NCBI GenBank assembly: GCA_025560025.1
Contig: CP048485.1
Coordinates: forward strand, 248,001 to 312,000
Source: Agrobacterium tumefaciens
GTDB taxonomy: Bacteria; Pseudomonadota; Alphaproteobacteria; Rhizobiales; Rhizobiaceae
Direction: 5' to 3'
DNA: 64,000 bases
The notes under the pieces are model-generated. The model was not told where the DNA came from. It saw nothing but the letters and a program-made list of their open reading frames with translations, and ran no database searches. Positions 1 through 64,000 of this stretch are shown piece by piece. Every line of letters starts with the position of its first letter. Positions within the stretch are counted from its first letter, which is position 1. The position numbers and the translations under genes are program-made.

Positions 1-130
1 TGGTTCCGACCTCATGCCCGGCAAGATCGGTGCCGGCGCATTCTGGACCGGCATGATCGATTTCGTCGGCGGCAAGTCCGCCGATCAGGTCGCGAGCGAT
101 ATCCAGAAGGCCTGGGACGGCCTGAAGTAA
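1..130 (+). CDS. aglE: Alpha-glucoside ABC transporter substrate-binding protein, C-terminal fragment
   Basis: Only the last 42 codons are present; the gene begins outside the window. The reading frame starts at base 2 and ends with TAA at 128-130. The visible tail (PGKIGAGAFWTGMIDFVGGK, ending KAWDGLK) looks like the C-terminus of a family 1 extracellular sugar-binding protein. The identification as AglE rests mainly on position: it sits 105 bases upstream of aglF in a cluster that also holds aglG, aglA and aglK. It would bind sucrose, maltose, trehalose or related alpha-glucosides in the periplasm and deliver them to AglFG. Confidence 0.8.
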   Translation, partial: GSDLMPGKIGAGAFWTGMIDFVGGKSADQVASDIQKAWDGLK

Positions 131-235
131 AGATATCGGATCAGGCCCGGCGGTTTGCTGCCGGGCCCTTACCAACGGCGCTGCCCCGACGACCGCATAA
201 ATCAGCGCGGCGCGGAGAGGATCAAGGGAGGGAAC

Positions 236-1249
236 ATGGCTCAACAACTCGTTTCGGCCATCGGCGTGATGGTGGCGGGGGTCTTTGCCTGCGCTGCTTA
301 TTACTGGCTATCCGATAAAGTGCTTCAGGCGATCTTTCCTGTCCGCGCGGGAGACGTGTTGCAGGCATCCCGCAACCTCAATCGCCGCGCGGCGGTCCGG
401 CCCTGGCTGTTCATCGGCCCGGCTTTGATCCTCCTGCTGGTCTATCTGGTCTACCCCGTCATCGCCACGCTGATCCTGTCCTTCTATGACCGGACCGGCA
501 GCGAATTCGTCGGTCTCGCCAATTATCGCTGGGCGTTTTTCGATGCCGGTTTCCGGCAGTCGATCTTCAACAATATTCTCTGGCTCGCCGTCGTGCCGGC
601 CGCCTGCACCTTTTTCGGCCTCGTCATCGCCGTCATGACCGATCGCATCTGGTGGGGCAACATCGCCAAATCCATCGTCTTCATGCCGATGGCGATTTCC
701 TTCGTCGGTGCCTCCGTCATCTGGAAATTCATCTATGAATACCGTGCCGAAGGGCAGGTGCAGATCGGCCTCTTGAACGCCACCGTCGAGTTTTTCGGCG
801 GCAATCCCGAAGTCTGGATTTCCATGCCCTTCTGGAACAATTTCTTCCTAATGATCATCCTCATCTGGATCCAGACCGGTTTCGCCATGGTCATCCTGTC
901 GGCGGCGCTGCGCGGCATCCCTGAAGAAACCATCGAGGCCGCCGTCATCGACGGGGCCAATGGCTGGCAGATCTTCTGGAAGATCATGGTTCCGCAGATC
1001 TGGGGCACCATCGCCGTCGTCTGGACGACGATCACCATTCTCGTGCTCAAAGTTTTCGACATCGTGCTGACCATGACCAACGGTCAATGGAACACCATGG
1101 TTCTCGCCAATCTCATGTTCGACTGGATGTTCCGCGGCGGCGGCGACAGCGGCCGAAGTGCGGTCATCGCGCTCATCATCATGGCGGCCGTCACCCCCAT
1201 CATGGTCTGGAACATCCGCCAGGCAAACCGCGAGATGGAGGGCCGCTGA
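236..1249 (+). CDS. aglF: Alpha-glucoside ABC transporter permease AglF
   Basis: 337-residue inner-membrane permease of the MalF type. Residues 1-35 hold an extra N-terminal membrane segment. A second membrane segment (PWLFIGPALILLLVYLVYP) then leads into the usual six-helix permease core. The EAA loop that contacts the ATPase is visible as EAAVIDGANGWQIFWKIMVP. I chose the ATG at 236 because a strong ribosome binding site (AGGGAGGGA) lies just before it; an in-frame start at 155 has no such site and falls in the aglE trailer. One base separates its stop from the aglG start, so the two are translationally coupled. Partner of AglG and AglK. Confidence 0.92.
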   Translation: MAQQLVSAIGVMVAGVFACAAYYWLSDKVLQAIFPVRAGDVLQASRNLNRRAAVRPWLFIGPALILLLVYLVYPVIATLILSFYDRTGSEFVGLANYRWAFFDAGFRQSIFNNILWLAVVPAACTFFGLVIAVMTDRIWWGNIAKSIVFMPMAISFVGASVIWKFIYEYRAEGQVQIGLLNATVEFFGGNPEVWISMPFWNNFFLMIILIWIQTGFAMVILSAALRGIPEETIEAAVIDGANGWQIFWKIMVPQIWGTIAVVWTTITILVLKVFDIVLTMTNGQWNTMVLANLMFDWMFRGGGDSGRSAVIALIIMAAVTPIMVWNIRQANREMEGR

Positions 1250-1250
1250 G

Positions 1251-2411
1251 ATGAATATTTTCAAACGCCTTCGCCGCGTCGGCCTGCCACGCCTCATCGT
1301 CCATGCCAGCGTTCTGGTCGTCGTGCTGCTCTGGCTCCTGCCAACCCTCGGCATTCTGGTCAGCTCGCTGCGCGACAAGGACCAGATCACGGTCTCCGGC
1401 TGGTGGACGGCCTTCTCCAGTTCCGAACAGACCTCGGCGGTTCGCCTCGCCGATGCTTCGGTGCAGAAGCAGGATGGCAGCCGCTATGTCATATCAGGCA
1501 ATGTTTTCGAAAGCGGACAGGGCGGCAAGGTTGCAGCCTTCGGCGTTCGCGTACAGGAACCCACGGCGTTCAAAGCCGGCGAGGCGGCCGATATCGGTGA
1601 CGGCGAAACATTGCTCGTTAATACGGACGGCACCTATGAATACAGCAAGGCCGCGAGCTTTGAAGGTTCTCGCGGCAAGCGCGTCTATATCTCCGTCGCG
1701 ACGCCGCCCGTCTTCACACTCGATAATTATCGCACGGTCCTGACCTCGGAAGGCATCGGCCAGTCCTTCGTCAACTCACTCACCGTGGCTGTGCCGGCAA
1801 CCGTCATCCCTATCCTCATTGCCGCCTTCGCCGCCTATGCGCTGTCATGGATGAGCTTCTCCGGCCGCAATCTGCTGATTGCCATGGTGGTGGGCCTGAT
1901 CGTCGTGCCGCTGCAAATGTCGCTGATCCCGCTTCTCAGGCTCTATAATGAAATCGGCACCATCTTCGGTGTGCCGTCCAAGACCTATGCCGGCATCTGG
2001 CTGGCGCACACCGCCTTCGGTCTGCCGCTCGCCATCTATCTGCTGCGCAACTATATTTCCGGCCTGCCGAAGGAGATCATCGAAAGCGCCCGTGTGGATG
2101 GCGCGAGCGATTTTGAAATCTTCGTCAAGATCATCCTGCCGCTCTCTTTCCCGGCGCTCGCCTCCTTCGCCATCTTCCAGTTCCTGTGGACCTGGAACGA
2201 CCTGCTCGTCGCCATGGTCTTCCTCGGCACGCAGAAGGACGAGCTGGTGCTGACCGGCGCGCTCAATGCGCTGCTCGGTTCGCGCGGCGGCAATTGGGAA
2301 ATCCTCACCGCCTCGGCCTTCGTCACCATCGTTGTGCCGCTCAGCGTTTTCTTCGCCCTTCAACGTTATCTCGTGCGTGGCCTGCTCGCAGGCTCCGTCA
2401 AGGGAGGCTGA
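1251..2411 (+). CDS. aglG: Alpha-glucoside ABC transporter permease AglG
   Basis: 386-residue inner-membrane permease of the MalG type, longer than the roughly 280 residues usual for MalG. A first membrane helix near residues 15-40 is followed by a hydrophilic stretch of about 110 residues, probably periplasmic. After that comes the standard permease domain with an EAA-type loop (ESARVDGASDFEIFVKIILP). The start at 1251 follows the aglF stop by one base; a longer frame beginning at 1158 lies wholly inside aglF. It pairs with AglF to form the channel for alpha-glucosides, powered by AglK. I cannot tell from sequence what the insertion does; docking of AglE is a reasonable guess. Confidence 0.92.
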   Translation: MNIFKRLRRVGLPRLIVHASVLVVVLLWLLPTLGILVSSLRDKDQITVSGWWTAFSSSEQTSAVRLADASVQKQDGSRYVISGNVFESGQGGKVAAFGVRVQEPTAFKAGEAADIGDGETLLVNTDGTYEYSKAASFEGSRGKRVYISVATPPVFTLDNYRTVLTSEGIGQSFVNSLTVAVPATVIPILIAAFAAYALSWMSFSGRNLLIAMVVGLIVVPLQMSLIPLLRLYNEIGTIFGVPSKTYAGIWLAHTAFGLPLAIYLLRNYISGLPKEIIESARVDGASDFEIFVKIILPLSFPALASFAIFQFLWTWNDLLVAMVFLGTQKDELVLTGALNALLGSRGGNWEILTASAFVTIVVPLSVFFALQRYLVRGLLAGSVKGG

Positions 2412-2448
2412 TCATTCCATGAACGCCCATACCAGACAGGACACTTCC

Positions 2449-4104
2449 ATGACCGCTTCGGTGACTTCCGCTTTGACGCCCAACAAGGACTGGTGGCGCG
2501 GCGCTGTTATCTATCAGATCTATCCGCGCTCCTATCAGGACTCCAATGGCGACGGCATTGGCGACCTCAAGGGCATCACCGACCGTCTGGCGCATATTGC
2601 CGGCCTTGGTGCCGATGCAATCTGGATTTCGCCCTTCTTCACCTCGCCGATGAAGGATTTCGGTTACGACGTCTCGAATTATATCGATGTTGATCCGATG
2701 TTCGGCACGCTTGCCGATTTCGACGGGCTGATTGCGGAGGCCCATCGCCTCGGTATCCGCGTCATGATCGACCTCGTCATGTCGCACACGTCGGACCAGC
2801 ATCCGTGGTTCGTGGAAAGCCGCGCCAGCCGCAGCAATCCGAAATCGAACTGGTATGTCTGGTCGGATAGCAAGCCGGACGGCACGCCGCCCAATAACTG
2901 GCTGTCGATCTTCGGCGGTTCCGCCTGGCAGTGGGATCCGACCCGCATGCAATATTACATGCATAACTTCCTGACCTCGCAGCCGGACCTCAACCTGCAT
3001 AATCCGGAAGTGCAGGAAGAGCTGCTGAACATCACCCGCTTCTGGTTGAAGCGTGGCGTCGATGGTTTCCGCCTCGACACCATCAATTTCTATTTCCATG
3101 ACCTTGAGCTGCGCGACAACCCGGCGCTGGCGCCGGAGCGCCGCAATGCCTCCACCGCCCCGGCGGTCAATCCCTATAACTTCCAGGAGCATCTCTACGA
3201 CAAGAACCGCCCGGAAAATATCGCCTTCCTGAAGCGCTTCCGCGCGGTGCTGGACGAGTTTCCGGATATCGCCGCCGTCGGCGAAGTCGGTGACAGCCAG
3301 CGCGGTCTCGAAATCGTCGGCGAATATACATCCGGCGATGACAAGATGCAGATGTGCTACGCCTTCGAATTCCTGGCGCCCGATGCGCTCACACCGCAGC
3401 GCGTCGCCGATGTGCAGGCGGATTTTGCAAAGGCCGCACCGGAAGGCTGGGCCTGCTGGGCCTTCTCCAACCACGATGTCGTGCGCCATGTCAGCCGCTG
3501 GGGCGAGCATGTCGAAGATAAGGACGCCTTCGCCAAGGTGCTTTCGGCGCTGCTGATGACGCAGCGCGGCTCCGTCTGCATCTATGAGGGCGAGGAGCTC
3601 GGCCTCACCGAAGCGGATATCGCTTTCGAAGATTTGCAGGATCCCTACGGCATCCAGTTCTGGCCGGAATTCAAGGGCCGCGACGGTTGCCGCACGCCGA
3701 TGGTGTGGGATGCCGGTCATGCGCAGGCGGGCTTCTCGACGTCGGAAAAGACGTGGCTGCCCATTCCGGCCGAGCACAAGCAGCGCGCCGTCAGCGCCCA
3801 GCAGGGCAACGAGGCCTCGGTGCTGGAACACTACCGCCGTTTCCTGAGCTTCCGCAAAAAGCACCCCGCTTTTGCCAAGGGCGGCATCGAATTCCAGCCG
3901 GTTGAGGGCGAGGTGCTCAGCTACACCCGCACGCTCGGCAACGAAACCGTGCTTTGCCTCTTCAATCTGTCCGCAACGCCGGCAAAGGCCACGTTGCCGG
4001 AAGGGAACTGGGAGGTTCTCGAAGGCCACGGCTTTGCAGGCGGTCTTGAAGGCAGAAGCGTAGAACTTCCGGCATGGGGCGCATTCTTCGCCCGTTACGC
4101 CTGA
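2449..4104 (+). CDS. aglA: Alpha-glucosidase, glycoside hydrolase family 13
   Basis: 551-residue cytoplasmic GH13 enzyme that hydrolyses imported alpha-glucosides to glucose and the partner sugar. The N-terminus WWRGAVIYQIYPRSYQDSNG and the motif GFRLDT are typical. From the chosen start, the nucleophile is Asp210, the acid/base Glu279 (in AAVGEVGDS) and the third carboxylate Asp343 (in SNHDVVRH). There is a C-terminal beta domain. Two starts are possible: ATG 2449, with AGGA about eight bases upstream, and ATG 2419, with AGGGAGG overlapping the aglG stop. I prefer 2449 because the conserved domain begins about 14 residues later, but 2419 would add only ten residues. It lies between the transporter genes and aglK in one operon. 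Confidence 0.93.
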   Translation: MTASVTSALTPNKDWWRGAVIYQIYPRSYQDSNGDGIGDLKGITDRLAHIAGLGADAIWISPFFTSPMKDFGYDVSNYIDVDPMFGTLADFDGLIAEAHRLGIRVMIDLVMSHTSDQHPWFVESRASRSNPKSNWYVWSDSKPDGTPPNNWLSIFGGSAWQWDPTRMQYYMHNFLTSQPDLNLHNPEVQEELLNITRFWLKRGVDGFRLDTINFYFHDLELRDNPALAPERRNASTAPAVNPYNFQEHLYDKNRPENIAFLKRFRAVLDEFPDIAAVGEVGDSQRGLEIVGEYTSGDDKMQMCYAFEFLAPDALTPQRVADVQADFAKAAPEGWACWAFSNHDVVRHVSRWGEHVEDKDAFAKVLSALLMTQRGSVCIYEGEELGLTEADIAFEDLQDPYGIQFWPEFKGRDGCRTPMVWDAGHAQAGFSTSEKTWLPIPAEHKQRAVSAQQGNEASVLEHYRRFLSFRKKHPAFAKGGIEFQPVEGEVLSYTRTLGNETVLCLFNLSATPAKATLPEGNWEVLEGHGFAGGLEGRSVELPAWGAFFARYA

Positions 4105-4124
4105 CAGATGAGGGAGGAACACCC

Positions 4125-5213
4125 ATGACAAGTCTCGTTCTCAAGGATATCCGCAAATCATACGGGCAGGTGAAGGTCCTGCACGGCATCGATCTTCAGA
4201 TCGAACAGGGCGAATTCATCGTTTTCGTCGGTCCCTCGGGCTGCGGAAAATCGACGCTGCTGCGCATGATCGCCGGTCTGGAGGAAATCACCGGCGGCGA
4301 GATGTATATTGACGGCCAGCTTGTCAATGAAATCCCGCCCTCGCGGCGGGGCATTGCCATGGTGTTCCAGTCCTATGCGCTTTATCCGCATATGACCGTC
4401 TATGACAACATGGCCTTCGGCATGAAGATCGCGAAAGAGAACAAGCAGGAGATCGACCGCCGCGTTCGCGCCGCCGCTGAAATCCTGCAACTGACGCAAT
4501 ATCTGGAGCGTCTGCCCAAGGCGCTCTCCGGCGGCCAGCGGCAGCGTGTCGCCATCGGCCGCGCCATTTGCCGCAATCCCAAGGTCTTCCTGTTCGATGA
4601 GCCCTTGTCGAACCTCGATGCGGCGCTGCGTGTCGCCACCCGCATCGAGATCGCCAAGCTCAACGAGCAGATGGCCGATACCACGATGATCTACGTCACC
4701 CACGACCAGGTGGAGGCGATGACGCTGGCGGATCGTATCGTCGTTCTGAATGCCGGTCGTGTGGAGCAGGTGGGTGCGCCGCTCGAACTTTACGAAAGGC
4801 CGGCCAATCTCTTCGTGGCGCGCTTCATCGGCTCGCCCGCCATGAACATCATCGCTGCAAAGATCACCGGAACGGGTGAGCGGACCTCAATCGAACTTGC
4901 CGGCGGCAAGACGCTCGCCGTTTATGTTCCCACGCCCGCAACCGAAAAGGGCAAGGCGGCAAGCTTCGGTGTGCGGCCGGAAGATCTGAGCATCGTCACC
5001 GGGGACGATTATCTTTTCGAGGGAAAAGTCGCGATCGTCGAGGCGCTCGGCGAAGTGACGCTGCTTTATCTCGAAGCGCCCAAGGGGCAGGAACCGATCA
5101 TCGTCAAGGTGCCGGGCATCGTTTCCGTCGGCAAGGGTGAAACCCTGCGTTTTGCCGCACCGCAGGAAAAGCTTCATCTCTTCGACGCCGACGGCAAGAC
5201 CTATCGCAGGTAA
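4125..5213 (+). CDS. aglK: Alpha-glucoside ABC transporter ATP-binding protein
   Basis: 362-residue ATPase of the MalK/UgpC type that powers AglFG. The Walker A motif GPSGCGKST is at residues 36-44, the signature LSGGQ at 134-138, Walker B FLFDEP at 155-160 and the switch histidine at about 193 (VTHDQ). The last 130 residues form the TOBE/MalK-type regulatory domain (FGVRPEDL). The start at 4125 is set by AGGGAGGA nine bases upstream; the frame also runs back into aglA. It ends the operon and is followed at once by a terminator. Confidence 0.95.
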   Translation: MTSLVLKDIRKSYGQVKVLHGIDLQIEQGEFIVFVGPSGCGKSTLLRMIAGLEEITGGEMYIDGQLVNEIPPSRRGIAMVFQSYALYPHMTVYDNMAFGMKIAKENKQEIDRRVRAAAEILQLTQYLERLPKALSGGQRQRVAIGRAICRNPKVFLFDEPLSNLDAALRVATRIEIAKLNEQMADTTMIYVTHDQVEAMTLADRIVVLNAGRVEQVGAPLELYERPANLFVARFIGSPAMNIIAAKITGTGERTSIELAGGKTLAVYVPTPATEKGKAASFGVRPEDLSIVTGDDYLFEGKVAIVEALGEVTLLYLEAPKGQEPIIVKVPGIVSVGKGETLRFAAPQEKLHLFDADGKTYRR

Positions 5214-5235
5214 TTGCCATCGATACCGAACCAAG

Positions 5236-5278
5236 CCCCGGAAAGCCTTTGTTCCGGGGTTTCCTCTGGCCTTTTTTG
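5236..5278 (+). terminator. Intrinsic terminator of the agl operon
   Basis: A perfect 8-bp stem CCCCGGAA/TTCCGGGG with an 8-base loop (5236-5259) is followed by a T-rich tail reaching 5278. It lies 23 bases after the aglK stop and closes the aglEFGAK transcript. Confidence 0.85.
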
Positions 5279-5453
5279 CCGCTGTGGAAAAACGTTGAAA
5301 ATGTCCCGCTTCCGGTCTGTTTAAGCCTGCGCTGATATGAATTGTTAAAGACTATGGCCTAGTTTCTATCCATTGATAGAGCATGGGAGTCCGGGCGTGC
5401 AGAGCAGTGCGGGTGTCATCAGGAATAACTACCTGAGCAAGGAAGAATCCTTC

Positions 5454-5810
5454 ATGTACGACCGCGAAAGCCGGTTTCGCATGGAAGATACCATGAATGC
5501 GGCGCGCATCGAATATACTGAAAAGGCCGTCATGCACATGGCGGCGCGGCGCTGCGACGTCATCCGCATCTCCCAGACGGAAGCCGTGCTGGCGCTGATA
5601 ACGAAATACAATCTCCCCAACCAGTTCTATCTCGATATTCCCGACGCCCGTATCAGCAAAATCGGCTGCGTTCTGTTGCGCGTCAACGCGAACAACACCA
5701 TCCACGTCCGCTTCCTGCGCATGCTGACGCAGAAGGAACTGGACCGCATCTTCGTGTTCAGCACGCATCCGGCGCATAGGGACCGGAAGCTGGATATCCG
5801 GTCGTTCTAA
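5454..5810 (+). CDS. Degenerate PilZ-like domain protein
   Basis: 118 residues, cytoplasmic, no membrane segment. The pattern CDVIRIS (residues 34-40), LPNQFYLDIPD (54-64) and GCVLLRV (71-77), then IHVRFLRM, follows the strand order of PilZ domains. The c-di-GMP-binding signature is not intact: there is no RxxxR pair, and the D/N-x-S-x-x-G turn reads RISQTEA. It may therefore be a ligand-independent member. The start at 5454 has GGAAGAA seven bases upstream; the frame could also begin at a TTG at 5373, without support. Single-gene unit between the agl terminator and a convergent metallophosphoesterase. Function unknown; the family call is a structural inference. Confidence 0.65.
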   Translation: MYDRESRFRMEDTMNAARIEYTEKAVMHMAARRCDVIRISQTEAVLALITKYNLPNQFYLDIPDARISKIGCVLLRVNANNTIHVRFLRMLTQKELDRIFVFSTHPAHRDRKLDIRSF

Positions 5811-5832
5811 AATCAGATGATCGGCGACGGTC

Positions 5833-7197
5833 TTAAGAAAGCCCGCCCAAAACCGTCTGCTTCAGCTTCACATCCGGCACCTCGGTGAACGCAAGGTCGC
5901 TACGGCCGAAATAGGATTTCTGGTTGGTGGCGGACCAGTCGTTGCAGACCAGCTTGTAGCGCTCTTTCACTTCCGGCTTTTCCGGCATGGCGTAGAGATA
6001 GTCGCCGGTGCGTGCGGTGAGCGGAATGTCGCCGTCCTGATTGCAGCGCTTGAGGATTTGGGCGAGAGCCTCGCCATCCACTTCCGCCACCATCAACTTG
6101 CCGTCGAAACGCAGCGAGGCGTTGAAATCGTAACGCCGAATATCGCCTTCGGGCAGGCCGGCGCCAAACGAAGTGTGGCCGACGAAGCCGACATCCGCGC
6201 CGGTTTTTGCGGCGATGAGCTGCGCCACGTGGCGGCCCGCCTCATCGACGGTCATTGCCTTCGCGGATTTGCCGACGATTGCCCGTTCTTCTGCGGTCAG
6301 GTGCTTTTCGAGTGTCTGTTCGATCAGCGTCTTGAGAGCCGGGGAGGCGGGAGCGCTGCGATCGATCGTGACGGTCTCGATGGCCGCAGCCTTGCCGGGA
6401 GCCGCAATCGTCGCCACCGTCATGGAGGTGCACCATGAGCCGGTATGGACATAGCGGGTAGCGCCCTGTTCATGCACGAAGTTCAGATGGTCATGGCCAC
6501 CCACCAGCAGGGTGCCGTCCGGCAGCAGCGGCAGTATATCGCGGTCGGCGACGACGCCGGCATGGCTGAGAACGATGTTGATCGCATCCGGTTTGACGAT
6601 CCCAGGCAGATTGGCCTTCGCCCATTCGACCGGCTGCGGAATGTCCAGCATCTCGCGTGTGGCCTTCGGATAGGTGTTGATCGCATTGGTGGCGAGACCA
6701 GCCACAACGACCTTCCGTCCGCCGACGCTTACTTCGGCGCTGGCCGCCGCATAGGGTTTGCTGTTGCGCTTGTCGATGATGTTGGAAAGCACGGTGATGC
6801 CGAGCGCCTGCGCGCGGCTGACGAAATTGGCGAGATCATTGTCGATATCGGGCTCATGATTGCCGATATTGATAACGGTGGGGGCGAGTTTTGCGAGCGC
6901 TGCCAGGAATGTCCATTCGATCTCGCCGGCCGAACGCGCGGCCACGGCATTGCCGATCTCAAACAGGTCGCCGTTCAGCAAGATGATATGGGACGCCTTG
7001 TCGGCAGCGATGCGCGTTTCGATGGCTGCGAGAAGTTGGCCGATGCGCTCATAGGCCGAATGCAGGTCGGAGATGACGATTGCACGCAGCGCCACGTCCT
7101 GCGCCATCGCTGGCTTTGCAGCCACCATCAGCGGCAACAGGGCGGTGCCCGCCATAAGCTTCAGCACATCGCGGCGTTTGCTCGAGAAAATCGTCAT
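5833..7197 (-). CDS. Exported metallophosphoesterase, 5'-nucleotidase/UshA-like
   Basis: 454 residues. The N-terminus has a twin-arginine-like signal (SSKRRDVLKLMAGTALLP) with likely cleavage after PAMA. The catalytic di-metal motifs are in order: ISDLHSAY, NGDLFE, GNHEPD, LSHAG and GGHDHLN. The C-terminal half resembles the 5'-nucleotidase substrate domain (VGHTSFGAGLPEGDIRRYDF, DYLYAMPEKPEVK). The likely role is periplasmic dephosphorylation of nucleotides or other phosphate esters; the exact substrate cannot be read. The start at 7197 places the signal peptide correctly; ATGs up to nine codons upstream are possible. It converges on the PilZ-like gene with 22 bases between them. Confidence 0.8.
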   Translation of the reverse strand: MTIFSSKRRDVLKLMAGTALLPLMVAAKPAMAQDVALRAIVISDLHSAYERIGQLLAAIETRIAADKASHIILLNGDLFEIGNAVAARSAGEIEWTFLAALAKLAPTVINIGNHEPDIDNDLANFVSRAQALGITVLSNIIDKRNSKPYAAASAEVSVGGRKVVVAGLATNAINTYPKATREMLDIPQPVEWAKANLPGIVKPDAINIVLSHAGVVADRDILPLLPDGTLLVGGHDHLNFVHEQGATRYVHTGSWCTSMTVATIAAPGKAAAIETVTIDRSAPASPALKTLIEQTLEKHLTAEERAIVGKSAKAMTVDEAGRHVAQLIAAKTGADVGFVGHTSFGAGLPEGDIRRYDFNASLRFDGKLMVAEVDGEALAQILKRCNQDGDIPLTARTGDYLYAMPEKPEVKERYKLVCNDWSATNQKSYFGRSDLAFTEVPDVKLKQTVLGGLS

Positions 7198-7413
7198 GTC
7201 AGGCCCCATCATCCGAAACTGCACCGCCGTCCCGCGGCTGGCTGAGAAGGCCCTAAAGGGCGATCATCACAGCCGCATGACAAGTCTGACGTTTAAGGCA
7301 TGGGAAATAAAGCGGTTTCTGCGCCAGCTCTCGGCGATGAGAGGTGCATTCAGGCGATGCCGCAAAGTGGGGTTGAAAGGCGAAAGCCGCACCCGGCCTT
7401 CGCCCATCAAAAA

Positions 7414-9234
7414 TCAATGGAACAGGACGCTGGCGCCCTGATCGGCTGGACCGGCATTGCGGCGGAAGGGGGCGAAAAGCTCGCGGCCCATGCCCCATTC
7501 ATTGCCGGAAAGATCGGCGCGCGCCGGTTCGCGTTTCGCCAGTTCAGCGGCCGAAACGAGCACTTCCAGCGTGCCTGAGATTGCGTCCAGACGGATGATG
7601 TCGCCATCGCGGATAAGCGAGATCGGGCCGCAATCGGAAGCTTCCGGCGTGACATGGATGGCGGCCGGCACCTTGCCGGAAGCGCCGGACATGCGCCCGT
7701 CGGTCACCAGGGCCACCTTGAAGCCGCGATCCTGCAGCACGCCGAGCGGCGGCGTCAGGCGGTGCAGCTCAGGCATGCCATTGGCCTTCGGCCCCTGGAA
7801 GCGGACGACGGCGATGAAGTCGCGGTTGAGCTTGCCATCCTTGAACGCGTCCTGAAGCTCCTGCTGGTCGTGGAACACGATAGCCGGCGCTTCGATGATG
7901 TGGCGTTCCGGCTTGACGGCGGAAATCTTGATAACCGATTTGCCGAGATTGCCCGTCAGCATCTTCAGTCCGCCGGTCGGCTGGAACGGGGTCTCGATGC
8001 TGGAAAGCACCTTCGGATCGTGGCTTTGCTCGGGCGAGGGCTGGCGGGTGACGGCGCCCTTTTCATCGAGCTTCGCATCCACGGTATAAGCTGAGAGGCC
8101 CTGTCCGAAGACGGTGCGCACATCATCATGCACGAAGCCCTGTTTCAAAAGCTGCTTGATAAGGAAGCCCATGCCGCCGGCGGCGTGGAAGTGGTTCACA
8201 TCGGCAAGACCGTTGGGGTAAACGCGGGCGAGCAGCGGCACGATGTCGGAAAGATCGGAAATATCCTGCCAGGTGAGGATGATACCGGCGGCGCGCGCCA
8301 TGGCGATCAGATGCATGGTGTGGTTGGTGGAACCACCCGTCGCATGCAGGCCGACGACGCCGTTGACGACGGATCTTTCATCGATCATCTCGCCTGCCGG
8401 CGTGAATTCATTGCCCTGCGCGGTAATCGCCAGCGCCCGCTTCGTTGCCTCGCGCGTCAGCGCATCGCGCAGCGGCGTGCCGGGATTGATGAAGGAGGAA
8501 CCGGGCATGTGGAAACCCATGATTTCCATCAGCATCTGGTTGGAATTGGCGGTGCCGTAGAAGGTGCAGGTGCCGGGGCCGTGATAGGATTTGGATTCCG
8601 CTTCCAGGAGTTCGGCGCGGCCGACCTTGCCTTCGGCATAAAGCTGGCGGATGCGGGATTTCTCGTCATTCGGCAGGCCGGATGTCATCGGGCCGGCGGG
8701 AACGAAGACGGCGGGCAGATGGCCGAAGGCGAGGGCGGCAATGACGAGACCGGGTACGATCTTGTCGCAGACACCGAGATAGACGGCGGCGTCGAACATG
8801 TTGTGCGACAGGCCGATGCCGGCCGCCATGGCGATGGCGTCGCGGGAAAACAGCGAAAGTTCCATGCCGGGCTGGCCTTGCGTCACGCCATCGCACATGG
8901 CGGGAACCGCGCCTGCCACCTGCGCTATGCCGCCCGCTTCTTTGGCCGCATCGCGGATGATCGCCGGGAAAGTCTCATAGGGCTGGTGCGCCGAGAGCAT
9001 GTCGTTATAGGCGGTGATGATGCCGAGATTGGGAACCCGGTCGCCGGCAAGGATGTCCTTGTCGGCGGGGGAACAGACCGCAAATCCATGCGCGAGATTG
9101 CCGCAGGAAAGCACGGAGCGGTGAACGCCTTTTGAGACCTGCAGCCGCAGCCGCTCGAGATAGGTCTCGCGGTAAGGCTTGGAACGTTCGACGATGCGGG
9201 CGGTGATGGCCTGAATGCGGGAATCGGCGGACAT
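7414..9234 (-). CDS. edd: 6-phosphogluconate dehydratase
   Basis: 606 residues, the usual length for Edd. It dehydrates 6-phosphogluconate to 2-keto-3-deoxy-6-phosphogluconate in the Entner-Doudoroff pathway. It belongs to the IlvD/Edd family with an Fe-S cluster: motifs [52 protein letters not shown] and [16 protein letters not shown] are all visible. It is the third gene of zwf-pgl-edd, reading leftwards, 124 bases after pgl. The aldolase gene eda is not in the window. The start at 9234 agrees with family N-termini. Confidence 0.97.
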
Positions 9235-9257
9235 GGGCGTTCATCCTGTTCGTTGGT

Positions 9258-9296
9258 CGGCAACCGGCGTTCCGGGAGGTGAACGGCCGGTTGTCG
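9258..9296 (-). promoter_or_regulatory. Intercistronic hairpin between pgl and edd
   Basis: An 11-bp inverted repeat (9258-9268 against 9286-9296, one G-T pair) lies in the 124-base gap, about 23 bases upstream of the edd start. There is no T-run, so it is not a classic terminator. It could be an RNA processing or stability element that sets edd expression apart from zwf-pgl. Confidence 0.4.
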
Positions 9297-9358
9297 TGTT
9301 TCGGTATTCATGTCTTCGGGGCGCTTTCGCAGGCCGCGGAGGCGGCAACCGCGTTGGC

Positions 9359-10057
9359 TTATGGCGCCCAGTATATATCCACGGGCGTTTCAGCGCGATT
9401 CAGCACGGCGCGGATCGGCATTTCATCCTCATCCTCGCCCGACTGTGCTTTTTCCAGCGTCGCCTTCTTGGCAGCACCTTCGATATGCAGCACCAGAAAC
9501 TCGGCATCGTGCAGGCTGGAGAAGTTGAAGGTCAACCGCTCCTCTCCCGCATTCTCCGCCGCCATGGTCAAAACGCCGCGCGGTTCATCGAGGTCCAGCG
9601 CTTCGTAGAGATTGTCTCCACCGGGGAAAAACGATGCCGTGTGGCCATCCGTTCCCATGCCGAGAATGACGACATCGAAGGGATCGCAGATCGCCTCGGT
9701 CTTGACGGTCGCAAGCGTCGCGGCGTCTTCCGGCGAGGCCGCCGGTTGGAACAACGGCACGAAATAGGCCGACTTCGCCTTGTCCTGCAAAAGGTTCTCG
9801 GCAACGAGGCGGTGGTTCGAACGGTCGCTTTCCGGCGGCACGAAACGCTCGTCCACCAGCGTCACGCTGATATTGGGCCAGTCGAGATCGTGTTTGGAAA
9901 GCGCCTGAAAGAACAGCTTCGGTGTCGAACCGCCGGAGACGGCAATGCTTGCCGCGCCGCGATTCTTCGTTGCCGCATCAAGGCGTTTTGCAACCTCCGC
10001 CGAAAGAGCGGTTGCCAGTTCGGCGGCGGTGTCGAAGACGTGGATCGTTTCGCTCAT
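9359..10057 (-). CDS. pgl: 6-phosphogluconolactonase
   Basis: 232 residues of the DevB/SOL type. It hydrolyses 6-phosphogluconolactone made by Zwf to 6-phosphogluconate. Typical motifs are SGGSTPKLFFQAL near the N-terminus, VDERFVPPESDRSNHRL in the middle and LGMGTDGHTASFFPG, which holds the active-site region. The start at 10057 (MSETIHVF) is preferred over an in-frame ATG at 10078, which would reach back to the zwf stop. Only ten bases separate it from zwf, so the two are cotranscribed. Confidence 0.95.
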   Translation of the reverse strand: MSETIHVFDTAAELATALSAEVAKRLDAATKNRGAASIAVSGGSTPKLFFQALSKHDLDWPNISVTLVDERFVPPESDRSNHRLVAENLLQDKAKSAYFVPLFQPAASPEDAATLATVKTEAICDPFDVVILGMGTDGHTASFFPGGDNLYEALDLDEPRGVLTMAAENAGEERLTFNFSSLHDAEFLVLHIEGAAKKATLEKAQSGEDEDEMPIRAVLNRAETPVDIYWAP

Positions 10058-10067
10058 CGCCAGGCCC

Positions 10068-11543
10068 TCAATCGGCATCGTGCCAGGTGCGGCCGTCGCG
10101 CTCGATCAGCGCAATGGAACCGCTCGGGCCCCAGGTTCCGGCAGTGTAACCCTGCACGCCCTGCGCCAGATCTTCCCAGCTCTTGAGAATGGGATCGACC
10201 CAATCCCACGCCGCTTCCACTTCGTCGCGGCGCATGAACAGCGTCTGGTTGGAGCGGATCGTGTCCATCAACAGCCGCTCATAGGCATCCGGGCTGCGCA
10301 CGTTGAAGGCTTCGGCAAAGCTCATGTCCAGCGAGACCTGACGCAGACGCATGCCGCCCGGGCCGGGGTCCTTGATGAGGAGCGACTGCTTGACGCCTTC
10401 GTCCGGCTGCAGGCGGATGACCAGCTTGTTGGCCTCAATCTTGCCGGCCGCATCGTCGAAGATCGAATGCGGGATCTGCTTGAAGGTGACGACGATTTCC
10501 GAAACGCGGGTCGCGAGGCGTTTTCCGGTGCGGATGTAGAAGGGAACGCCGGCCCAGCGCCAGTTGGCGATTTCAGCCTTGATGGCGACGAAGGTTTCGG
10601 TGTTGGAAACGCCGCCTTCCAGCTCTTCCAGATAGCCCTTGACCGGGCCGCCTGCGGAAGCGCCGGCGCGATACTGGCCGCGAACCGTCTGCTTTTCGAC
10701 ATTGCTGGTGTCGATCGGCTTCAGCGAGCGCAGAACCTTGAGCTTTTCATCACGCACGGCTTCCGCATTCATGGATGCGGGCGGCTCCATGGCGACAAGG
10801 CAAAGCAGCTGCAGGATATGGTTCTGCACCATGTCGCGCAGTGCGCCGGCCTTGTCGTAATAACCGGCGCGGCCTTCAAGACCGACCGCTTCTGCAACCG
10901 TGATCTGCACATGGTCGATATGGGCGGAATTCCACAGCGGCTCATAAAGCGCATTGGCGAAACGCAGCGCCATCAGGTTCTGCACTGTCTCCTTGCCGAG
11001 ATAGTGGTCGATACGGAAGATCTGCTCTTCCTTGAAGACGTGGCCGATGGTGTCGTTGAGTTCCTGCGCGGAAGCCAGATCGCGGCCGATCGGCTTTTCA
11101 ACCACGATGCGGGTCGAGCGGGTGATGAGCTTGTGCTCGCGGATCTTGTCGGCAATATCGCCGAAAATGCCCGGGGCGACGGCCAGATAAAAGGCGCGCA
11201 CGCGCTCCTTGCCCTCGTCCAGCAGCTTCTTCAGCACGTCCCAGCCATTGCTGCCCTTGGCATCAACAGGCACGTAGAAAAGCCTGTTCAGGAACACTGC
11301 AACCTGCGCATCGTCGTATTCGCCGGCCTTCAGGTGCTCCTTCAGCGCGTCCTGCGCGAATTTGCGATATTCCTCGTGGCTCATGACCGAACGCGACGCG
11401 CCGATGATGCGTGTCGGCTCCGTGAACTGGCCTTCGACCTGGCGGTGATAAAGCGCCGGCAGAAGCTTGCGCTCGGCAAGATCGCCCGTGCCGCCGAAAA
11501 CGACACAATCAAAAGGTTCAACAGGAATGATCTGACTGCTCAT
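10068..11543 (-). CDS. zwf: Glucose-6-phosphate 1-dehydrogenase
   Basis: 491 residues, normal for the family. It oxidises glucose-6-phosphate to 6-phosphogluconolactone with NAD(P). The nucleotide-binding motif FGGTGDLAERKL lies about 15 residues in. The catalytic signature RIDHYLGKE contains the histidine-lysine substrate site, and EKPIGRDL is also present. The start at 11543 (MSSQIIPVEPFDCVVFGGTG) is preferred to 11579. First gene of zwf-pgl-edd; the AT-rich 136-base gap on its 5' side should hold the promoter. Confidence 0.97.
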   Translation of the reverse strand: MSSQIIPVEPFDCVVFGGTGDLAERKLLPALYHRQVEGQFTEPTRIIGASRSVMSHEEYRKFAQDALKEHLKAGEYDDAQVAVFLNRLFYVPVDAKGSNGWDVLKKLLDEGKERVRAFYLAVAPGIFGDIADKIREHKLITRSTRIVVEKPIGRDLASAQELNDTIGHVFKEEQIFRIDHYLGKETVQNLMALRFANALYEPLWNSAHIDHVQITVAEAVGLEGRAGYYDKAGALRDMVQNHILQLLCLVAMEPPASMNAEAVRDEKLKVLRSLKPIDTSNVEKQTVRGQYRAGASAGGPVKGYLEELEGGVSNTETFVAIKAEIANWRWAGVPFYIRTGKRLATRVSEIVVTFKQIPHSIFDDAAGKIEANKLVIRLQPDEGVKQSLLIKDPGPGGMRLRQVSLDMSFAEAFNVRSPDAYERLLMDTIRSNQTLFMRRDEVEAAWDWVDPILKSWEDLAQGVQGYTAGTWGPSGSIALIERDGRTWHDAD

Positions 11544-11679
11544 ATCGATTCTCTCGATCTTCAAAGGTTGGGGCATCAATAATCTAATCGATTTAAAAAT
11601 GCCAGACTCAGTTATGTGAAATTATGAATTTTGGTGTCGCCCGGCCGTTTCGTTTCGGTAACTGGCTGTAAACATTATC

Positions 11680-12966
11680 CTAAAACCTATCCCGCAACGC
11701 GTACCAAGAGAGCGCCAGAAATAGCAGCGGCGCGCGCAGCGACGCCCCGCCGGGGAAGGCGGGCACCTTCAACTGCGCGAAGGGCGCCAGCATGTCCTTT
11801 TTGCCGAGAACGAGATCGGCATAGAGCTTGCCGCAATAATTCGACAGCATCACCCCATGGCCGGAATAACCGCCGATGGAGGTGACGCCCGGCATGACCT
11901 CGCGCACGAAGACTTTTCGCGGCAGGGTAATGCCGACGGAGCCGCCCCAGGAATGGGTAATTTCGACGGCTTTCAGCTCGGGATAGATTTCGGCGATCTG
12001 CCGGCGGATATGGCTGGAAATGTCACGCGGTGTATCGGCCGTATAGGCTTCGCGCCCGCCGAACAGCAGGCGGTTGTCGGCTGTCTTGCGGAAATAGCGC
12101 ACCACGAAGCGGGAGTCGGCAACGGCTTCCTTGCCGGGAATGATGTCGGGATAGGCGTCGAGCGGTGCGGTGGCGCCGATAAAGGAGCGGATGGGCATGA
12201 TATGGGCCGCGGTCACCGGTTCCAGATTGCCGATATAGGCATTGGTCGCGATCAGCACCCGCGTCGCGGTGATCGTGCCCGAGGGTGTTTCGATGATGGT
12301 CTTGCCGCCCGCCTGGCGGATGGATTGCGCCGGCGTCATTTCGTAAATGCCGGCACCCGCATCTTTCGCCGCTTTTGCCAGCCCGACCAGCAGTTTCAGC
12401 GGATGGATATGGCCGGTGCCGGTATCGCGCGTGCCGCCGAAATAATGGGTGGACCCCACACGTTTGCGCGCTTCTCCGCGTTCCATGTAGGAAATATGCG
12501 GATAGCCATAACGATTATTCATCGCATCGACGCTTCTGCGATAATCGTCCTCATAGGCAGCCTTGTGCGCCACATAGAGCTGCCCCGGCAGATATTCCAT
12601 GTCGATGCCGCGGCGGCTGGCAAAGTCACGCACGTAATTCTTGGCGTTCTCGGCAATATCGAACAAAAGCTTCGATTGCTCGAAGCCGATCTCGCCTTCC
12701 ATCTCGTCCGGAAAGGAGCGCTGCCCGGTGCCGAATTGCCCGCCATTGCGGCCAGAAGCGCCATCGCCGAAGCGATGCGCTTCGATCAGGGCGACGGAGA
12801 CACCGTTTTCGGCGAGGTTACAGGCGGCCTGGAGGCCGGTATAACCGCCGCCGATAATGGCGACATCCGCTTCTCTCGATCCGTCGAGGGCGGGATAGTC
12901 CGGCCGCTCGCCGACTGTTGCCTGATACCAGGAAATTCCCGGCGCAATCGGGCTTTGCCATGTCAT
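11680..12966 (-). CDS. puuB: FAD-dependent oxidase, gamma-glutamylputrescine oxidase (PuuB/OrdL) family
   Basis: 428 residues of the DAO family. The N-terminal FAD site is visible as VAIIGGGYTGLQAACNLAENG followed by an acidic EAH; the second half carries SIGGYSGHGVMLSNYCGKLY, typical of this group. The N-terminal extension (SPIAPGISWYQATVGERPD) is shared with OrdL/PuuB proteins. It would oxidise gamma-glutamylputrescine or a related gamma-glutamyl amine, releasing ammonia and peroxide. It follows the glutamine-synthetase-like gene by 12 bases on the same strand, matching the puuA-puuB pairing of the Puu pathway. Substrate is inferred from that pairing. Confidence 0.8.
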   Translation of the reverse strand: MTWQSPIAPGISWYQATVGERPDYPALDGSREADVAIIGGGYTGLQAACNLAENGVSVALIEAHRFGDGASGRNGGQFGTGQRSFPDEMEGEIGFEQSKLLFDIAENAKNYVRDFASRRGIDMEYLPGQLYVAHKAAYEDDYRRSVDAMNNRYGYPHISYMERGEARKRVGSTHYFGGTRDTGTGHIHPLKLLVGLAKAAKDAGAGIYEMTPAQSIRQAGGKTIIETPSGTITATRVLIATNAYIGNLEPVTAAHIMPIRSFIGATAPLDAYPDIIPGKEAVADSRFVVRYFRKTADNRLLFGGREAYTADTPRDISSHIRRQIAEIYPELKAVEITHSWGGSVGITLPRKVFVREVMPGVTSIGGYSGHGVMLSNYCGKLYADLVLGKKDMLAPFAQLKVPAFPGGASLRAPLLFLALSWYALRDRF

Positions 12967-12978
12967 GCTGCGAACCCC

Positions 12979-14370
12979 TTACACGTTGAGAAGCAGGAAT
13001 TCCCGCTCCCAGGGGCTGATGACCTGCATGAAGGTCTCGAACTCCCCACGTTTCAGGCCGGCATAGAGGCCGACGAATTCATGGCCGAACACCCGGTCGA
13101 ACTGTTCTTCGCCTTCCAGCAGCGCGACCGCCTCAAGGAGCCCGCGCGGCAGGTCGATGGAGCCTTCATTGGCCGTATCGGCGGTGGGTTCTGTCGGTTC
13201 GATATTGTTGACGATACCGAGCCAGCCGCAGCCGAGCGAAGCGGCAAGCGCAAGGTAAGGATTGGCGTCCGAGCTCGGCAGGCGGTTTTCGACGCGCCGC
13301 GCCTGCGGGCCGGAAATCGGCACGCGGAAGGCGGTGGTGCGGTTGTCGTAACCCCAGGCATTGTTGACCGGGCAGGCCATGTCGGGCGTCAGGCGGCGAT
13401 AGGAATTCACATAGGGCGCGAGCATGACGAGCGCGTTCGGCACATAACGCTGCATGCCGCCCACGAAAGCGAAGAACTCCTTGGAAGGGCCGCCATCCTT
13501 GTTGGAGAAAATATTGCGGCCGCTGTCGATCTCCACCACCGACTGGTGGATATGCATGGCCGAACCCGGCTGGCCCTGCATCGGCTTAGCCATGAAGGTG
13601 GCGTAAATGCCGTGTTTCAGCGCCGCTTCGCGGATGGTGCGCTTGAACAGGAATACCTGGTCGGCAAGCTCGATCGGGTCGCCATGGCGCAGGTTGATCT
13701 CCAGCTGTGCAGGGCCTTCCTCGTGGATCAGCGTATCGATCTCGAGGCCCTGCTTTTCGGAGAAGTGATAGATGTCGTCGATCAGCTCGTCGAATTCGTT
13801 GATGCCGGCGATGGAATAGCTCTGCCCGCCGACGATGGAGCGGCCTGATCGACCCTTCGGCGGATGCAGGGGATAGTCCGGGTCGTCATTCATGGCGACG
13901 AGGTAAAATTCGATTTCCGGCGCGACAACCGGCTTCCAGCCCTTTTCGGTATAGAGCGAAAGCACGTTTTTCAGCACGTTGCGCGGCGTATAGGGAACGA
14001 AATTGCCCTCGGCGTCCACGACGTCGCAGATCACCTGCGCGGTCGGGTCGCTCTCCCACGGTACGACGGAAAGGGTGGAAAGATCAGGCACCAGCTTCAG
14101 ATCGCTGTCGCGCGGCTCATAGCGGAAGTTTGCTGTCTCGTCAGGATATTCGCCTGATATCGTATGGCGGTAGAGTGCGGATGGCAAAGCAAGCGAGGTA
14201 TCCCCCGTAAACTTCGCCGTCGGCATCATCTTGCCGCGCGCAACGCCGGCAAGATCGGGGGTGATGCATTCGATGTCCTCGATACCGCGCGCCCTCAACC
14301 ATTGCGCGGCTTCGCGCCAGGAGGAAACGCCACGGGTGGAGGAAAGGTCGAGGGGAGGTGTCTTTGCCAT
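12979..14370 (-). CDS. Glutamine synthetase family protein, probable gamma-glutamylpolyamine synthetase
   Basis: 463 residues of the GS-I fold. Metal and substrate motifs are present: VVAPEIEFYLV, EGPAQLEINLRHGDP, KPMQGQPGSAMHIHQSVV and NAWGYDNRTTAFRVPISGPQ. The N-terminus (SWREAAQWLRARGIEDIECI) is unlike housekeeping GlnA, and the adenylylation tyrosine region cannot be recognised. With a PuuB-like oxidase 12 bases downstream, it most likely glutamylates putrescine or another amine (PuuA-like) rather than assimilating ammonia. Starts at 14370 (MAKTPPLDL), 14397 and 14415 are all in frame; none has a strong ribosome binding site, and 14370 leaves the most usual N-terminus. Confidence 0.8.
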   Translation of the reverse strand: MAKTPPLDLSSTRGVSSWREAAQWLRARGIEDIECITPDLAGVARGKMMPTAKFTGDTSLALPSALYRHTISGEYPDETANFRYEPRDSDLKLVPDLSTLSVVPWESDPTAQVICDVVDAEGNFVPYTPRNVLKNVLSLYTEKGWKPVVAPEIEFYLVAMNDDPDYPLHPPKGRSGRSIVGGQSYSIAGINEFDELIDDIYHFSEKQGLEIDTLIHEEGPAQLEINLRHGDPIELADQVFLFKRTIREAALKHGIYATFMAKPMQGQPGSAMHIHQSVVEIDSGRNIFSNKDGGPSKEFFAFVGGMQRYVPNALVMLAPYVNSYRRLTPDMACPVNNAWGYDNRTTAFRVPISGPQARRVENRLPSSDANPYLALAASLGCGWLGIVNNIEPTEPTADTANEGSIDLPRGLLEAVALLEGEEQFDRVFGHEFVGLYAGLKRGEFETFMQVISPWEREFLLLNV

Positions 14371-14538
14371 GGTTGCCTGTTTCTTCGGGCGGAGCATGGT
14401 TTTCTTCGGGGGCATGTATCACCGGGTCTGTGTTTCGACTGGCGCCATCATAACCGGAGTTTGGCAATTGGCGAGGGGGAAAGCGCCATTGACAAGCGGC
14501 GGCACTTCGAAAAGAGGAGAGGAAACGGATCGGATGGA

Positions 14539-15723
14539 ATGATGACAGAGAAATGTGACGTGCTGATTTTGGGGGCGGGCGCCGCCGGCATGATGTGCGC
14601 CATCCGCGCCGGCCAGCGCGGCCGCTCCGTCGTCATTCTAGACCATGCGAAAGCGCCGGGCGAAAAGATCCGCATCTCCGGCGGCGGCCGCTGCAACTTC
14701 ACCAATATCCATGCCGGGCCGAAGAATTATCTCTCCGCCAATCCGCATTTCGCCAAATCCGCACTCGCCCGTTATACACCGCGCGATTTCATCGCCCTTG
14801 TCGAGAAACACCGCATCGCCTGGCACGAAAAAACGCTCGGCCAGCTCTTTTGCGATGACAGTGCCAAGGACATCATCCGCATGCTGCTTGGCGAAATGCA
14901 GGCGGTGAATGCGAAGCTGCGGCTCGAAACGTCTGTTTCGGCCGTCACCCATGATGGCGCCCGTTTTCGCGTCACGACATCCGGCGGCGTCATCGAGGCG
15001 GAAAGCCTCATTGTGGCGACGGGCGGCAAATCGATCCCGAAAATGGGGGCGACGGGTTTTGCCTATCAGATCGCCGAACAATTCGGCCTCAAACTCATCG
15101 AGACGCGTCCGGGCCTCGTGCCGCTGACACTCGATCCCGCCTTGCTGGAAAAGCTGAGCCCGCTTGCCGGTGTGGCGGTTCCAGCCGAGGTCTATCACGG
15201 CAAGACCTCGTTTGAGGAAGCGCTGCTCTTCACCCATCGCGGCTTGAGCGGTCCTTCCATCCTGCAAATCTCCTCCTACTGGCGTGAAGGCGATGCCATC
15301 CGCCTGAAGCTTGAGCCGCATCGCGATATAGCTGCGCTGCTGAAGCAGGCGAAACAGAAGAACGGTCGCCAGTCGCCCCAGACGGCCCTGTCGGAAATCC
15401 TGCCGAAGCGTCTTGCCCAATACGTCGTCGAACAATCCGGCCTCGCCGGCCATCTGGCGGATATGTCCGACAAGGCTTTGGCAAAGCTGGCGGGCGAGGT
15501 ACAGGACTGGCAGATCAAGCCCGCCGGTTCGGAGGGTTATCGCACGGCGGAAGTCACGCTCGGCGGCGTGGACACAACCGGCCTCGATTCCCGCAGCATG
15601 GCGGCGAAATCCTTGCCCGGCCTCTATTTCATCGGCGAATGTGTTGATGTGACCGGCTGGCTCGGCGGTTATAATTTCCAGTGGGCCTGGGCGTCCGGGC
15701 AGGCGGCCGGCGAATTCGCGTGA
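14539..15723 (+). CDS. BaiN/HI0933 family NAD(P)/FAD-dependent oxidoreductase
   Basis: 394 residues, the normal size of the YhiN/HI0933 family. The FAD motif CDVLILGAGAAGMMCAIRAG is at the N-terminus and the family signature KIRISGGGRCNFTN follows near residue 50. VATGGKSIPKMGATGFAY and the C-terminal YFIGECVDVTGWLGGYNFQ are also characteristic. The reaction is not defined for most members. The start is one of two adjacent ATGs at 14539 and 14542; the earlier open frame overlaps the divergent glutamine-synthetase-like gene and is rejected. It is followed by a mosaic palindromic repeat. Confidence 0.88.
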   Translation: MMTEKCDVLILGAGAAGMMCAIRAGQRGRSVVILDHAKAPGEKIRISGGGRCNFTNIHAGPKNYLSANPHFAKSALARYTPRDFIALVEKHRIAWHEKTLGQLFCDDSAKDIIRMLLGEMQAVNAKLRLETSVSAVTHDGARFRVTTSGGVIEAESLIVATGGKSIPKMGATGFAYQIAEQFGLKLIETRPGLVPLTLDPALLEKLSPLAGVAVPAEVYHGKTSFEEALLFTHRGLSGPSILQISSYWREGDAIRLKLEPHRDIAALLKQAKQKNGRQSPQTALSEILPKRLAQYVVEQSGLAGHLADMSDKALAKLAGEVQDWQIKPAGSEGYRTAEVTLGGVDTTGLDSRSMAAKSLPGLYFIGECVDVTGWLGGYNFQWAWASGQAAGEFA

Positions 15724-15753
15724 TACGGTCTCGGACTGTTGAAGTATTCTCTC

Positions 15754-15870
15754 TTCCGTCATTCCGGCCTTGAGCCGGAATCCAGCAACGGCGCGTCTGC
15801 GCCGTGAGAAGAGTCTCTTGCGATCAAGGATTTGATCGCGCTGGACCCCGGATCTAGTCCGGGGTGACGG
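15754..15870. repeat. Mosaic palindromic intergenic repeat, copy 1
   Basis: A run of four short hairpins: ATTCCGGC/GCCGGAAT (15761-15781), ACGGCGC/GCGCCGT (about 15788-15805), GCGATCAA/TTGATCGC and ACCCCGGA/TCCGGGGT (about 15845-15865). The first 28 bases (15754-15781) are identical to 52136-52163. The 63-base core 15782-15844 matches 52164-52226 in reverse orientation. It resembles the RIME-type mosaic elements described in Rhizobiaceae. It lies just after the BaiN-family gene and may also serve as its 3' end structure. Confidence 0.85.
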
Positions 15871-15937
15871 CGTGCGGATGCGACCTGTTCGCCGACTTCA
15901 TTTCCAGTTGGTAGAGTTTGTGGTTCTGCCTCGCCCT

Positions 15938-15952
15938 TTAACATTCTGTTAA
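15938..15952. promoter_or_regulatory. CtrA-type box TTAA-N7-TTAA
   Basis: The bases read TTAACATTCTGTTAA, followed by C, a perfect match to the CtrA full site. It lies in the intergenic region 130 bases upstream of a 44-residue membrane ORF (16082) and 25 bases before an alternative in-frame ATG at 15977. It is one of only three such sites I found in the window. Binding is inferred. Confidence 0.5.
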
Positions 15953-16036
15953 CGGGCGCGGAGTCATCCTGAGTGAATGCCAGCAAAGCCGGTTTACTCA
16001 AGTGATCCCGCTGCACATGATGTCCTGCTGGAGGCC

Positions 16037-16384
16037 TTAACAGGGCATGGGTCGGTTGAGTTTTTCGTCAGGAACCCGCGCATGAACAGATTTGCACATC
16101 GCCGCCCTCGCGCCATTGCCATCGCTCGCACTGACAACGAGAGCCGACAACTGGCCTTTCGCCTGAGCCTCATCGCCGCCGGTGCTCTGGCAGCCCTGAT
16201 CGCCCTCTTTTACTGATCGGCGGCCCTTCGCTTTTATCAAGCTGATGAGCGCGCTGAAAAGCCGCCATGGCCGAGATGCCTCGGCCATATCAGTATAAAA
16301 CTTCTCTTCCTGCAAAACGGCTTCGCGCCGCGTGCGCGGCTGCTGGTTTTCGATGATGGCCCGGGCTGCAAAAATCGCGTGCAT
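16037..16384 (-). CDS. Small hypothetical protein, divergent from the LysR gene
   Basis: 115 residues with no family I recognise. Its start at 16384 has an excellent ribosome binding site (AGAAGGAG, seven bases upstream), which is the main support. The first 60 residues are balanced and look protein-like (RPWRLFSALISLIKAKG); the C-terminal half lies antisense to another ORF and looks less so. It is soluble or peripheral, with a short amphipathic stretch near residues 40-52. It shares an 85-base promoter region with the LysR-family gene reading the other way, so it could be that regulator's target. Confidence 0.5.
   Translation of the reverse strand: MHAIFAARAIIENQQPRTRREAVLQEEKFYTDMAEASRPWRLFSALISLIKAKGRRSVKEGDQGCQSTGGDEAQAKGQLSALVVSASDGNGARAAMCKSVHARVPDEKLNRPMPC
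16082..16216 (+). CDS. Possible 44-residue single-span membrane protein
   Basis: The ORF starts at ATG 16082 with AGGAA eight bases upstream. It encodes a basic N-terminus (MNRFAHRRPRAIAIART) and one C-terminal membrane helix (LSLIAAGALAALIALFY). A longer in-frame start exists at 15977. It is fully antisense to the 115-residue ORF at 16037-16384, so at most one is likely to be a conventional gene along this stretch. The CtrA-type box at 15938 on its upstream side favours transcription in this direction. Confidence 0.35.
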   Translation: MNRFAHRRPRAIAIARTDNESRQLAFRLSLIAAGALAALIALFY

Positions 16385-16469
16385 GTCGCTCTCCTTCTAA
16401 TGCGGAGGGCCATGATGCGCGCCGTTTTTTGATTTATCTGCGCAAGAAAATGCGCTACCTTTTTCACCC

Positions 16470-17342
16470 ATGAAAAACGTCACCTGGGATTCCTACCAGC
16501 TTTTCCTCGATGTGTCACGCAGCGGCGGTCTGACGGGTGCTGCGGCGCTGACGGGTTTGAGTCCCGCGACGGTGGGGCGGCGCATGGTCGAGCTGGAGGA
16601 GCGTATCGGCAAGGCGCTGTTCCAGCGCAGCCAGACGGGATACGCCCTCACGGCGGATGGCCGCACGCTGTTTGATCGACTTCAGGCGATGGAGAATGCG
16701 GCAAGGGACATTGAGGGATGGCAGAAGGCGTCGTCGGCCTCGTCTGTGGTGCGTATTGCCGTCGGCACCTGGAACGCCTGGCTGCTGACCGGGAATTTCT
16801 CGGCCATCTGCACGGATCGCGACGATTTCCGCATCGATCTTTTCATTGCCGAACAGAGGGCGTCTCTGGCCCATCGCGAAAATGATATCGGCATTCGCGC
16901 TTTCGAACCGCAGGAAAAGAACCTTGCCGCCATCAGGACGGGGGAGGTGGCCTATGCTCCCTACAGGCTGCGCAACGCCGCCACTACCGTTGCTGATCGG
17001 TGGCTGGCGGTGGCGGAGGAAAACGCTATTTCAACCTATCTGCGCTGGCCGCATGAAAATCGTAACAACGAGATTGTGGTAACGGTGAACCGGCCGACGG
17101 CGCTTCTCGATCTGGTCCTGGCCGGGGCAGGGGTCGCCGTGCTTCCCTGTTTCGTGGGCGATGCCGATGCGCGCCTCGTTCGGGAAGGTGACGAGCTGGA
17201 GAGCCTTCGCCACAATCAATGGATCGTCATGAACAATGACGATCGCCACCGCCGAGATATCAGGACGGTGGCGGATCGGATGACCCGTCTGATCAAGAGC
17301 CATTCCGATCTGTATGCCGGGCGCAAGAGCCGCCCGGCATAG
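16470..17342 (+). CDS. LysR-family transcriptional regulator
   Basis: 290 residues. The N-terminal winged helix-turn-helix (residues 1-62: WDSYQLFLDVSRSGGLTGAA, GLSPATVGRRMVELEERIG) is followed by an effector domain of about 200 residues, which is divergent from typical LysR sensors but ends with LLDLVLAGAGVAVLPCFVGD as usual. It acts as a cytoplasmic DNA-binding regulator; the inducer is unknown. It is divergent from the small ORF at 16037-16384. The following gene on the opposite strand converges on it with 13 bases between. Confidence 0.88.
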   Translation: MKNVTWDSYQLFLDVSRSGGLTGAAALTGLSPATVGRRMVELEERIGKALFQRSQTGYALTADGRTLFDRLQAMENAARDIEGWQKASSASSVVRIAVGTWNAWLLTGNFSAICTDRDDFRIDLFIAEQRASLAHRENDIGIRAFEPQEKNLAAIRTGEVAYAPYRLRNAATTVADRWLAVAEENAISTYLRWPHENRNNEIVVTVNRPTALLDLVLAGAGVAVLPCFVGDADARLVREGDELESLRHNQWIVMNNDDRHRRDIRTVADRMTRLIKSHSDLYAGRKSRPA

Positions 17343-17355
17343 AAAGGAGGCCGTT

Positions 17356-17613
17356 TCAGGCGGCGGCATTTCCCTGCGCGACGATGACGGGGATAAGCAG
17401 ATCCCCCCAGTTGCCGCCGCCGCCATGGTGGCGGGCCGAGCGGACCAACTCGACGGAAACGCCGGCCTCGACGGCTTTCATGACGGCCTGGTTAAGGCGG
17501 TGCAGATCGTTGGCCAGCATGCGGATGGCGGCCTGCTGATCCTGCGTCATGGCGGAGGACTGTTCCTCGGCGCGTTCCTTGACGTGGGTCTTGATGGGAT
17601 TGTGGGCATTCAT
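17356..17613 (-). CDS. Small conserved-type hypothetical protein
   Basis: 85 residues, soluble, predicted mainly helical (residues 20-60) with a Gly/His-rich turn (ARHHGGGGNWGDLL) and a C-terminal strand. The start at 17613 has AGAGGAG seven bases upstream, which clearly marks it as real; sixteen further in-frame codons upstream are not needed. It lies 84 bases downstream of aceA on the same strand and may be cotranscribed with it. I do not recognise the family. Confidence 0.7.
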   Translation of the reverse strand: MNAHNPIKTHVKERAEEQSSAMTQDQQAAIRMLANDLHRLNQAVMKAVEAGVSVELVRSARHHGGGGNWGDLLIPVIVAQGNAAA

Positions 17614-17697
17614 GGCATTTCTCCTCTCATTATTGGTTGGGGTTCTTGATCCGGTTTGCAAGCCCTTCCCGTCACCGGGAAGGGCAGTTTTTCGATT

Positions 17698-18987
<1,290 letters not shown>

Positions 18988-19156
18988 ACTTCTCTCTCCC
19001 ATGATAAATGCGGTTTCTGTAACAGGCCATCTTCAACATCATGTGGCGCCGTTTGATGTGACTACATTTACATTTTTCGAGATTTGAGTACCAGAACAAA
19101 CATAAAAACAGTGACTTGAAAGAGGTTATCCTGTAGAGTGCGTGACAGGGTGGAGA

Positions 19157-19205
19157 TGTAAAATTGTAAATTTTGTAAAAGTCCTTCACCCCGCGAATTT
19201 GTAAC
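19157..19205. promoter_or_regulatory. Tandem TGTAAA motifs in the aceA-regulator intergenic region
   Basis: TGTAAA occurs at 19157-19162, 19165-19170 and 19174-19179, a spacing of eight to nine bases, and TTTGTAAC follows at 19198-19205. An inverse copy (TTTACA) lies at 19067-19072, and TTTGTAAA recurs at 18970-18977 over the aceA start. This clustering between aceA and a divergent RamB/ScfR-like gene suggests operators for that regulator. Confidence 0.45.
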
Positions 19206-19241
19206 AGACTTGTATGAGTCGCAGGCACGGGAGGCGAGGCG

Positions 19242-20657
19242 GTGTCGGAAAACAAGATTTTTGCAGGCCCGCGCGTGCGCCGCATTCGCAACGGTCTTGG
19301 GTTGACGCAGACGGCCATGGCCGAGGCACTGGCGATCTCGCCGTCCTATCTCAATCTCATAGAGCGCAACCAGCGGCCGCTGACGGTGCAGCTGCTTTTG
19401 AAGCTTGCCTCCGTCTACAAGGTCGATCTGGATGACCTGCAGGGCGAAAGCGCCGGTTCCGCCGGGCAGCTGCGTGAGGTCTTCGCCGATCCGTTGCTTT
19501 CGGGTGAAGTGCCATCACCGCAGGAACTGATCGAGGTTGCCGATGCCGCGCCCAATGCGGCAAGCGGTGTCCTCAAGCTTTATCGGGCCTATAGGGAGCA
19601 GGCGCAGCGCCTTTCCGACCTCTCCGATCTTCTGGCGCGGGAAGGGCATGAGACGGCACTCTCCTCCACACGCCTGCCGATTGACGAGGTGCGACATGTC
19701 TTTGAAAACCGGCCGGCCTATTTCCATGCCATCGATGCGGCGGCGGAAGAACTCCACAAACACCTGTCGGCGGGCGACGATCTCGCCTCCGGCCTTCGTG
19801 CATGGCTTCAGAAAAACCACGGCATCGTGGTCCGCACCCTGCCCGTTCATGCCATGCCAAATCTCAGGCGGCGTTATGACCGCCATTCGATGCGGCTGTT
19901 TTTATCCGAACGCCTGTCGCAGCCGGACCAATTGCGGGAAATGGCGATGGAGACCTGTCTTCTGGCGCTTCGCGAAGAAATCGGCACGGAGCTTGAAGGG
20001 CTTGGCCTGAAAGGGGAGGAGGCGAGGCGCATCGCCCGCTTCGAACTGGCGCGTTACGCCGCCCATGCGTTGATGATGCCCTATGGCGCATTCCTGAGCG
20101 CCGCCCAACGAGCCAGATATGACCTTGATGTCCTGCGCTCGCGCTTCAACGTTTCTTTCGAACAGGCTGCCAACCGCCTCGTCAGCCTGCAACGGCCGTC
20201 AGCCGCGGCGATCCCGTTTTTCCTGATGGAGATCGACAATGCCGGCAACCGTTTCCGCCTCGCGGGGGGCAGCGGTTTTCCAAGGGCGCGTTTTGGCGGC
20301 CTCTGTCCGCGTCTCAACATCCATGCCGCTTTTGCCCAGCCGGGACAGGTGCTGGTGGAAGCGGTGGAGATGCCGGATGGTGACGCTTTCCTGACCGTTT
20401 CGCGCACGCTGGAAGGTCCGCAGGCGGGTTTCGGTGAAAGGGTGAGGCGCACGGCCGTGCTTCTCGGCTGCGATCTCGCTCAGGCGGGAGAGACGGTCTA
20501 TGGCGGCGCCGCTTCGGGTGCCGCGCCCGTCGCCGTCGGCCCCTCATGCCGGCTGTGCGAAAGGCAGGGCTGTCTGTCGCGGGCCGAAGCGCCGCTCACA
20601 AGGCCGCTCGGGCTCGATGAAATGGTGACCGGCCTCAGTGTTTTCGACTTCCAGTAG
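19242..20657 (+). CDS. XRE-family regulator, RamB/ScfR type (short-chain fatty acid or glyoxylate-shunt regulator)
   Basis: 471 residues. An N-terminal Cro/CI helix-turn-helix (residues 8-62: RVRRIRNGLGLTQTAMAEAL, SPSYLNLIERNQRPLT) is followed by the IrrE-like/DUF2083 region and a cysteine motif near the C-terminus (CRLCERQGC) that could bind metal. Start is GTG at 19242, behind GGGAGGCGAGG. Relatives known as RamB and ScfR control acetate and propionate metabolism, and this gene is divergent from aceA, so control of isocitrate lyase is the natural inference. Whether it activates or represses is not visible. Confidence 0.85.
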   Translation: MSENKIFAGPRVRRIRNGLGLTQTAMAEALAISPSYLNLIERNQRPLTVQLLLKLASVYKVDLDDLQGESAGSAGQLREVFADPLLSGEVPSPQELIEVADAAPNAASGVLKLYRAYREQAQRLSDLSDLLAREGHETALSSTRLPIDEVRHVFENRPAYFHAIDAAAEELHKHLSAGDDLASGLRAWLQKNHGIVVRTLPVHAMPNLRRRYDRHSMRLFLSERLSQPDQLREMAMETCLLALREEIGTELEGLGLKGEEARRIARFELARYAAHALMMPYGAFLSAAQRARYDLDVLRSRFNVSFEQAANRLVSLQRPSAAAIPFFLMEIDNAGNRFRLAGGSGFPRARFGGLCPRLNIHAAFAQPGQVLVEAVEMPDGDAFLTVSRTLEGPQAGFGERVRRTAVLLGCDLAQAGETVYGGAASGAAPVAVGPSCRLCERQGCLSRAEAPLTRPLGLDEMVTGLSVFDFQ

Positions 20658-20809
20658 GTGTTTCCATTCGCTTTTTCCCGGCCGGAACACATTTGGTTGA
20701 AAATGCTGTGCTGCACATTTCCCGCTTGCTCCCTTCTGTTTTCCTTTCTAGTCTCTCCCAAAAAAGGGGATCACGCTCCCATCGTGAGGATGCGTAAACA
20801 GGAGACATC

Positions 20810-21907
20810 ATGAAAAAGCGTTCGCTCCGTCTGACCTTGGCTCTCACCACTGCGCTCGTTGCGGCAGGCTCGGCAATGGCCCAGGAGAAGGTCGTCCACG
20901 TCTATAACTGGTCGGATTATATCGACGAATCGGTCCTTACGGATTTCACGAAGGAAACCGGCATCAAGGTCGTTTACGACGTGTTCGACAGCAACGAACT
21001 CGTGGAAACAAAGCTTCTGGCCGGTAGCTCCGGTTATGACGTGGTGGTGCCGACCGGCCCCTTCCTTGCCCGCCAGATCAATGCCGGCGTGTTCCAGAAG
21101 CTCGACAAGTCCAAGTTGCCGAATCTGAAGAACATGTGGCCTGAGGTTTCCGAGCGTCTGGCCAAATACGACCCCGGCAACGAATATGCCGTGAACTACA
21201 TGTGGGGTACCACCGGCATCGGTTACAACGTCGCCAAGGTGAAGGCTGCCCTCGGCGATGTTCCGGTCGATAGCTGGGATATTCTGTTCAAGCCGGAAAA
21301 TGCCGAAAAGCTCAAATCCTGCGGCATCAATATCCTCGATGCGTCGGACGAAACCTTCGCCATCGCCATGAATTATCTCGGCAAGAACCCCGACAGCAAG
21401 GAAACGGCCGATCTGGAAGCCGGCGGCGAGGTCTATTCGAAGATCCGTCCTTATGTGAAGACGTTCAATTCCTCCGCCTATATCGACGAACTGGCGAATG
21501 GCGACAGCTGCATCACCATCGGCTGGTCGGGTGACATCCTCCAGGCCAAGACCCGTGCCGAGGAAGCCAAGAATGGCGTCGAGGTGAATTACGTCATTCC
21601 GAAGGAAGGCACCTATATGTGGTTCGACAACCTTGCCATCCCGGCGGATGCCAAGAATGTCGAGGAAGCGCATGCCTTTATCAATTATCTGATGCGGCCG
21701 GAAGTCATCGCCAAGGCATCGAACTATGTTCAATATGCCAATGGCAACCTTGCCTCGCAGGCGCTGATGGACGAGTCCGTTTCCAAGAATCCCGCCGTTT
21801 ATCCCGATGCCGAGACGATGAAGAAGCTCTTCACCATCTCGCCATACGGACCGAAGGAACAGCGTGTTTTGAACCGCGTCTGGACGCAGATAAAGACCGG
21901 CAGCTGA
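20810..21907 (+). CDS. potF: Putrescine ABC transporter substrate-binding protein
   Basis: 365 residues with a clear Sec signal (KKRSLRLTLALTTALVAAG) cleaved after AMA. The mature start VVHVYNWSDYIDESVLTDF and the later YMWGTTGIGYNV are typical of PotD/PotF. It is the periplasmic polyamine receptor, first gene of potFGHI. AGGAG lies seven bases before the ATG. The 152-base upstream gap should hold the promoter. Putrescine versus spermidine specificity is inferred from the PotF-like operon form. Confidence 0.93.
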   Translation: MKKRSLRLTLALTTALVAAGSAMAQEKVVHVYNWSDYIDESVLTDFTKETGIKVVYDVFDSNELVETKLLAGSSGYDVVVPTGPFLARQINAGVFQKLDKSKLPNLKNMWPEVSERLAKYDPGNEYAVNYMWGTTGIGYNVAKVKAALGDVPVDSWDILFKPENAEKLKSCGINILDASDETFAIAMNYLGKNPDSKETADLEAGGEVYSKIRPYVKTFNSSAYIDELANGDSCITIGWSGDILQAKTRAEEAKNGVEVNYVIPKEGTYMWFDNLAIPADAKNVEEAHAFINYLMRPEVIAKASNYVQYANGNLASQALMDESVSKNPAVYPDAETMKKLFTISPYGPKEQRVLNRVWTQIKTGS

Positions 21908-21925
21908 CACCGCAGTCCGCTGGTT

Positions 21926-22036
21926 GAGAAACGGCCGGCGGGCCTGTTTCTCTGATGCTTTTGCCGGCAGGTCACTTCACCTGCCGGCGTTGCCCGCCCC
22001 AGGCATCCGACCGAAAAATATAAGCGGTTTTCGGTC
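21926..22036 (+). promoter_or_regulatory. Three tandem hairpins between potF and potG
   Basis: Stem 1 pairs GAGAAAC (21926-21932) with GTTTCTC (21946-21952) with inner GGCC pairing. Stem 2 pairs GCCGGCAGGT (21963-21972) with ACCTGCCGGC (21979-21988). Stem 3 pairs GACCGAAAA (22009-22017) with TTTTCGGTC (22028-22036). Such structures after a binding-protein gene usually stabilise its mRNA or partly end transcription, giving more receptor than transporter. Confidence 0.6.
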
Positions 22037-22081
22037 CGATGCTCAAATCGACAAGACCAACGGGATTTGAGGGTAGGGTGC

Positions 22082-23239
22082 ATGGCGAAAACTCTGGGGC
22101 CGGTCAAACGTAAATTCAGCCCGTGGGACAACCCCGATGCGGTGCCCTTCATCCGTTTTGAAAACGTCACCAAGCGTTTCGGCGATTTCGTCGCGGTCAA
22201 CAATCTGACGCTCGATATTTACGAGCGCGAGTTCTTTTCGCTGCTCGGCCCTTCCGGTTGTGGCAAGACCACGCTGATGCGCATGCTGGCCGGTTTTGAG
22301 GAGCCGACGGAGGGCCGTATCCTGCTTCAGGGCAAGGATATTTCCGGCGTGCCGCCCTATAAGCGTCCCACCAACATGATGTTCCAGTCCTATGCGCTTT
22401 TCCCGCATATGTCGGTTGAAAAGAACATCGCCTTCGGGCTCGAACAGGACGGCCTGCCAAAAGCGGAAATCGCCTCGCGCGTCGAGGAGATGCTGCGGCT
22501 CGTCAAACTCAGTGAATTCGCCAAACGCAAGCCCAGCCAGCTTTCCGGCGGCCAGCGGCAGCGCGTGGCGCTCGCCCGGTCGCTTGCCAAGCGGCCGAAG
22601 GTGCTTCTTCTCGATGAGCCGCTCGGCGCGCTCGACAAGAAGCTGCGTGAGGAAACGCAATTCGAGCTGATGGACATTCAGACCAATCTCGGCCTCACCT
22701 TCCTGATCGTCACGCATGATCAGGAAGAGGCGATGACGGTGTCGGACCGGATTGCGGTGATGGACAAGGGCAATGTCGTGCAGGTGGCGACGCCGGCCGA
22801 GATTTACGAAGCGCCGAACACCCGCTACGTGGCTGACTTCATCGGTGACATCAATATTTTCGACGCCAGGGTTGTCGCCAACGCCTCGGATGTCGGCAAA
22901 CCCGGTCTGGTGACGCTTGATTGCGATGGGCTGAAGGTTGCGGTGGAGCAGGAATGTGCTGCCGCAAACGGTAGTCAGGTGGCTTACGCCATCCGCCCGG
23001 AAAAAGTCCGCATCTCGCTCGACCAGCCCGCCGACAGCAGCGTCAATTCCGCCTATGGCGAGGTCTGGGATATTGGTTATCTCGGCGACTTCTCGGTTTT
23101 CATCGTCAAGCTTGCCGATGGCCGTGTCATCCGTGCCGCGCAGGCGAATGTCTCGCGTCTCGTCGATCGCCCGATCACCTTCGGCGATATGGTGTGGCTG
23201 AACTGGAAACCGGATTCAGGTCTTGTCCTGACACGCTGA
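22082..23239 (+). CDS. potG: Putrescine ABC transporter ATP-binding protein
   Basis: 385 residues. The ATPase domain carries LLGPSGCGKTTLMRM (Walker A), LSGGQRQRVALARSL (signature), LLLDEPLGALDKKL (Walker B) and VTHDQEEAM (switch), then a TOBE domain (YAIRPEKVRI). An N-terminal extension of about 25 residues (GPVKRKFSPWDNPDAVPFI) precedes the domain, as in PotG. The start at 22082 follows GAGGGTAGGG; a TTG five codons upstream is ignored. Energises PotHI. Confidence 0.95.
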   Translation: MAKTLGPVKRKFSPWDNPDAVPFIRFENVTKRFGDFVAVNNLTLDIYEREFFSLLGPSGCGKTTLMRMLAGFEEPTEGRILLQGKDISGVPPYKRPTNMMFQSYALFPHMSVEKNIAFGLEQDGLPKAEIASRVEEMLRLVKLSEFAKRKPSQLSGGQRQRVALARSLAKRPKVLLLDEPLGALDKKLREETQFELMDIQTNLGLTFLIVTHDQEEAMTVSDRIAVMDKGNVVQVATPAEIYEAPNTRYVADFIGDINIFDARVVANASDVGKPGLVTLDCDGLKVAVEQECAAANGSQVAYAIRPEKVRISLDQPADSSVNSAYGEVWDIGYLGDFSVFIVKLADGRVIRAAQANVSRLVDRPITFGDMVWLNWKPDSGLVLTR

Positions 23240-23250
23240 GGGAGGCTTTC

Positions 23251-24159
23251 ATGGCGATCACCACTCCCGAAAACCGGCAAAGCCCCTGGCGCTGGCTGGT
23301 CGTCGCGGTTCCCTATTTCTGGCTGCTGCTGTTCTTCGCAGCACCGTTTTTCATCATTCTCAAGATATCGCTGTCGGATACGGCAATCTCCATGCCGCCC
23401 TATACGCCGGTCTTCGAAGGGTTTTCGAAGCTCGGAGCGTTCTTCTCCGAACTGGATTTCGAAAACTACCTCTTCCTGACGGAAGACCCGCTTTACATCG
23501 ACGCCTATCTGTCGTCGCTGCGCATCGCCTTCATCTCCACCTTCCTGTTGCTGCTGATCGGTTATCCCATGGCGCTTGCCATGGCGCGCGCGCCTTCAGC
23601 CGTGCGGCCGACGCTGGTGATGCTGGTGATCCTGCCGTTCTGGACCTCGTTCCTGATCCGCGTTTACGCCTGGATCGGCATTCTGAAGCCGGAAGGCCTG
23701 TTGACGGTGCTGTTCCAATGGCTCGGTTTTCTCGGACCCGACCAGCAGGTCAATATCTTCCGCACCGAGACGGCGATCTTCATCGGCATCGTTTATTCCT
23801 ATCTGCCCTTCATGGTGCTGCCACTCTATTCGGCGCTGGAAAAGCTGGACAATACGCTGCTGGAAGCGGCGGCCGATCTCGGCTGCCCGCCATGGAAGGC
23901 CTTCTGGAAGATTACTTTCCCGCTGTCGCTGCCGGGCGTCGTCGCCGGCTCGATGATCTGCTTCATTCCGATAACAGGGGAATTCGTCATTCCCGATCTG
24001 CTTGGCGGCGCGCAGACGCTGATGATCGGCAAGACGCTGTGGACGGAATTCTTCGGCAACCGCGACTGGCCATTGGCCTCCGCCGTCGCCGTGCTGCTGC
24101 TGCTATTGCTGGTGGTACCCATCGCCATCTTCCAGAACCAACAGAAGAAGGTGGGGTGA
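23251..24159 (+). CDS. potH: Putrescine ABC transporter permease
   Basis: 302 residues, about six membrane helices, first at residues 14-37 (WLVVAVPYFWLLLFFAAPFF). The EAA loop is EAAADLGCPPWKAFWKITFP. A sizeable periplasmic loop (residues 50-85) follows helix 1, typical of PotB/PotH. The ATG at 23251 has GAGGGAGG seven bases upstream and lies 11 bases after potG. Forms the channel with PotI. Confidence 0.95.
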   Translation: MAITTPENRQSPWRWLVVAVPYFWLLLFFAAPFFIILKISLSDTAISMPPYTPVFEGFSKLGAFFSELDFENYLFLTEDPLYIDAYLSSLRIAFISTFLLLLIGYPMALAMARAPSAVRPTLVMLVILPFWTSFLIRVYAWIGILKPEGLLTVLFQWLGFLGPDQQVNIFRTETAIFIGIVYSYLPFMVLPLYSALEKLDNTLLEAAADLGCPPWKAFWKITFPLSLPGVVAGSMICFIPITGEFVIPDLLGGAQTLMIGKTLWTEFFGNRDWPLASAVAVLLLLLLVVPIAIFQNQQKKVG

Positions 24160-24163
24160 GGCC

Positions 24164-24976
24164 ATGAAGCGCGGAAAATTCGACATCACCGTCCTCACCC
24201 TCGGTTTTGCCTTTCTTTATATCCCGATCATCATCCTGATCGTTTATTCCTTCAACGCTTCCAAGCTCGTCACCGTCTGGGGCGGCTTTTCCCTGCAATG
24301 GTACCGCTCCATGTGGTCCAACCAGGGGCTGATGGATGCCGCCTGGGTGACGCTGCGCGTCGGCATCCTCAGCGCCACCATCGGCACCATCCTCGGAACG
24401 CTGGCGGCGCTGTCGCTCACCCGCTTCGCGCGCTTCCCGGGACGCGTGCTGTTTTCCGGCATGATCTATGCGCCGCTCGTCATGCCTGAGGTCATCACCG
24501 GCCTGTCGCTGCTGCTCCTGTTCGTGGCCGTCGGGGTGGATCGCGGTTTCTGGACGGTGGTCATCGCCCATACGACTTTCACCATGTGTTACGTGGCGAT
24601 CGTCGTGCAGTCGCGCCTGTTGACCTTCGATCGGAGTCTGGAGGAGGCGGCGCTCGATCTCGGCTGCCCGCCGGTCAAGACGTTCTTCCGTATCACCCTG
24701 CCGCTGATCTTCCCCGCCGTCATCGCCGGCTGGATGCTGGCCTTCACCCTGTCGCTCGACGATCTCGTGATCGCCAGCTTCGCAACCGGCCCCGGCGCAA
24801 CCACGCTGCCGATCAAGATCTATTCCCAGGTTCGCCTCGGCGTGACGCCGGAAATCAACGCGATCTGCACGATCCTCATCGGCCTCGTCACCATCGGCGT
24901 GATTGTCGCTTCCATCGCCTCCAAACGCACCGAGCTCCAGCGGATGAGGGACGAGCACGCGGCCGCGCGCCACTGA
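24164..24976 (+). CDS. potI: Putrescine ABC transporter permease
   Basis: 270 residues, six membrane helices, of the PotC/PotI type: N-terminal VLTLGFAFLYIPIIILIVYS, the EAA loop EAALDLGCPPVKTFFRITLP and the family motif FTLSLDDLVIASF. The start at 24164 is four bases after the potH stop behind GTGAGG. Last gene of potFGHI; no terminator is obvious directly after it. Confidence 0.95.
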   Translation: MKRGKFDITVLTLGFAFLYIPIIILIVYSFNASKLVTVWGGFSLQWYRSMWSNQGLMDAAWVTLRVGILSATIGTILGTLAALSLTRFARFPGRVLFSGMIYAPLVMPEVITGLSLLLLFVAVGVDRGFWTVVIAHTTFTMCYVAIVVQSRLLTFDRSLEEAALDLGCPPVKTFFRITLPLIFPAVIAGWMLAFTLSLDDLVIASFATGPGATTLPIKIYSQVRLGVTPEINAICTILIGLVTIGVIVASIASKRTELQRMRDEHAAARH

Positions 24977-25105
24977 TGGAATGGTCCGTTTCGATTTCTG
25001 CGCGTTACTGTTGTAATCGCAAGGAAATTAGAAACTCATAATTTAATTTTGGGCCTCTAAGGTCTAAAAATAGGAATTATCGTCGGTAATTGATCGATTT
25101 TGGTT

Positions 25106-25120
25106 TTAACCGCTTGTTAA
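25106..25120. promoter_or_regulatory. CtrA-type box TTAA-N7-TTAA
   Basis: The bases read TTAACCGCTTGTTAA, a perfect CtrA full site, in the gap between potI and the convergent iron-type permease gene. Downstream on the plus strand lie a palindrome, a pyrimidine-rich loop and an intrinsic terminator, so the box appears to serve a short non-coding unit rather than either flanking gene. Confidence 0.55.
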
Positions 25121-25139
25121 TAGGAGTTGGCGGAAAGTA

Positions 25140-25267
25140 AACCCAACGCAGGGCTGTCAAAATTTTGATAGCCGGGATTGATAATTTCCATATGGCGAGG
25201 TTGTCCCCCTTTCTCTCGTTGAAAAAGCACAACTAATACAGGCGGTCGCAAGGCCGCCTTTCTTTTT
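25140..25267 (+). ncRNA. Candidate small RNA with three hairpins and terminator
   Basis: This lies in a 311-base gap between convergent genes, so no protein gene needs it. It has a near-perfect 22-base palindrome at 25152-25173 (arms GGCTGTCAAAA/TTTTGATAGCC, one wobble), a weak CGAG/CTCG stem (25196-25199, 25215-25218) with the pyrimidine loop TTGTCCCCCTTTCT, and an intrinsic terminator. The loop could pair with purine-rich ribosome binding sites. The 5' end is placed by assuming a promoter at the CtrA box 20-35 bases upstream. A 14-codon ORF (25192-25236) is also contained and may be fortuitous. Rhizobial sRNA families such as EcpR1 or the alpha-r groups are possible matches, unchecked. Confidence 0.45.
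25241..25267 (+). terminator. Intrinsic terminator of the candidate small RNA
   Basis: Stem GGCGG/CCGCC (25241-25245, 25254-25258) with an 8-base loop, then TTTCTTTTT. The T-tract lies only on the plus strand, so it does not end the permease gene on the other strand. Confidence 0.75.
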
Positions 25268-25287
25268 GTCGCCAGTCCGGGTGCCGT

Positions 25288-26952
25288 TCAGCGGTTTTCC
25301 GGGTGATCCATCGATTTTGAGACGAGAAGCACGGGTATAAGACCGGCGAGAATGATGATGATGGCCGGCACGGCGGCATCCTGCACCCGCGAGCGGGAGG
25401 CATCCTCATAGACCAGTGTGGCAAGCGTGTTGAAGCCGAAAGGCCTGAGCAGGATCGTGGCCGGCAGCTCCTTCATGGATTCGATCAGGACCAGCAGAAA
25501 GGCGGTCAGCGCCGCAGGCCGCATATTGGGCAATAGCACCTTGAACAGCGTCTGCGCCCGGTTGCGTCCAAGCGTCCGCGAGGCCATGTCGATATGCGGC
25601 GAAAGCTTCTGGAAACCGGCATCGAGCGTGCCTTCCGCCATGGTCATGAAGCGCACGCTATGGGCGTAGATGATGGCGAAGGCAGTGCCGGAAAGCAGCA
25701 GGCCGCTTGAAAACCCGAAATGTGACCGGATGAGCCCGTCAACGCGATTGTCGAGACCGGCCAGCGGGATGAGCACGCCTATCGCAAGCACCGTTCCCGG
25801 CACGCCATAGCCCATGGAGCCGAGGCGCGCGGCCACCTTTGAAGTGCGGGAGCGCTCGGTGCGGATGGCGTAGGAGAAGACGAAAGCCGCAATCAGCGTC
25901 ACGAAAGCGGCGGAAAGCGAGACCTCAAGACTATGCCCGAGCGCTTTCAGAAGCTTCGGTGAAAACAGCGCATCCAGCCTTTTCACGGCGTAACCGCCAA
26001 GAACGATCACGGGAATAAGGAAGCCGCTCAAAACGGGAAGCAGGCAGAACAGGCTCGCGGACCAGCGCCGCCAGCCTCCAAGCTGTTTCAGCCGGTGGCG
26101 CTGCGCCATGCTGGTGGCTTTCGGTGCGGCAAAGCGCTGTCTTTCGCGGGCATTGCGTTCAATGACGATCAACACACCGACAATGAGCAGGATGACGGCG
26201 GCGATCTGCGTCGCATTGGCGAGGTTGCCGCGATTGAGCCAGGTCTCATAGATCGTGAAGGTCAGCGTCTGCACGCCGAGATATTCGACCGCGCCGATAT
26301 CGTTCAGCGTTTCCATCAATACCAGGGAAAGCCCTATGGCGATTGCCGGCCGCGCCATCGGCAATTGCACGGAAAAGAACACATTCAGCGGTTTTGCGCC
26401 GAGCGTGCGTGCGGCCTCGGCCGCAAACCGCCCCTGCATGGAAAACGCTGCCCGGGCCGAAAGATAGACATAGGGGTAAAGCACCGAACTCAGCACCACG
26501 ACCGCGCCACCGAGTGAGCGTATGTCCGGAAACCAGTAGTCGCGGATACTGTGATAACCGAAGGCGGCGCGGACGGCGCTCTGCACCGGGCCGGTGAAAT
26601 CCAGAAACTCGCCGAATGCATAGGCCGCCAGATAGGAGGGAATGGCAAGTGGCAGGACGAGTGCCGCAGAGAGTACCCGCCGCAGCGGAAATTCGAATGT
26701 GGTGACAAGCCAGGCGCAGACGATGCCGAAGAATGTGGTCATCGCTGCTGTCATCCCCAGAAGCAGAAAGGTGCGAAATCCGGCGCGCGGCAGAACATTG
26801 GCAAGAAGATGCTGCCATCCCTCGGTGCTGCCGGTCAACGCCAGCCAGAAGATCGCCAGAATGGGCATGGCGGCAATGGCTGCGACAATGACCGCCGTTA
26901 TGGGCAACAATGAAAAGCGTCTTGTTGCCGGAAGGGAAACCGTCATGGACAT
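25288..26952 (-). CDS. Iron(III)-type ABC transporter permease (FbpB/SfuB family)
   Basis: 554 residues with two fused permease domains and about twelve membrane helices. Each half carries an EAA-type loop: AEAARTLGAKPLNVFFSVQL and MASRTLGRNRAQTLFKVLLP. This double architecture is characteristic of Fe3+ and some thiamine or phosphonate importers. No binding protein or ATPase gene accompanies it here, so the partners must be elsewhere. It follows the PdhS kinase gene by 77 bases on the same strand and may share its transcript. The start at 26952 has a second ATG two codons later. Confidence 0.83.
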   Translation of the reverse strand: MSMTVSLPATRRFSLLPITAVIVAAIAAMPILAIFWLALTGSTEGWQHLLANVLPRAGFRTFLLLGMTAAMTTFFGIVCAWLVTTFEFPLRRVLSAALVLPLAIPSYLAAYAFGEFLDFTGPVQSAVRAAFGYHSIRDYWFPDIRSLGGAVVVLSSVLYPYVYLSARAAFSMQGRFAAEAARTLGAKPLNVFFSVQLPMARPAIAIGLSLVLMETLNDIGAVEYLGVQTLTFTIYETWLNRGNLANATQIAAVILLIVGVLIVIERNARERQRFAAPKATSMAQRHRLKQLGGWRRWSASLFCLLPVLSGFLIPVIVLGGYAVKRLDALFSPKLLKALGHSLEVSLSAAFVTLIAAFVFSYAIRTERSRTSKVAARLGSMGYGVPGTVLAIGVLIPLAGLDNRVDGLIRSHFGFSSGLLLSGTAFAIIYAHSVRFMTMAEGTLDAGFQKLSPHIDMASRTLGRNRAQTLFKVLLPNMRPAALTAFLLVLIESMKELPATILLRPFGFNTLATLVYEDASRSRVQDAAVPAIIIILAGLIPVLLVSKSMDHPENR

Positions 26953-27029
26953 GCCAGTCTACTGTCGTGCAAAGGCCTCAACCGGCATCATTGCGCCGGC
27001 GGCTTTCGCATTGCTACGCCCGCATGGCC

Positions 27030-30000
27030 TCAGTTGGCAAGAACCCGCTGTGACGGAAAGGTGATTTCCACCAGCGTTCCTTCATTTGGTGTCGAGGTGA
27101 TGGAAAAGTTGGCGCGATTGGCATCCACCATGGCCTTGGTCAGCGGCAGGCCGAGCCCGGTGCCGTCGCCGCGCACGCGCTTGCCTGATGATGCCACCTG
27201 CCGGAAGGGTTTCATCGCCTGCTCCAGTTCAGCCCGCGTCATGCCGATGCCGGTGTCGCGAATGCGCAGCGACACGCTGCCATTGGCCTCATAGGCGGTG
27301 GAAACGACGATCTGGCCGCCTGATGGCGTAAAGCGGATGGCGTTCGACAGGATGTTGAGCACGATCTGCTTGATCGAACGCAGATCGGCGACGATCTGCG
27401 GCACGGATTGCGAAAGTGCCGTGCGGATAATGACACGCTGGTTATTGGCCTGCGGCTGCACCAGCGAGACCGCTTCGGCCACCGTCTCGTTCAGCGGCAC
27501 GGCGATGAAATCCACGTCCATCTGACCGGCTTCGATCTTGGAGATGTCGAGCAGATCGTTGACGATGTCGAGCACGTGCCGGCCCGAACGGCCAATATCA
27601 TTGGCATATTCCACATAACGCGGATTGCCGATCGGCCCGAAACGTTCGGTTGCCATCATGTCGGAGAAACCGATGATGGCGTTGAGCGGCGTACGGATTT
27701 CATGGCTGACGCGCGCCAGAAAATCGGTCTTGTGGGCATTGGCGGTTTCCGCCGCCCGCTTGGCATTACGCAGCTCTTCTTCCGTGCGTTTCCACTGGGT
27801 GATGTCACGGATGACGGCGCAATAACCATGCGAGGACTTGAGCCGGCCAATGGTCATGAACAGCGGCAGAAAACCGCCGGAAGCCTCACGGCCGATCACT
27901 TCGCGGCCATCGTTCAGCACGCTGGCCACACCATTATTGGCAAGGCCGGAGAGATAGTCCAAAACGGCTCGCTGGCTTTCATGCGCAAACAGCGTGACGA
28001 AGGGTTTCCCGGCGATCTCGCCATTGTCATAGTTGAACAGCGCACTGGCGGAACGGTTAAGCGAACGGATTTCGCCCTCGTCGCCCAGAAGCACCACACC
28101 GTCGGTCGCCGTTTCCAGAATGGAATGCAGCTCCTCGACTTCGCCCTGCAGCAGGGAAAGGCTACCGGCCTCCGCATTCGCCGTTTCGGCGGCTGCCGTA
28201 TTTTCATTCGCCGCTGCAACCGGTGCCTGCTTCTCTTCCAGCGGTACCAGCGACAGCATCAGCGCTTTGGTCTCTTCCCAGCGGATGGATTGCAGCCGTG
28301 CCTTGACCGGAATGATATCGTTTTCGGCGCTGACGACGACCATGCCGCCTTCATTGTCGGGCATATTCTCCAGCTCCTGCCGTTGCAGCAGTGCCTCCAG
28401 CCCGCCGACCTCATGCAATTCATCGAGAGAGCCGTAACCCGTCAGCCGCAGGAAATCAGGATTGGCGTGGATCAGCCTGTCGCCGGCATGCACCAGCAGC
28501 GCCACGGGCATCTGGTCCAGCGTTTCAGCGCTCAGCGCATCGGCGGGGCGCAGCGGCGGGCTGACCATTGCAGCAGCAATATCGGCCACCGGCTGCACGT
28601 CCGTTGCGACTTCTTCCTTCTCGTCGCTATCGATCGGGGTCGTGGGCGCGTGAATGGGTGCCGGGCCTTCGCCGCGAACATAGTCCGCGAAGAGATCGTC
28701 TTCCTCGGCCGCTTCCGTCGTCCTGACGTCTTCTTCCGCGGGTGGCCTGTCCACCGGCGTTCCGGCATCGATATCGTCGGCAACATCCTGCACGACCGGC
28801 TCGGCGGATACATGCGACTCCGTGAAAAGAGCTTCTTTCTCCGACGTCGGATTTTCGTCCGAAACAGCATCCGTAGGTGCCAATGTCCGGCCGATTTCCC
28901 GGAAGGCGGCCTGTTCGCCTGCGGTCAGCCCCTCGCGGGAGCGCGAGCGGCGCTCTTCAAGATGCACGATCTTGTCGGAATAAGCGGGTTCCGGTTCTGG
29001 CTCCGGGGTTGGCGCTGTTGCCAATACCGGCACTTCGAATTCCGGCGGGCTGTAATCGTGATGCTCTGCCTCGGCCGAAACCTCGGGCAGTGCCGTCTCA
29101 GATATATCGGCCGCCGTTGCCGGGGCTTCATCGTCTTCCGCCACGTCGGCCTCGGCCTGCGCCGCGTCCAGCTCATCGCCATCATCAAGAAATGCCAGCA
29201 ATTCGTGGCTTTCATCCTCGATGGCGGGCTGCGGTAAAACCTCAGTCGGAGCAGCCTCTGCGCCTTCCAGGAAGGTCAGGCCGATAGCATGGGGATCTTC
29301 AGTGGCATCGGCGAGCCGCACGATGCCGAAACCGCGAAAACCGTCGAATTCGCGCGAGCGCGTATAGGTGGGCAGGGCGGCTAGATCGATGGGCACCATG
29401 AGGGAAGTGCCCTCCACCGGCCAATAGATCGTCTTGCCCGACCAGGTGTCGCGACGACCGAGAAGCTCGCGAATCTTACCATCCGGATCGAGGTTGAAAA
29501 GCGCTGCGACATCGGCAAAGCCCATGCCTTCGACAGCCGCCGCCTTTGCGCCAACGGCCTCCGCAAATTCATGCGAGATGGAGCTGAAGCGCCCCTCCGC
29601 ATCAATTTTCCAGACGAAGCGGGATGCGCGTGCGCCGGCATTAAAGACAAAAGGCTGAGCCTCTTCTGTTGGGTCTGTTGCCGCCGAGGTGTCGTCTTCA
29701 GGCGATAAAGCGATATCCGCCGTCACCGTTTCAGCGACTTCAACGTCTGCCGCTTCGCTCTCTGCTTCTTCGAGCGCCTCGCCAGCATGGTCCTCGCCAA
29801 TGATGCGGTCGGTCGCCGGAACCTCCAGCTCATCCGCATCGAGTTCGAAGAGATCGGCAATATCGTCGGTCATCGCCTCGTTCGCCGCTGTCTCCGTGTC
29901 CTCCACGAAGATATCCAGCGGGGCCTCCGCCTGTTCCTCTGCGGCAACCGGCAGGACGGTGGCTTCTTCCTGTTCCGCCACCATCTCGTCTTCGGCGTCG

Positions 30001-30848
30001 GAAGACAGTTCCGGTACGTCGTCCACATCCTCGATGTCAGCGACCGCGTCGAGGACAGAATCGAAGGAGGCGACCGATGCGGCAACCGGCGTAGCCTCCG
30101 CAACCGGCAAAGCGGGCTCGGCGTCAGGCGCGGCTTGCTGCGGCCTGTCTTCGGCAAAACCGTTTACGGGGTCGAGCGTCCCAAGTGCGGTCTCGACCAC
30201 GAACAGCAGGTTGAGTTCGGGCGAGGTTGTGATCTGGCCGGTGGCTGCGGGCAAATAACCCTTTCCGGTCGGCACGGGCCGTTTGACGAGATGGCCGGAT
30301 TGTCCTGCGGCCATCCGCACCAGCGTCCTTGCCGTGTGCGGCGTGATGCCGAGCGACGCAAACCTGGCCGAGGCGGCGACAATCTCGTTTTCGCCGTCGA
30401 TGACCGCAATATGGATGTCCGGATCGTCAAAACCTTCGATCATGCGCCGGGCGCATTCCGCCACGTCGGGCGCGGTCTGGTCGGTAAGGGCGGAAAACAG
30501 AATGGCGGGCTGGCCCGGCTCGGCCTCGATGATTTCTGCTTTGGCGGTGACCGCAAGGCTGCGGAAACCGGCATTGATGCGAATGGTAAACGGCAGGCTG
30601 TCGCCCGCCTTGGAAAGCCGCGCCGCCGTCGCCGCCAGCTGCCGGAAGGTCACGTCCTGCCGCTTCGGGCCCTGTTCCAGAAAATCATAGACCATCGGCG
30701 TGCCGAACAGCGCGGCACCCCGCCCGTTTGCCCAAAGGGCGTTCTGGAGGTCGAGGGAAAACAAAGCCATCGCCTCGCCTCGCCCGAAACCTTCACGCAC
30801 CCGTTCATGCACTGCGATATCGATAAAGGGATACTGGACGGCGGGCAT
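27030..30848 (-). CDS. pdhS1: PdhS-family PAS sensor histidine kinase (DivK/CtrA pathway)
   Basis: 1272 residues with no membrane segment, so cytoplasmic. Residues 1-230 form an uncharacterised sensor region. Roughly 230-830 is very acidic and low in complexity, interrupted by a PAS-like segment near 400-500 (FVWKIDAEGRFSSISHEFAE). PAS domains follow at about 770-870 and 905-1030. The DHp box has His1049 (RVSHEIRTPLNAIIGFSD), and the ATPase has LNILSNAIRF, IRDTGIGM and GDGTGLGLPL. The HEIRTPLNAIIGFSDMM core is that of PleC/DivJ/PdhS kinases, which act on DivK and so on CtrA. From memory of Agrobacterium gene order I call it PdhS1 (similar to CbrA); the paralogue is less certain than the family. 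A CtrA-type box lies about 90 bases upstream. Confidence 0.85.
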   Translation of the reverse strand: MPAVQYPFIDIAVHERVREGFGRGEAMALFSLDLQNALWANGRGAALFGTPMVYDFLEQGPKRQDVTFRQLAATAARLSKAGDSLPFTIRINAGFRSLAVTAKAEIIEAEPGQPAILFSALTDQTAPDVAECARRMIEGFDDPDIHIAVIDGENEIVAASARFASLGITPHTARTLVRMAAGQSGHLVKRPVPTGKGYLPAATGQITTSPELNLLFVVETALGTLDPVNGFAEDRPQQAAPDAEPALPVAEATPVAASVASFDSVLDAVADIEDVDDVPELSSDAEDEMVAEQEEATVLPVAAEEQAEAPLDIFVEDTETAANEAMTDDIADLFELDADELEVPATDRIIGEDHAGEALEEAESEAADVEVAETVTADIALSPEDDTSAATDPTEEAQPFVFNAGARASRFVWKIDAEGRFSSISHEFAEAVGAKAAAVEGMGFADVAALFNLDPDGKIRELLGRRDTWSGKTIYWPVEGTSLMVPIDLAALPTYTRSREFDGFRGFGIVRLADATEDPHAIGLTFLEGAEAAPTEVLPQPAIEDESHELLAFLDDGDELDAAQAEADVAEDDEAPATAADISETALPEVSAEAEHHDYSPPEFEVPVLATAPTPEPEPEPAYSDKIVHLEERRSRSREGLTAGEQAAFREIGRTLAPTDAVSDENPTSEKEALFTESHVSAEPVVQDVADDIDAGTPVDRPPAEEDVRTTEAAEEDDLFADYVRGEGPAPIHAPTTPIDSDEKEEVATDVQPVADIAAAMVSPPLRPADALSAETLDQMPVALLVHAGDRLIHANPDFLRLTGYGSLDELHEVGGLEALLQRQELENMPDNEGGMVVVSAENDIIPVKARLQSIRWEETKALMLSLVPLEEKQAPVAAANENTAAAETANAEAGSLSLLQGEVEELHSILETATDGVVLLGDEGEIRSLNRSASALFNYDNGEIAGKPFVTLFAHESQRAVLDYLSGLANNGVASVLNDGREVIGREASGGFLPLFMTIGRLKSSHGYCAVIRDITQWKRTEEELRNAKRAAETANAHKTDFLARVSHEIRTPLNAIIGFSDMMATERFGPIGNPRYVEYANDIGRSGRHVLDIVNDLLDISKIEAGQMDVDFIAVPLNETVAEAVSLVQPQANNQRVIIRTALSQSVPQIVADLRSIKQIVLNILSNAIRFTPSGGQIVVSTAYEANGSVSLRIRDTGIGMTRAELEQAMKPFRQVASSGKRVRGDGTGLGLPLTKAMVDANRANFSITSTPNEGTLVEITFPSQRVLAN

Positions 30849-30936
30849 GTCGAAACCTATTCTGGCACTACCGGACCTTGCGGGGCTTTGTCAGCCTCCT
30901 CATGAAGCTGAAACGTAAACCCGCTGAGGCACCACG

Positions 30937-30951
30937 TTAACAGAATTTTAA
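30937..30951. promoter_or_regulatory. CtrA-type box upstream of the PdhS kinase gene
   Basis: The bases read TTAACAGAATTTTAA, a perfect TTAA-N7-TTAA. It lies 89-103 bases upstream of the kinase start codon, a plausible promoter position. CtrA control of a kinase that acts on DivK/CtrA would make a feedback loop; binding is inferred. Confidence 0.55.
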
Positions 30952-31140
30952 ATAACTTCACAGCGCGGCGCGGTCCACCATCCGGCGGATGAATCGCCAA
31001 ACAGAGTTAACATGAACAGGCCCGCAGTCAGCCCCTTGCCAATGACGTGGGACACCCCCGGCCGCCACCTGCCATCGGGCTCCACGGTATGAAAAGCACT
31101 TGCCTTTCGATGCCTTTTTTCGCAAAATTCAATGAGGCAC

Positions 31141-31169
31141 TTGCAAATGGGGGAAACTCCTTTTATGTC
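31141..31169 (+). promoter_or_regulatory. Possible tRNA-His promoter
   Basis: TTGCAA (31141-31146) and TATGTC (31164-31169) are separated by 17 bases and lie about 33 bases before the tRNA. The -10 element is a poor match, so this is only a candidate. Confidence 0.3.
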
Positions 31170-31201
31170 ACCCCCCGTGACGCCGCTTCGGCGTTTCATG
31201 T

Positions 31202-31278
31202 GCGGTTGTAGCTCAGTTGGTTAGAGCGCAGGTTTGTGGCACCTGAGGTCGGTGGTTCGACCCCACTCAACCGTACCA
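31202..31278 (+). tRNA. tRNA-His (GTG anticodon)
   Basis: 77 bases folding as a full cloverleaf. The acceptor is GCGGTTG with CAACCGT, with a G1-T72 wobble. The D arm is GCTC/GAGC, the anticodon stem CAGGT/ACCTG with loop TTGTGGC, and the T stem GGTGG/CCACT with loop TTCGACC. The discriminator is A73 and CCA is encoded. It lacks the extra G at position -1 (the preceding base is T) and the C73 that mark tRNA-His in most bacteria. That is the known alphaproteobacterial form. Confidence 0.97.
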
Positions 31279-31539
31279 TTCCCTTCTCCCGATAAGTTCA
31301 AATGCTACAAGGACTTACCGGGAGATGGGAGTATTTTCCCGTTTCACGGTTCCCGAAAATCCCCAGAAATCATTGCCGCGATTTTGCCAGCCCGCGCACA
31401 GCCTCTGCTGGCGTGTGAACCCCCTGCCGTTTTCAGACCCCCAAAAACCATTTGGCTAAAATCTCTTGCGCTGGTATTGTCGGCCCAACGAAACCTTATG
31501 AAAGCCAGCAGCATAGCTTCTACGCTTGTGCGCGGCGAA

Positions 31540-33129
31540 ATGGACAAGATAGTGATCGACCCCGGAAACGGCCCAAAGCCGTCGGACCAAGGGGCGTCGG
31601 TGGCAAACAAAGGGAAAGCGAAGCGATCCCGTCGTGGCAAGAAACACAAGCGTGACGGTAAGCCCCGTGACGCCGCTGTGCTGTCGCATGATGTTGCCGC
31701 AGATGTTCCGGCCGGTTCCCCTCATGTATCGGCTCTCGAGCCGGATGCAGAACCGCGCAAGAGAAAGCGCCGCCGTCGTTCTCGCGGCAAAGGTGCTTCA
31801 CAGCAGACGCCGTCTGCGCCCGGCGAGCAGGTGCAGGCCTCAACCGTACCCGATGTTACCAACCCATCCCCGGTGCCTCCAGGTGGCGGTCGCAAGTCGC
31901 GCAACCGCAAGCGGGCTCATCGCGATCCACGCGGTCGCGATCCACAGGGCAGGCCGCTCGTCCCCTCGCACGCGCCGCGACATGTCGGCAAGCAGAATGG
32001 CCGTGCCAATGGGGCGGCTCAGGAGCCGCATCGTCAACAATCTGAAATTTCTGCCCGTCACGCCACGCGCCAGCACGATCATGGTGCGGAACCGGCGACG
32101 GATATGTATGCGGCGCTCGATCTCGGTACCAATAATTGCCGTCTGCTGATTGCGCAGCCGACACGGCCCGGCCAGTTCCGGGTCGTCGACGCCTTTTCGC
32201 GCATCGTCCGGCTGGGCGAGGGCCTGGTGTCGAGCGGTCGCCTTTCCGACGATGCGATGGACCGCGCGGTGGAGGCCCTCAAGGTTTGCTCTTCGAAACT
32301 TGCCGGTCGCCCGATCAGGCGCATGCGGCTGATCGCCACCGAAGCCTGCCGGGCCGCATCCAATGGCGAGGCGTTTCTGGAGCGGGTCACCCGCGAAACC
32401 GGGCTCAGGCTTGAAATCATCAGCCGCGAGACGGAAGCCCGCCTTGCGGTATCGGGCTGCGCCTCGCTTGTCGGGCGCGAGGCGCGTTCGGTCGTGCTGT
32501 TCGATATCGGCGGCGGATCTTCGGAAATCGCGGTTATCAAGGTCGGTGAAAACCGTTCCAACCGGCTCGCCAACCATATCACGCATTGGACATCGCTTCC
32601 GGTCGGCGTCGTCACGCTCTCTGAACGCCATGGCGGCCGCGATGTGACGCCTGATGTCTTCGCGGCCATGGTGCGGGAAGTCGAGGGGCTGCTCGATGCG
32701 TTCCATTGCCCGCCTCTGGCGCCGCAATTGCATCATGAGGATTTTCATCTCATCGGGACCTCGGGTACTGTAACGACGCTTGCGGGCGTTCATCTCGATC
32801 TGCCGCGATATGATCGCCGCAAGGTGGATGGCCTCTGGCTTTCCGACGCCGAAGTGACGGCCATGCAGGACAAGCTTCTGGCATGGGATTTCGCCGGCCG
32901 CGCCGCCAATGCCTGCATCGGTCCTGATCGGGCCGATCTGGTTCTGGCCGGTTGTGCGATCCTCGAGGCCATTCGCCGCCGCTGGCCGTCGCGCCGCATG
33001 CGCGTGGCCGATCGCGGTCTTCGCGAGGGCCTGCTGACGGATATGATGGCGGATGACGGCGCATGGCGGCGCAACCGCATAAGGCGCATGCAGATGGCAC
33101 GGCAGGACAGGACGGAAGGTTTGACATGA
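31540..33129 (+). CDS. Ppx/GppA phosphatase with long basic N-terminal tail
   Basis: 529 residues. Residues 1-188 are low-complexity and strongly basic ([44 protein letters not shown]), probably disordered and able to bind RNA. The Ppx/GppA domain begins at Met189: [16 protein letters not shown] is the phosphate-binding loop, and [24 protein letters not shown] and [12 protein letters not shown] follow. It would hydrolyse polyphosphate or convert pppGpp to ppGpp; sequence alone does not decide. Its stop overlaps the rlmE start by four bases (ATGA), so the two are coupled. The start is ambiguous: ATG 31540 or 31498, neither with a good ribosome binding site. Confidence 0.85.
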
Positions 33130-33866
33130 GCAAGGCGCCCACAAGCACCAATCGCACCGGCCGAAAGATCGGCCAGAAGGTCAAGAAGACCAAACTCAAG
33201 GCCTCATCGCGCCGTTGGCTTGAACGTCATATCAATGACCCCTACGTCCAGCGCGCCAGGCTTGAGGGCTATCGCGCCCGCGCCGCCTTCAAGCTTCTGG
33301 AAATCAACGATAAGCACCAGATATTGAAGGGTGCGACCCGCATCATCGACCTTGGTGCGGCACCTGGAAGCTGGTCGCAGATCGCTTCGAAGGTGACGGA
33401 TTCCACCGAAGACGATATTCGCGTCGCCGCCATCGATTTCCTCGAGATCGATCCCATTCCCGGCGTGAAAATCCTGCAGCTCGACTTCCTCGACCCCTCC
33501 GCACCCGAAAAGCTGATGGAGGCCGTCGGCGGCACGCCCGATCTGGTGCTGTCCGACATGGCGGCGCCAACCACGGGCCACCAGAAGACCGACCACATCC
33601 GCACCATGCATCTGTGTGAAGTCGCAGCCGATTTCGCGGTTCAGGTGCTGGCGGAGGGCGGCCATTTCCTTGCCAAGACCTTCCAGGGCGGCACGGAAAA
33701 GGCCCTGCTGGACATGCTGAAAAAGAACTTCAAGCAGGTCCTGCACATCAAGCCTGCCTCGTCGCGCTCGGAATCGGTCGAAATGTTCCTGCTTGCCAAG
33801 CACTTCAAGGGCCGCAAGGGCGAGCCGCAAATCGATGCGGACGCCACTGAGGCCGCCGAAGACTGA
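33126..33866 (+). CDS. rlmE: 23S rRNA (uridine-2552-2'-O)-methyltransferase
   Basis: 246 residues of the RrmJ/FtsJ family. It methylates U2552 in the 23S A-loop during late 50S assembly. The N-terminal RNA-binding end ([20 protein letters not shown]) precedes [13 protein letters not shown]. The AdoMet site is [15 protein letters not shown], and [20 protein letters not shown] holds a catalytic-region aspartate. It is translationally coupled to the Ppx/GppA gene. Its stop codon directly abuts the stop of the convergent MFS gene with no base between. Confidence 0.95.
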
Positions 33867-35264
33867 TCATTCCGCCGGTTGCGAAACCTTGCCGCGGTGG
33901 CCGGAGACGGCCGCTCCCGCCTGTGCGTCCATGCGGATGATCGGCACGATGGCGAAGAGCGAGACGAGCGCGACGATGGTGAAGGCGATGTGGAAATCGG
34001 CAAGCTGAAGATGCGTGCCGGACATCATGCTGCTGACTTCCAGAATGGAAGCGGCGAAAGCCACGCCAAGCGCCAGGCTGATCTGCTGCATCACCGACGC
34101 CATCGAGGTCGCCTGACTTGCCTGGCTGTCTTCAATATCGGAATAGCTGAGCGCGTTCGACCCGGTGAAGAAGAACGACCGGGCAAATCCCGCCGTGACC
34201 AGGAAGATCATAATCAGGGGGTAGGGGGTCTCAGGCGTGAAAAAGCTGTTGGCGAGCGTCGTGCAGGCGCCGACGATGCCGGCCCCGATCAGCGTCGATC
34301 GGAACCCCGTTGCCGCAAAGACGCGCTTGGCCATGAATTTGGTGGTGATAGCGCCAATCGCGCCCGCAAAAGTGATCATGCCGGATTGGAACGGGTTGAG
34401 CCCGAAACCGATCTGCAGCATCAGCGGCATCAGGAACGGGATGGCGCCCGTCGAGATGCGGAAGATGGTGCCGCCAACGGAGGCCGCCCGGAAGGTCGCA
34501 TTCTGGAAGATGCGAAAGTCCAGAATCGGGGCGGGGTGACGGGCGGCGTGGCGCAGGTAAAGAAAACCGCAGATAAACCCGATGATCGTCGAGGCGATGC
34601 CGATGGCGGGCGGCAATGCCGGAAGGCTGACGACCGAAACGCCGAAGACAACGCCCGAGGCGGCAATGCCGGATAACACGAAACCCTTGCCGTCCATCGG
34701 CGGCGGATTGGTGGTTTCGATTTCTGGCAGGAAGATCGTCGACAGCCAGATGCCGATGACGCCGATGGGCACGTTGATCAGGAAAATCCAGTGCCATGAA
34801 AAATAGGTGGTGATGAAGCCGCCGATCGGCGGACCGGTGAGCGGGCCGACAAGCGCCGGTATCGTCAACAGCGCCATGGCGGAAACAAGTTCGGTCCGCT
34901 TTGTTGTCCGCAGCAGAACGAGACGGCCGACGGGCGTCATCATCGCCCCGCCCATGCCCTGCAGGAAACGCGAGAGCACGAATTCGAACACCGACGACGA
35001 TACCGCGCAACAGATGGACCCGACAACGAAGACGCCGATGGCGAAACGGAAGATTTTCTTCGCGCCATATTTGTCGGCCATCCAGCCGCTGATCGGAATG
35101 AAGATCGCCAGAGACACCATATAGGCCGTCAGCGCGAGCTTGAGCGTGATCGGGCCGACATTGAGGTCGGCTGCAATCGCCGGAAGCGAGGTTGCAATGA
35201 CGGTGGAGTCCATCTGCTCCATGAAGAGAGCGACTGCCAGGATGAGGGGAATGATGCGGTTCAT
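33867..35264 (-). CDS. MFS drug exporter, DHA2 (EmrB/QacA) family
   Basis: 465 residues with about 14 predicted membrane helices, normal for DHA2 proton antiporters. The N-terminal MEQMDSTVIATSLPAIAADL replaces the usual LD-T-V-N-ALP motif D1, and MADKYGAKKIFRFAIGVFVV is the motif A loop. The likely role is export of hydrophobic or cationic compounds; substrate not predictable. Start at 35264 (MNRIIPLILAVALF) places helix 1 at the N-terminus; a start ten codons upstream is possible. Convergent with rlmE. Confidence 0.88.
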   Translation of the reverse strand: MNRIIPLILAVALFMEQMDSTVIATSLPAIAADLNVGPITLKLALTAYMVSLAIFIPISGWMADKYGAKKIFRFAIGVFVVGSICCAVSSSVFEFVLSRFLQGMGGAMMTPVGRLVLLRTTKRTELVSAMALLTIPALVGPLTGPPIGGFITTYFSWHWIFLINVPIGVIGIWLSTIFLPEIETTNPPPMDGKGFVLSGIAASGVVFGVSVVSLPALPPAIGIASTIIGFICGFLYLRHAARHPAPILDFRIFQNATFRAASVGGTIFRISTGAIPFLMPLMLQIGFGLNPFQSGMITFAGAIGAITTKFMAKRVFAATGFRSTLIGAGIVGACTTLANSFFTPETPYPLIMIFLVTAGFARSFFFTGSNALSYSDIEDSQASQATSMASVMQQISLALGVAFAASILEVSSMMSGTHLQLADFHIAFTIVALVSLFAIVPIIRMDAQAGAAVSGHRGKVSQPAE

Positions 35265-35471
35265 GAGGCTGCCTGCGGCTTTCCGCTGCGACAAAGGATA
35301 TCGCCGTTCCTCCTACGCCTGATAAGCGGGCTTGCCAACACGTTAATTATCAATTTCTCAAGTTCCGATCAAACCTGCGTGAGGCCGATTTCCTTGCAAC
35401 TTTCTCGCTCTATTGTCCGTTGGGCACAGTTCAGTTGGCGATCATGGCCAGTTGGCGCTATCGGGAGAAAG

Positions 35472-36476
35472 ATGATGACCCAATCCTTGAACATGAGCAG
35501 GCGCGGCCTCATTGGTGCGGCCGGCGCAAGCGTCCTCGGCGCGCCGCTGTTGATGGCGCGCACCGCGACCGCCCAGACAAACCAGCCGCAAACTTCCATG
35601 GAGATCAAACACGCCATGCCGCCGGAAACCAATCGCTTCAAGCTCGGCAATTTCGAGGTGCTGGTGGTGAAGGATGGCGCCCGCGCCGCGCCCAATCCCG
35701 GCGAGACCTTCGGCACGGACCAGTCGGCGGAAACCGTTGGAAAGCTTCTGGACGATAATTTTCTGCCGAAGGACCAATTCGTCAATTCCTTCTCGCCGGT
35801 CCTCGTCAACACCGGCACGGACCTCGTGCTGTTCGACACCGGTTTTGGCGAGGCCGGCCGCGGCGCGGGCAATGGCCGCCTGATCGAAGGCATGGCGGCT
35901 GCCGGTTACACGCCGGAGGATGTAACCGTGGTGGTGCTGACCCACATGCACGGCGACCACATCGGCGGACTGATGGAAAAAGGCTCACCGGCCTTTTCAA
36001 AGGCGCGTTATGTGGTCGGCCAGGCGGAATATGATTTCTGGACGGATGAGAAGCGCGTCGGCACGCCTGCCGAAGGCGGCCACAAGGGTGTCATCGCCAA
36101 CGTCAAGCCGCTGGCGGAAAAGGCGACCTTCATCGGCGATGGTGCCAATGTGGTCTCCGGTATTACCGGCATTGCCGCTTTCGGGCATTCGCCGGGGCAC
36201 ATGATCTTCCGGGTCGAATCGGAAGGCAAACAGCTGATCCTGACGGCGGATACGGCCAACCATTTTGTCCTTTCGCTGCAGAGGCCGGACTGGGAGGTGA
36301 AGTTCGACATGGACAAGGCAGCAGCGGCAGCGACCCGCAGGAAGGTCTACGACATGATCGCCACCGACCGGCTGGCCTTCCTTGGCTATCACATGCCTTT
36401 CCCTTCTGTCGGTTACGCGGAAAAGCTGGATACGGGTTACCGTTTCGTGCCGAAATCCTATCAGTTCGACATCTGA
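35472..36476 (+). CDS. Exported metallo-beta-lactamase-fold hydrolase
   Basis: 334 residues. The N-terminus MTQSLNMSRRGLIGAAGASV is a twin-arginine signal, cleaved near TATAQ. The zinc site THMHGDH has His158, His160, Asp162 and His163; later ligands are in FGHSPGHM and LTADTANHF. The fold is shared with lactonases, arylsulfatase-like and quorum-quenching enzymes, so the substrate cannot be named. The start is at 35472 or 35475 with GGGAGAAAG just upstream. It is divergent from the MFS exporter; the 207-base gap contains a near-repeat (CAGTTGGCG twice, near 35433 and 35450). Ends in a terminator. Confidence 0.85.
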   Translation: MMTQSLNMSRRGLIGAAGASVLGAPLLMARTATAQTNQPQTSMEIKHAMPPETNRFKLGNFEVLVVKDGARAAPNPGETFGTDQSAETVGKLLDDNFLPKDQFVNSFSPVLVNTGTDLVLFDTGFGEAGRGAGNGRLIEGMAAAGYTPEDVTVVVLTHMHGDHIGGLMEKGSPAFSKARYVVGQAEYDFWTDEKRVGTPAEGGHKGVIANVKPLAEKATFIGDGANVVSGITGIAAFGHSPGHMIFRVESEGKQLILTADTANHFVLSLQRPDWEVKFDMDKAAAAATRRKVYDMIATDRLAFLGYHMPFPSVGYAEKLDTGYRFVPKSYQFDI

Positions 36477-36505
36477 TATCTGCTGCAATGCAGCAACAAA
36501 GAAAG

Positions 36506-36530
36506 CCCGGAAGGCAATTCCGGGTTTTTT
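36506..36530 (+). terminator. Intrinsic terminator of the metallo-beta-lactamase-fold gene
   Basis: Stem CCCGGAA/TTCCGGG (36506-36512, 36518-36524) with a five-base loop, followed by six T. A smaller hairpin TGCTGCA/TGCAGCA precedes it at 36481-36495. Confidence 0.88.
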
Positions 36531-36655
36531 CTATTCCCTTCCTGTCATGAACGTGTTACCAGCCCTCGCCAACTTCCAAGCAATCCTTGCAGGGCGCCGG
36601 GGTGAACTTTTCGTTCCGGAACGGCCACGCATTTTCATTATGAAGGAATTTGGTC

Positions 36656-38161
36656 ATGGCACGCATCATTCAAACACCCACTGGTTTGGACGCTCTCACA
36701 TTTGACGATGTGTTGCTGCAGCCCGGGCATTCCGAAGTCATGCCGGGACAGACGAATATCGCCACCCGCATCGCCCGTGATATCGATCTGAACCTGCCGA
36801 TCCTGTCTTCGGCCATGGATACGGTCACCGAAGGCCGCCTTGCCATCGCCATGGCCCAGGCCGGCGGCATCGGCGTCATCCACCGTAACCTGACCCCCAT
36901 CGAGCAGGCCGAAGAAGTCCGGCAGGTGAAGAAGTTCGAAAGCGGCATGGTCGTCAACCCGGTCACCATTGGCCCGGATGCGACGCTTGCGGAAGCACAG
37001 GCGCTGATGAAGGCGCATGGCATTTCCGGCATTCCGGTCGTGGAAAACGGCGGTTCCGGCGGCCACAAGAACGGCCGCCTCGTCGGCATTCTCACCAACC
37101 GCGACGTGCGCTTCGCCTCCGATCCGCAGCAGAAGATTTACGAACTGATGACCCGCGAAAACCTGGTCACGGTCAAGGAAAGCAGCGTCGATCAGCAGGA
37201 AGCACGCCGCCTGCTGCACAAGCACCGCATCGAAAAGCTGCTGGTGGTGGATGGAAAGGGCAATTGCGTCGGCCTCATCACCGTCAAGGATATCGAAAAG
37301 TCGCAGCTGAACCCCAACGCCACCAAGGATGCGCAGGGCCGCCTTCGCGCCGCTGCCGCCATCAGCGTCGGTGCTGACGCCATCGAGCGCGCCGAGCGCC
37401 TCATCGATGCCGGCGTCGACCTTCTGGTCGTCGATACCGCGCATGGCCACTCGCAGCGCGTGCTGGATGCCGTCTCACAGGTCAAGAAGATGTCGAACTC
37501 GGTTCGCATCATCGCCGGCAATGTCGCAACCGCCGATGGCACCAAGGCGCTGATCGATGCCGGCGCCGATGGCGTCAAGGTCGGTATCGGGCCCGGCTCC
37601 ATCTGCACCACCCGCATCGTCGCCGGTGTCGGCGTTCCGCAGCTCGCTGCCATCATGTCGTCGGTGGAAGTCGCCAATGCGGCTGATATCCCCGTCATCG
37701 CCGATGGCGGCATCAAGTTCTCGGGCGATCTGGCCAAGGCAATCGCCGCCGGCGCTTCCGCCGTCATGATCGGCTCGTTGCTTGCCGGTACGGATGAAAG
37801 CCCGGGCGAAGTGTTCCTTTACCAGGGCCGCTCCTTCAAGGCCTATCGCGGCATGGGTTCCGTTGGCGCCATGGCGCGCGGTTCGGCAGACCGTTATTTC
37901 CAGGCGGAAGTGCGCGACACGCTGAAGCTCGTTCCGGAAGGCATCGAAGGTCAGGTTCCCTATAAGGGTCCGGTCTCCGGCGTCCTGCACCAGCTGGCAG
38001 GTGGCCTCAAGGCAGCCATGGGTTATGTCGGCGGCAGCAACATCAAGGAATTCCAGGAACGCGCCACCTTCGTGCGCATCTCCAGCGCGGGCCTGCGCGA
38101 AAGCCACGCCCATGACGTGACGATCACCCGCGAAAGCCCGAACTACCCCGGCGCGGTTTGA
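36656..38161 (+). CDS. guaB: Inosine-5'-monophosphate dehydrogenase
   Basis: 501 residues, typical of the full-length enzyme. It oxidises IMP to XMP, committing purine synthesis to GMP. The N-terminal [18 protein letters not shown], a pair of CBS domains at about residues 95-225, and the catalytic loop [18 protein letters not shown] with Cys317 are clear. The flap contains [20 protein letters not shown]. The start at 36656 has AAGGAA eight bases upstream. Single-gene transcript ended by a strong terminator. Confidence 0.97.
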
Positions 38162-38201
38162 TCTTTCGAGGCGAATCCGTAAAAGGATACTGAGTATTTG
38201 G

Positions 38202-38236
38202 CGCTCCCCGATTCATGCCGGATCGGGGAGCGTTTT
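38202..38236 (+). terminator. Intrinsic terminator of guaB
   Basis: An 11-bp perfect stem CGCTCCCCGAT/ATCGGGGAGCG (38202-38212, 38222-38232) with a nine-base loop and TTTT. It ends just before the ribosome binding site of the next gene. Confidence 0.85.
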
Positions 38237-38255
38237 CATGATTGGAGGAGAAAGC

Positions 38256-38675
38256 ATGTCACCGACGACCGCAATGTTCTGGCCGATGATCGCCCATGTC
38301 TTTCTCGTTTTCTGGCTTTACGCGCTGCTGCTTTACCGGCGTAAGAAATACACCTTTACCGATCGCGAATCGGCCATCCGGCTTCGTGACAAAGGCGAGG
38401 AAGCGCGGGAAAGCTATCTGGTGAACCGCAATATCGCCAACCAGTTCGAACTTCCGATCCTCTTTCACATCGCCTGCCTGCTGCTTTACATCACCGATGC
38501 GGACAATATCGTCACCATCGTGCTGGCCTGGCTGTTCGTACTTTCGCGTTTTGCCCATTCCTATGTCCATGTCACCAGCAACCGCCTGCGCCACCGCGGT
38601 GCTTTGTTCGGCATCGGTTTTGCGCTTCTGGTCTGCCTCTGGGGCTGGCTCGCCATCTGGTTGGCTCTAGAGTAA
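38256..38675 (+). CDS. MAPEG-family membrane protein
   Basis: 139 residues with four membrane helices (residues 5-27, 68-82, 86-100 and 117-138). The motif NRNIANQFELPILFHIACLL between helices 1 and 2 is the MAPEG signature seen in membrane glutathione transferase relatives. Function in bacteria is mostly undefined. The start at 38256 has GGAGGAG eight bases upstream, which rules out the earlier in-frame ATG. It stands alone between guaB and the alcohol dehydrogenase gene. Confidence 0.85.
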   Translation: MSPTTAMFWPMIAHVFLVFWLYALLLYRRKKYTFTDRESAIRLRDKGEEARESYLVNRNIANQFELPILFHIACLLLYITDADNIVTIVLAWLFVLSRFAHSYVHVTSNRLRHRGALFGIGFALLVCLWGWLAIWLALE

Positions 38676-38769
38676 AACAGCACCGTCAGGTTGCCTCATA
38701 AGTGAGACAATCGCGCGTTTAAAATAACCCGATTTGCGATAGGTCAATTCCATGAGACCCCATCCCCGT

Positions 38770-38812
38770 TAATCTCTGCCTGCCGTCGAGGATTTCAGGC
38801 GAGCAGAGATTA
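38770..38812 (+). promoter_or_regulatory. Leader hairpin before the alcohol dehydrogenase gene
   Basis: TAATCTCTGC (38770-38779) pairs perfectly with GCAGAGATTA (38803-38812), with an inner CCTG/CAGG pairing. The stem ends one base before the GGGAG ribosome binding site, so it could influence translation or mRNA stability. Confidence 0.45.
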
Positions 38813-38823
38813 GGGAGTATGTC

Positions 38824-39852
38824 ATGGCGAAAACAATGAAGGCAGCCGTCGTCCGCGCGTTTGGAAAACCGCTGACCATCGAGGAAGTGGCGATACCGGA
38901 TCCCGGCCCCGGTGAAATTCTCATCAACTACAAGGCGACGGGCATTTGCCACACCGACCTGCACGCCGCAACGGGCGACTGGCCGGTCAAACCCAACCCG
39001 CCCTTTATCCCCGGCCATGAAGGCGTCGGTTATGTCGCCAAGATCGGCGCAGGCGTCACCGGCATCAAGGAAGGCGACCGCGCCGGCACGCCGTGGCTCT
39101 ACACCGCCTGCGGCTGCTGCATTCCGTGCCGCACCGGCTGGGAAACCCTTTGCCCGAGCCAGCAGAACTCGGGTTATTCCGTCAATGGCAGCTTCGCCGA
39201 ATATGGCCTTGCCGATCCGAAATTCGTCGGCCGCCTACCGGATAATCTGGAATTCGGCCCGGCAGCCCCGGTGCTCTGCGCCGGCGTCACCGTCTATAAG
39301 GGCCTCAAGGAAACTGAAGTCAGGCCCGGTGAATGGGTGGTCATCTCAGGCATTGGCGGCCTCGGTCATATGGCCGTGCAATATGCCAAGGCCATGGGCA
39401 TGCATGTCGTTGCCGCCGATATTTTCGACGACAAGCTGGCGCTTGCGAAAAAGCTCGGAGCCGATGTCGTCGTCAATGGTCGCGCGCCTGACGCGGTGGA
39501 GCAGGTGCAGAAGGCGACCGGCGGCGTCCATGGCGCGCTGGTGACGGCGGTTTCGCCCAAGGCCATGGAGCAGGCTTATGGCTTCCTGCGCTCCAAGGGC
39601 ACCATGGCGCTTGTTGGCCTGCCGCCGGGCTTCATCTCCATTCCGGTGTTCGACACGGTGCTGAAGCGCATCACGGTGCGCGGCTCCATCGTCGGCACGC
39701 GGCAGGATCTGGAGGAAGCGCTGACCTTCGCCGGCGAAGGCAAGGTGGCGGCCCACTTCTCCTGGGACAAGCTCGAAAACATCAACGATATCTTCCACCG
39801 CATGGAAGAGGGCAAGATCGACGGCCGTATCGTCGTGGACCTCGCCGCCTGA
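38824..39852 (+). CDS. Zinc-dependent alcohol dehydrogenase, AdhP type
   Basis: 342 residues of the medium-chain dehydrogenase family, interconverting primary alcohols and aldehydes with NAD. Catalytic zinc ligands are Cys42 (GICHTDLH), His65-Glu66 (PGHEGVGY) and the later cysteine in VLCAGVTVYKG. The structural zinc lobe has Cys96, 99, 102 and 110 (ACGCCIPCRTGWETLC). The Rossmann motif is ISGIGGLGHMAVQYA. GGGAG lies six bases before the ATG, directly after a leader hairpin. Ethanol or another short alcohol is likely; not decided by sequence. Confidence 0.93.
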   Translation: MAKTMKAAVVRAFGKPLTIEEVAIPDPGPGEILINYKATGICHTDLHAATGDWPVKPNPPFIPGHEGVGYVAKIGAGVTGIKEGDRAGTPWLYTACGCCIPCRTGWETLCPSQQNSGYSVNGSFAEYGLADPKFVGRLPDNLEFGPAAPVLCAGVTVYKGLKETEVRPGEWVVISGIGGLGHMAVQYAKAMGMHVVAADIFDDKLALAKKLGADVVVNGRAPDAVEQVQKATGGVHGALVTAVSPKAMEQAYGFLRSKGTMALVGLPPGFISIPVFDTVLKRITVRGSIVGTRQDLEEALTFAGEGKVAAHFSWDKLENINDIFHRMEEGKIDGRIVVDLAA

Positions 39853-39970
39853 TGTGAAAACCTGGCCGCGGCGCTCACGCAAATGTGTGGCGCCGCTTGC
39901 CCCCGCTGCGTTCCCCCCGGGGCGATCTGCGTTATCCTTCCGCATCCGCGCGTTCAAGGAGGATAGAGCG

Positions 39971-40846
39971 ATGGACAAGCCCAAGATCACGCAGGCCATG
40001 ATCGACGCTTACGATGAATATACCCATCTCAGCCTCGACCGCCGCAAATTCATGGAAAAGCTTACGGTGCTTGCTGGGTCCGGCGCAGCTGCGGCAGCCA
40101 TCGCGCCGCTCCTTTCGGCCAACAGCGCCCGTGCGGCCATCGTCGCGCCTGACGATGCGGGTATCGTTGCGGAAGAGGTGACCTATCCCGCCCCCGGTGG
40201 TGAGATGAAGGGTTATCTCGTTACACCGAAATCCGTTTCCGGTCCCATTGGCTCGGTCATCGTCATCCACGAAAACCGTGGCCTGAATGACCATATTCGC
40301 GATGTGGCAAGGCGTGTGGCGCTCGCCGGTTTCAGGGCGCTTGCGGTCGATTTCCTCTCCCCGCAGGGCGGTACGCCTGCCGATGAGGACAAGGCGCGGG
40401 AAATGTTCAGCGGCCTCGATATGGATGCAACGGTCGCCAATGCCGAAGCGGGCCGGGTGTGGCTCGCGGCAAGGCAGGGTGCGAACGGCAAGGTCGGTGC
40501 GGTCGGTTTCTGCTGGGGCGGCGGGCTGGTCAACCGTTTCGCCACCAAATCGGCGGGCTTGAATGCCGGCGTCGCCTATTACGGCCAGCAGGCCCCGGCG
40601 GCCGATGTGCCTGCCATCAAGGCGCCGCTGCTCTTGCACTATGCGGGTCTCGACGAGCGCATCAATGCCGGCATCGATGCCTATAAGAAGGCGCTGGAAG
40701 ACAACGGCAAGACTTTCGAAATCTTCGTTTACGACGGCGTCAACCACGCTTTCAACAATGATACGTCTTCGGCGCGCTACGACAAGGCGGCCGCCGATCT
40801 CGCCTGGGGCCGGACGACGGAGTTCTTCAAGAAATATCTGGCGTGA
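39971..40846 (+). CDS. Exported dienelactone hydrolase family protein
   Basis: 291 residues. A twin-arginine-like signal (LDRRKFMEKLTVLAGSG) begins near residue 19 and would be cleaved near SARA. The hydrolase domain has the nucleophile Cys181 in VGFCWGGG and the catalytic histidine in GVNHAFNN. The start at 39971 has AGGAGG ten bases upstream. Relatives act on dienelactone in chlorocatechol breakdown, but exported forms are of unknown substrate. Followed by a long perfect palindrome that probably doubles as a terminator for this gene and moaB. Confidence 0.88.
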   Translation: MDKPKITQAMIDAYDEYTHLSLDRRKFMEKLTVLAGSGAAAAAIAPLLSANSARAAIVAPDDAGIVAEEVTYPAPGGEMKGYLVTPKSVSGPIGSVIVIHENRGLNDHIRDVARRVALAGFRALAVDFLSPQGGTPADEDKAREMFSGLDMDATVANAEAGRVWLAARQGANGKVGAVGFCWGGGLVNRFATKSAGLNAGVAYYGQQAPAADVPAIKAPLLLHYAGLDERINAGIDAYKKALEDNGKTFEIFVYDGVNHAFNNDTSSARYDKAAADLAWGRTTEFFKKYLA

Positions 40847-40890
40847 TTGGTTTTTTGAGGTGTGCAATGTCTGCGAACCGGAGGTGCGTG

Positions 40891-40968
40891 GGGCTTTACC
40901 CCCTCTGCCCTGCCGGGCATCTCCCCCTTGAGGGGGAGATGCCCGGCAGGGCAGAGGGGGTAAAGCCC
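40891..40968. repeat. Perfect 38-bp inverted repeat (palindromic element, copy A)
   Basis: The arms 40891-40928 and 40931-40968 are perfect reverse complements with only TG between them. The unit CTGCCCTGCCGGGCATCTCC recurs at 56566-56721. It lies between the convergent hydrolase and moaB genes, where it could end both transcripts. Confidence 0.93.
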
Positions 40969-40989
40969 ACCCACCCTCGATCCTCTGAT

Positions 40990-41535
40990 CTAAACGCCCC
41001 CAGCCCCACGCTTCAAATGCTCATCCAGCCTCGGCATGATCTCCACGAAATTGCATGGCAAGTGGCGATAATCGAGCTGAGCCTTGAGAATACCGTCCCA
41101 CGCATCCTTGCATGCACCCGGCGAGCCCGGCAGCACGAAGATGAAGGTCGCGTTCGCCACGCCGCCGGTTGCGCGTGACTGGATGGTGGCGGTGCCGATC
41201 TTGTCATAGGAGATGCGGTGGAAGAGGGCGGAAAACCCGTCCATGCGCTTTTCGAACAGCGGTTCCAGCGCTTCCGGCGTCACGTCGCGGCCGGTAAAAC
41301 CGGTTCCGCCGGTGGTAATGACCACATCCACGCCTTCAGAGAGCGTCCAGTCGCGCACGGTGCCGGCAATCGCTGCCCTGTCGTCAGGCACGATGGCGCG
41401 CGCTGCGAGCCTGTGGCCCGCTTCCTCCAGCCTTGCGACGAGCGTATCGCCGGATTTGTCATTCTCCAGCGTGCGGCTGTCCGAAACGGTCAGGACCGCG
41501 ATGCCGAGGGGAATGAAGGGTCTTTCGCCTGCCAT
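40990..41535 (-). CDS. moaB: Molybdenum cofactor biosynthesis protein MoaB
   Basis: 181 residues of the MoaB/Mog family, which adenylylates molybdopterin before molybdate insertion. Conserved motifs are LTVSDSRTLENDKSGDTL at the N-terminus, TTGGTGFTGRDVTPEAL in the middle and FVLPGSPGACKDAWDGIL near the end. The start at 41535 fits the family. It lies 45 bases downstream of ispE on the same strand and is probably cotranscribed; no other molybdenum gene is nearby. Confidence 0.93.
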   Translation of the reverse strand: MAGERPFIPLGIAVLTVSDSRTLENDKSGDTLVARLEEAGHRLAARAIVPDDRAAIAGTVRDWTLSEGVDVVITTGGTGFTGRDVTPEALEPLFEKRMDGFSALFHRISYDKIGTATIQSRATGGVANATFIFVLPGSPGACKDAWDGILKAQLDYRHLPCNFVEIMPRLDEHLKRGAGGV

Positions 41536-41580
41536 GGTCTTGTCCTCGAATTGGCCGTTCCCGAAATAAACGTCCGGTCC

Positions 41581-42465
41581 TCAAATGGTCCGCGTCGCCT
41601 GAAAATACCAGCCGGGACGTTTCTTTCGAAGCGATGTTTCCGCTTTTTGGGCGGCCTCGAAGGAATGAAAAATCCCGAAAAAGCTGGCGCCCGAACCGGA
41701 CATGCGCACAAGGCCAGCATCTTCCTGCGACAGCAGTCCGGCGATTTCGCCGATTTCCGGCAGCAGTGCCTGTGCAGGCGGTTGCAGATCATTGCGGCTT
41801 TGCGCAAGAAAATCCATCCAGCCGCCTGTTCTACGCTCCGGCAACGGCGGATTGGCCTTGTTCTGCAATCGCCGGAAAATCTCCGGCGTCGAGACGGCCT
41901 TCAGAGGATTGGCAAGCACCAGAAAGAGTGCCGGCAGGTCCGAGATTGGCTCTATATCCTCGCCGATGCCCCGCGCGATGAGGGAACGGCTTTCAAGGCA
42001 CATCGGCACATCCGCACCAAGTGTAAGCGCAAGGGAGGCGAGCCTTTGTGGATCGATGCCCGCATGCCAGTGCCGCAACAGCCCCCGCAGGGTCGCCGCC
42101 GCATCCGCCGAGCCGCCGCCGATGCCGGAAGCGACCGGCAGGTTCTTTTCGAGATGAATGGCGACCGGGCGGGCCGGCTGGCCTGTTGACAGGAGAGCGT
42201 CGCGCAGCAGGTCTCGGGCGCGGGTGACGAGATTGTCGCCACCATCGCCAGCGCGCAAAAGATCGCCGAAGGGACCGGAGATGGAGAAACTGTCGGCATC
42301 AGCGTCGCGAATGCGAATGACGTCGCCGGCTGCCGTAAATGTCACCAGCGTTTCGAGCAGATGGTATCCATCCGCTCGCTGGCCGGTCACATGCAGCGCC
42401 AGATTGATCTTGGCCGGGGCCGCCTCGATTGTCTCGATGGCCCCGGAAACATCATGCATGCGCAT
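41581..42465 (-). CDS. ispE: 4-diphosphocytidyl-2-C-methyl-D-erythritol kinase
   Basis: 294 residues of the GHMP kinase family. It phosphorylates CDP-methylerythritol in the MEP isoprenoid pathway. The N-terminal AAPAKINLALHVTGQRADGY holds the catalytic lysine, and PVASGIGGGSADAAATLRGL is the ATP-binding glycine loop. RMSGSGASFFGIF is the third motif. The start is ATG 42465 or 42459. It follows the TPR gene by six bases, and the polyprenyl synthase gene lies upstream of that, so two isoprenoid genes flank the TPR gene. Confidence 0.95.
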   Translation of the reverse strand: MRMHDVSGAIETIEAAPAKINLALHVTGQRADGYHLLETLVTFTAAGDVIRIRDADADSFSISGPFGDLLRAGDGGDNLVTRARDLLRDALLSTGQPARPVAIHLEKNLPVASGIGGGSADAAATLRGLLRHWHAGIDPQRLASLALTLGADVPMCLESRSLIARGIGEDIEPISDLPALFLVLANPLKAVSTPEIFRRLQNKANPPLPERRTGGWMDFLAQSRNDLQPPAQALLPEIGEIAGLLSQEDAGLVRMSGSGASFFGIFHSFEAAQKAETSLRKKRPGWYFQATRTI

Positions 42466-42471
42466 GCCGCG

Positions 42472-44319
42472 TCAGGATTTCTTGTCCGGAGTGGCGGCCG
42501 GTGCCGGGGCCGGAGGAGCAGGCGGTGGCGGCGCCACTTCCTTCTTGGCGGTGTTTTCGGCATCCTTTTCCAGGGGCGGCAGGCCGTTGGCGATCTTTTC
42601 GTTCACCTTGGCCTTGTCCACATCGTCGCTGTCGCCGATCAAAGCGCGGTTCCACTGATAGACCGCCTCGATCTTGCGGCCGACGCGCCAGTAGGCATCA
42701 CCCAGATGGTCGTTGATCGTCGGATCGCCGGCCTTGAGTTCGATGGCCCGCTCCAGCTCGGTCACGGCCTCATCGAAAGCGCCGAGGCGATAATGCGCCC
42801 AGCCAAGCGAATCGACGATATAGCCGTCATTCGGGCGGAGCTCGACGGCGCGGCTGATCATCTTCATGCCGTCGTCGAGATTGATGCCCTTGTCCACCCA
42901 GGAATAACCGAGATAGTTCAGCACCTGCGGCTGCTCGGGGTTCAATTCCAATGCCCGCTTGAAATTCGGTTCGGCCTTGTCCCATTCCTTCAGCCGCTCA
43001 TAGGCGATGCCGCGCTGGAAGAAAACCGACCAGTCGGATTTCTGCGGCACGGCGCCGATCACCTCGATGGCCTTGTCGTAGTTTTCGGCCATGGCGCGGT
43101 AATCCTTGGCGTCCGAAAGCACGCTGCCATAAGCGAGATAGGAACGGACGTCCTTCGGATCGGATTCAAGCAGGGACTGGAGATGCTTGCGCGCCTCGTC
43201 CACCTTGCCCGTCTGCGCAAGCGTCAGTCCGAGCTGCAGCTCGGAAATGCGATACATCGGCGAATCCTTCGGCACCTCGCGGTAGAAGGCGATGGCGCGG
43301 TCAGGCTGTTTCAGCGCTTCGGAGAGGCCGCCGAGAAGGATGAGCGTATCCGGGCTCTTCGGATCGAGCGCGCGCGATGTCTGCAGATAAAGCGTGACGA
43401 TTTCTTCCGCACCTTCGCGGTTCAACGCACCGGCGATGGAGAACATGACGCTGGCAGCGCCCTCCACGGCATTGGTAATCTGCTGCTCTGGCTTGTCACC
43501 ACTCTCGATCGCCTGTCGAAGCGCCTTCAGCGGCGCGTAATTCGGCGCGAAAGTATCGCCAACCGCAATCGCGTCCAGCGCCTTCTGCTTGTTGCCGGCG
43601 GAAGCTTCGAGCCGGGCAAGCGCCATCACGGCGCGCATATAGGTGTCGGAGGCGGTTGCCCCGCCTTCGCGATCCGTCACCGCCTCGTTCAGGCTCTTGC
43701 GGGCAGCTTCATTGTTGCCGGAAACAAGGGCGATGGCCGCCGCATTGTATTTCTGGAAAATCGAGATCCAGCCCGGGCCCTTCATGTTGTTGACCAGCGC
43801 CAGCGCTTCCTTCGGCTTGCCGGAGCCGGCACGCGCCCATGCGGTCAAAAGCGTATTGACCATGCGGTCGAGATCGTTGGGACCCGTGTATTTCAGTATC
43901 TTCTCGGCCTTGGCGAAGTCCTTGTCCTTGATGGCGTCGAGACCGCGCACGATGGTCGTCACGCGCTCGACGGAGGTGTCATCCTTCATCGAATCGGCAA
44001 TCTTGGCGCCGGCCTCGAAATTGCCGCTCAGGAGTTCGGCGATCATCAGCCGCTGGCGGATTTCCGTATTGGCCGGATCGAATTCCAGCGCCTTTTTGTA
44101 AAGCGAAATCGCGGTCGGATAGTCCTGGTCGACATCGGCATTGCGCCCGGCGAGGAAGGCGCCGGAGAAGGTGTTCACCTTGCCGGGATCGAACGTGACG
44201 GCCTTGTCTTCCGGTTTCGCCTTCGTTTCCGCAAAGCCGGGGCTGGCACCCGCGCCGATTGCGAGAGCGGCGGCAAGAGCCGCGCTGCAGAGAAGACGGA
44301 GTGCTGGTTTACGCCGCAT
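42472..44319 (-). CDS. Exported tetratricopeptide-repeat protein
   Basis: 615 residues. The N-terminal RRKPALRLLCSAALAAALAI is a signal peptide, cleaved near GFAE. At least eight TPR-like helix pairs follow, for example PTAISLYKKALEFDPANTEI, EWDKAEPNFKRALELNPEQP and GAFDEAVTELERAIELKAGD. The C-terminus is Pro/Ala-rich (APPPPAPPAPAPAATPDKKS). It is likely a periplasmic or outer-membrane-attached scaffold; the partner is unknown. The start at 44319 has AAAGG seven bases upstream; the frame extends to 44487 without support. Located just upstream of ispE on the minus strand. Confidence 0.85.
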   Translation of the reverse strand: MRRKPALRLLCSAALAAALAIGAGASPGFAETKAKPEDKAVTFDPGKVNTFSGAFLAGRNADVDQDYPTAISLYKKALEFDPANTEIRQRLMIAELLSGNFEAGAKIADSMKDDTSVERVTTIVRGLDAIKDKDFAKAEKILKYTGPNDLDRMVNTLLTAWARAGSGKPKEALALVNNMKGPGWISIFQKYNAAAIALVSGNNEAARKSLNEAVTDREGGATASDTYMRAVMALARLEASAGNKQKALDAIAVGDTFAPNYAPLKALRQAIESGDKPEQQITNAVEGAASVMFSIAGALNREGAEEIVTLYLQTSRALDPKSPDTLILLGGLSEALKQPDRAIAFYREVPKDSPMYRISELQLGLTLAQTGKVDEARKHLQSLLESDPKDVRSYLAYGSVLSDAKDYRAMAENYDKAIEVIGAVPQKSDWSVFFQRGIAYERLKEWDKAEPNFKRALELNPEQPQVLNYLGYSWVDKGINLDDGMKMISRAVELRPNDGYIVDSLGWAHYRLGAFDEAVTELERAIELKAGDPTINDHLGDAYWRVGRKIEAVYQWNRALIGDSDDVDKAKVNEKIANGLPPLEKDAENTAKKEVAPPPPAPPAPAPAATPDKKS

Positions 44320-44512
44320 GAGGGAACCTTTGCCTTTGTGCAGATGCACGGAAAAATCAGTTTCCATTGTTTGGTCACCATAGAATGGCTTTTTTGAAGC
44401 AACCCCGCAAGAAATTATGGCCCACGCCACAATCAAGCCTTGCGGAGAAGCTGGCCCCCAGACATCAGGCGTGATGGTCTTGTCCATCCGCCGTTTGCCC
44501 GGGCCTTGGGCG

Positions 44513-45529
44513 TCAGTTCAGACGCTCGATGCAGAAGTCGATCACTTCCAGAAGCGCATTTTTCCATGGGCTCTGCGGCAGGGGTGCCAGCGCGTCGCGG
44601 GCGATGGTGCCGTAATGCGTGGCGCGGCCGATCGTATCGCCGAGGCCATTATATTTGGTGATCAGGCCCAGCGCCTTTTCGAGGTTCTCGTCGCTGCTTT
44701 CACCCTTTTCGATGGCGTTGCGCCAGAAGGCGCGCTCATCCTGGGTGCCGCGACGATAGGACAGGATGACCGGCAGGGTGATCTTGCCCTCACGGAAATC
44801 ATCACCGGTATTCTTGCCGAGATCGGCGGACTTGCCGCCGTAGTCCAGCACGTCGTCGACGAGCTGGAAGGCGAGGCCGAGATTCATGCCGTAGGATTTG
44901 AGCGCGCTGCGGGTCGCCTTGTCGGTCTTCGCAACGATCGGGCCGACTTCCGCCGCCGCTGCAAAAAGGGCGGCCGTCTTGGCGCGAATCACCTGCAGAT
45001 AATCGTCTTCCGTCGTTTCCATGTTCTTGGCGACTGAAAGCTGCAGCACCTCGCCCTCGGCGATGACCGAGGCGGCAGTGGACAGCACGTCGAGAGCATC
45101 GAGCGAGCCCACATCCACCATCATCCGGAAGGCCTGGCCGAGCAGGAAGTCGCCGACGAGAACGCTTGCCTGGTTGCCCCAGATGGTGCGGGCGGTGGAT
45201 TTGCCGCGGCGCAGATCGCTTTCATCCACCACGTCGTCATGCAGAAGCGTCGCCGTGTGCATGAATTCCACGCTGGTGGCGAGCTTGATGTGGTGGTCGC
45301 CCTCGTAACCGAACATCGAGGCGGAAGCGAGCGTCAGCATCGGACGCAGGCGCTTGCCGCCTGACGAGATGAGATGGTTGGCCACCTCAGGTATCATCTG
45401 GACATCGGAACCCGCCTTGGAAAGGATAAGCTGGTTCACCCGTTCCATGTCGGGGCGGGTCAGGTCGACAAGCGGCTTGACGGATGCGAGTTTGTTTTTG
45501 CTTTCTTCAAGCGGTATGACGACGCCCAA
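44513..45529 (-). CDS. ispB: Trans-polyprenyl diphosphate synthase (octa/decaprenyl)
   Basis: 338 residues from the TTG start at 45529. The first aspartate-rich motif is LLHDDVVDESD (Asp98, Asp99, Asp102), the second FQLVDDVLDYGG; GGKRLRP is the isopentenyl diphosphate site. It makes the ubiquinone side chain. Agrobacterium makes coenzyme Q10, so the product is probably decaprenyl diphosphate. I prefer TTG 45529 because GGAG lies about nine bases upstream and the family N-terminus GVVIPLEESK begins there; an ATG at 45589 would add 20 unlikely residues. Divergent from the DUF2007 gene. Confidence 0.93.
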   Translation of the reverse strand: MGVVIPLEESKNKLASVKPLVDLTRPDMERVNQLILSKAGSDVQMIPEVANHLISSGGKRLRPMLTLASASMFGYEGDHHIKLATSVEFMHTATLLHDDVVDESDLRRGKSTARTIWGNQASVLVGDFLLGQAFRMMVDVGSLDALDVLSTAASVIAEGEVLQLSVAKNMETTEDDYLQVIRAKTAALFAAAAEVGPIVAKTDKATRSALKSYGMNLGLAFQLVDDVLDYGGKSADLGKNTGDDFREGKITLPVILSYRRGTQDERAFWRNAIEKGESSDENLEKALGLITKYNGLGDTIGRATHYGTIARDALAPLPQSPWKNALLEVIDFCIERLN

Positions 45530-45640
45530 GGGACAGGACTCCAGTTCGAATTTGAATTCGACAATAAAAACTGACGCCTTGCGCGGCAAGGGGCGAATTG
45601 CCGCTAGCCATTCAAAAAGATGGGAATTTAAGGTCTATCC

Positions 45641-45871
45641 ATGCGTGAACTGATCCGTACCAACGATGCCGTGCTGCTGTCCTTCGCCGAAAGCCTGATG
45701 AAGGACGCCGGTATCCATTGCCTTGTCGCCGATCAGGCAATGAGCATTCTGGAAGGTTCGCTCGGTCTTCTGCCCCGCCGGTTTCTGGTTGAAGAGGATC
45801 GTGCCGATCAGGCCCGCCGCATCCTCATCGATGCCGGGCTGGGCGACGAGCTGCGCAACGAAGAGGCTTGA
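45641..45871 (+). CDS. DUF2007 family protein
   Basis: 76 residues, soluble, ferredoxin-like signal-transducing fold of the DUF2007 type (MRELIRTNDAVLLSFAESLM, LPRRFLVEEDRADQARRIL). No function is established. Only six bases separate it from the methyltransferase gene, so they are cotranscribed and probably coupled. It is divergent from the polyprenyl synthase gene. Confidence 0.85.
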   Translation: MRELIRTNDAVLLSFAESLMKDAGIHCLVADQAMSILEGSLGLLPRRFLVEEDRADQARRILIDAGLGDELRNEEA

Positions 45872-45877
45872 GCGGCA

Positions 45878-46678
45878 GTGGGCGGCGGCATTTCCGAAAC
45901 GATCGACGCCTTTCACCGGGGCAGGTTTCACATCATCCAGCCCAAGGGCAGGGGGCACCGGGCCGGCATGGACGCCATGCTTCTCGCCTCGTTGGTGGCG
46001 GATGAGCGCGCCTGCCGGGTCGCCGATCTCGGCGCGGGCGCGGGTGCGGCGGGCTTTGCTGTTGCCGCCCGGCTCGAAAAGGCTGAAGTGACACTCTACG
46101 AGCGCTCGCCGGAAATGGCGGAATTTGCCCGCCGCAGTCTCGCATTGCCGGAAAATGCCGCCTTTTCCGCCCGCGTCAGCTTATGTCAGGCGGATGTGAC
46201 CCTGCGTGCCAAGGCGCGCGTCGAAGCCGGGTTGCCGGACGCCTATTTCCACCACGTCATCATGAATCCGCCCTATAATGATGCGGGCGATCGCCGCACG
46301 CCGGATGCGTTGAAGGCTGAGGCTCACGCCATGACGGAGGGTCTGTTTGAGGACTGGATCAGGACGGCTGGCGCGATCATGGTTCCGGGTGGGCAGCTTT
46401 CCCTGATTTCAAGGCCGCAATCGGTGGCGGACATCATTGCCGCCTGCGGTGCCCGTTTCGGCGGCATGGAGATCACCCTCATTCATCCGCGTCCGGGCGA
46501 GGATGCGGTGCGTATGCTTGTCACCGCCATCAAGGGCTCGCGGGCGAGGTTATCGTTCCGGGCGCCGCTCGTCATGCATGAGGCCGGCAGCCACGCCTTC
46601 ACACCCCTCGTGGACGACCTGAACAATGGCCGCACCGCCTATCGCCGTAATGTAAAGGCAATCAGGCCGGGCCTATAA
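45878..46678 (+). CDS. tRNA1(Val) (adenine-N6)-methyltransferase-like protein
   Basis: 266 residues, class I AdoMet fold. Motif I is VADLGAGAGAAGFAVAARL (about residue 48), and the N6-adenine or N-methylation motif NPPYND lies near residue 135. The N-terminus FHIIQPKGRGHRAGMDAMLL resembles TrmN6 (YfiC). Start is GTG at 45878, seven bases after the DUF2007 stop. tRNA is the likely substrate by family; the exact target is inferred. Confidence 0.82.
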   Translation: MGGGISETIDAFHRGRFHIIQPKGRGHRAGMDAMLLASLVADERACRVADLGAGAGAAGFAVAARLEKAEVTLYERSPEMAEFARRSLALPENAAFSARVSLCQADVTLRAKARVEAGLPDAYFHHVIMNPPYNDAGDRRTPDALKAEAHAMTEGLFEDWIRTAGAIMVPGGQLSLISRPQSVADIIAACGARFGGMEITLIHPRPGEDAVRMLVTAIKGSRARLSFRAPLVMHEAGSHAFTPLVDDLNNGRTAYRRNVKAIRPGL

Positions 46679-46768
46679 AATCGCGGTTCCGCCGGGCGTA
46701 AACCATTGCGTTTTCCCGGGCGATACATACATGCCTGACGAACAGGCAATTGCTGCGAGGATTGAGTT

Positions 46769-47635
46769 GTGGGTTTTCTGAAGTATCTGGTACCGAAACG
46801 CTTTCGCAAAAAAGAACTCGTCATCCCGGTGGTGCGCATGCATGGCGCCATCATGGCGGGTGGTAACCAGTTTCGCCCCGCGCTCAATCTCGCCTCCTAT
46901 GCGCCGCTGCTTGAAAAAGCCTTTGCCATCAAGGACGCGCCGGCCGTTGCCATTTCGCTCAACTCTCCCGGCGGCTCGCCGGTGCAGGCGCGGATGATCT
47001 ATAATCGCATCCGCCAGCTTGCCGAGGAAAAGGAAAAGAAGGTCCTGATCTTCGTGGAAGACGTGGCTGCCTCCGGCGGCTACATGATCGCGCTTGCCGG
47101 CGACGAGATCATCGCCGACCCCACTTCCATCGTCGGTTCGATCGGCGTCGTCTCCGGCGGCTTCGGTTTCCCGGAAATGCTGCGGAAGATCGGCGTGGAA
47201 CGCCGCGTCTATACGGCCGGCGAGAACAAGGCGATCCTCGATCCCTTTCAGCCGGAAAAGGAAGGCGATATCGAATATCTGAAGTCGCTCCAGGTCGAAA
47301 TCCACAATGTTTTCATCGATATGGTCAAGATGCGTCGCGGCTCGAAACTGAAGGACGATGAGACGCTCTTCTCCGGCCTGTTCTGGACCGGCATGCGCGG
47401 TCTCGACCTCGGCCTGATCGACGGGCTGGGCGATATGCGGGAGATTCTGCGCCACCGCTTCGGCGAAAAGGTCAAGCTTCAGCTCGTCAGCGGCGGACGC
47501 TCGCTGTTTGGCAAAAAAGTGCCAGGCGTAAATGCGGCGCTCGACCTCAACGCCGAAAGGCTGGCCGCAGGGGCCGTCTCGGGACTTGCGGAGGTCGCCG
47601 AAGAAAAGGCATTGTGGTCGCGTTTCGGTCTATGA
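46769..47635 (+). CDS. S49 family serine peptidase (SppA/SohB-like)
   Basis: 288 residues of the short S49 type. The nucleophile is Ser102 in DVAASGGYMIALAGDE, and the general base Lys154 in ENKAILDPF, matching the Ser-Lys dyad of signal peptide peptidases. ISLNSPGGSPVQA is the oxyanion region. No strong signal peptide or membrane segment is seen; the basic N-terminus (FLKYLVPKRFRKKEL) may bind membrane. Start is GTG at 46769 after GCGAGGA. Followed 20 bases later by a small membrane-anchored protein gene. Confidence 0.9.
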   Translation: MGFLKYLVPKRFRKKELVIPVVRMHGAIMAGGNQFRPALNLASYAPLLEKAFAIKDAPAVAISLNSPGGSPVQARMIYNRIRQLAEEKEKKVLIFVEDVAASGGYMIALAGDEIIADPTSIVGSIGVVSGGFGFPEMLRKIGVERRVYTAGENKAILDPFQPEKEGDIEYLKSLQVEIHNVFIDMVKMRRGSKLKDDETLFSGLFWTGMRGLDLGLIDGLGDMREILRHRFGEKVKLQLVSGGRSLFGKKVPGVNAALDLNAERLAAGAVSGLAEVAEEKALWSRFGL

Positions 47636-47655
47636 TGTCGCAGGAATAGGGCCTT

Positions 47656-47850
47656 ATGGCGCAGCTGATTACAATTCTTCTTCTGGTGGTGGGATCCGTC
47701 ATCCTTTACCGCCGCTTTGTCCGCGATGCGGAAAAGCTTTCGGCGAAATCGAAACAGCGCGAAAAGGAACGCGAAACCGGCGCCATCGGCACGCTGATTA
47801 AGGACCCGGAAACCGGCGAATACCGCCTGAAGCGCGAGGATGAGACGTAA
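47656..47850 (+). CDS. Small membrane-anchored hypothetical protein
   Basis: 64 residues. An N-terminal membrane helix (residues 3-17, LITILLLVVGSVILY) is followed by a charged region with likely coiled coil (RRFVRDAEKLSAKSKQREKE). It lies 20 bases after the S49 peptidase gene on the same strand and may work with it. Unknown family. Confidence 0.75.
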   Translation: MAQLITILLLVVGSVILYRRFVRDAEKLSAKSKQREKERETGAIGTLIKDPETGEYRLKREDET

Positions 47851-47902
47851 TTTTCCTGTAACGTGGAATTTGCTATAGTCGCTTTCGAGTAAGGAGACCG
47901 TC

Positions 47903-48133
47903 ATGCGTGTCACGAAATGGGGCGATAGTCTTGCGGTCCGCATTCCGGCGGATGTCGCGGAAGCCTTGCATATCAAGGAAGGCGACGAGGTGGATGTTTC
48001 TGTGCCGACACAGGAACCGCCTGCTTCTATTTCACAGGAGGAGCGCGAAAAGATACTGTCGTATATTCGCGCTCAGCGTTGGCAGCTTCCACCCGGCTGG
48101 AAATTCGACCGCGAAGAGGCAAATGAGCGTTGA
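47903..48133 (+). CDS. AbrB/MazE-type antitoxin of a VapBC module
   Basis: 76 residues. The N-terminal swapped-hairpin DNA-binding domain is visible as MRVTKWGDSLAVRIPADVAE and IKEGDEVDVSV; the C-terminal tail (residues 40-76) would neutralise the toxin. AAGGAGA lies eight bases before the ATG. Its stop overlaps the toxin's TTG start by four bases (TTGA). Such antitoxins usually repress their own promoter. Confidence 0.9.
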   Translation: MRVTKWGDSLAVRIPADVAEALHIKEGDEVDVSVPTQEPPASISQEEREKILSYIRAQRWQLPPGWKFDREEANER

Positions 48134-48546
48134 GCCATTTGCCCTTTCTCGATACGAATATCTTCATCTATGCCTTTCTGGATGACGAACGGTCATCCAA
48201 GGCCCAAGAGATCGTTTCTAAGCCTTATGTGACGAGCGTTCAGGCATTCAATGAATTTGCGAGTGTTGTCCGGCGGAAGTGGCCTCAAAAATGGGTTGAA
48301 ATCCGTAGGTCGCTGGATGGTCTCCGTCGAATGGCGGTGACAGTCGTTGAACTCGATGTGCAGTTAAATGCGAGCGCTATTGATCTTGTCGATAAATATA
48401 ACTTCGCCTTCTATGACGCGTTGATGGTAGCAGCAGCCCTGGAGGCTGAAAGCGCCGTCTTCCTCTCCGAAGACATGCATGACGGTCTCGCCATCGAAGG
48501 GCGAATGAAGATCGTCAACCCGTTCACCGCCCGTCTCCACGCATAA
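48130..48546 (+). CDS. PIN-domain toxin, VapC family
   Basis: 138 residues, the normal size for a VapC-type RNase. The acidic site is complete: Asp8 (FLDTNIFIYAF), Glu42 (QAFNEFASV), Asp96 (FYDALMVAAA) and Asp115 (LSEDMHDGL). Start is TTG at 48130, overlapping the antitoxin stop. VapC toxins cut tRNA or rRNA; the target is not predictable. Its lower GC than neighbouring core genes is consistent with acquisition. Confidence 0.9.
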   Translation: MSHLPFLDTNIFIYAFLDDERSSKAQEIVSKPYVTSVQAFNEFASVVRRKWPQKWVEIRRSLDGLRRMAVTVVELDVQLNASAIDLVDKYNFAFYDALMVAAALEAESAVFLSEDMHDGLAIEGRMKIVNPFTARLHA

Positions 48547-48626
48547 AACCTTGACCCCCACGCCATGCCGTGGCACGTGTCCGCATCCGAAGTAAGTCAA
48601 TGCTTACTTGTCCTCCTAACGCCGCG

Positions 48627-49589
48627 ATGACTGCAATGACCGATATTCCCGACCATATGAACCCGAAGCGTTCCTTTCAGGCGCTGATCCTGACGCTGCA
48701 CAATTACTGGGCCGACAAGGGCTGCGCGGTGCTGCAGCCTTACGATATGGAAGTGGGCGCGGGCACGTTTCATCCGGCGACGACGCTGCGTGCGCTTGGA
48801 CCGAAGCCGTGGAAGGCCGCTTATGTGCAGCCTTCGCGCCGCCCGTCCGATGGCCGTTACGGCGAAAACCCCAACCGCCTGCAGCATTATTACCAGTATC
48901 AGGTCATTCTGAAGCCCAACCCGTCTAACCTGCAGGAACTCTATCTCGGTTCGTTGAAGGCCATCGGTCTCGATCCCTTGCTGCACGATGTGCGCTTCGT
49001 CGAAGACGACTGGGAAAGCCCGACGCTCGGCGCCTGGGGTCTCGGCTGGGAATGCTGGTGCGACGGCATGGAAGTGTCGCAGTTCACCTATTTCCAGCAG
49101 GTTTGCGGCATCGAATGCTCGCCGGTTGCGGGCGAGTTGACCTATGGTCTGGAGCGTCTCGCCATGTATGTTCAGGGCGTCGACAATGTCTATGACCTGA
49201 ACTTCAACGGCCGCGAAGGCGAAGAGAAGATTTCCTATGGCGACGTCTTCCTGCAGGCCGAGCAGGAATATTCCCGCCATAATTTCGAATTTGCCGACAC
49301 CGCCATGCTGCATCGCCATTTCATCGACGCCGAAAAGGAGTGCCAGGCGCTTCTCGCCGCCGGTGCGCCCGGTGATAACGACAATCAGCGTCTGCACAAA
49401 TGCGTATTCCCGGCCTATGACCAGTGCATCAAGGCCAGCCACGTTTTCAACCTTCTGGATGCGCGCGGCGTGATCTCGGTGACGGAACGCCAGAGCTACA
49501 TCCTGCGCGTGCGCACGCTGGCGAAAGCCTGCGGCGAGGCCTTCCTGCTGACGGATGCGGGCGGGCTGAACTGGAACAGGGCCGCCTGA
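48627..49589 (+). CDS. glyQ: Glycyl-tRNA synthetase alpha subunit
   Basis: 320 residues, the catalytic class II subunit that pairs with GlyS. Motifs include [40 protein letters not shown] and [36 protein letters not shown] text ([20 protein letters not shown]) is also typical. Possible starts are 48627, 48636 and 48657, none with a Shine-Dalgarno match. It is split from glyS by 4.8 kb containing four unrelated genes. A terminator follows at 49634. Confidence 0.97.
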
Positions 49590-49633
49590 TTTTCAGCGGT
49601 AAGCTCTTGTCCTGAATTTTTGATAATTTGAAG

Positions 49634-49659
49634 GGCCGTTCTTGACGGCCTTTTATTTT
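49634..49659 (+). terminator. Intrinsic terminator of glyQ
   Basis: Stem GGCCGT/ACGGCC (49634-49639, 49645-49650) with a five-base loop, then TTTTATTTT. It ends 28 bases before the next ORF, so that gene needs its own promoter. Confidence 0.85.
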
Positions 49660-49686
49660 GTGTGGATTGGTACGCTGAATATAGCG

Positions 49687-50082
49687 ATGGGTTTAACCGT
49701 GAATAATATTAGAAATTTCTGTTTTTTATTTGTGCTTACACTCGGATGCATTCTCGGCAATAGCGCGGCTGCGGAAACGACAGACTGGATGAGCGGCAAG
49801 GATGCCTTTGCCCGCGCCGACAAGCTGCGTTCCTTCGGAATGATTGTCACCCGTATGGATTGCAAGGATAGCGGCCAGCGAACGCTTGATGTGGGTAGCG
49901 CGCTTGTCCGCATGCACTATACGCGCAATACGCAAATGCTTGATTGGGAAATAGATGGCTGGAACCATCTGGGTGAAAACAAGAACTATTGGGCTGAACG
50001 CGGCTACAGACTTGCCTCACATACTCTTTTCGTAAGGAAGACATCTGGCCTGAGATTATATTGCACCGTCTTTTATAAATAA
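49687..50082 (+). CDS. Small secreted hypothetical protein
   Basis: 131 residues. A signal peptide (NIRNFCFLFVLTLGCILGNS) is cleaved near SAAAE. The mature part has a pair of cysteines (MDCKDSG and LYCTVFYK) that could form a disulfide, and aromatic-rich segments (DWEIDGWNHLGENKNYWAER). I do not recognise a family. The sequence is visibly less GC-rich than its neighbours. An in-frame start at 49642 lies within the glyQ terminator and is rejected. Confidence 0.6.
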   Translation: MGLTVNNIRNFCFLFVLTLGCILGNSAAAETTDWMSGKDAFARADKLRSFGMIVTRMDCKDSGQRTLDVGSALVRMHYTRNTQMLDWEIDGWNHLGENKNYWAERGYRLASHTLFVRKTSGLRLYCTVFYK

Positions 50083-50202
50083 CGGGTGCTTGCTTCCTGC
50101 AGCGTGTCCGTTCCGGCAAAAACGGACAGAATGAGCGAAGCCCCATGACTTTGCGGCGATGAGCGGCTATCGTGCGCGCATCGAAGCTGGGAATCGCAAT
50201 TC

Positions 50203-50754
50203 ATGTTCATCACGCTGGCAATCATCGCGGCAATCGCGCTTTATGTCGTCTTCATCTATAACGGCCTCGTCAAGGCGCGGCAGATGAAGGAAGAGGCGTG
50301 GTCGGGCATCGACGTGCAGCTGAAGCGCCGCGCCGATCTCATTCCCAACCTCATCGAGACCGTGAAGGGTTACGCGGCGCATGAAAAGAGCACCTTCGAG
50401 GAGGTGATCGCCATGCGCAACAGGGCGCAGGCCGTGCCGGCCGGCGATGTCGAAGGTCGCGCCCAGGCGGAAGGGCTGCTGTCGCAGGCGCTCGGTAAGC
50501 TCTTCGCGCTTGCTGAAGCCTATCCCGATCTCAAGGCCAATACGAACTTTCTGGAATTGCAGCGGTCGCTGGAAACCATCGAAGGCGAAATCCAGATGTC
50601 GCGCCGTTATTACAATGGCGCCGCCCGCGATCTCAACGTCAAGGTGGAAAGCTTCCCCTCCAATCTGGTCGCAGGCCAGTTCGGCTTTGCCAAGGCGCCC
50701 TATTTCGAGATCGACAATCCGGCCGACCGCGCCGTGCCGACAGTGAAATTCTAA
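50203..50754 (+). CDS. lemA: LemA family protein
   Basis: 183 residues. One N-terminal membrane helix (residues 2-20) and then a helical coiled domain with the LemA signatures YNGLVKARQMKEEAWSGIDV, QLKRRADLIPNLIETVKGYA and RRYYNGAARDLN. Function unclear, though LemA is often next to DUF2207 or TPM-domain genes; here aroA lies between lemA and the DUF2207 gene. A weak hairpin (50105-50128) lies upstream. Confidence 0.93.
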   Translation: MFITLAIIAAIALYVVFIYNGLVKARQMKEEAWSGIDVQLKRRADLIPNLIETVKGYAAHEKSTFEEVIAMRNRAQAVPAGDVEGRAQAEGLLSQALGKLFALAEAYPDLKANTNFLELQRSLETIEGEIQMSRRYYNGAARDLNVKVESFPSNLVAGQFGFAKAPYFEIDNPADRAVPTVKF

Positions 50755-50841
50755 GCGCACTGTTCCCCCGGCGGCTTAAGACCTCCCGTTCAAATTCCGA
50801 TAATCCGGCCCCGCGCCGCATTCTTTGACAAGACGACAATC

Positions 50842-52119
50842 ATGATCGAACTGACCATCACCCCGCCCGACCACCCGCTTTCCGGCAAGGTCGAGCCGCC
50901 CGGCTCCAAATCCATCACCAATCGTGCGCTTCTTTTGGCTGGTCTTGCCAGGGGCAAAAGCCGGTTGACCGGCGCACTGAAAAGCGACGACACGCTTTAT
51001 ATGGCCGAAGCCCTGCGCGAGATGGGCGTCAAGGTCACCGAGCCTGATGCCACCACCTTCGTAGTGGAAGGCACAGGTGTATTGCAGCAGCCGGAAAAGC
51101 CGCTTTTCCTCGGCAATGCCGGCACCGCTACGCGCTTCCTAACCGCTGCCGCAGCACTTGTGGATGGCGCCGTCATCATCGATGGCGACGAGCACATGCG
51201 CAAACGCCCGATCATGCCGCTGGTGGAGGCCCTGCGCTCCCTCGGCGTCGAGGCGGAAGCGCCGACCGGTTGCCCGCCCGTCACCGTCTGCGGTAAGGGC
51301 ACAGGGTTCCCGAAGGGCAGCGTCACCATCGACGCCAATCTTTCCAGCCAATATGTGTCGGCACTTCTGATGGCGGCCGCCTGCGGCGACAAGCCTGTCG
51401 ATATCATCCTCAAGGGCGAGGAAATCGGCGCCAAGGGCTATATCGATCTCACCACATCGGCCATGGAAGCCTTCGGCGCGAAGGTGGAGCGGGTGAGCAA
51501 CGCCATCTGGCGCGTGCATCCGACGGGTTACACGGCGACCGATTTCCACATCGAGCCGGATGCCTCCGCCGCCACCTATCTCTGGGGTGCGGAACTGCTG
51601 ACCGGCGGCGCGATCGATATAGGCACGCCGGCCGATAAATTCACCCAGCCGGATGCCAAGGCCTATGAGGTCATGGCGAAGTTTCCGCACCTGCCCGCCG
51701 AAATCGACGGTTCGCAGATGCAGGACGCCATTCCGACCATCGCGGTTCTCGCCGCCTTCAACGAGACGCCGGTGCGTTTCGTCGGCATCGCCAATCTGCG
51801 CGTCAAGGAATGCGACCGTATCCGCGCCGTCTCGCTCGGCCTCAACGAAATCCGTAACGGTCTGGCGCATGAGGAAGGCGACGACCTGATCGTGCATTCC
51901 GATCCGGCTCTTGCGGGCCAGACGGTCAAGGCCTCCATCGATACTTTTGCCGACCACCGCATCGCCATGAGCTTTGCGCTGGCGGCGCTGAAGATCGGTG
52001 GAATCGCTATCCAGAACCCTGCCTGCGTGGGCAAGACCTACCCGGCTTACTGGAAAGAGCTCGCCTCGCTCGGCGTCGAGTACACGGAAAAGGAAAGCGC
52101 TGCCGAGCCGCAGCATTAG
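50842..52119 (+). CDS. aroA: 3-phosphoshikimate 1-carboxyvinyltransferase (EPSP synthase)
   Basis: 425 residues, the usual length. It joins shikimate-3-phosphate and PEP in aromatic amino acid synthesis. Substrate-binding PPGSKSITNR (Lys23), the PEP loop GNAGTATRFL (residues 91-100), SSQYVSALLMAA and the C-terminal FADHRIAMSFALAAL are present. The PEP loop differs from the E. coli type, where Met-Arg-Pro stands in place of Thr-Arg-Phe. It is not the CP4-type class II enzyme also known in this genus, so it may be a second copy. Sits between lemA and the DUF2207 gene. Confidence 0.9.
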   Translation: MIELTITPPDHPLSGKVEPPGSKSITNRALLLAGLARGKSRLTGALKSDDTLYMAEALREMGVKVTEPDATTFVVEGTGVLQQPEKPLFLGNAGTATRFLTAAAALVDGAVIIDGDEHMRKRPIMPLVEALRSLGVEAEAPTGCPPVTVCGKGTGFPKGSVTIDANLSSQYVSALLMAAACGDKPVDIILKGEEIGAKGYIDLTTSAMEAFGAKVERVSNAIWRVHPTGYTATDFHIEPDASAATYLWGAELLTGGAIDIGTPADKFTQPDAKAYEVMAKFPHLPAEIDGSQMQDAIPTIAVLAAFNETPVRFVGIANLRVKECDRIRAVSLGLNEIRNGLAHEEGDDLIVHSDPALAGQTVKASIDTFADHRIAMSFALAALKIGGIAIQNPACVGKTYPAYWKELASLGVEYTEKESAAEPQH

Positions 52120-52135
52120 AAGAACGGTATTGGTT

Positions 52136-52270
52136 TTCCGTCATTCCGGCCTTGAGCCGGAATCCAGCGCGATCAAGTCCTTGATCGCGAAAGACTCTTC
52201 AAGCCGCGCAGACGCGCGGCTGCTGGATACCGGGTCATCCTCGGACTTGATCCGGGGACCGGTATGACGG
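52136..52270. repeat. Mosaic palindromic intergenic repeat, copy 2
   Basis: The first 28 bases (52136-52163) equal those of copy 1 at 15754. The 63-base core 52164-52226 is copy 1's core inverted, with 54 of 63 positions equal. The right module (52227-52270) is a longer GC hairpin ending in TGACGG. It lies in the aroA to DUF2207 gap. Confidence 0.88.
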
Positions 52271-52335
52271 AATGACCGTGCTGCGCATCATCACTTGAAA
52301 CCGGAAACGCTCCATTCCCTTAAGGAGAACCGCCC

Positions 52336-54273
52336 GTGAAGACCATCGCCGCAAGACTTCTCGCGTTGTTCGTCTTCCTGGGCGCGGCCTTCCCGGCCTT
52401 CGCGGAGGAATTCATCCGCTCCTACCATTCCGTCATCGAGGTGGCGGCGGATGGCAAGCTGACGGTGACCGAAACCATCACCGCCCGCGCCGAAGGCCAG
52501 AATATCAAACGTGGCATCTTTCGCGATTTCCCGCTTTATGCGCTGGATGCGAATAACCGCCGTACCAAGGTGGATTTCAACGTCGTTTCGGTGGAGCGCG
52601 ATGGCGCGCCGGAAAACTGGCGCACCGAGAATATCGACGGCGGCATCCGCATCTATACCGGCAGCGCCGAGCGTTTTCTGCCGACCGGCGAGCATATCTT
52701 CCAGATCACCTACACCACCGCCCGGCAGATCCGCTATTTCAGCGATTATGACGAGCTGACCTGGAATGTCACCGGCAATGGCTGGCAATTCCCCATGGGC
52801 GAGATTTCCGCCACCATCACGCTGCCGCAGGGCATCAGGGCCACCGAAACCGCCATCTTCACCGGTCCGCTTGGCGCGAAAGGCAAGGATGCGCGCATTC
52901 TGAACGAAGGTAACGAGGTATTCTTTGCCTCTACTCGCCCCTTTACCGTGGGCGAGGGCATGACGGTCGCCGTCAAGCTGCCCAAGGGCGCGATTGCCGC
53001 CCCTGACACTTCGCAGGAAGCGGGCTGGTGGCTGCGGGATAATCTCGCCATTCTGCTTTCGGGCGGCGGGCTTTTTGCCGTGCTGCTTTATTACCTGCGC
53101 GCCTGGTTCGCCGTTGGCCGCGATCCGGCGAAGGGCGTGGTCGTGCCGCGCTGGGATGCGCCGGAGGGGCTCTCGCCGGCTCTGGTCAACTATGTCGATA
53201 ACAGGGGCTTTTCGGGTGCCGGCTGGACGGCGCTTTCTGCCTCGGCCCTTGATCTTGCGGTGAAGGGTTATGTCGTTCTGGAGGACTTGAAGAACGCCAT
53301 CGTCATTCGCCGCACGGAAAAGGCGACCGCTGCCGATCTGCCGACCGGCCAGAAAACGCTGCTGTCCTCCATCGGCGGCCCTGGCAAGACGCTGACCATC
53401 GACAAGGCCCATGGTGCGGAGGTCGAAAAGGTCGGAACACAGTTTCGCGCAGCGATAGAGAAAGAGCATCGCGGCAAATATTACCGCAGCAATGCCGGTT
53501 ACATCGTTTTCGGCATCTTCCTCAGCATCGCCCTCATCGTCGCGACGCTGGTGTTTGGCGATCTGGATGAAAGCGCCATTGCCGCCGTGCTGGTCTTCGG
53601 CTTTTTCGCCTTCTTCTTCAGCATCCTGTCGATCGGTATCGGCCGCCAGTTTTCGCGCGGCGCACCGCTGCGCAAGCGGATCGGCGGCATCGTCATGCTG
53701 GCCTTTGCCGGTTTCGTGGCCTTTTCCGCCATTGGCGGCATCGCCACGCAAATCCTGCTGGATGTGACGCATGACACCAAGTCGCTGGCGCTGGCCGCCA
53801 TCGGCGGCATCGTGCTGACCAATGCGCTGTTTCTGTTCCTGATGGGCGCGCCGACGCCGCTCGGCCGCAAGCTGATGGATGGCATCGAAGGCCTCAGAAC
53901 CTATCTGACGCTGGCGGAAAAAGACCGGATGAACATGGCAGGCGCGCCCGCCATGTCGCCGCAGCATTTCGAGACGTTGCTGCCCTATGCCGTGGCGCTT
54001 GGCGTCGAAAAACCGTGGAGCCGCACCTTCGAGGCCTGGCTTGCCACCGCCGCTGCCGGTGCCGCTGCGGCAAGTTATGCGCCCGGCTGGTATGCGGGCA
54101 GCAATTACGGAACCTTTGGCGACAGGATCGGCGGCTTTTCCACCTCCATGGCCAATACCATCGCTTCCACCATTCCCCAGCCCGTCAGTTCTTCCGGCTC
54201 CAGCTTTTCGGGCGGTGGCGGCGGCGGTTTTTCCGGCTCCGGCGGCGGTGGTGGTGGCGGCGGCGGCTGGTAA
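52336..54273 (+). CDS. DUF2207 membrane protein
   Basis: 645 residues. A signal peptide (TIAARLLALFVFLGAAFPAF) precedes an extracytoplasmic DUF2207 domain (residues 25-225, with GIFRDFPLYALD and YTTARQIRYFSDYDELTWNV). Membrane helices lie near 238-255, 395-415, 420-440 and 450-500. The tail is Gly/Ser-rich and ends in a run of glycines and Trp. The GTG start at 52336 has AAGGAGA seven bases upstream. Partner of LemA by common association; function unknown. Confidence 0.9.
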   Translation: MKTIAARLLALFVFLGAAFPAFAEEFIRSYHSVIEVAADGKLTVTETITARAEGQNIKRGIFRDFPLYALDANNRRTKVDFNVVSVERDGAPENWRTENIDGGIRIYTGSAERFLPTGEHIFQITYTTARQIRYFSDYDELTWNVTGNGWQFPMGEISATITLPQGIRATETAIFTGPLGAKGKDARILNEGNEVFFASTRPFTVGEGMTVAVKLPKGAIAAPDTSQEAGWWLRDNLAILLSGGGLFAVLLYYLRAWFAVGRDPAKGVVVPRWDAPEGLSPALVNYVDNRGFSGAGWTALSASALDLAVKGYVVLEDLKNAIVIRRTEKATAADLPTGQKTLLSSIGGPGKTLTIDKAHGAEVEKVGTQFRAAIEKEHRGKYYRSNAGYIVFGIFLSIALIVATLVFGDLDESAIAAVLVFGFFAFFFSILSIGIGRQFSRGAPLRKRIGGIVMLAFAGFVAFSAIGGIATQILLDVTHDTKSLALAAIGGIVLTNALFLFLMGAPTPLGRKLMDGIEGLRTYLTLAEKDRMNMAGAPAMSPQHFETLLPYAVALGVEKPWSRTFEAWLATAAAGAAAASYAPGWYAGSNYGTFGDRIGGFSTSMANTIASTIPQPVSSSGSSFSGGGGGGFSGSGGGGGGGGGW

Positions 54274-54371
54274 CGCCCGCCGGCGGTAATTTAACCGATA
54301 GCTGGTGACTTTTGCCGCTGGTCTTGCTAAGTCCGCGACACTCTTTTGCAACAGATTAAAGTCCTTATCCC

Positions 54372-56525
54372 ATGCCCGATCTTCTGCTTGAACTTCGCTC
54401 CGAAGAAATCCCCGCCCGCATGCAGCGCAAGGCGGCGGGCGATCTGAAGAAACTCGTCACCGATGCCTTGGTGGAGAGAGGGCTGACCTATGAGGGCGCG
54501 CGCGAATATTGGACGCCGCGCCGCCTGACGCTGGATATTCGCGGCCTCAACGCCCGCTCCGCCGATGTGCGTGAGGAAAAGAAGGGCCCGCGCACCGACG
54601 CCAATGAAAAGGCCATCGAAGGCTTTCTGCGCGGCGCCGGCCTCAACGACATTTCGGAAGCACAGGTCGTTTCCGATCCGAAGAAGGGCGATTTCTACAT
54701 CGCCATTATCAACAAGCCCGGCCGTCCGGCGGAAGAGATCATCGCGGAAGTGATGCCCGGCATCATCCGTTCCTTCCCCTGGCCGAAATCCATGCGCTCC
54801 GGCCCGGCTTCCATGCCGAAGGGTTCGAGCTATGCCGGCATCGAAGGCAAGGGCTCCGAAAGCCTGCGCTGGGTGCGGCCGCTGCAATCCATCGTCTGCC
54901 TGTTCGGCCCCGAGCATGACGAAACCCAGGTCATTCCTTTCGTGATCGACGGCATCGTCGCCGGCAACGTCACCTATGGCCATCGTTTCCATGCTCCCAG
55001 CCCGATCACCGTGCGCCGTTTCGAAGATTATGTCTCGAGCCTCGAAAAGGCGAAGGTCATTCTCGATGCCGAACGCCGCAAGGATATCATCCTGCACGAC
55101 GCCAAGGATCTGGCTTTCGCCAACGGTCTGGAACTGGTGGAAGATGAAGGCCTGCTGGAAGAAGTCTCCGGCCTCGTCGAATGGCCGCAGGTGCTGATGG
55201 GCACCTTTGAGGAAGATTACCTGCAGATCCCCGCGGAAATCATTCGCCTCACCATCAAGACCAATCAGAAGTGTTTCGTCACCCGCAATCAGGGTGCGGA
55301 AGAAGGTCTTTCCAACCGTTTCATCCTGATCTCGAACATCGAGGCGAGCGATGGCGGCAAGGAAATCATCCATGGCAATGGCAAGGTCGTGCGCGCCCGC
55401 CTGTCGGATGCCCGCCACTTCTGGAACCGCGACCAGGGCGATCTGCCCGATCTCGAAACGCTCAAAGATTCGGCTGCGAAATTCGGCCTCGATCTCAAGA
55501 AGCCGCTCGACCAGCGTATGGCGAAGCTCGATGCGCTGAACGTCACCTTCCATGCCAAGCTCGGTACGCAGGGTGAGCGCGTGGCCCGTATCCGCGAACT
55601 GGCGAAGGCGCTGGCCCCGGTTGTCGGCGCCGATGCCGATCTGGTGGACCGCGCCGTGGTGCTGGCCAAGGCCGATTTGCGCACCGAAGCCGTCGGTGAA
55701 TTCCCCGAGCTTCAGGGCCTGATGGGTCGCAAATATGCGACGCTGCAGGGCGAGAATGAAAGCGTCGCGGCGGCAATCGAAGATCACTACAAGCCGCAAG
55801 GCCCCTCAGACCGTCTGCCGGCCGACAAGGTGGCGATCACGGTCTCTCTGGCCGACAAGCTCGATACACTCGTTGGTTTCTGGGCCATCGATGAGAAGCC
55901 GACCGGCTCCAAGGATCCCTTCGCGCTGCGCCGTGCGGCGCTGGGCGTGGTGCGCATTCTGCTTGAGAAAAACGTGCGGCTTCCGCTGCTGAGCGTTGCG
56001 AAGGACCCGGACCTTCTCTCCTTCTTCCACGACCGCCTGAAAGTCTATCTGCGCGACCTCGGCGCGCGTTACGATCTGATCGACGCCGTCCTGACGCCGG
56101 AATCCGATGATCTGCTGATGATCGCCCGCCGTGTCGAGGCGCTCACCGCCTTCATCACCGGCGAAGATGGCCGCAACCTTCTGGCAGGCGCCAAGCGTGC
56201 AACCCAGCTTCTGGCTGCGGAAGAAAAGAAGGGCACCGTGGTGGCGAACAGCGTTTCGGAAGAGCTGTTGAAGCTTGATGCCGAAAAGGCGCTCTACGCG
56301 GCGATCAGGACGGCTTCTGCCGATGCTGCGAAGGCTGTTGAGGGCGAGGATTTCCGCTCCGCCATGCAGGCGCTCTCCACACTTCGCGCGCCGGTCGACA
56401 GGTTCTTTGAGGATGTGCTCGTTAATGACGAGGATGCGGCCATCCGTGCAAACCGTCTGGCGCTGCTGAAGGCTATTCGCGAGGCGACCGGAACGGTTGC
56501 GGATTTCTCGAAGATTACGGGGTGA
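54372..56525 (+). CDS. glyS: Glycyl-tRNA synthetase beta subunit
   Basis: 717 residues, full length. The N-terminal [49 protein letters not shown] and [12 protein letters not shown] are typical. The C-terminal region resembles an HD-like and anticodon-binding helical domain. Non-catalytic for activation but needed for tRNA binding with GlyQ. It is unusually distant from glyQ. A palindromic repeat begins 40 bases after the stop. Confidence 0.97.
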
Positions 56526-56565
56526 GGGGGTTCGGGGTAGCCAGGTATGTCAGCGTGCTTGGTTC

Positions 56566-56721
56566 ACCCCCCTCTGCCCTGCCGGGCATCTCCCCCTCAA
56601 TGGGGGAGATCGACCTGTGGCAACCTCTCAGCCACATTGAACGTTTCGGGAAGAGCGGGGAGCGTGCCTCTCGCCGATCTCCCCCCTTGAGGGGGAGATG
56701 CCCGGCAGGGCAGAGGGGGGT
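56566..56721. repeat. Composite palindromic repeat (copy B)
   Basis: Outer arms 56566-56600 and 56687-56721 are perfect 35-bp reverse complements. Each arm also starts a local hairpin (ATCTCCCC-type stems near 56589-56611 and 56676-56698), so the 156-base unit is built of two half-elements around an 86-base centre. It shares its arm sequence with copy A at 40891. Confidence 0.92.
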
Positions 56722-56757
56722 AAGCCGCGACCTCGACTCTCGAAGGATGCCTCCCCA

Positions 56758-57252
56758 TTGACCCACACCACCCCCAAAATCCTCATCAGCGCCTGCCTCC
56801 TCGGCCAACCTGTCCGTTACGACGGCAGAGGCAAACCCTTCGCCCACCCGGCGATAGACCGCTGGCGGCAGGAGGGCAGGCTGGTCACGATCTGTCCGGA
56901 GATGGCGGGCGGCATGCCCGTGCCGCGCCCGCCGGCGGAAATCGAGAAGGGTGCCTCCGGCCTCGATGTGCTGGAGGGCCGCGCCCGCGTGCTGGAGGTC
57001 ACCGGTGGCGATGTCACGGCGCAATTTATCGCCGGTGCGGAAAGGGCGCTGGGCTTTGCCAGGGCCAATGGCTGCACATATGCACTTCTGATTGACGGCA
57101 GCCCGTCCTGTGGGTCGGTTGCGATCTATGACGGTTCGTTTTCTGGCGTCAAACACGCGGGCAACGGGGTTACGGCGGCGCTGCTCGAAAAAGCCGGTAT
57201 AGCCGTATTTTCACCTGCCGATATCGACCGGCTGGATGCGCTGACCCGCTGA
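56758..57252 (+). CDS. DUF523 family protein
   Basis: 164 residues. The N-terminus KILISACLLGQPVRYDG, the PEMAGGMPVPRPPAEI loop and the cysteine motif DGSPSCGS are DUF523 hallmarks; the conserved cysteines suggest a metal or redox site, but function is unknown. I place the start at TTG 56758 with AAGGA about 12 bases upstream, because it gives the family N-terminus; an ATG at 56698 would lie inside the palindromic repeat. Likely cotranscribed with glyS unless the repeat ends transcription. Confidence 0.85.
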   Translation: MTHTTPKILISACLLGQPVRYDGRGKPFAHPAIDRWRQEGRLVTICPEMAGGMPVPRPPAEIEKGASGLDVLEGRARVLEVTGGDVTAQFIAGAERALGFARANGCTYALLIDGSPSCGSVAIYDGSFSGVKHAGNGVTAALLEKAGIAVFSPADIDRLDALTR

Positions 57253-57310
57253 AATGAGGCGCTGCAAATACGGCTTCGCCTGCTTCCCGAGGTGGTAAAT
57301 ACTCCCTGCC

Positions 57311-57383
57311 GTCATCCTCGCCCTTGAGGCGAGGATCCACAATGCAATCTGGCCATGGGTCCTCGGGTCGAGCCCGAGGACAA
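57311..57383. repeat. Short mosaic repeat, copy 3 lacking the core
   Basis: Two hairpins, ATCCTCGCC/GGCGAGGAT and GTCCTCGGG/CCCGAGGAC, correspond to the outer modules of copies 1 and 2 with covarying stems. The 63-base core is absent. It lies between the DUF523 gene and a bidirectional terminator. Confidence 0.65.
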
Positions 57384-57419
57384 CGCCGAATATGTAGGGA
57401 ACGTTTTGGAGAGCACATA

Positions 57420-57448
57420 AAAATGCCGGGTCCGTGCCCGGCATTTTT
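57420..57448. terminator. Bidirectional terminator between DUF523 and the chemotaxis receptor gene
   Basis: AAATGCCGGG pairs with CCCGGCATTT around a short loop, with A/T runs on both sides (57418-57423, 57444-57448). It serves both converging genes. Confidence 0.85.
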
Positions 57449-57475
57449 GTTTCAATCGCATGAGAGCGTTCGTGG

Positions 57476-59299
57476 TCACCCAGCCATGCGCATCTGCTCC
57501 GCCATGCCATGAAGCTGGTGGCCGGAGGAGACGCGGAAGCCGCGGATGAGGTTCAGCAGCTCTTCGGTGTCCACGGCGAGCGCTTCCGCCGAAGCCGTGG
57601 TTTCTTCCGCCATCGCCGCATTGTGCTGGGTGGCGACATCGAGTTGGTTGAGCGATGAGGAGATCGAGCGCAATGTCGTGTCCTGTTCGGCGGCCGAATG
57701 GGCGATCTTGCTGACGATTTCGTTGGCCGATTTGATCTGGTCCGAAATCCGTTTCAGCGCATCGCCGGCCTCGCCGACAAGGCGCACACCGTTTTCCACC
57801 TGGGCGGAAGAACGGGCTATCTGGTCCTTGATCTCCTTGGCGGCGGCGGCGGATTTCTGCGCCAGTTCGCGCACTTCCTGCGCCACCACGGCAAAGCCCT
57901 TACCGGCCTCACCCGCACGCGCCGCTTCCACACCGGCATTCAGTGCCAGAAGGTTGGTCTGGAAGGCGATGTCGTCGATCACGCCGATGATATTGGAAAT
58001 CTGGTCGGAAGACTGTTCGATACCGCTCATCGCTGATATCGCCTCTTCCACCACCCGGTCGCTGCGCATGGCCTCCGAGCTGACGGTGGTGACGCGCTTG
58101 GCGGCGTCGGCCGCCCCTTCCGCCGTCTGGCGCACCGCAACCGTCAGTTCGTCGAGCGCCGCGGATGTCTCTTCCAGATTGGCAGCTTGCCGCTCGGTGC
58201 GCTGCGAAAGCTCATTGGAGGCCTTGCGGATTTCTTCCTTGGAGCCGCCGATGTCGATGCTCTTGGAATTCACCTTGGCCATGGCGGCGTCGAGATGGGT
58301 CAGTGCCTCGTTGAAATTGTCGCGCAGCGCCGCATAACGGTTGCCGAGATCGCCGCAGCGTACGGTCAGATCGCCGCCGGCGAGCTTCTCCAGTGCCTCG
58401 CCTATGGTGGTGACGACACGAGCCTGCAAGGCGGCCTCATCGCGTTGCATGTCGAGATTGTTCTGGCGCTCGGTGTCGAGCTGGTTCTGCTGTTCTTCCT
58501 GCCGGCGCTGCATGGCGTGGCGCTCGCGCACCTTGTCCTGGAGCGAGGCAGTGGCCTTCGCCATCATGCCCACTTCGTTCGTCAGGCCAGTATGGGGAAT
58601 GGCGAGCGAGACGTTCTCATTGGCCACTTCGCCGAGCGCACGGTGAATGTCGCCGAGTGGTTTGGAAATGCCACGGATGACGTAGAAAGCGGCGGCCAGT
58701 GCGAGCACGAAGATGGCGGCACCGATGGACAGCGCCTTCATCACCTCGCCGCGCACCTGCGCGTTCAGATCGTCGATGTAAACGCCGGTCACGACCACCA
58801 CCTGCCAGGGCTCGAAGGCAAGCGCATAGGAGCTTTTGGCGTAGTCATTGCCTTCCATGCCGGGCTTCGGACCGTAAAAATCCGTCTGGCCGCCGCCGTT
58901 GCGGCCAAGCCGCACCAGCTCGTCGCGATAGGCGAAACCCTTGCTGTCCGGTTTGCCCTTGAAGCTTTCGCCGACGCGCTTGGCATCGGGATGGAACTTC
59001 ATCGTCACATCGTAATCGTAACCGAACAGATAGCCATCAGGCGTGAAGCGCATGGCGCTTACCGTGGCGTAGGCCTGCTTCATGGCCTCGTCCCGCGAAA
59101 GCGTCCCGGCCTTTTCCCTGTCGTGGAAGGATTGCAGGATGGAAATGGCCGATTGCACCTGCGTCCGCAACATGCCGTAGCGTTCCTCATAGATCGCGTC
59201 GGTGGCGGATTTCAGCTGGTAGAAGGTCGCAACGGAGAAGGCGGCCATCAGGGCCACGACGAGAACGATCAGCTGACGGGAAATGGAAAGGTTCTTCAT
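57476..59299 (-). CDS. Methyl-accepting chemotaxis protein with single Cache sensor
   Basis: 607 residues. TM1 is at about 9-27 and TM2 at about 190-210. Between them lies a single-Cache periplasmic domain (RFTPDGYLFGYDYDVTMKFH, WQVVVVTGVYIDDLN). HAMP follows at about 211-265, then a coiled-coil signalling domain whose hairpin tip contains IDDIAFQTNLLALNAGVEAA and GKGFAVVAQEVRELA. It senses an unknown small molecule, often a carboxylate for this Cache type, and signals to CheA. No C-terminal CheR-binding pentapeptide is seen. Confidence 0.94.
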   Translation of the reverse strand: MKNLSISRQLIVLVVALMAAFSVATFYQLKSATDAIYEERYGMLRTQVQSAISILQSFHDREKAGTLSRDEAMKQAYATVSAMRFTPDGYLFGYDYDVTMKFHPDAKRVGESFKGKPDSKGFAYRDELVRLGRNGGGQTDFYGPKPGMEGNDYAKSSYALAFEPWQVVVVTGVYIDDLNAQVRGEVMKALSIGAAIFVLALAAAFYVIRGISKPLGDIHRALGEVANENVSLAIPHTGLTNEVGMMAKATASLQDKVRERHAMQRRQEEQQNQLDTERQNNLDMQRDEAALQARVVTTIGEALEKLAGGDLTVRCGDLGNRYAALRDNFNEALTHLDAAMAKVNSKSIDIGGSKEEIRKASNELSQRTERQAANLEETSAALDELTVAVRQTAEGAADAAKRVTTVSSEAMRSDRVVEEAISAMSGIEQSSDQISNIIGVIDDIAFQTNLLALNAGVEAARAGEAGKGFAVVAQEVRELAQKSAAAAKEIKDQIARSSAQVENGVRLVGEAGDALKRISDQIKSANEIVSKIAHSAAEQDTTLRSISSSLNQLDVATQHNAAMAEETTASAEALAVDTEELLNLIRGFRVSSGHQLHGMAEQMRMAG

Positions 59300-59628
59300 G
59301 GGCGCTCACAAGCGTTTTGCATCGCGCACCTCAAAAAAGCTGCGCGCTGCCGAAGTTTCGGAAATGGGAATCGCGCCTGATGCGCGGTGAACAGCCTGAA
59401 AAGCGAGCCTCCGCCCCAGGCATGATGTCGTGCTGCATTGCACTATGAAAATACTTAGCGGCCAAAAATTTGAATAAATATTTAATTAGAAAGAGCTTTA
59501 TCAGCCCGATTGGCAGAATAAGGGCGGAGAATTCCGATATTCACCGCATGGTTGCTGTGAATTGTGGCGAATGCAGCAATGGCGCGATTATTTGACGTTT
59601 GTCATGAGAATACGCGTTGCGTTCTCGG
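59300..59628. other. Intergenic region 5' of the chemotaxis receptor gene
   Basis: A 329-base gap without a convincing gene. It contains an AT-rich tract at about 59464-59495 (AAATTTGAATAAATATTTAA) that could be part of the chemotaxis receptor promoter. A plus-strand ORF across 59564-59803 is antisense to the next gene and has no ribosome binding site. Confidence 0.5.
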
Positions 59629-60132
59629 TCAGTTGCCACGCAATTGGAAATCCGGGAATGTCGGCGTAGCCGAAGCGCTTGCGGGTGCTCCCGCATTCTC
59701 CGCAGAAATTTCCTTCACCGCCGATGTCGTCGTCGTTGCGTCGATGGCGGGGGGAGTTGAGGCCGTTTCGTCGGGCTGCGCCACAGGTTCAGCATCGTCA
59801 TAAGTCGCGATTGCATTCTGGGTCTCGCCGGGCATCCATGCCGGATTGGTGCTGACGAAAGTAACGGGTGCGCCGCCCAGCCAGGCTTCGGTACGCACCA
59901 GCGTGCGTTTGCCATCGATTTCGCGCATTTCCATATGCTGCGTGCCGGGCTCGATGGAGGGAATGGCGTAACCCTGCGTCACGGTCTTGCCCTTCAGGGG
60001 CTGGCAACCACTGCAATCCAGGCGCACGAAGCTGCCATTGGTGATATGCGTGCCATTGATATATTCGACGGAGGACGCCATCGCCGACCCGCTGGTCAGC
60101 GCCACAATCGCTGTGAGAAGAAGACGACGCAT
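59629..60132 (-). CDS. Small exported hypothetical protein with CxxC
   Basis: 167 residues. A signal peptide (RRLLLTAIVALTSGSAMAS) is cleaved near AMA. The mature N-terminus contains FVRLDCSGCQPL, a CxxC pair that could be redox-active or bind metal, and the C-terminal third is Ala/Thr/Pro-rich (ETASTPPAIDATTTTSAV), probably unstructured. GGGAG lies eight bases before the ATG at 60132. Family not recognised. It reads in the same direction as purD and lies 157 bases downstream of it. Confidence 0.75.
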   Translation of the reverse strand: MRRLLLTAIVALTSGSAMASSVEYINGTHITNGSFVRLDCSGCQPLKGKTVTQGYAIPSIEPGTQHMEMREIDGKRTLVRTEAWLGGAPVTFVSTNPAWMPGETQNAIATYDDAEPVAQPDETASTPPAIDATTTTSAVKEISAENAGAPASASATPTFPDFQLRGN

Positions 60133-60289
60133 CGAAAAACTCCCGAAATAACGGCGTGGTCTCTTTTTCGAGACACAGTGCGCCATTCAATGTTCGGACA
60201 AGTATTATCGATGTTTCGTTTCCATCGGGTCAGCAAACTTGGTAAAAATTGAACGAAATATTCGCTCCCAACCCCGTTTTCTTTAAGAA

Positions 60290-61561
60290 TCAGGCCTTTT
60301 CGCGGGCGACGGCCTGCCAGCCTATATCGCGGCGGCAGAAGCCGTTTTCCCATTCCACCCGGTCGGCCAGCGCATAGGCGCGGGCCTGCGCTTCCGTCAC
60401 GGTCTTTCCAAGGGCGGTGACGTTAAGCACGCGTCCGCCCGTGGCCACCAGCCTGCCGTCCTTCAGCGCGGTTCCGGCATGGAACACCTTGGCCTCTTCG
60501 CTGGCTTCGGGAATATGGGCGATCGGCGTGTTCTTGTCGTAAGCGCCGGGATAACCCTTCGAGGCGAGAACGACGGTCAGCGCCGCATCGTCGCGCCATT
60601 CCGCCTCGACCTTGTCCAGCGTGCCGGTGGCGGTGGCATAGAGGATCGGCAGCAGATCGCTTTTCAGGCGCATCATCAGCACCTGGCATTCGGGATCACC
60701 GAAACGGACGTTATATTCGATCAGTTCCGGGCCCTTGGCGGTGATCATCAATCCCGCAAAAAACACGCCGGAGAAGGGATTGCCATCCTTGGCCATGCCC
60801 GAGATCGTCGGCTCGATGATCTCCTTCATGGTGCGCTCCACCATGGCCGGCGTCATCACGGGGGCGGGGGAATAGGCACCCATGCCGCCCGTATTCGGGC
60901 CGGTATCGCCGTCGCCGACGCGCTTGTGATCCTGCGCGGTGGCGAGCGCCAGTGCGGTCTTGCCATCCGAAAGGCAGAAGAAGCTCGCTTCCTCGCCATC
61001 GAGGAAGGCCTCCACCACCACTTCGGCGCCGGCCGCGCCGAAAGCGCCGTCGAAACAGTCGTCGATGGCGGCAAGCGCCTCGGCTTCCGTCATCGCAACG
61101 GTCACGCCCTTGCCCGCGGCAAGCCCGTCGGCCTTGATGACAATCGGCGCGCCCTGTTGACGAACATAGTCCCTGGCCGGTTCGGCGGATTTGAAACGCT
61201 GGTAAGCGCCGGTCGGAATATCGTAGCGCGCGCAGAGATCCTTGGTGAAACCCTTGGAACCCTCAAGCTGGGCGGCTGCCTTCGAGGGGCCGAAAGTGGC
61301 AATGCCGGCGGCGCGCAGATCATCCGCAAGACCGGCAACCAGCGGCGCTTCCGGGCCGACGACGACGAAGTCGATTGCCTTTTCTTTCGCAAAGGCGATG
61401 ATGGCCGCGTGGTCTTCCACATCAAGCGGCACAAGCGTCGCGTGATCGGCAATGCCGGGATTGCCGGGGGCGGCATAAAGCTCATCGAGCAGGGGAGACT
61501 GGGCGATTTTCCACGCCAGCGCATGTTCGCGTCCGCCGGAACCGATCAACAGAACTTTCAT
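60290..61561 (-). CDS. purD: Phosphoribosylamine-glycine ligase (GAR synthetase)
   Basis: 423 residues, full length. It joins glycine to phosphoribosylamine in purine synthesis. The N-terminal [19 protein letters not shown], the ATP-grasp segment [18 protein letters not shown] and [17 protein letters not shown] are diagnostic. The start at 61561 is preferred to 61567. Monocistronic and divergent from tex across a 213-base gap. guaB, in the same pathway, is 22 kb away. Confidence 0.97.
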
Positions 61562-61774
61562 GGTCAATACCCCTGCAAATTCGCCAGTAACCTTGTGGGA
61601 CGGGCGTTAAGGGCAGGGGGGCGAAAGGTCAAGGAGAAAGCGCCGCAAATGCCCGTCTTTCCCTTGAACGCCGCCTTTCCTGTGGAATCGTTGCCGCCTC
61701 TTGTTGTCACGCCACAATCAGACATTATGTTCGCCGCTCCAGACGTGACATCAGAGAACCTCCAAGAGTCCCCT

Positions 61775-64000
61775 ATGACCGCAGACAATGCCCGCCTCGC
61801 CTCGCTCATCGCTTCCGAAATCAACGCCCGCGCCGATCAGGTGAAGGCGGCGGTAGCCTTGCTGGATGAGGGCGCGACCGTTCCCTTCATCGCCCGTTAC
61901 CGCAAGGAAGTGACCGGAGGGCTGGATGACACGCAGCTTCGAACGCTCGCGGAACGCCTCGTTTATCTGCGGGAACTCAATGCGCGCCGCGGCTCCATCG
62001 TGGAGTCCATCACCGGCCAGGGCAAGATGACCGACGAGCTGATGGTCAAGATCATGCAGGCGGGCACCAAGGCGGAGCTGGAAGATCTCTATCTGCCCTA
62101 TAAGCCGAAGCGCCGCACCCGTGCCGAAATCGCCCGCGAACGCGGTCTCGGCCCGCTGGCAAAAGCGATATGGGAGAACCGCGCCGCCGATCCGGCAAAG
62201 CTTGCGGAAGCTTATGTTCAGGGTGAGGTGGCCGATGTGAAGGCAGCACTCGAGGGCGCGCGCGACATCGTGGCGGAAACCATGACGGAAAATGCCGATC
62301 TGCTCGGCCGCCTGCGCGATTACATGCGCCAGAACGCCACCTTCCGCGCCAAGGTGGTGGATGGCAAGCAGGCGGCGGGTGAGAAATTCTCCGACTATTT
62401 CGATCATTTCGAGCGCTGGGCGACGGTGCCGGGCCACCGGGCGCTGGCCATGCTGCGTGGCTGGAACGAAGAAATTCTGACATTGACCATAGACGTCGAT
62501 GCGGATGATCCTTCGCCGGTCAAGCCGGCACAGCGCACCATCGCCGCCGCCTTCGATATCCGCAATGCCGGCCCCGCCGACCAATGGCTGATGGAAGTGG
62601 CTGGCTGGACATGGCGGGTGAAGCTCTCCATGTCGCTCTCGCTCGATCTGATGCGCGAATTGCGCGAGCGTGCCGAAGAAGAGGCGATCCATGTTTTTGC
62701 CCGCAATCTCAAGGATCTGCTTCTGGCAGCCCCCGCCGGCTCCCGCGCCACCATGGGGCTCGATCCGGGCATCCGCACCGGCGTCAAGGTGGCTATCGTG
62801 GATGGCACCGGCAAACTGCTGGACACCACGACGGTTTATCCCTTCCCGCCGAAGAACGACGTGCGCGGCACGCAGGCGGAACTCGCCCTGCTCATCCGCA
62901 AGCACAATGTCGAGCTGATCGCCATCGGTAATGGCACTGGCAGCCGCGAAACGGAAAAGCTGGTCGCCGATCTTCTGGCGCAGATGCCGGCTTCGGCTTC
63001 GGGCGCAAAGCCCACCAAGGTCATCGTCTCGGAGGCGGGCGCTTCGGTCTATTCCGCTTCGGAACGGGCGGCGGCGGAATTCCCCAATCTCGATGTTTCG
63101 CTGCGGGGCGCCGTCTCCATCGCCCGCCGCCTTCAGGATCCGCTGGCGGAACTGGTGAAGATCGAGCCGAAATCCATCGGTGTCGGCCAGTACCAGCATG
63201 ACGTCGATCAGGGCCGCCTCAGCCGCTCGCTCGATGCTGTCGTGGAAGATGCGGTGAATGCCGTCGGCGTCGATCTCAACACCGCCTCTTCGCCGCTTCT
63301 GGCACGGGTGTCCGGCCTTGGCAGCTCGATTGCCGATGCCATCGTTGCCCATCGCGACCAGACGGGTCCCTTCGCCAGCCGCAGGGAATTGCTGAAGGTG
63401 CCGCGCCTTGGCCAGCGCACCTTCGAACAATGCGCCGGCTTCCTGCGCATCCCGAACGGCAAGGAGCCGCTGGATGCTTCCTCGGTGCACCCGGAAGCCT
63501 ATGGCGTGGCGAAAAAGATCGTTGCCGCCTGCGGCCGCGATCTGCGCTCGCTGATGGGCGACAGCGCCGCATTGAAGGCGCTCGATCCGAAGAACTTCAT
63601 CGACGAGCAATTCGGCCTGCCGACGGTAAAAGACATCATCGCCGAACTGGAAAAGCCCGGCCGCGACCCGCGCCCGAGCTTCAAGACCGCGACCTTTGCC
63701 GAGGGCGTTGACGAGATCACCGATCTGAAACCGGGCATGCTGCTGGAAGGCACCGTCACCAATGTCGCTGCCTTCGGCGCCTTCGTGGATATCGGCGTGC
63801 ATCAGGATGGCCTCGTGCATGTCTCGCAGCTGGCGGACCGTTTCGTGAAGGACCCGCATGAGGTCGTCAAGGCGGGCGATGTCGTCAAGGTGCGAGTCGT
63901 GGAAGTGGATGTGAAGCGCAAGCGCATCGGCCTCACCATGCGCAAGGATGGCGGCGAGGCAGCGCCGCAGCCGATGCGCGAGAAGGGCAATGCCAGCGCC
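61775..64000 (+). CDS. tex: Tex-family RNA-binding transcription accessory protein (3' end missing)
   Basis: 742 codons are present and the frame is open at the window end, so the C-terminus is missing; Tex proteins are about 770 residues. The N-terminal helical region ([20 protein letters not shown]), the YqgF-like nuclease fold ([20 protein letters not shown]), helix-hairpin-helix repeats and an S1 RNA-binding domain ([20 protein letters not shown]) are in order. It supports transcription and tolerance to toxins in other bacteria. Start at 61775 fits the family; an ATG 16 codons upstream (61727) is possible. Divergent from purD. Confidence 0.94.

Follow-up and report, generated by a model that had tools for sequence, protein, structure and literature searches.

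The locus and its neighbours

The window, by which we mean the whole stretch of 64,000 nucleotides of Agrobacterium tumefaciens DNA analysed here, comes from a genome of 5.68 Mb in four contigs. The region that concerns us lies in the 311-base gap between potI and fbpB, where we find a promoter-type box, a hairpin, a C-rich stretch and, on the plus strand, a terminator. The genes that frame this gap, together with the next one, are as follows.

24164-24976, plus strand: potI; the best NCBIfam model is PotI, below its cut-off
25288-26952, minus strand: fbpB-like ABC permease gene, converging on the RNA (Pfam BPD_transp_1; no NCBIfam model at its cut-off)
27030-30848, minus strand: cbrA, coding for a CbrA/PdhS-like kinase (PAS, HisKA and HATPase domains)

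CbrA is a kinase of the CtrA pathway, placed upstream of CtrA. The kinase of the window has as its top NCBIfam model 'cell-division control histidine kinase PdhS' (992.5 bits, below the cut-off of 2000), and it shares 52% identity with the kinase that occupies this position in Ensifer adhaerens L193. A phasin gene comes next after cbrA in E. adhaerens, and SMc00777 of Sinorhizobium meliloti is presumably a phasin gene as well. In S. meliloti, cbrA is flanked by fbpB and SMc00777 according to the accessible text of a published account (PMC11500502), and it is because of synteny with this cbrA-fbpB pair that we use the name fbpB for 25288-26952. A further gene, acs, met below in relatives of the window, is an acetoacetate-CoA ligase gene by NCBIfam (786 bits, above cut-off).

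A probable folded RNA closed by a terminator

Family model R3, whose source sequences include the clade of the window (the window's own row being left out of alignment A7), matches the window only once, at 25142-25265, with 61.1 bits. We describe the following parts, all on the plus strand; the RNA takes two forms within the genus, named clade 1 and clade 2.

25142-25267, plus strand: small RNA of about 115-126 nt with a putative 5′ end (match to R3)
25145-25151 with 25215-25220, plus strand: closing helix P1, AACG-AG with CTCGTT, the weakest helix
25152-25173, plus strand: stem-loop 1 (GGCTGTCAAAATTTTGATAGCC), with 10 Watson-Crick pairs and one G-U
25174-25209, plus strand: second stem-loop in its clade-1 form (from the fold)
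25200-25214, plus strand: C-rich stretch GTTGTCCCCCTTTCT, clade-specific, forming the loop between CGAG and CTCG
25222-25239, plus strand: unpaired A-rich linker with AGCAC (from family conservation)
25240-25267, plus strand: intrinsic terminator, stem 25240-25259 and T-run 25260-25267 (terminator scan; covariation)

The segment 25145-25267 folds better than each of 200 shuffled versions (z -3.40), and the fold comprising stem-loop 1, the second hairpin, the AGCAC linker and the terminator is supported by covariation. In a family alignment of 54 sequences, which was fitted to the structure, two-sided changes affect 21 of 29 pairs, with 242 cells against 73.7 ± 9.7 after shuffling, a value reached in none of 500 rounds. 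These changes are distributed over the terminator (7/8 pairs, 97.7% of cells paired), stem-loop 1 (all five modelled pairs, 91.1% of cells paired), the second hairpin (4/4), a small third hairpin (3/4) and P1 (2/8, with 79.6% of cells paired). Taken alone, clade 2 displays the clearer covariation, with four two-sided pairs and no shuffle out of 500 doing as well, though it does not stand out in the number of further pair types (169/500 shuffles); in clade 1 it is modest, with three two-sided pairs, a score reached by 12 and a pair count reached by 23 of 500 shuffles. The linker AGCA[CT] is present in 52 of the 54 sequences.

Not all of these parts are equally constant. P1 belongs to the minimum-energy fold of 19/19 clade-1 sequences as against 2/11 in clade 2, where the other nine prefer a longer alternative helix. 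The second stem-loop is replaced by a short hairpin in other clades, and its inner helix in clade 1 varies on one side in five of nine pairs and on both sides in none. The 22-base palindrome recognized in the initial annotation is present as stem-loop 1, though in an imperfect form. That annotation had also drawn a CGAG/CTCG stem around a pyrimidine-rich loop: both sequences are there (CGAG at 25196-25199, CTCG at 25215-25218, on either side of GTTGTCCCCCTTTCT), yet the stem competes with the minimum-energy fold, which pairs CGAG upstream (25180-25188 with 25197-25205), and it has no support from covariation because it never varies. It had been suggested that the loop itself could mask purine-rich ribosome binding sites. 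The exact string TTGTCCCCCTTTCT is found in 13/19 sequences of clade 1 and in 0/11 of clade 2, so that, the loop being confined to one clade, its role as a conserved targeting element finds no support.

We may ask whether the region would rather code for a small protein, since a frame of 14 amino acids is open in the window at 25192-25236. Its start and stop are both intact in four of 19 clade-1 sequences, the start being missing in six and a stop inside the RNA in nine of the 19; the frame is not conserved and we reject this most improbable proposal. The absence of a conserved reading frame counts in favour of a small RNA.

The plus-strand terminator was rightly recognized from the outset: two terminator-like sites occur in 24900-25500, compared with 0.8 ± 0.9 in shuffled sequence. 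It had further been stated that no protein gene needs it. The sequence does not establish this: potI precedes the terminator in the same orientation, and in our scan nothing terminator-like appears from the end of potI up to 25240, so that transcripts reading through from potI may also end at 25240-25267.

A place kept while the upstream gene changes

Of 151 genomes searched at the DNA level, 22 gave strong matches (E <= 3.3e-36), and every one of them belongs to the genus of the window. Short, weak matches in nine others (E 6e-4 to 0.009) were not counted. The alignment of the 22 delineates a conserved block at about 25058-25267 between variable flanks. Within the genus the RNA is present in 39/39 genomes, as is potI. 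Twenty-three carry the clade-1 form (the 22 just mentioned and G484, of the same species) and 16 the strongly diverged form that we call clade 2, recognized in the gaps behind potI and with model R2. The gene directly upstream of the RNA is potI in 34 of these genomes and acs in five; all five belong to clade 2, where the RNA follows potI directly in 11/16 genomes. At the latter five loci (L103, L111, L114, L116 and L117) acs is found between potI and the RNA, as it is in 22/24 loci of other genera, and the other 34 genomes of the genus have no acs at that place.

Further away, model R1 matched 64 of 394 genomes of the family at E <= 0.01, mostly weakly, and its matches were counted only if R2 or R3 also matched. 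R2 (E <= 0.001) matched 34 of the 394, 28 of them in other genera, and R3 matched 75, in 19 of 109 genera and with eight of the 75 in the window's own genus, a count that includes, without a check of synteny, weakest matches of E 1e-6 to 6e-4, some of 54-120 nt. Among 297 genomes of the order, R3 matches five, all of them within the family; large searches are run under stricter filters, with which weak matches are lost. In the genus of G463 the RNA was matched in 28 of 33 genomes and the other five gave no match. The acs protein of G463 is identical to that of the named locus L190 and the RNA matches of the two score alike, which places G463 close to Sinorhizobium terangae.

The neighbourhood is retained over this range. 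For 24 of the 28 other-genus R2 genomes we fetched the locus together with its 1.5-kb flanks, and each of these 24 loci adjoins at least one of the genes acs, fbpB and cbrA. In 21 of them the RNA lies between acs and either fbpB or cbrA; two show cbrA only, and one stops at the end of its contig. acs is nearby in 25/25 named loci (Sinorhizobium, Ensifer, Rhizobium, Pararhizobium and unclassified Rhizobiales), and in loci that lack fbpB it is cbrA itself that converges on the RNA.

This bears on the idea that the region is simply the 3′ end of the potI message, its hairpins and terminator serving potI only, in the absence of a separate promoter. The lack of a terminator-like site between potI and 25240 speaks for it. 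Nevertheless acs, not potI, lies upstream in five genomes of the genus and in 22/24 loci elsewhere, the RNA and the spacing of its box remain despite this exchange, and a 3′ untranslated region has no use for such a box; we regard it as very unlikely. Fold, terminator and box spacing are conserved whether acs or potI stands upstream. On this comparison of sequences the region behaves as an independent intergenic unit with a terminator and a conserved fold, as trans-encoded small RNAs do, and the autonomous plus-strand small RNA put forward in the initial annotation appears well founded. A structured small RNA is thus probably encoded here, and kept by many relatives at the same place beside cbrA.

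A CtrA-type box in the presumed promoter

Two elements precede the RNA.

25106-25120, plus strand: perfect CtrA-type box TTAA-N7-TTAA (TTAACCGCTTGTTAA), from sequence and conservation
25121-25143, plus strand: segment linking box and RNA, thought to hold the -10 region and, at a putative position, the start (AAAGTAAA and following)

The perfect box announced at the outset is present, its positions having been rechecked, and it looks like the binding site of the cell-cycle regulator CtrA. Earlier work, according to its accessible text, searched with the pattern TAA-N7-TTAAC, built on five sites that had been verified upstream of ctrA in S. meliloti (PMC3616915). By itself the box is weak evidence, because the pattern occurs 49 times in the 5.68 Mb of the genome (47 times when reversed) and is expected by chance about 0.55 times per 64 kb. 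It is its conservation that lifts it above chance.

We gathered 87 promoters, of which 80 are non-identical (20 of clade 1, 16 of clade 2 and 44 of other genera, the latter including L181, a weak R2 match only, with E 0.03), and looked in the 60 nt preceding the RNA for the site most similar to TTAA-N7-TTAA. This best match lies 35-37 nt upstream of the RNA in 80/80 promoters. It is perfect in 35/36 promoters of the genus (20/20 in clade 1, 15/16 in clade 2), where spacer and flanks change while the TTAA halves stay, as a binding site would lead one to expect. Mean pairwise identity is 98.8% in the eight box columns, against 55.8% in the other upstream columns, among 20 divergent promoters of the genus (four picked from the 20 of clade 1 and all 16 of clade 2, registered on the box with shifts of at most 1 nt), and the spacing between box and RNA is kept in both clades though most letters differ. 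By this promoter comparison the box is under strong constraint within the genus. Outside it becomes degenerate: three of 44 promoters have a perfect box, the other 41 matching 7/8 letters in 15 cases, 6/8 in 14 and 5/8 in 12. The mean best match in other genera, 6.20, is to be compared with 4.95 (highest 5.20) in 200 rounds of shuffling of the last 60 nt, where at most one perfect box arose and at most 8/44 best matches fell at the 35-37 nt place; being related to one another, the promoters are not independent trials.

The same small RNA could also be driven through an ordinary -35 region, or by another regulator than CtrA. The element occupies the position expected of a -35 region, and may in part be one (CTTGTT in the window); many promoters outside the genus display GAAA or GTAA-N7-TTTA or TTAA, and a conserved block further upstream implies that other regulators may act. 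Both TTAA halves, however, are fixed in 38/39 genomes of the genus, whereas the letters between them, which cover the presumed -35, are variable, and a box of this kind is also found in the cbrA promoter at the same locus, so that we think an element foreign to CtrA unlikely, if worth keeping in mind.

As for the block just mentioned, window positions 25058-25105, upstream of the box, are strongly conserved in clade 1 (AATAGGAATT...TCGATTTTGG) and may be a place where further regulators bind. Many promoters of other genera (L147-L170, Sinorhizobium loci) carry half sites of the TTAACC type, such as ATTAACCAAA, farther upstream, at a distance of about 85-110 nt from the RNA.

The cbrA promoter and a third box

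The box of the cbrA promoter stands at the other end of the converging unit.

30937-30951, minus strand: perfect CtrA-type box TTAAAATTCTGTTAA (then C), cbrA promoter

A perfect TTAA-N7-TTAAC is found 97-103 nt before the start codon of cbrA in 14/14 genomes of the genus examined (that of the window and 13 out of the remaining 38). CtrA-type boxes are thus kept at both ends of the fbpB-cbrA unit. In S. meliloti, according to the accessible text of the relevant study, the cbrA promoter is bound by CtrA in ChIP-seq and a lacZ fusion responds to CtrA depletion, while microarrays record no change of cbrA (PMC4433202), the last point counting against the explanation that we propose below. On balance we consider control of the RNA promoter by CtrA in Agrobacterium to be likely.

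The window contains a third TTAA-N7-TTAA box, at 15938-15952, within the long intergenic region that precedes a LysR-type gene (16470-17342). The sequence surrounding it (15900-16160) is conserved in 33/39 genomes of the genus, and the box is perfect in the 10/10 loci looked at, with a changing spacer. About 75 nt downstream comes ACATGATGTC or ACATGAAGTC, which is similar to a motif found in the RNA family. The region may be another CtrA-type unit or a small RNA; family model R3 has no match at 15900-16160.

What the RNA may do

We can now understand 25106-25267 as the gene of a small RNA with its own promoter, probably timed by CtrA together with cbrA and most likely acting in trans, an explanation to which we give a probability of roughly two in three. 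Conservation and spacing suggest that the CtrA-type box overlaps the -35 region, with transcription starting near 25140-25146 and, to judge from the sequence, ending at the terminator. The folded RNA would consist of stem-loop 1, a second hairpin whose form depends on the clade, the unpaired AGCAC linker and the terminator, and would probably, if with weaker support, be closed by P1. In Agrobacterium its synthesis would probably coincide with CtrA activity and with expression of cbrA, which has the same kind of promoter box. It would then most likely pair with messenger RNAs in trans, and the CtrA pathway would gain a post-transcriptional output next to CbrA. Presence of the RNA throughout the genus, constraint on its box, covariation, a fixed locus, independence from the upstream gene and the constancy of the cbrA box all argue for this explanation. 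The scarcity of perfect boxes in other genera, the absence of P1 from most clade-2 folds, the modest covariation of clade 1, an alignment fitted to the structure and the lack of any target found count against it.

Base pairing in trans is the step of which we are less sure, and we lean towards it. A crude duplex scan, made without accessibility on 97 start regions of the window, gave -41.7 kcal/mol for the best of them and -28.2 kcal/mol for that of cbrA, which is not among the eight best. The RNA, or its transcription, might instead act in cis on the 3′ end of the fbpB-cbrA message, by antisense pairing or interference. The converging neighbour is indeed constant across genera, with cbrA itself in that position where fbpB is missing, and on the minus strand the terminator stem (25259-25240) is followed by a poor T-run, so that fbpB-cbrA messages could enter the complement of the RNA. 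Against this, the RNA ends at 25267, before the opposite stop codon (25288) is reached, and hairpins preserved by two-sided changes are unnecessary for full antisense pairing; we find such an action in cis rather doubtful. A more elaborate scheme combines these elements: CtrA would drive both the cbrA promoter and the RNA, and the RNA would feed back on the cbrA message in cis, or on mRNAs of the CtrA pathway in trans, so as to time CbrA, in an old arrangement kept across many Rhizobiaceae genera. We offer it as a speculation, with little expectation that it will prove right as a whole.

Comparison with known RNAs

No Rfam 15 family reaches its gathering threshold in the region, and the whole window yields only a tRNA. 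Five sub-threshold matches in 24950-25450 at E up to 10 (the best, STnc50, at E 0.98) are judged to be due to chance, and no family reaches threshold on 20 related loci. In the literature searched we met no description of the present RNA, which the supplements of C58 and S. meliloti surveys may list, and no paper on a small RNA with SMc00774, SMc00775 or SMc00776. An orthologue lies at G006:C1:600627-600749, in a genome that we take to be that of A. fabrum C58. Table 4 of PMC3738593, with 24 northern-validated RNAs, has no entry near 600.6 kb in its accessible form, and the Wilms RNAs C1, C2, C5, C6 and L5 belong to other families as far as the available text of PMC3927594 tells.

Two RNAs of S. 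meliloti may be compared by description. SmelC165, on the plus strand, is 116 nt long, Rhizobiaceae-wide and in complete microsynteny, no relative in A. tumefaciens C58 being reported in the accessible account; SmelC132, also on the plus strand (757,653-757,739), is near the coordinate of the relative G722. The present family may correspond to one or the other.

PmaR, formerly C10, is likewise an A. tumefaciens small RNA with a C-rich loop. As described in the accessible text, it lies between two hypothetical genes, is found in Agrobacterium and one Rhizobium strain, and carries CCCA at 58-61 of its loop (PMC6234868). The C58-like orthologue L026 has no CCCA, and neighbours and range (here wider) differ; we reject membership.

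EcpR1 (SmelC291, sra33), the family named as an example in the initial annotation, is a trans-acting small RNA that has in common with the present one its rhizobial origin, a tie to cell-cycle control (here a probable one) and a build of stem-loops and a terminator. Known as C6 in A. tumefaciens (PMC3927594), it is, in the accessible texts, encoded downstream of divK-pleD (PMC4414408) and characterized by the loop UCCGCCGCAUCU and by control through stress and ppGpp (PMC4414408, PMC7143759). The locus here is instead potI/acs followed by the RNA and, converging on it, fbpB/cbrA, and neither 25106-25267 nor any sequence aligned in A2 and A5 contains UCCGCCGCAUCU. With a different locus and a different loop motif, the suggested membership falls. 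GspR (SmelC775), a Sinorhizobium small RNA on the CtrA circuit, represses ctrA mRNA and lies between SMc03844 and SMc03845, and A. tumefaciens is without it according to the accessible text (PMC5928217); we also reject this assignment, the present RNA having a different locus and a range beyond Sinorhizobium.

EcpR1 and GspR are the S. meliloti small RNAs named as related to cell-cycle progression in the accessible part of a 2020 review (PMC7143759), and in Caulobacter crescentus, which belongs to a different order, the noncoding RNA CcnA takes part in the CtrA/GcrA circuit (PMC8959179), a likeness drawn from description. Beside these stands an RNA family found in Agrobacterium, Sinorhizobium and Rhizobium, and below threshold for every Rfam 15 family. 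As a further family, constantly placed next to cbrA and preceded in Agrobacterium by a CtrA-type box, it would give a direct handle on post-transcriptional control downstream of CtrA.
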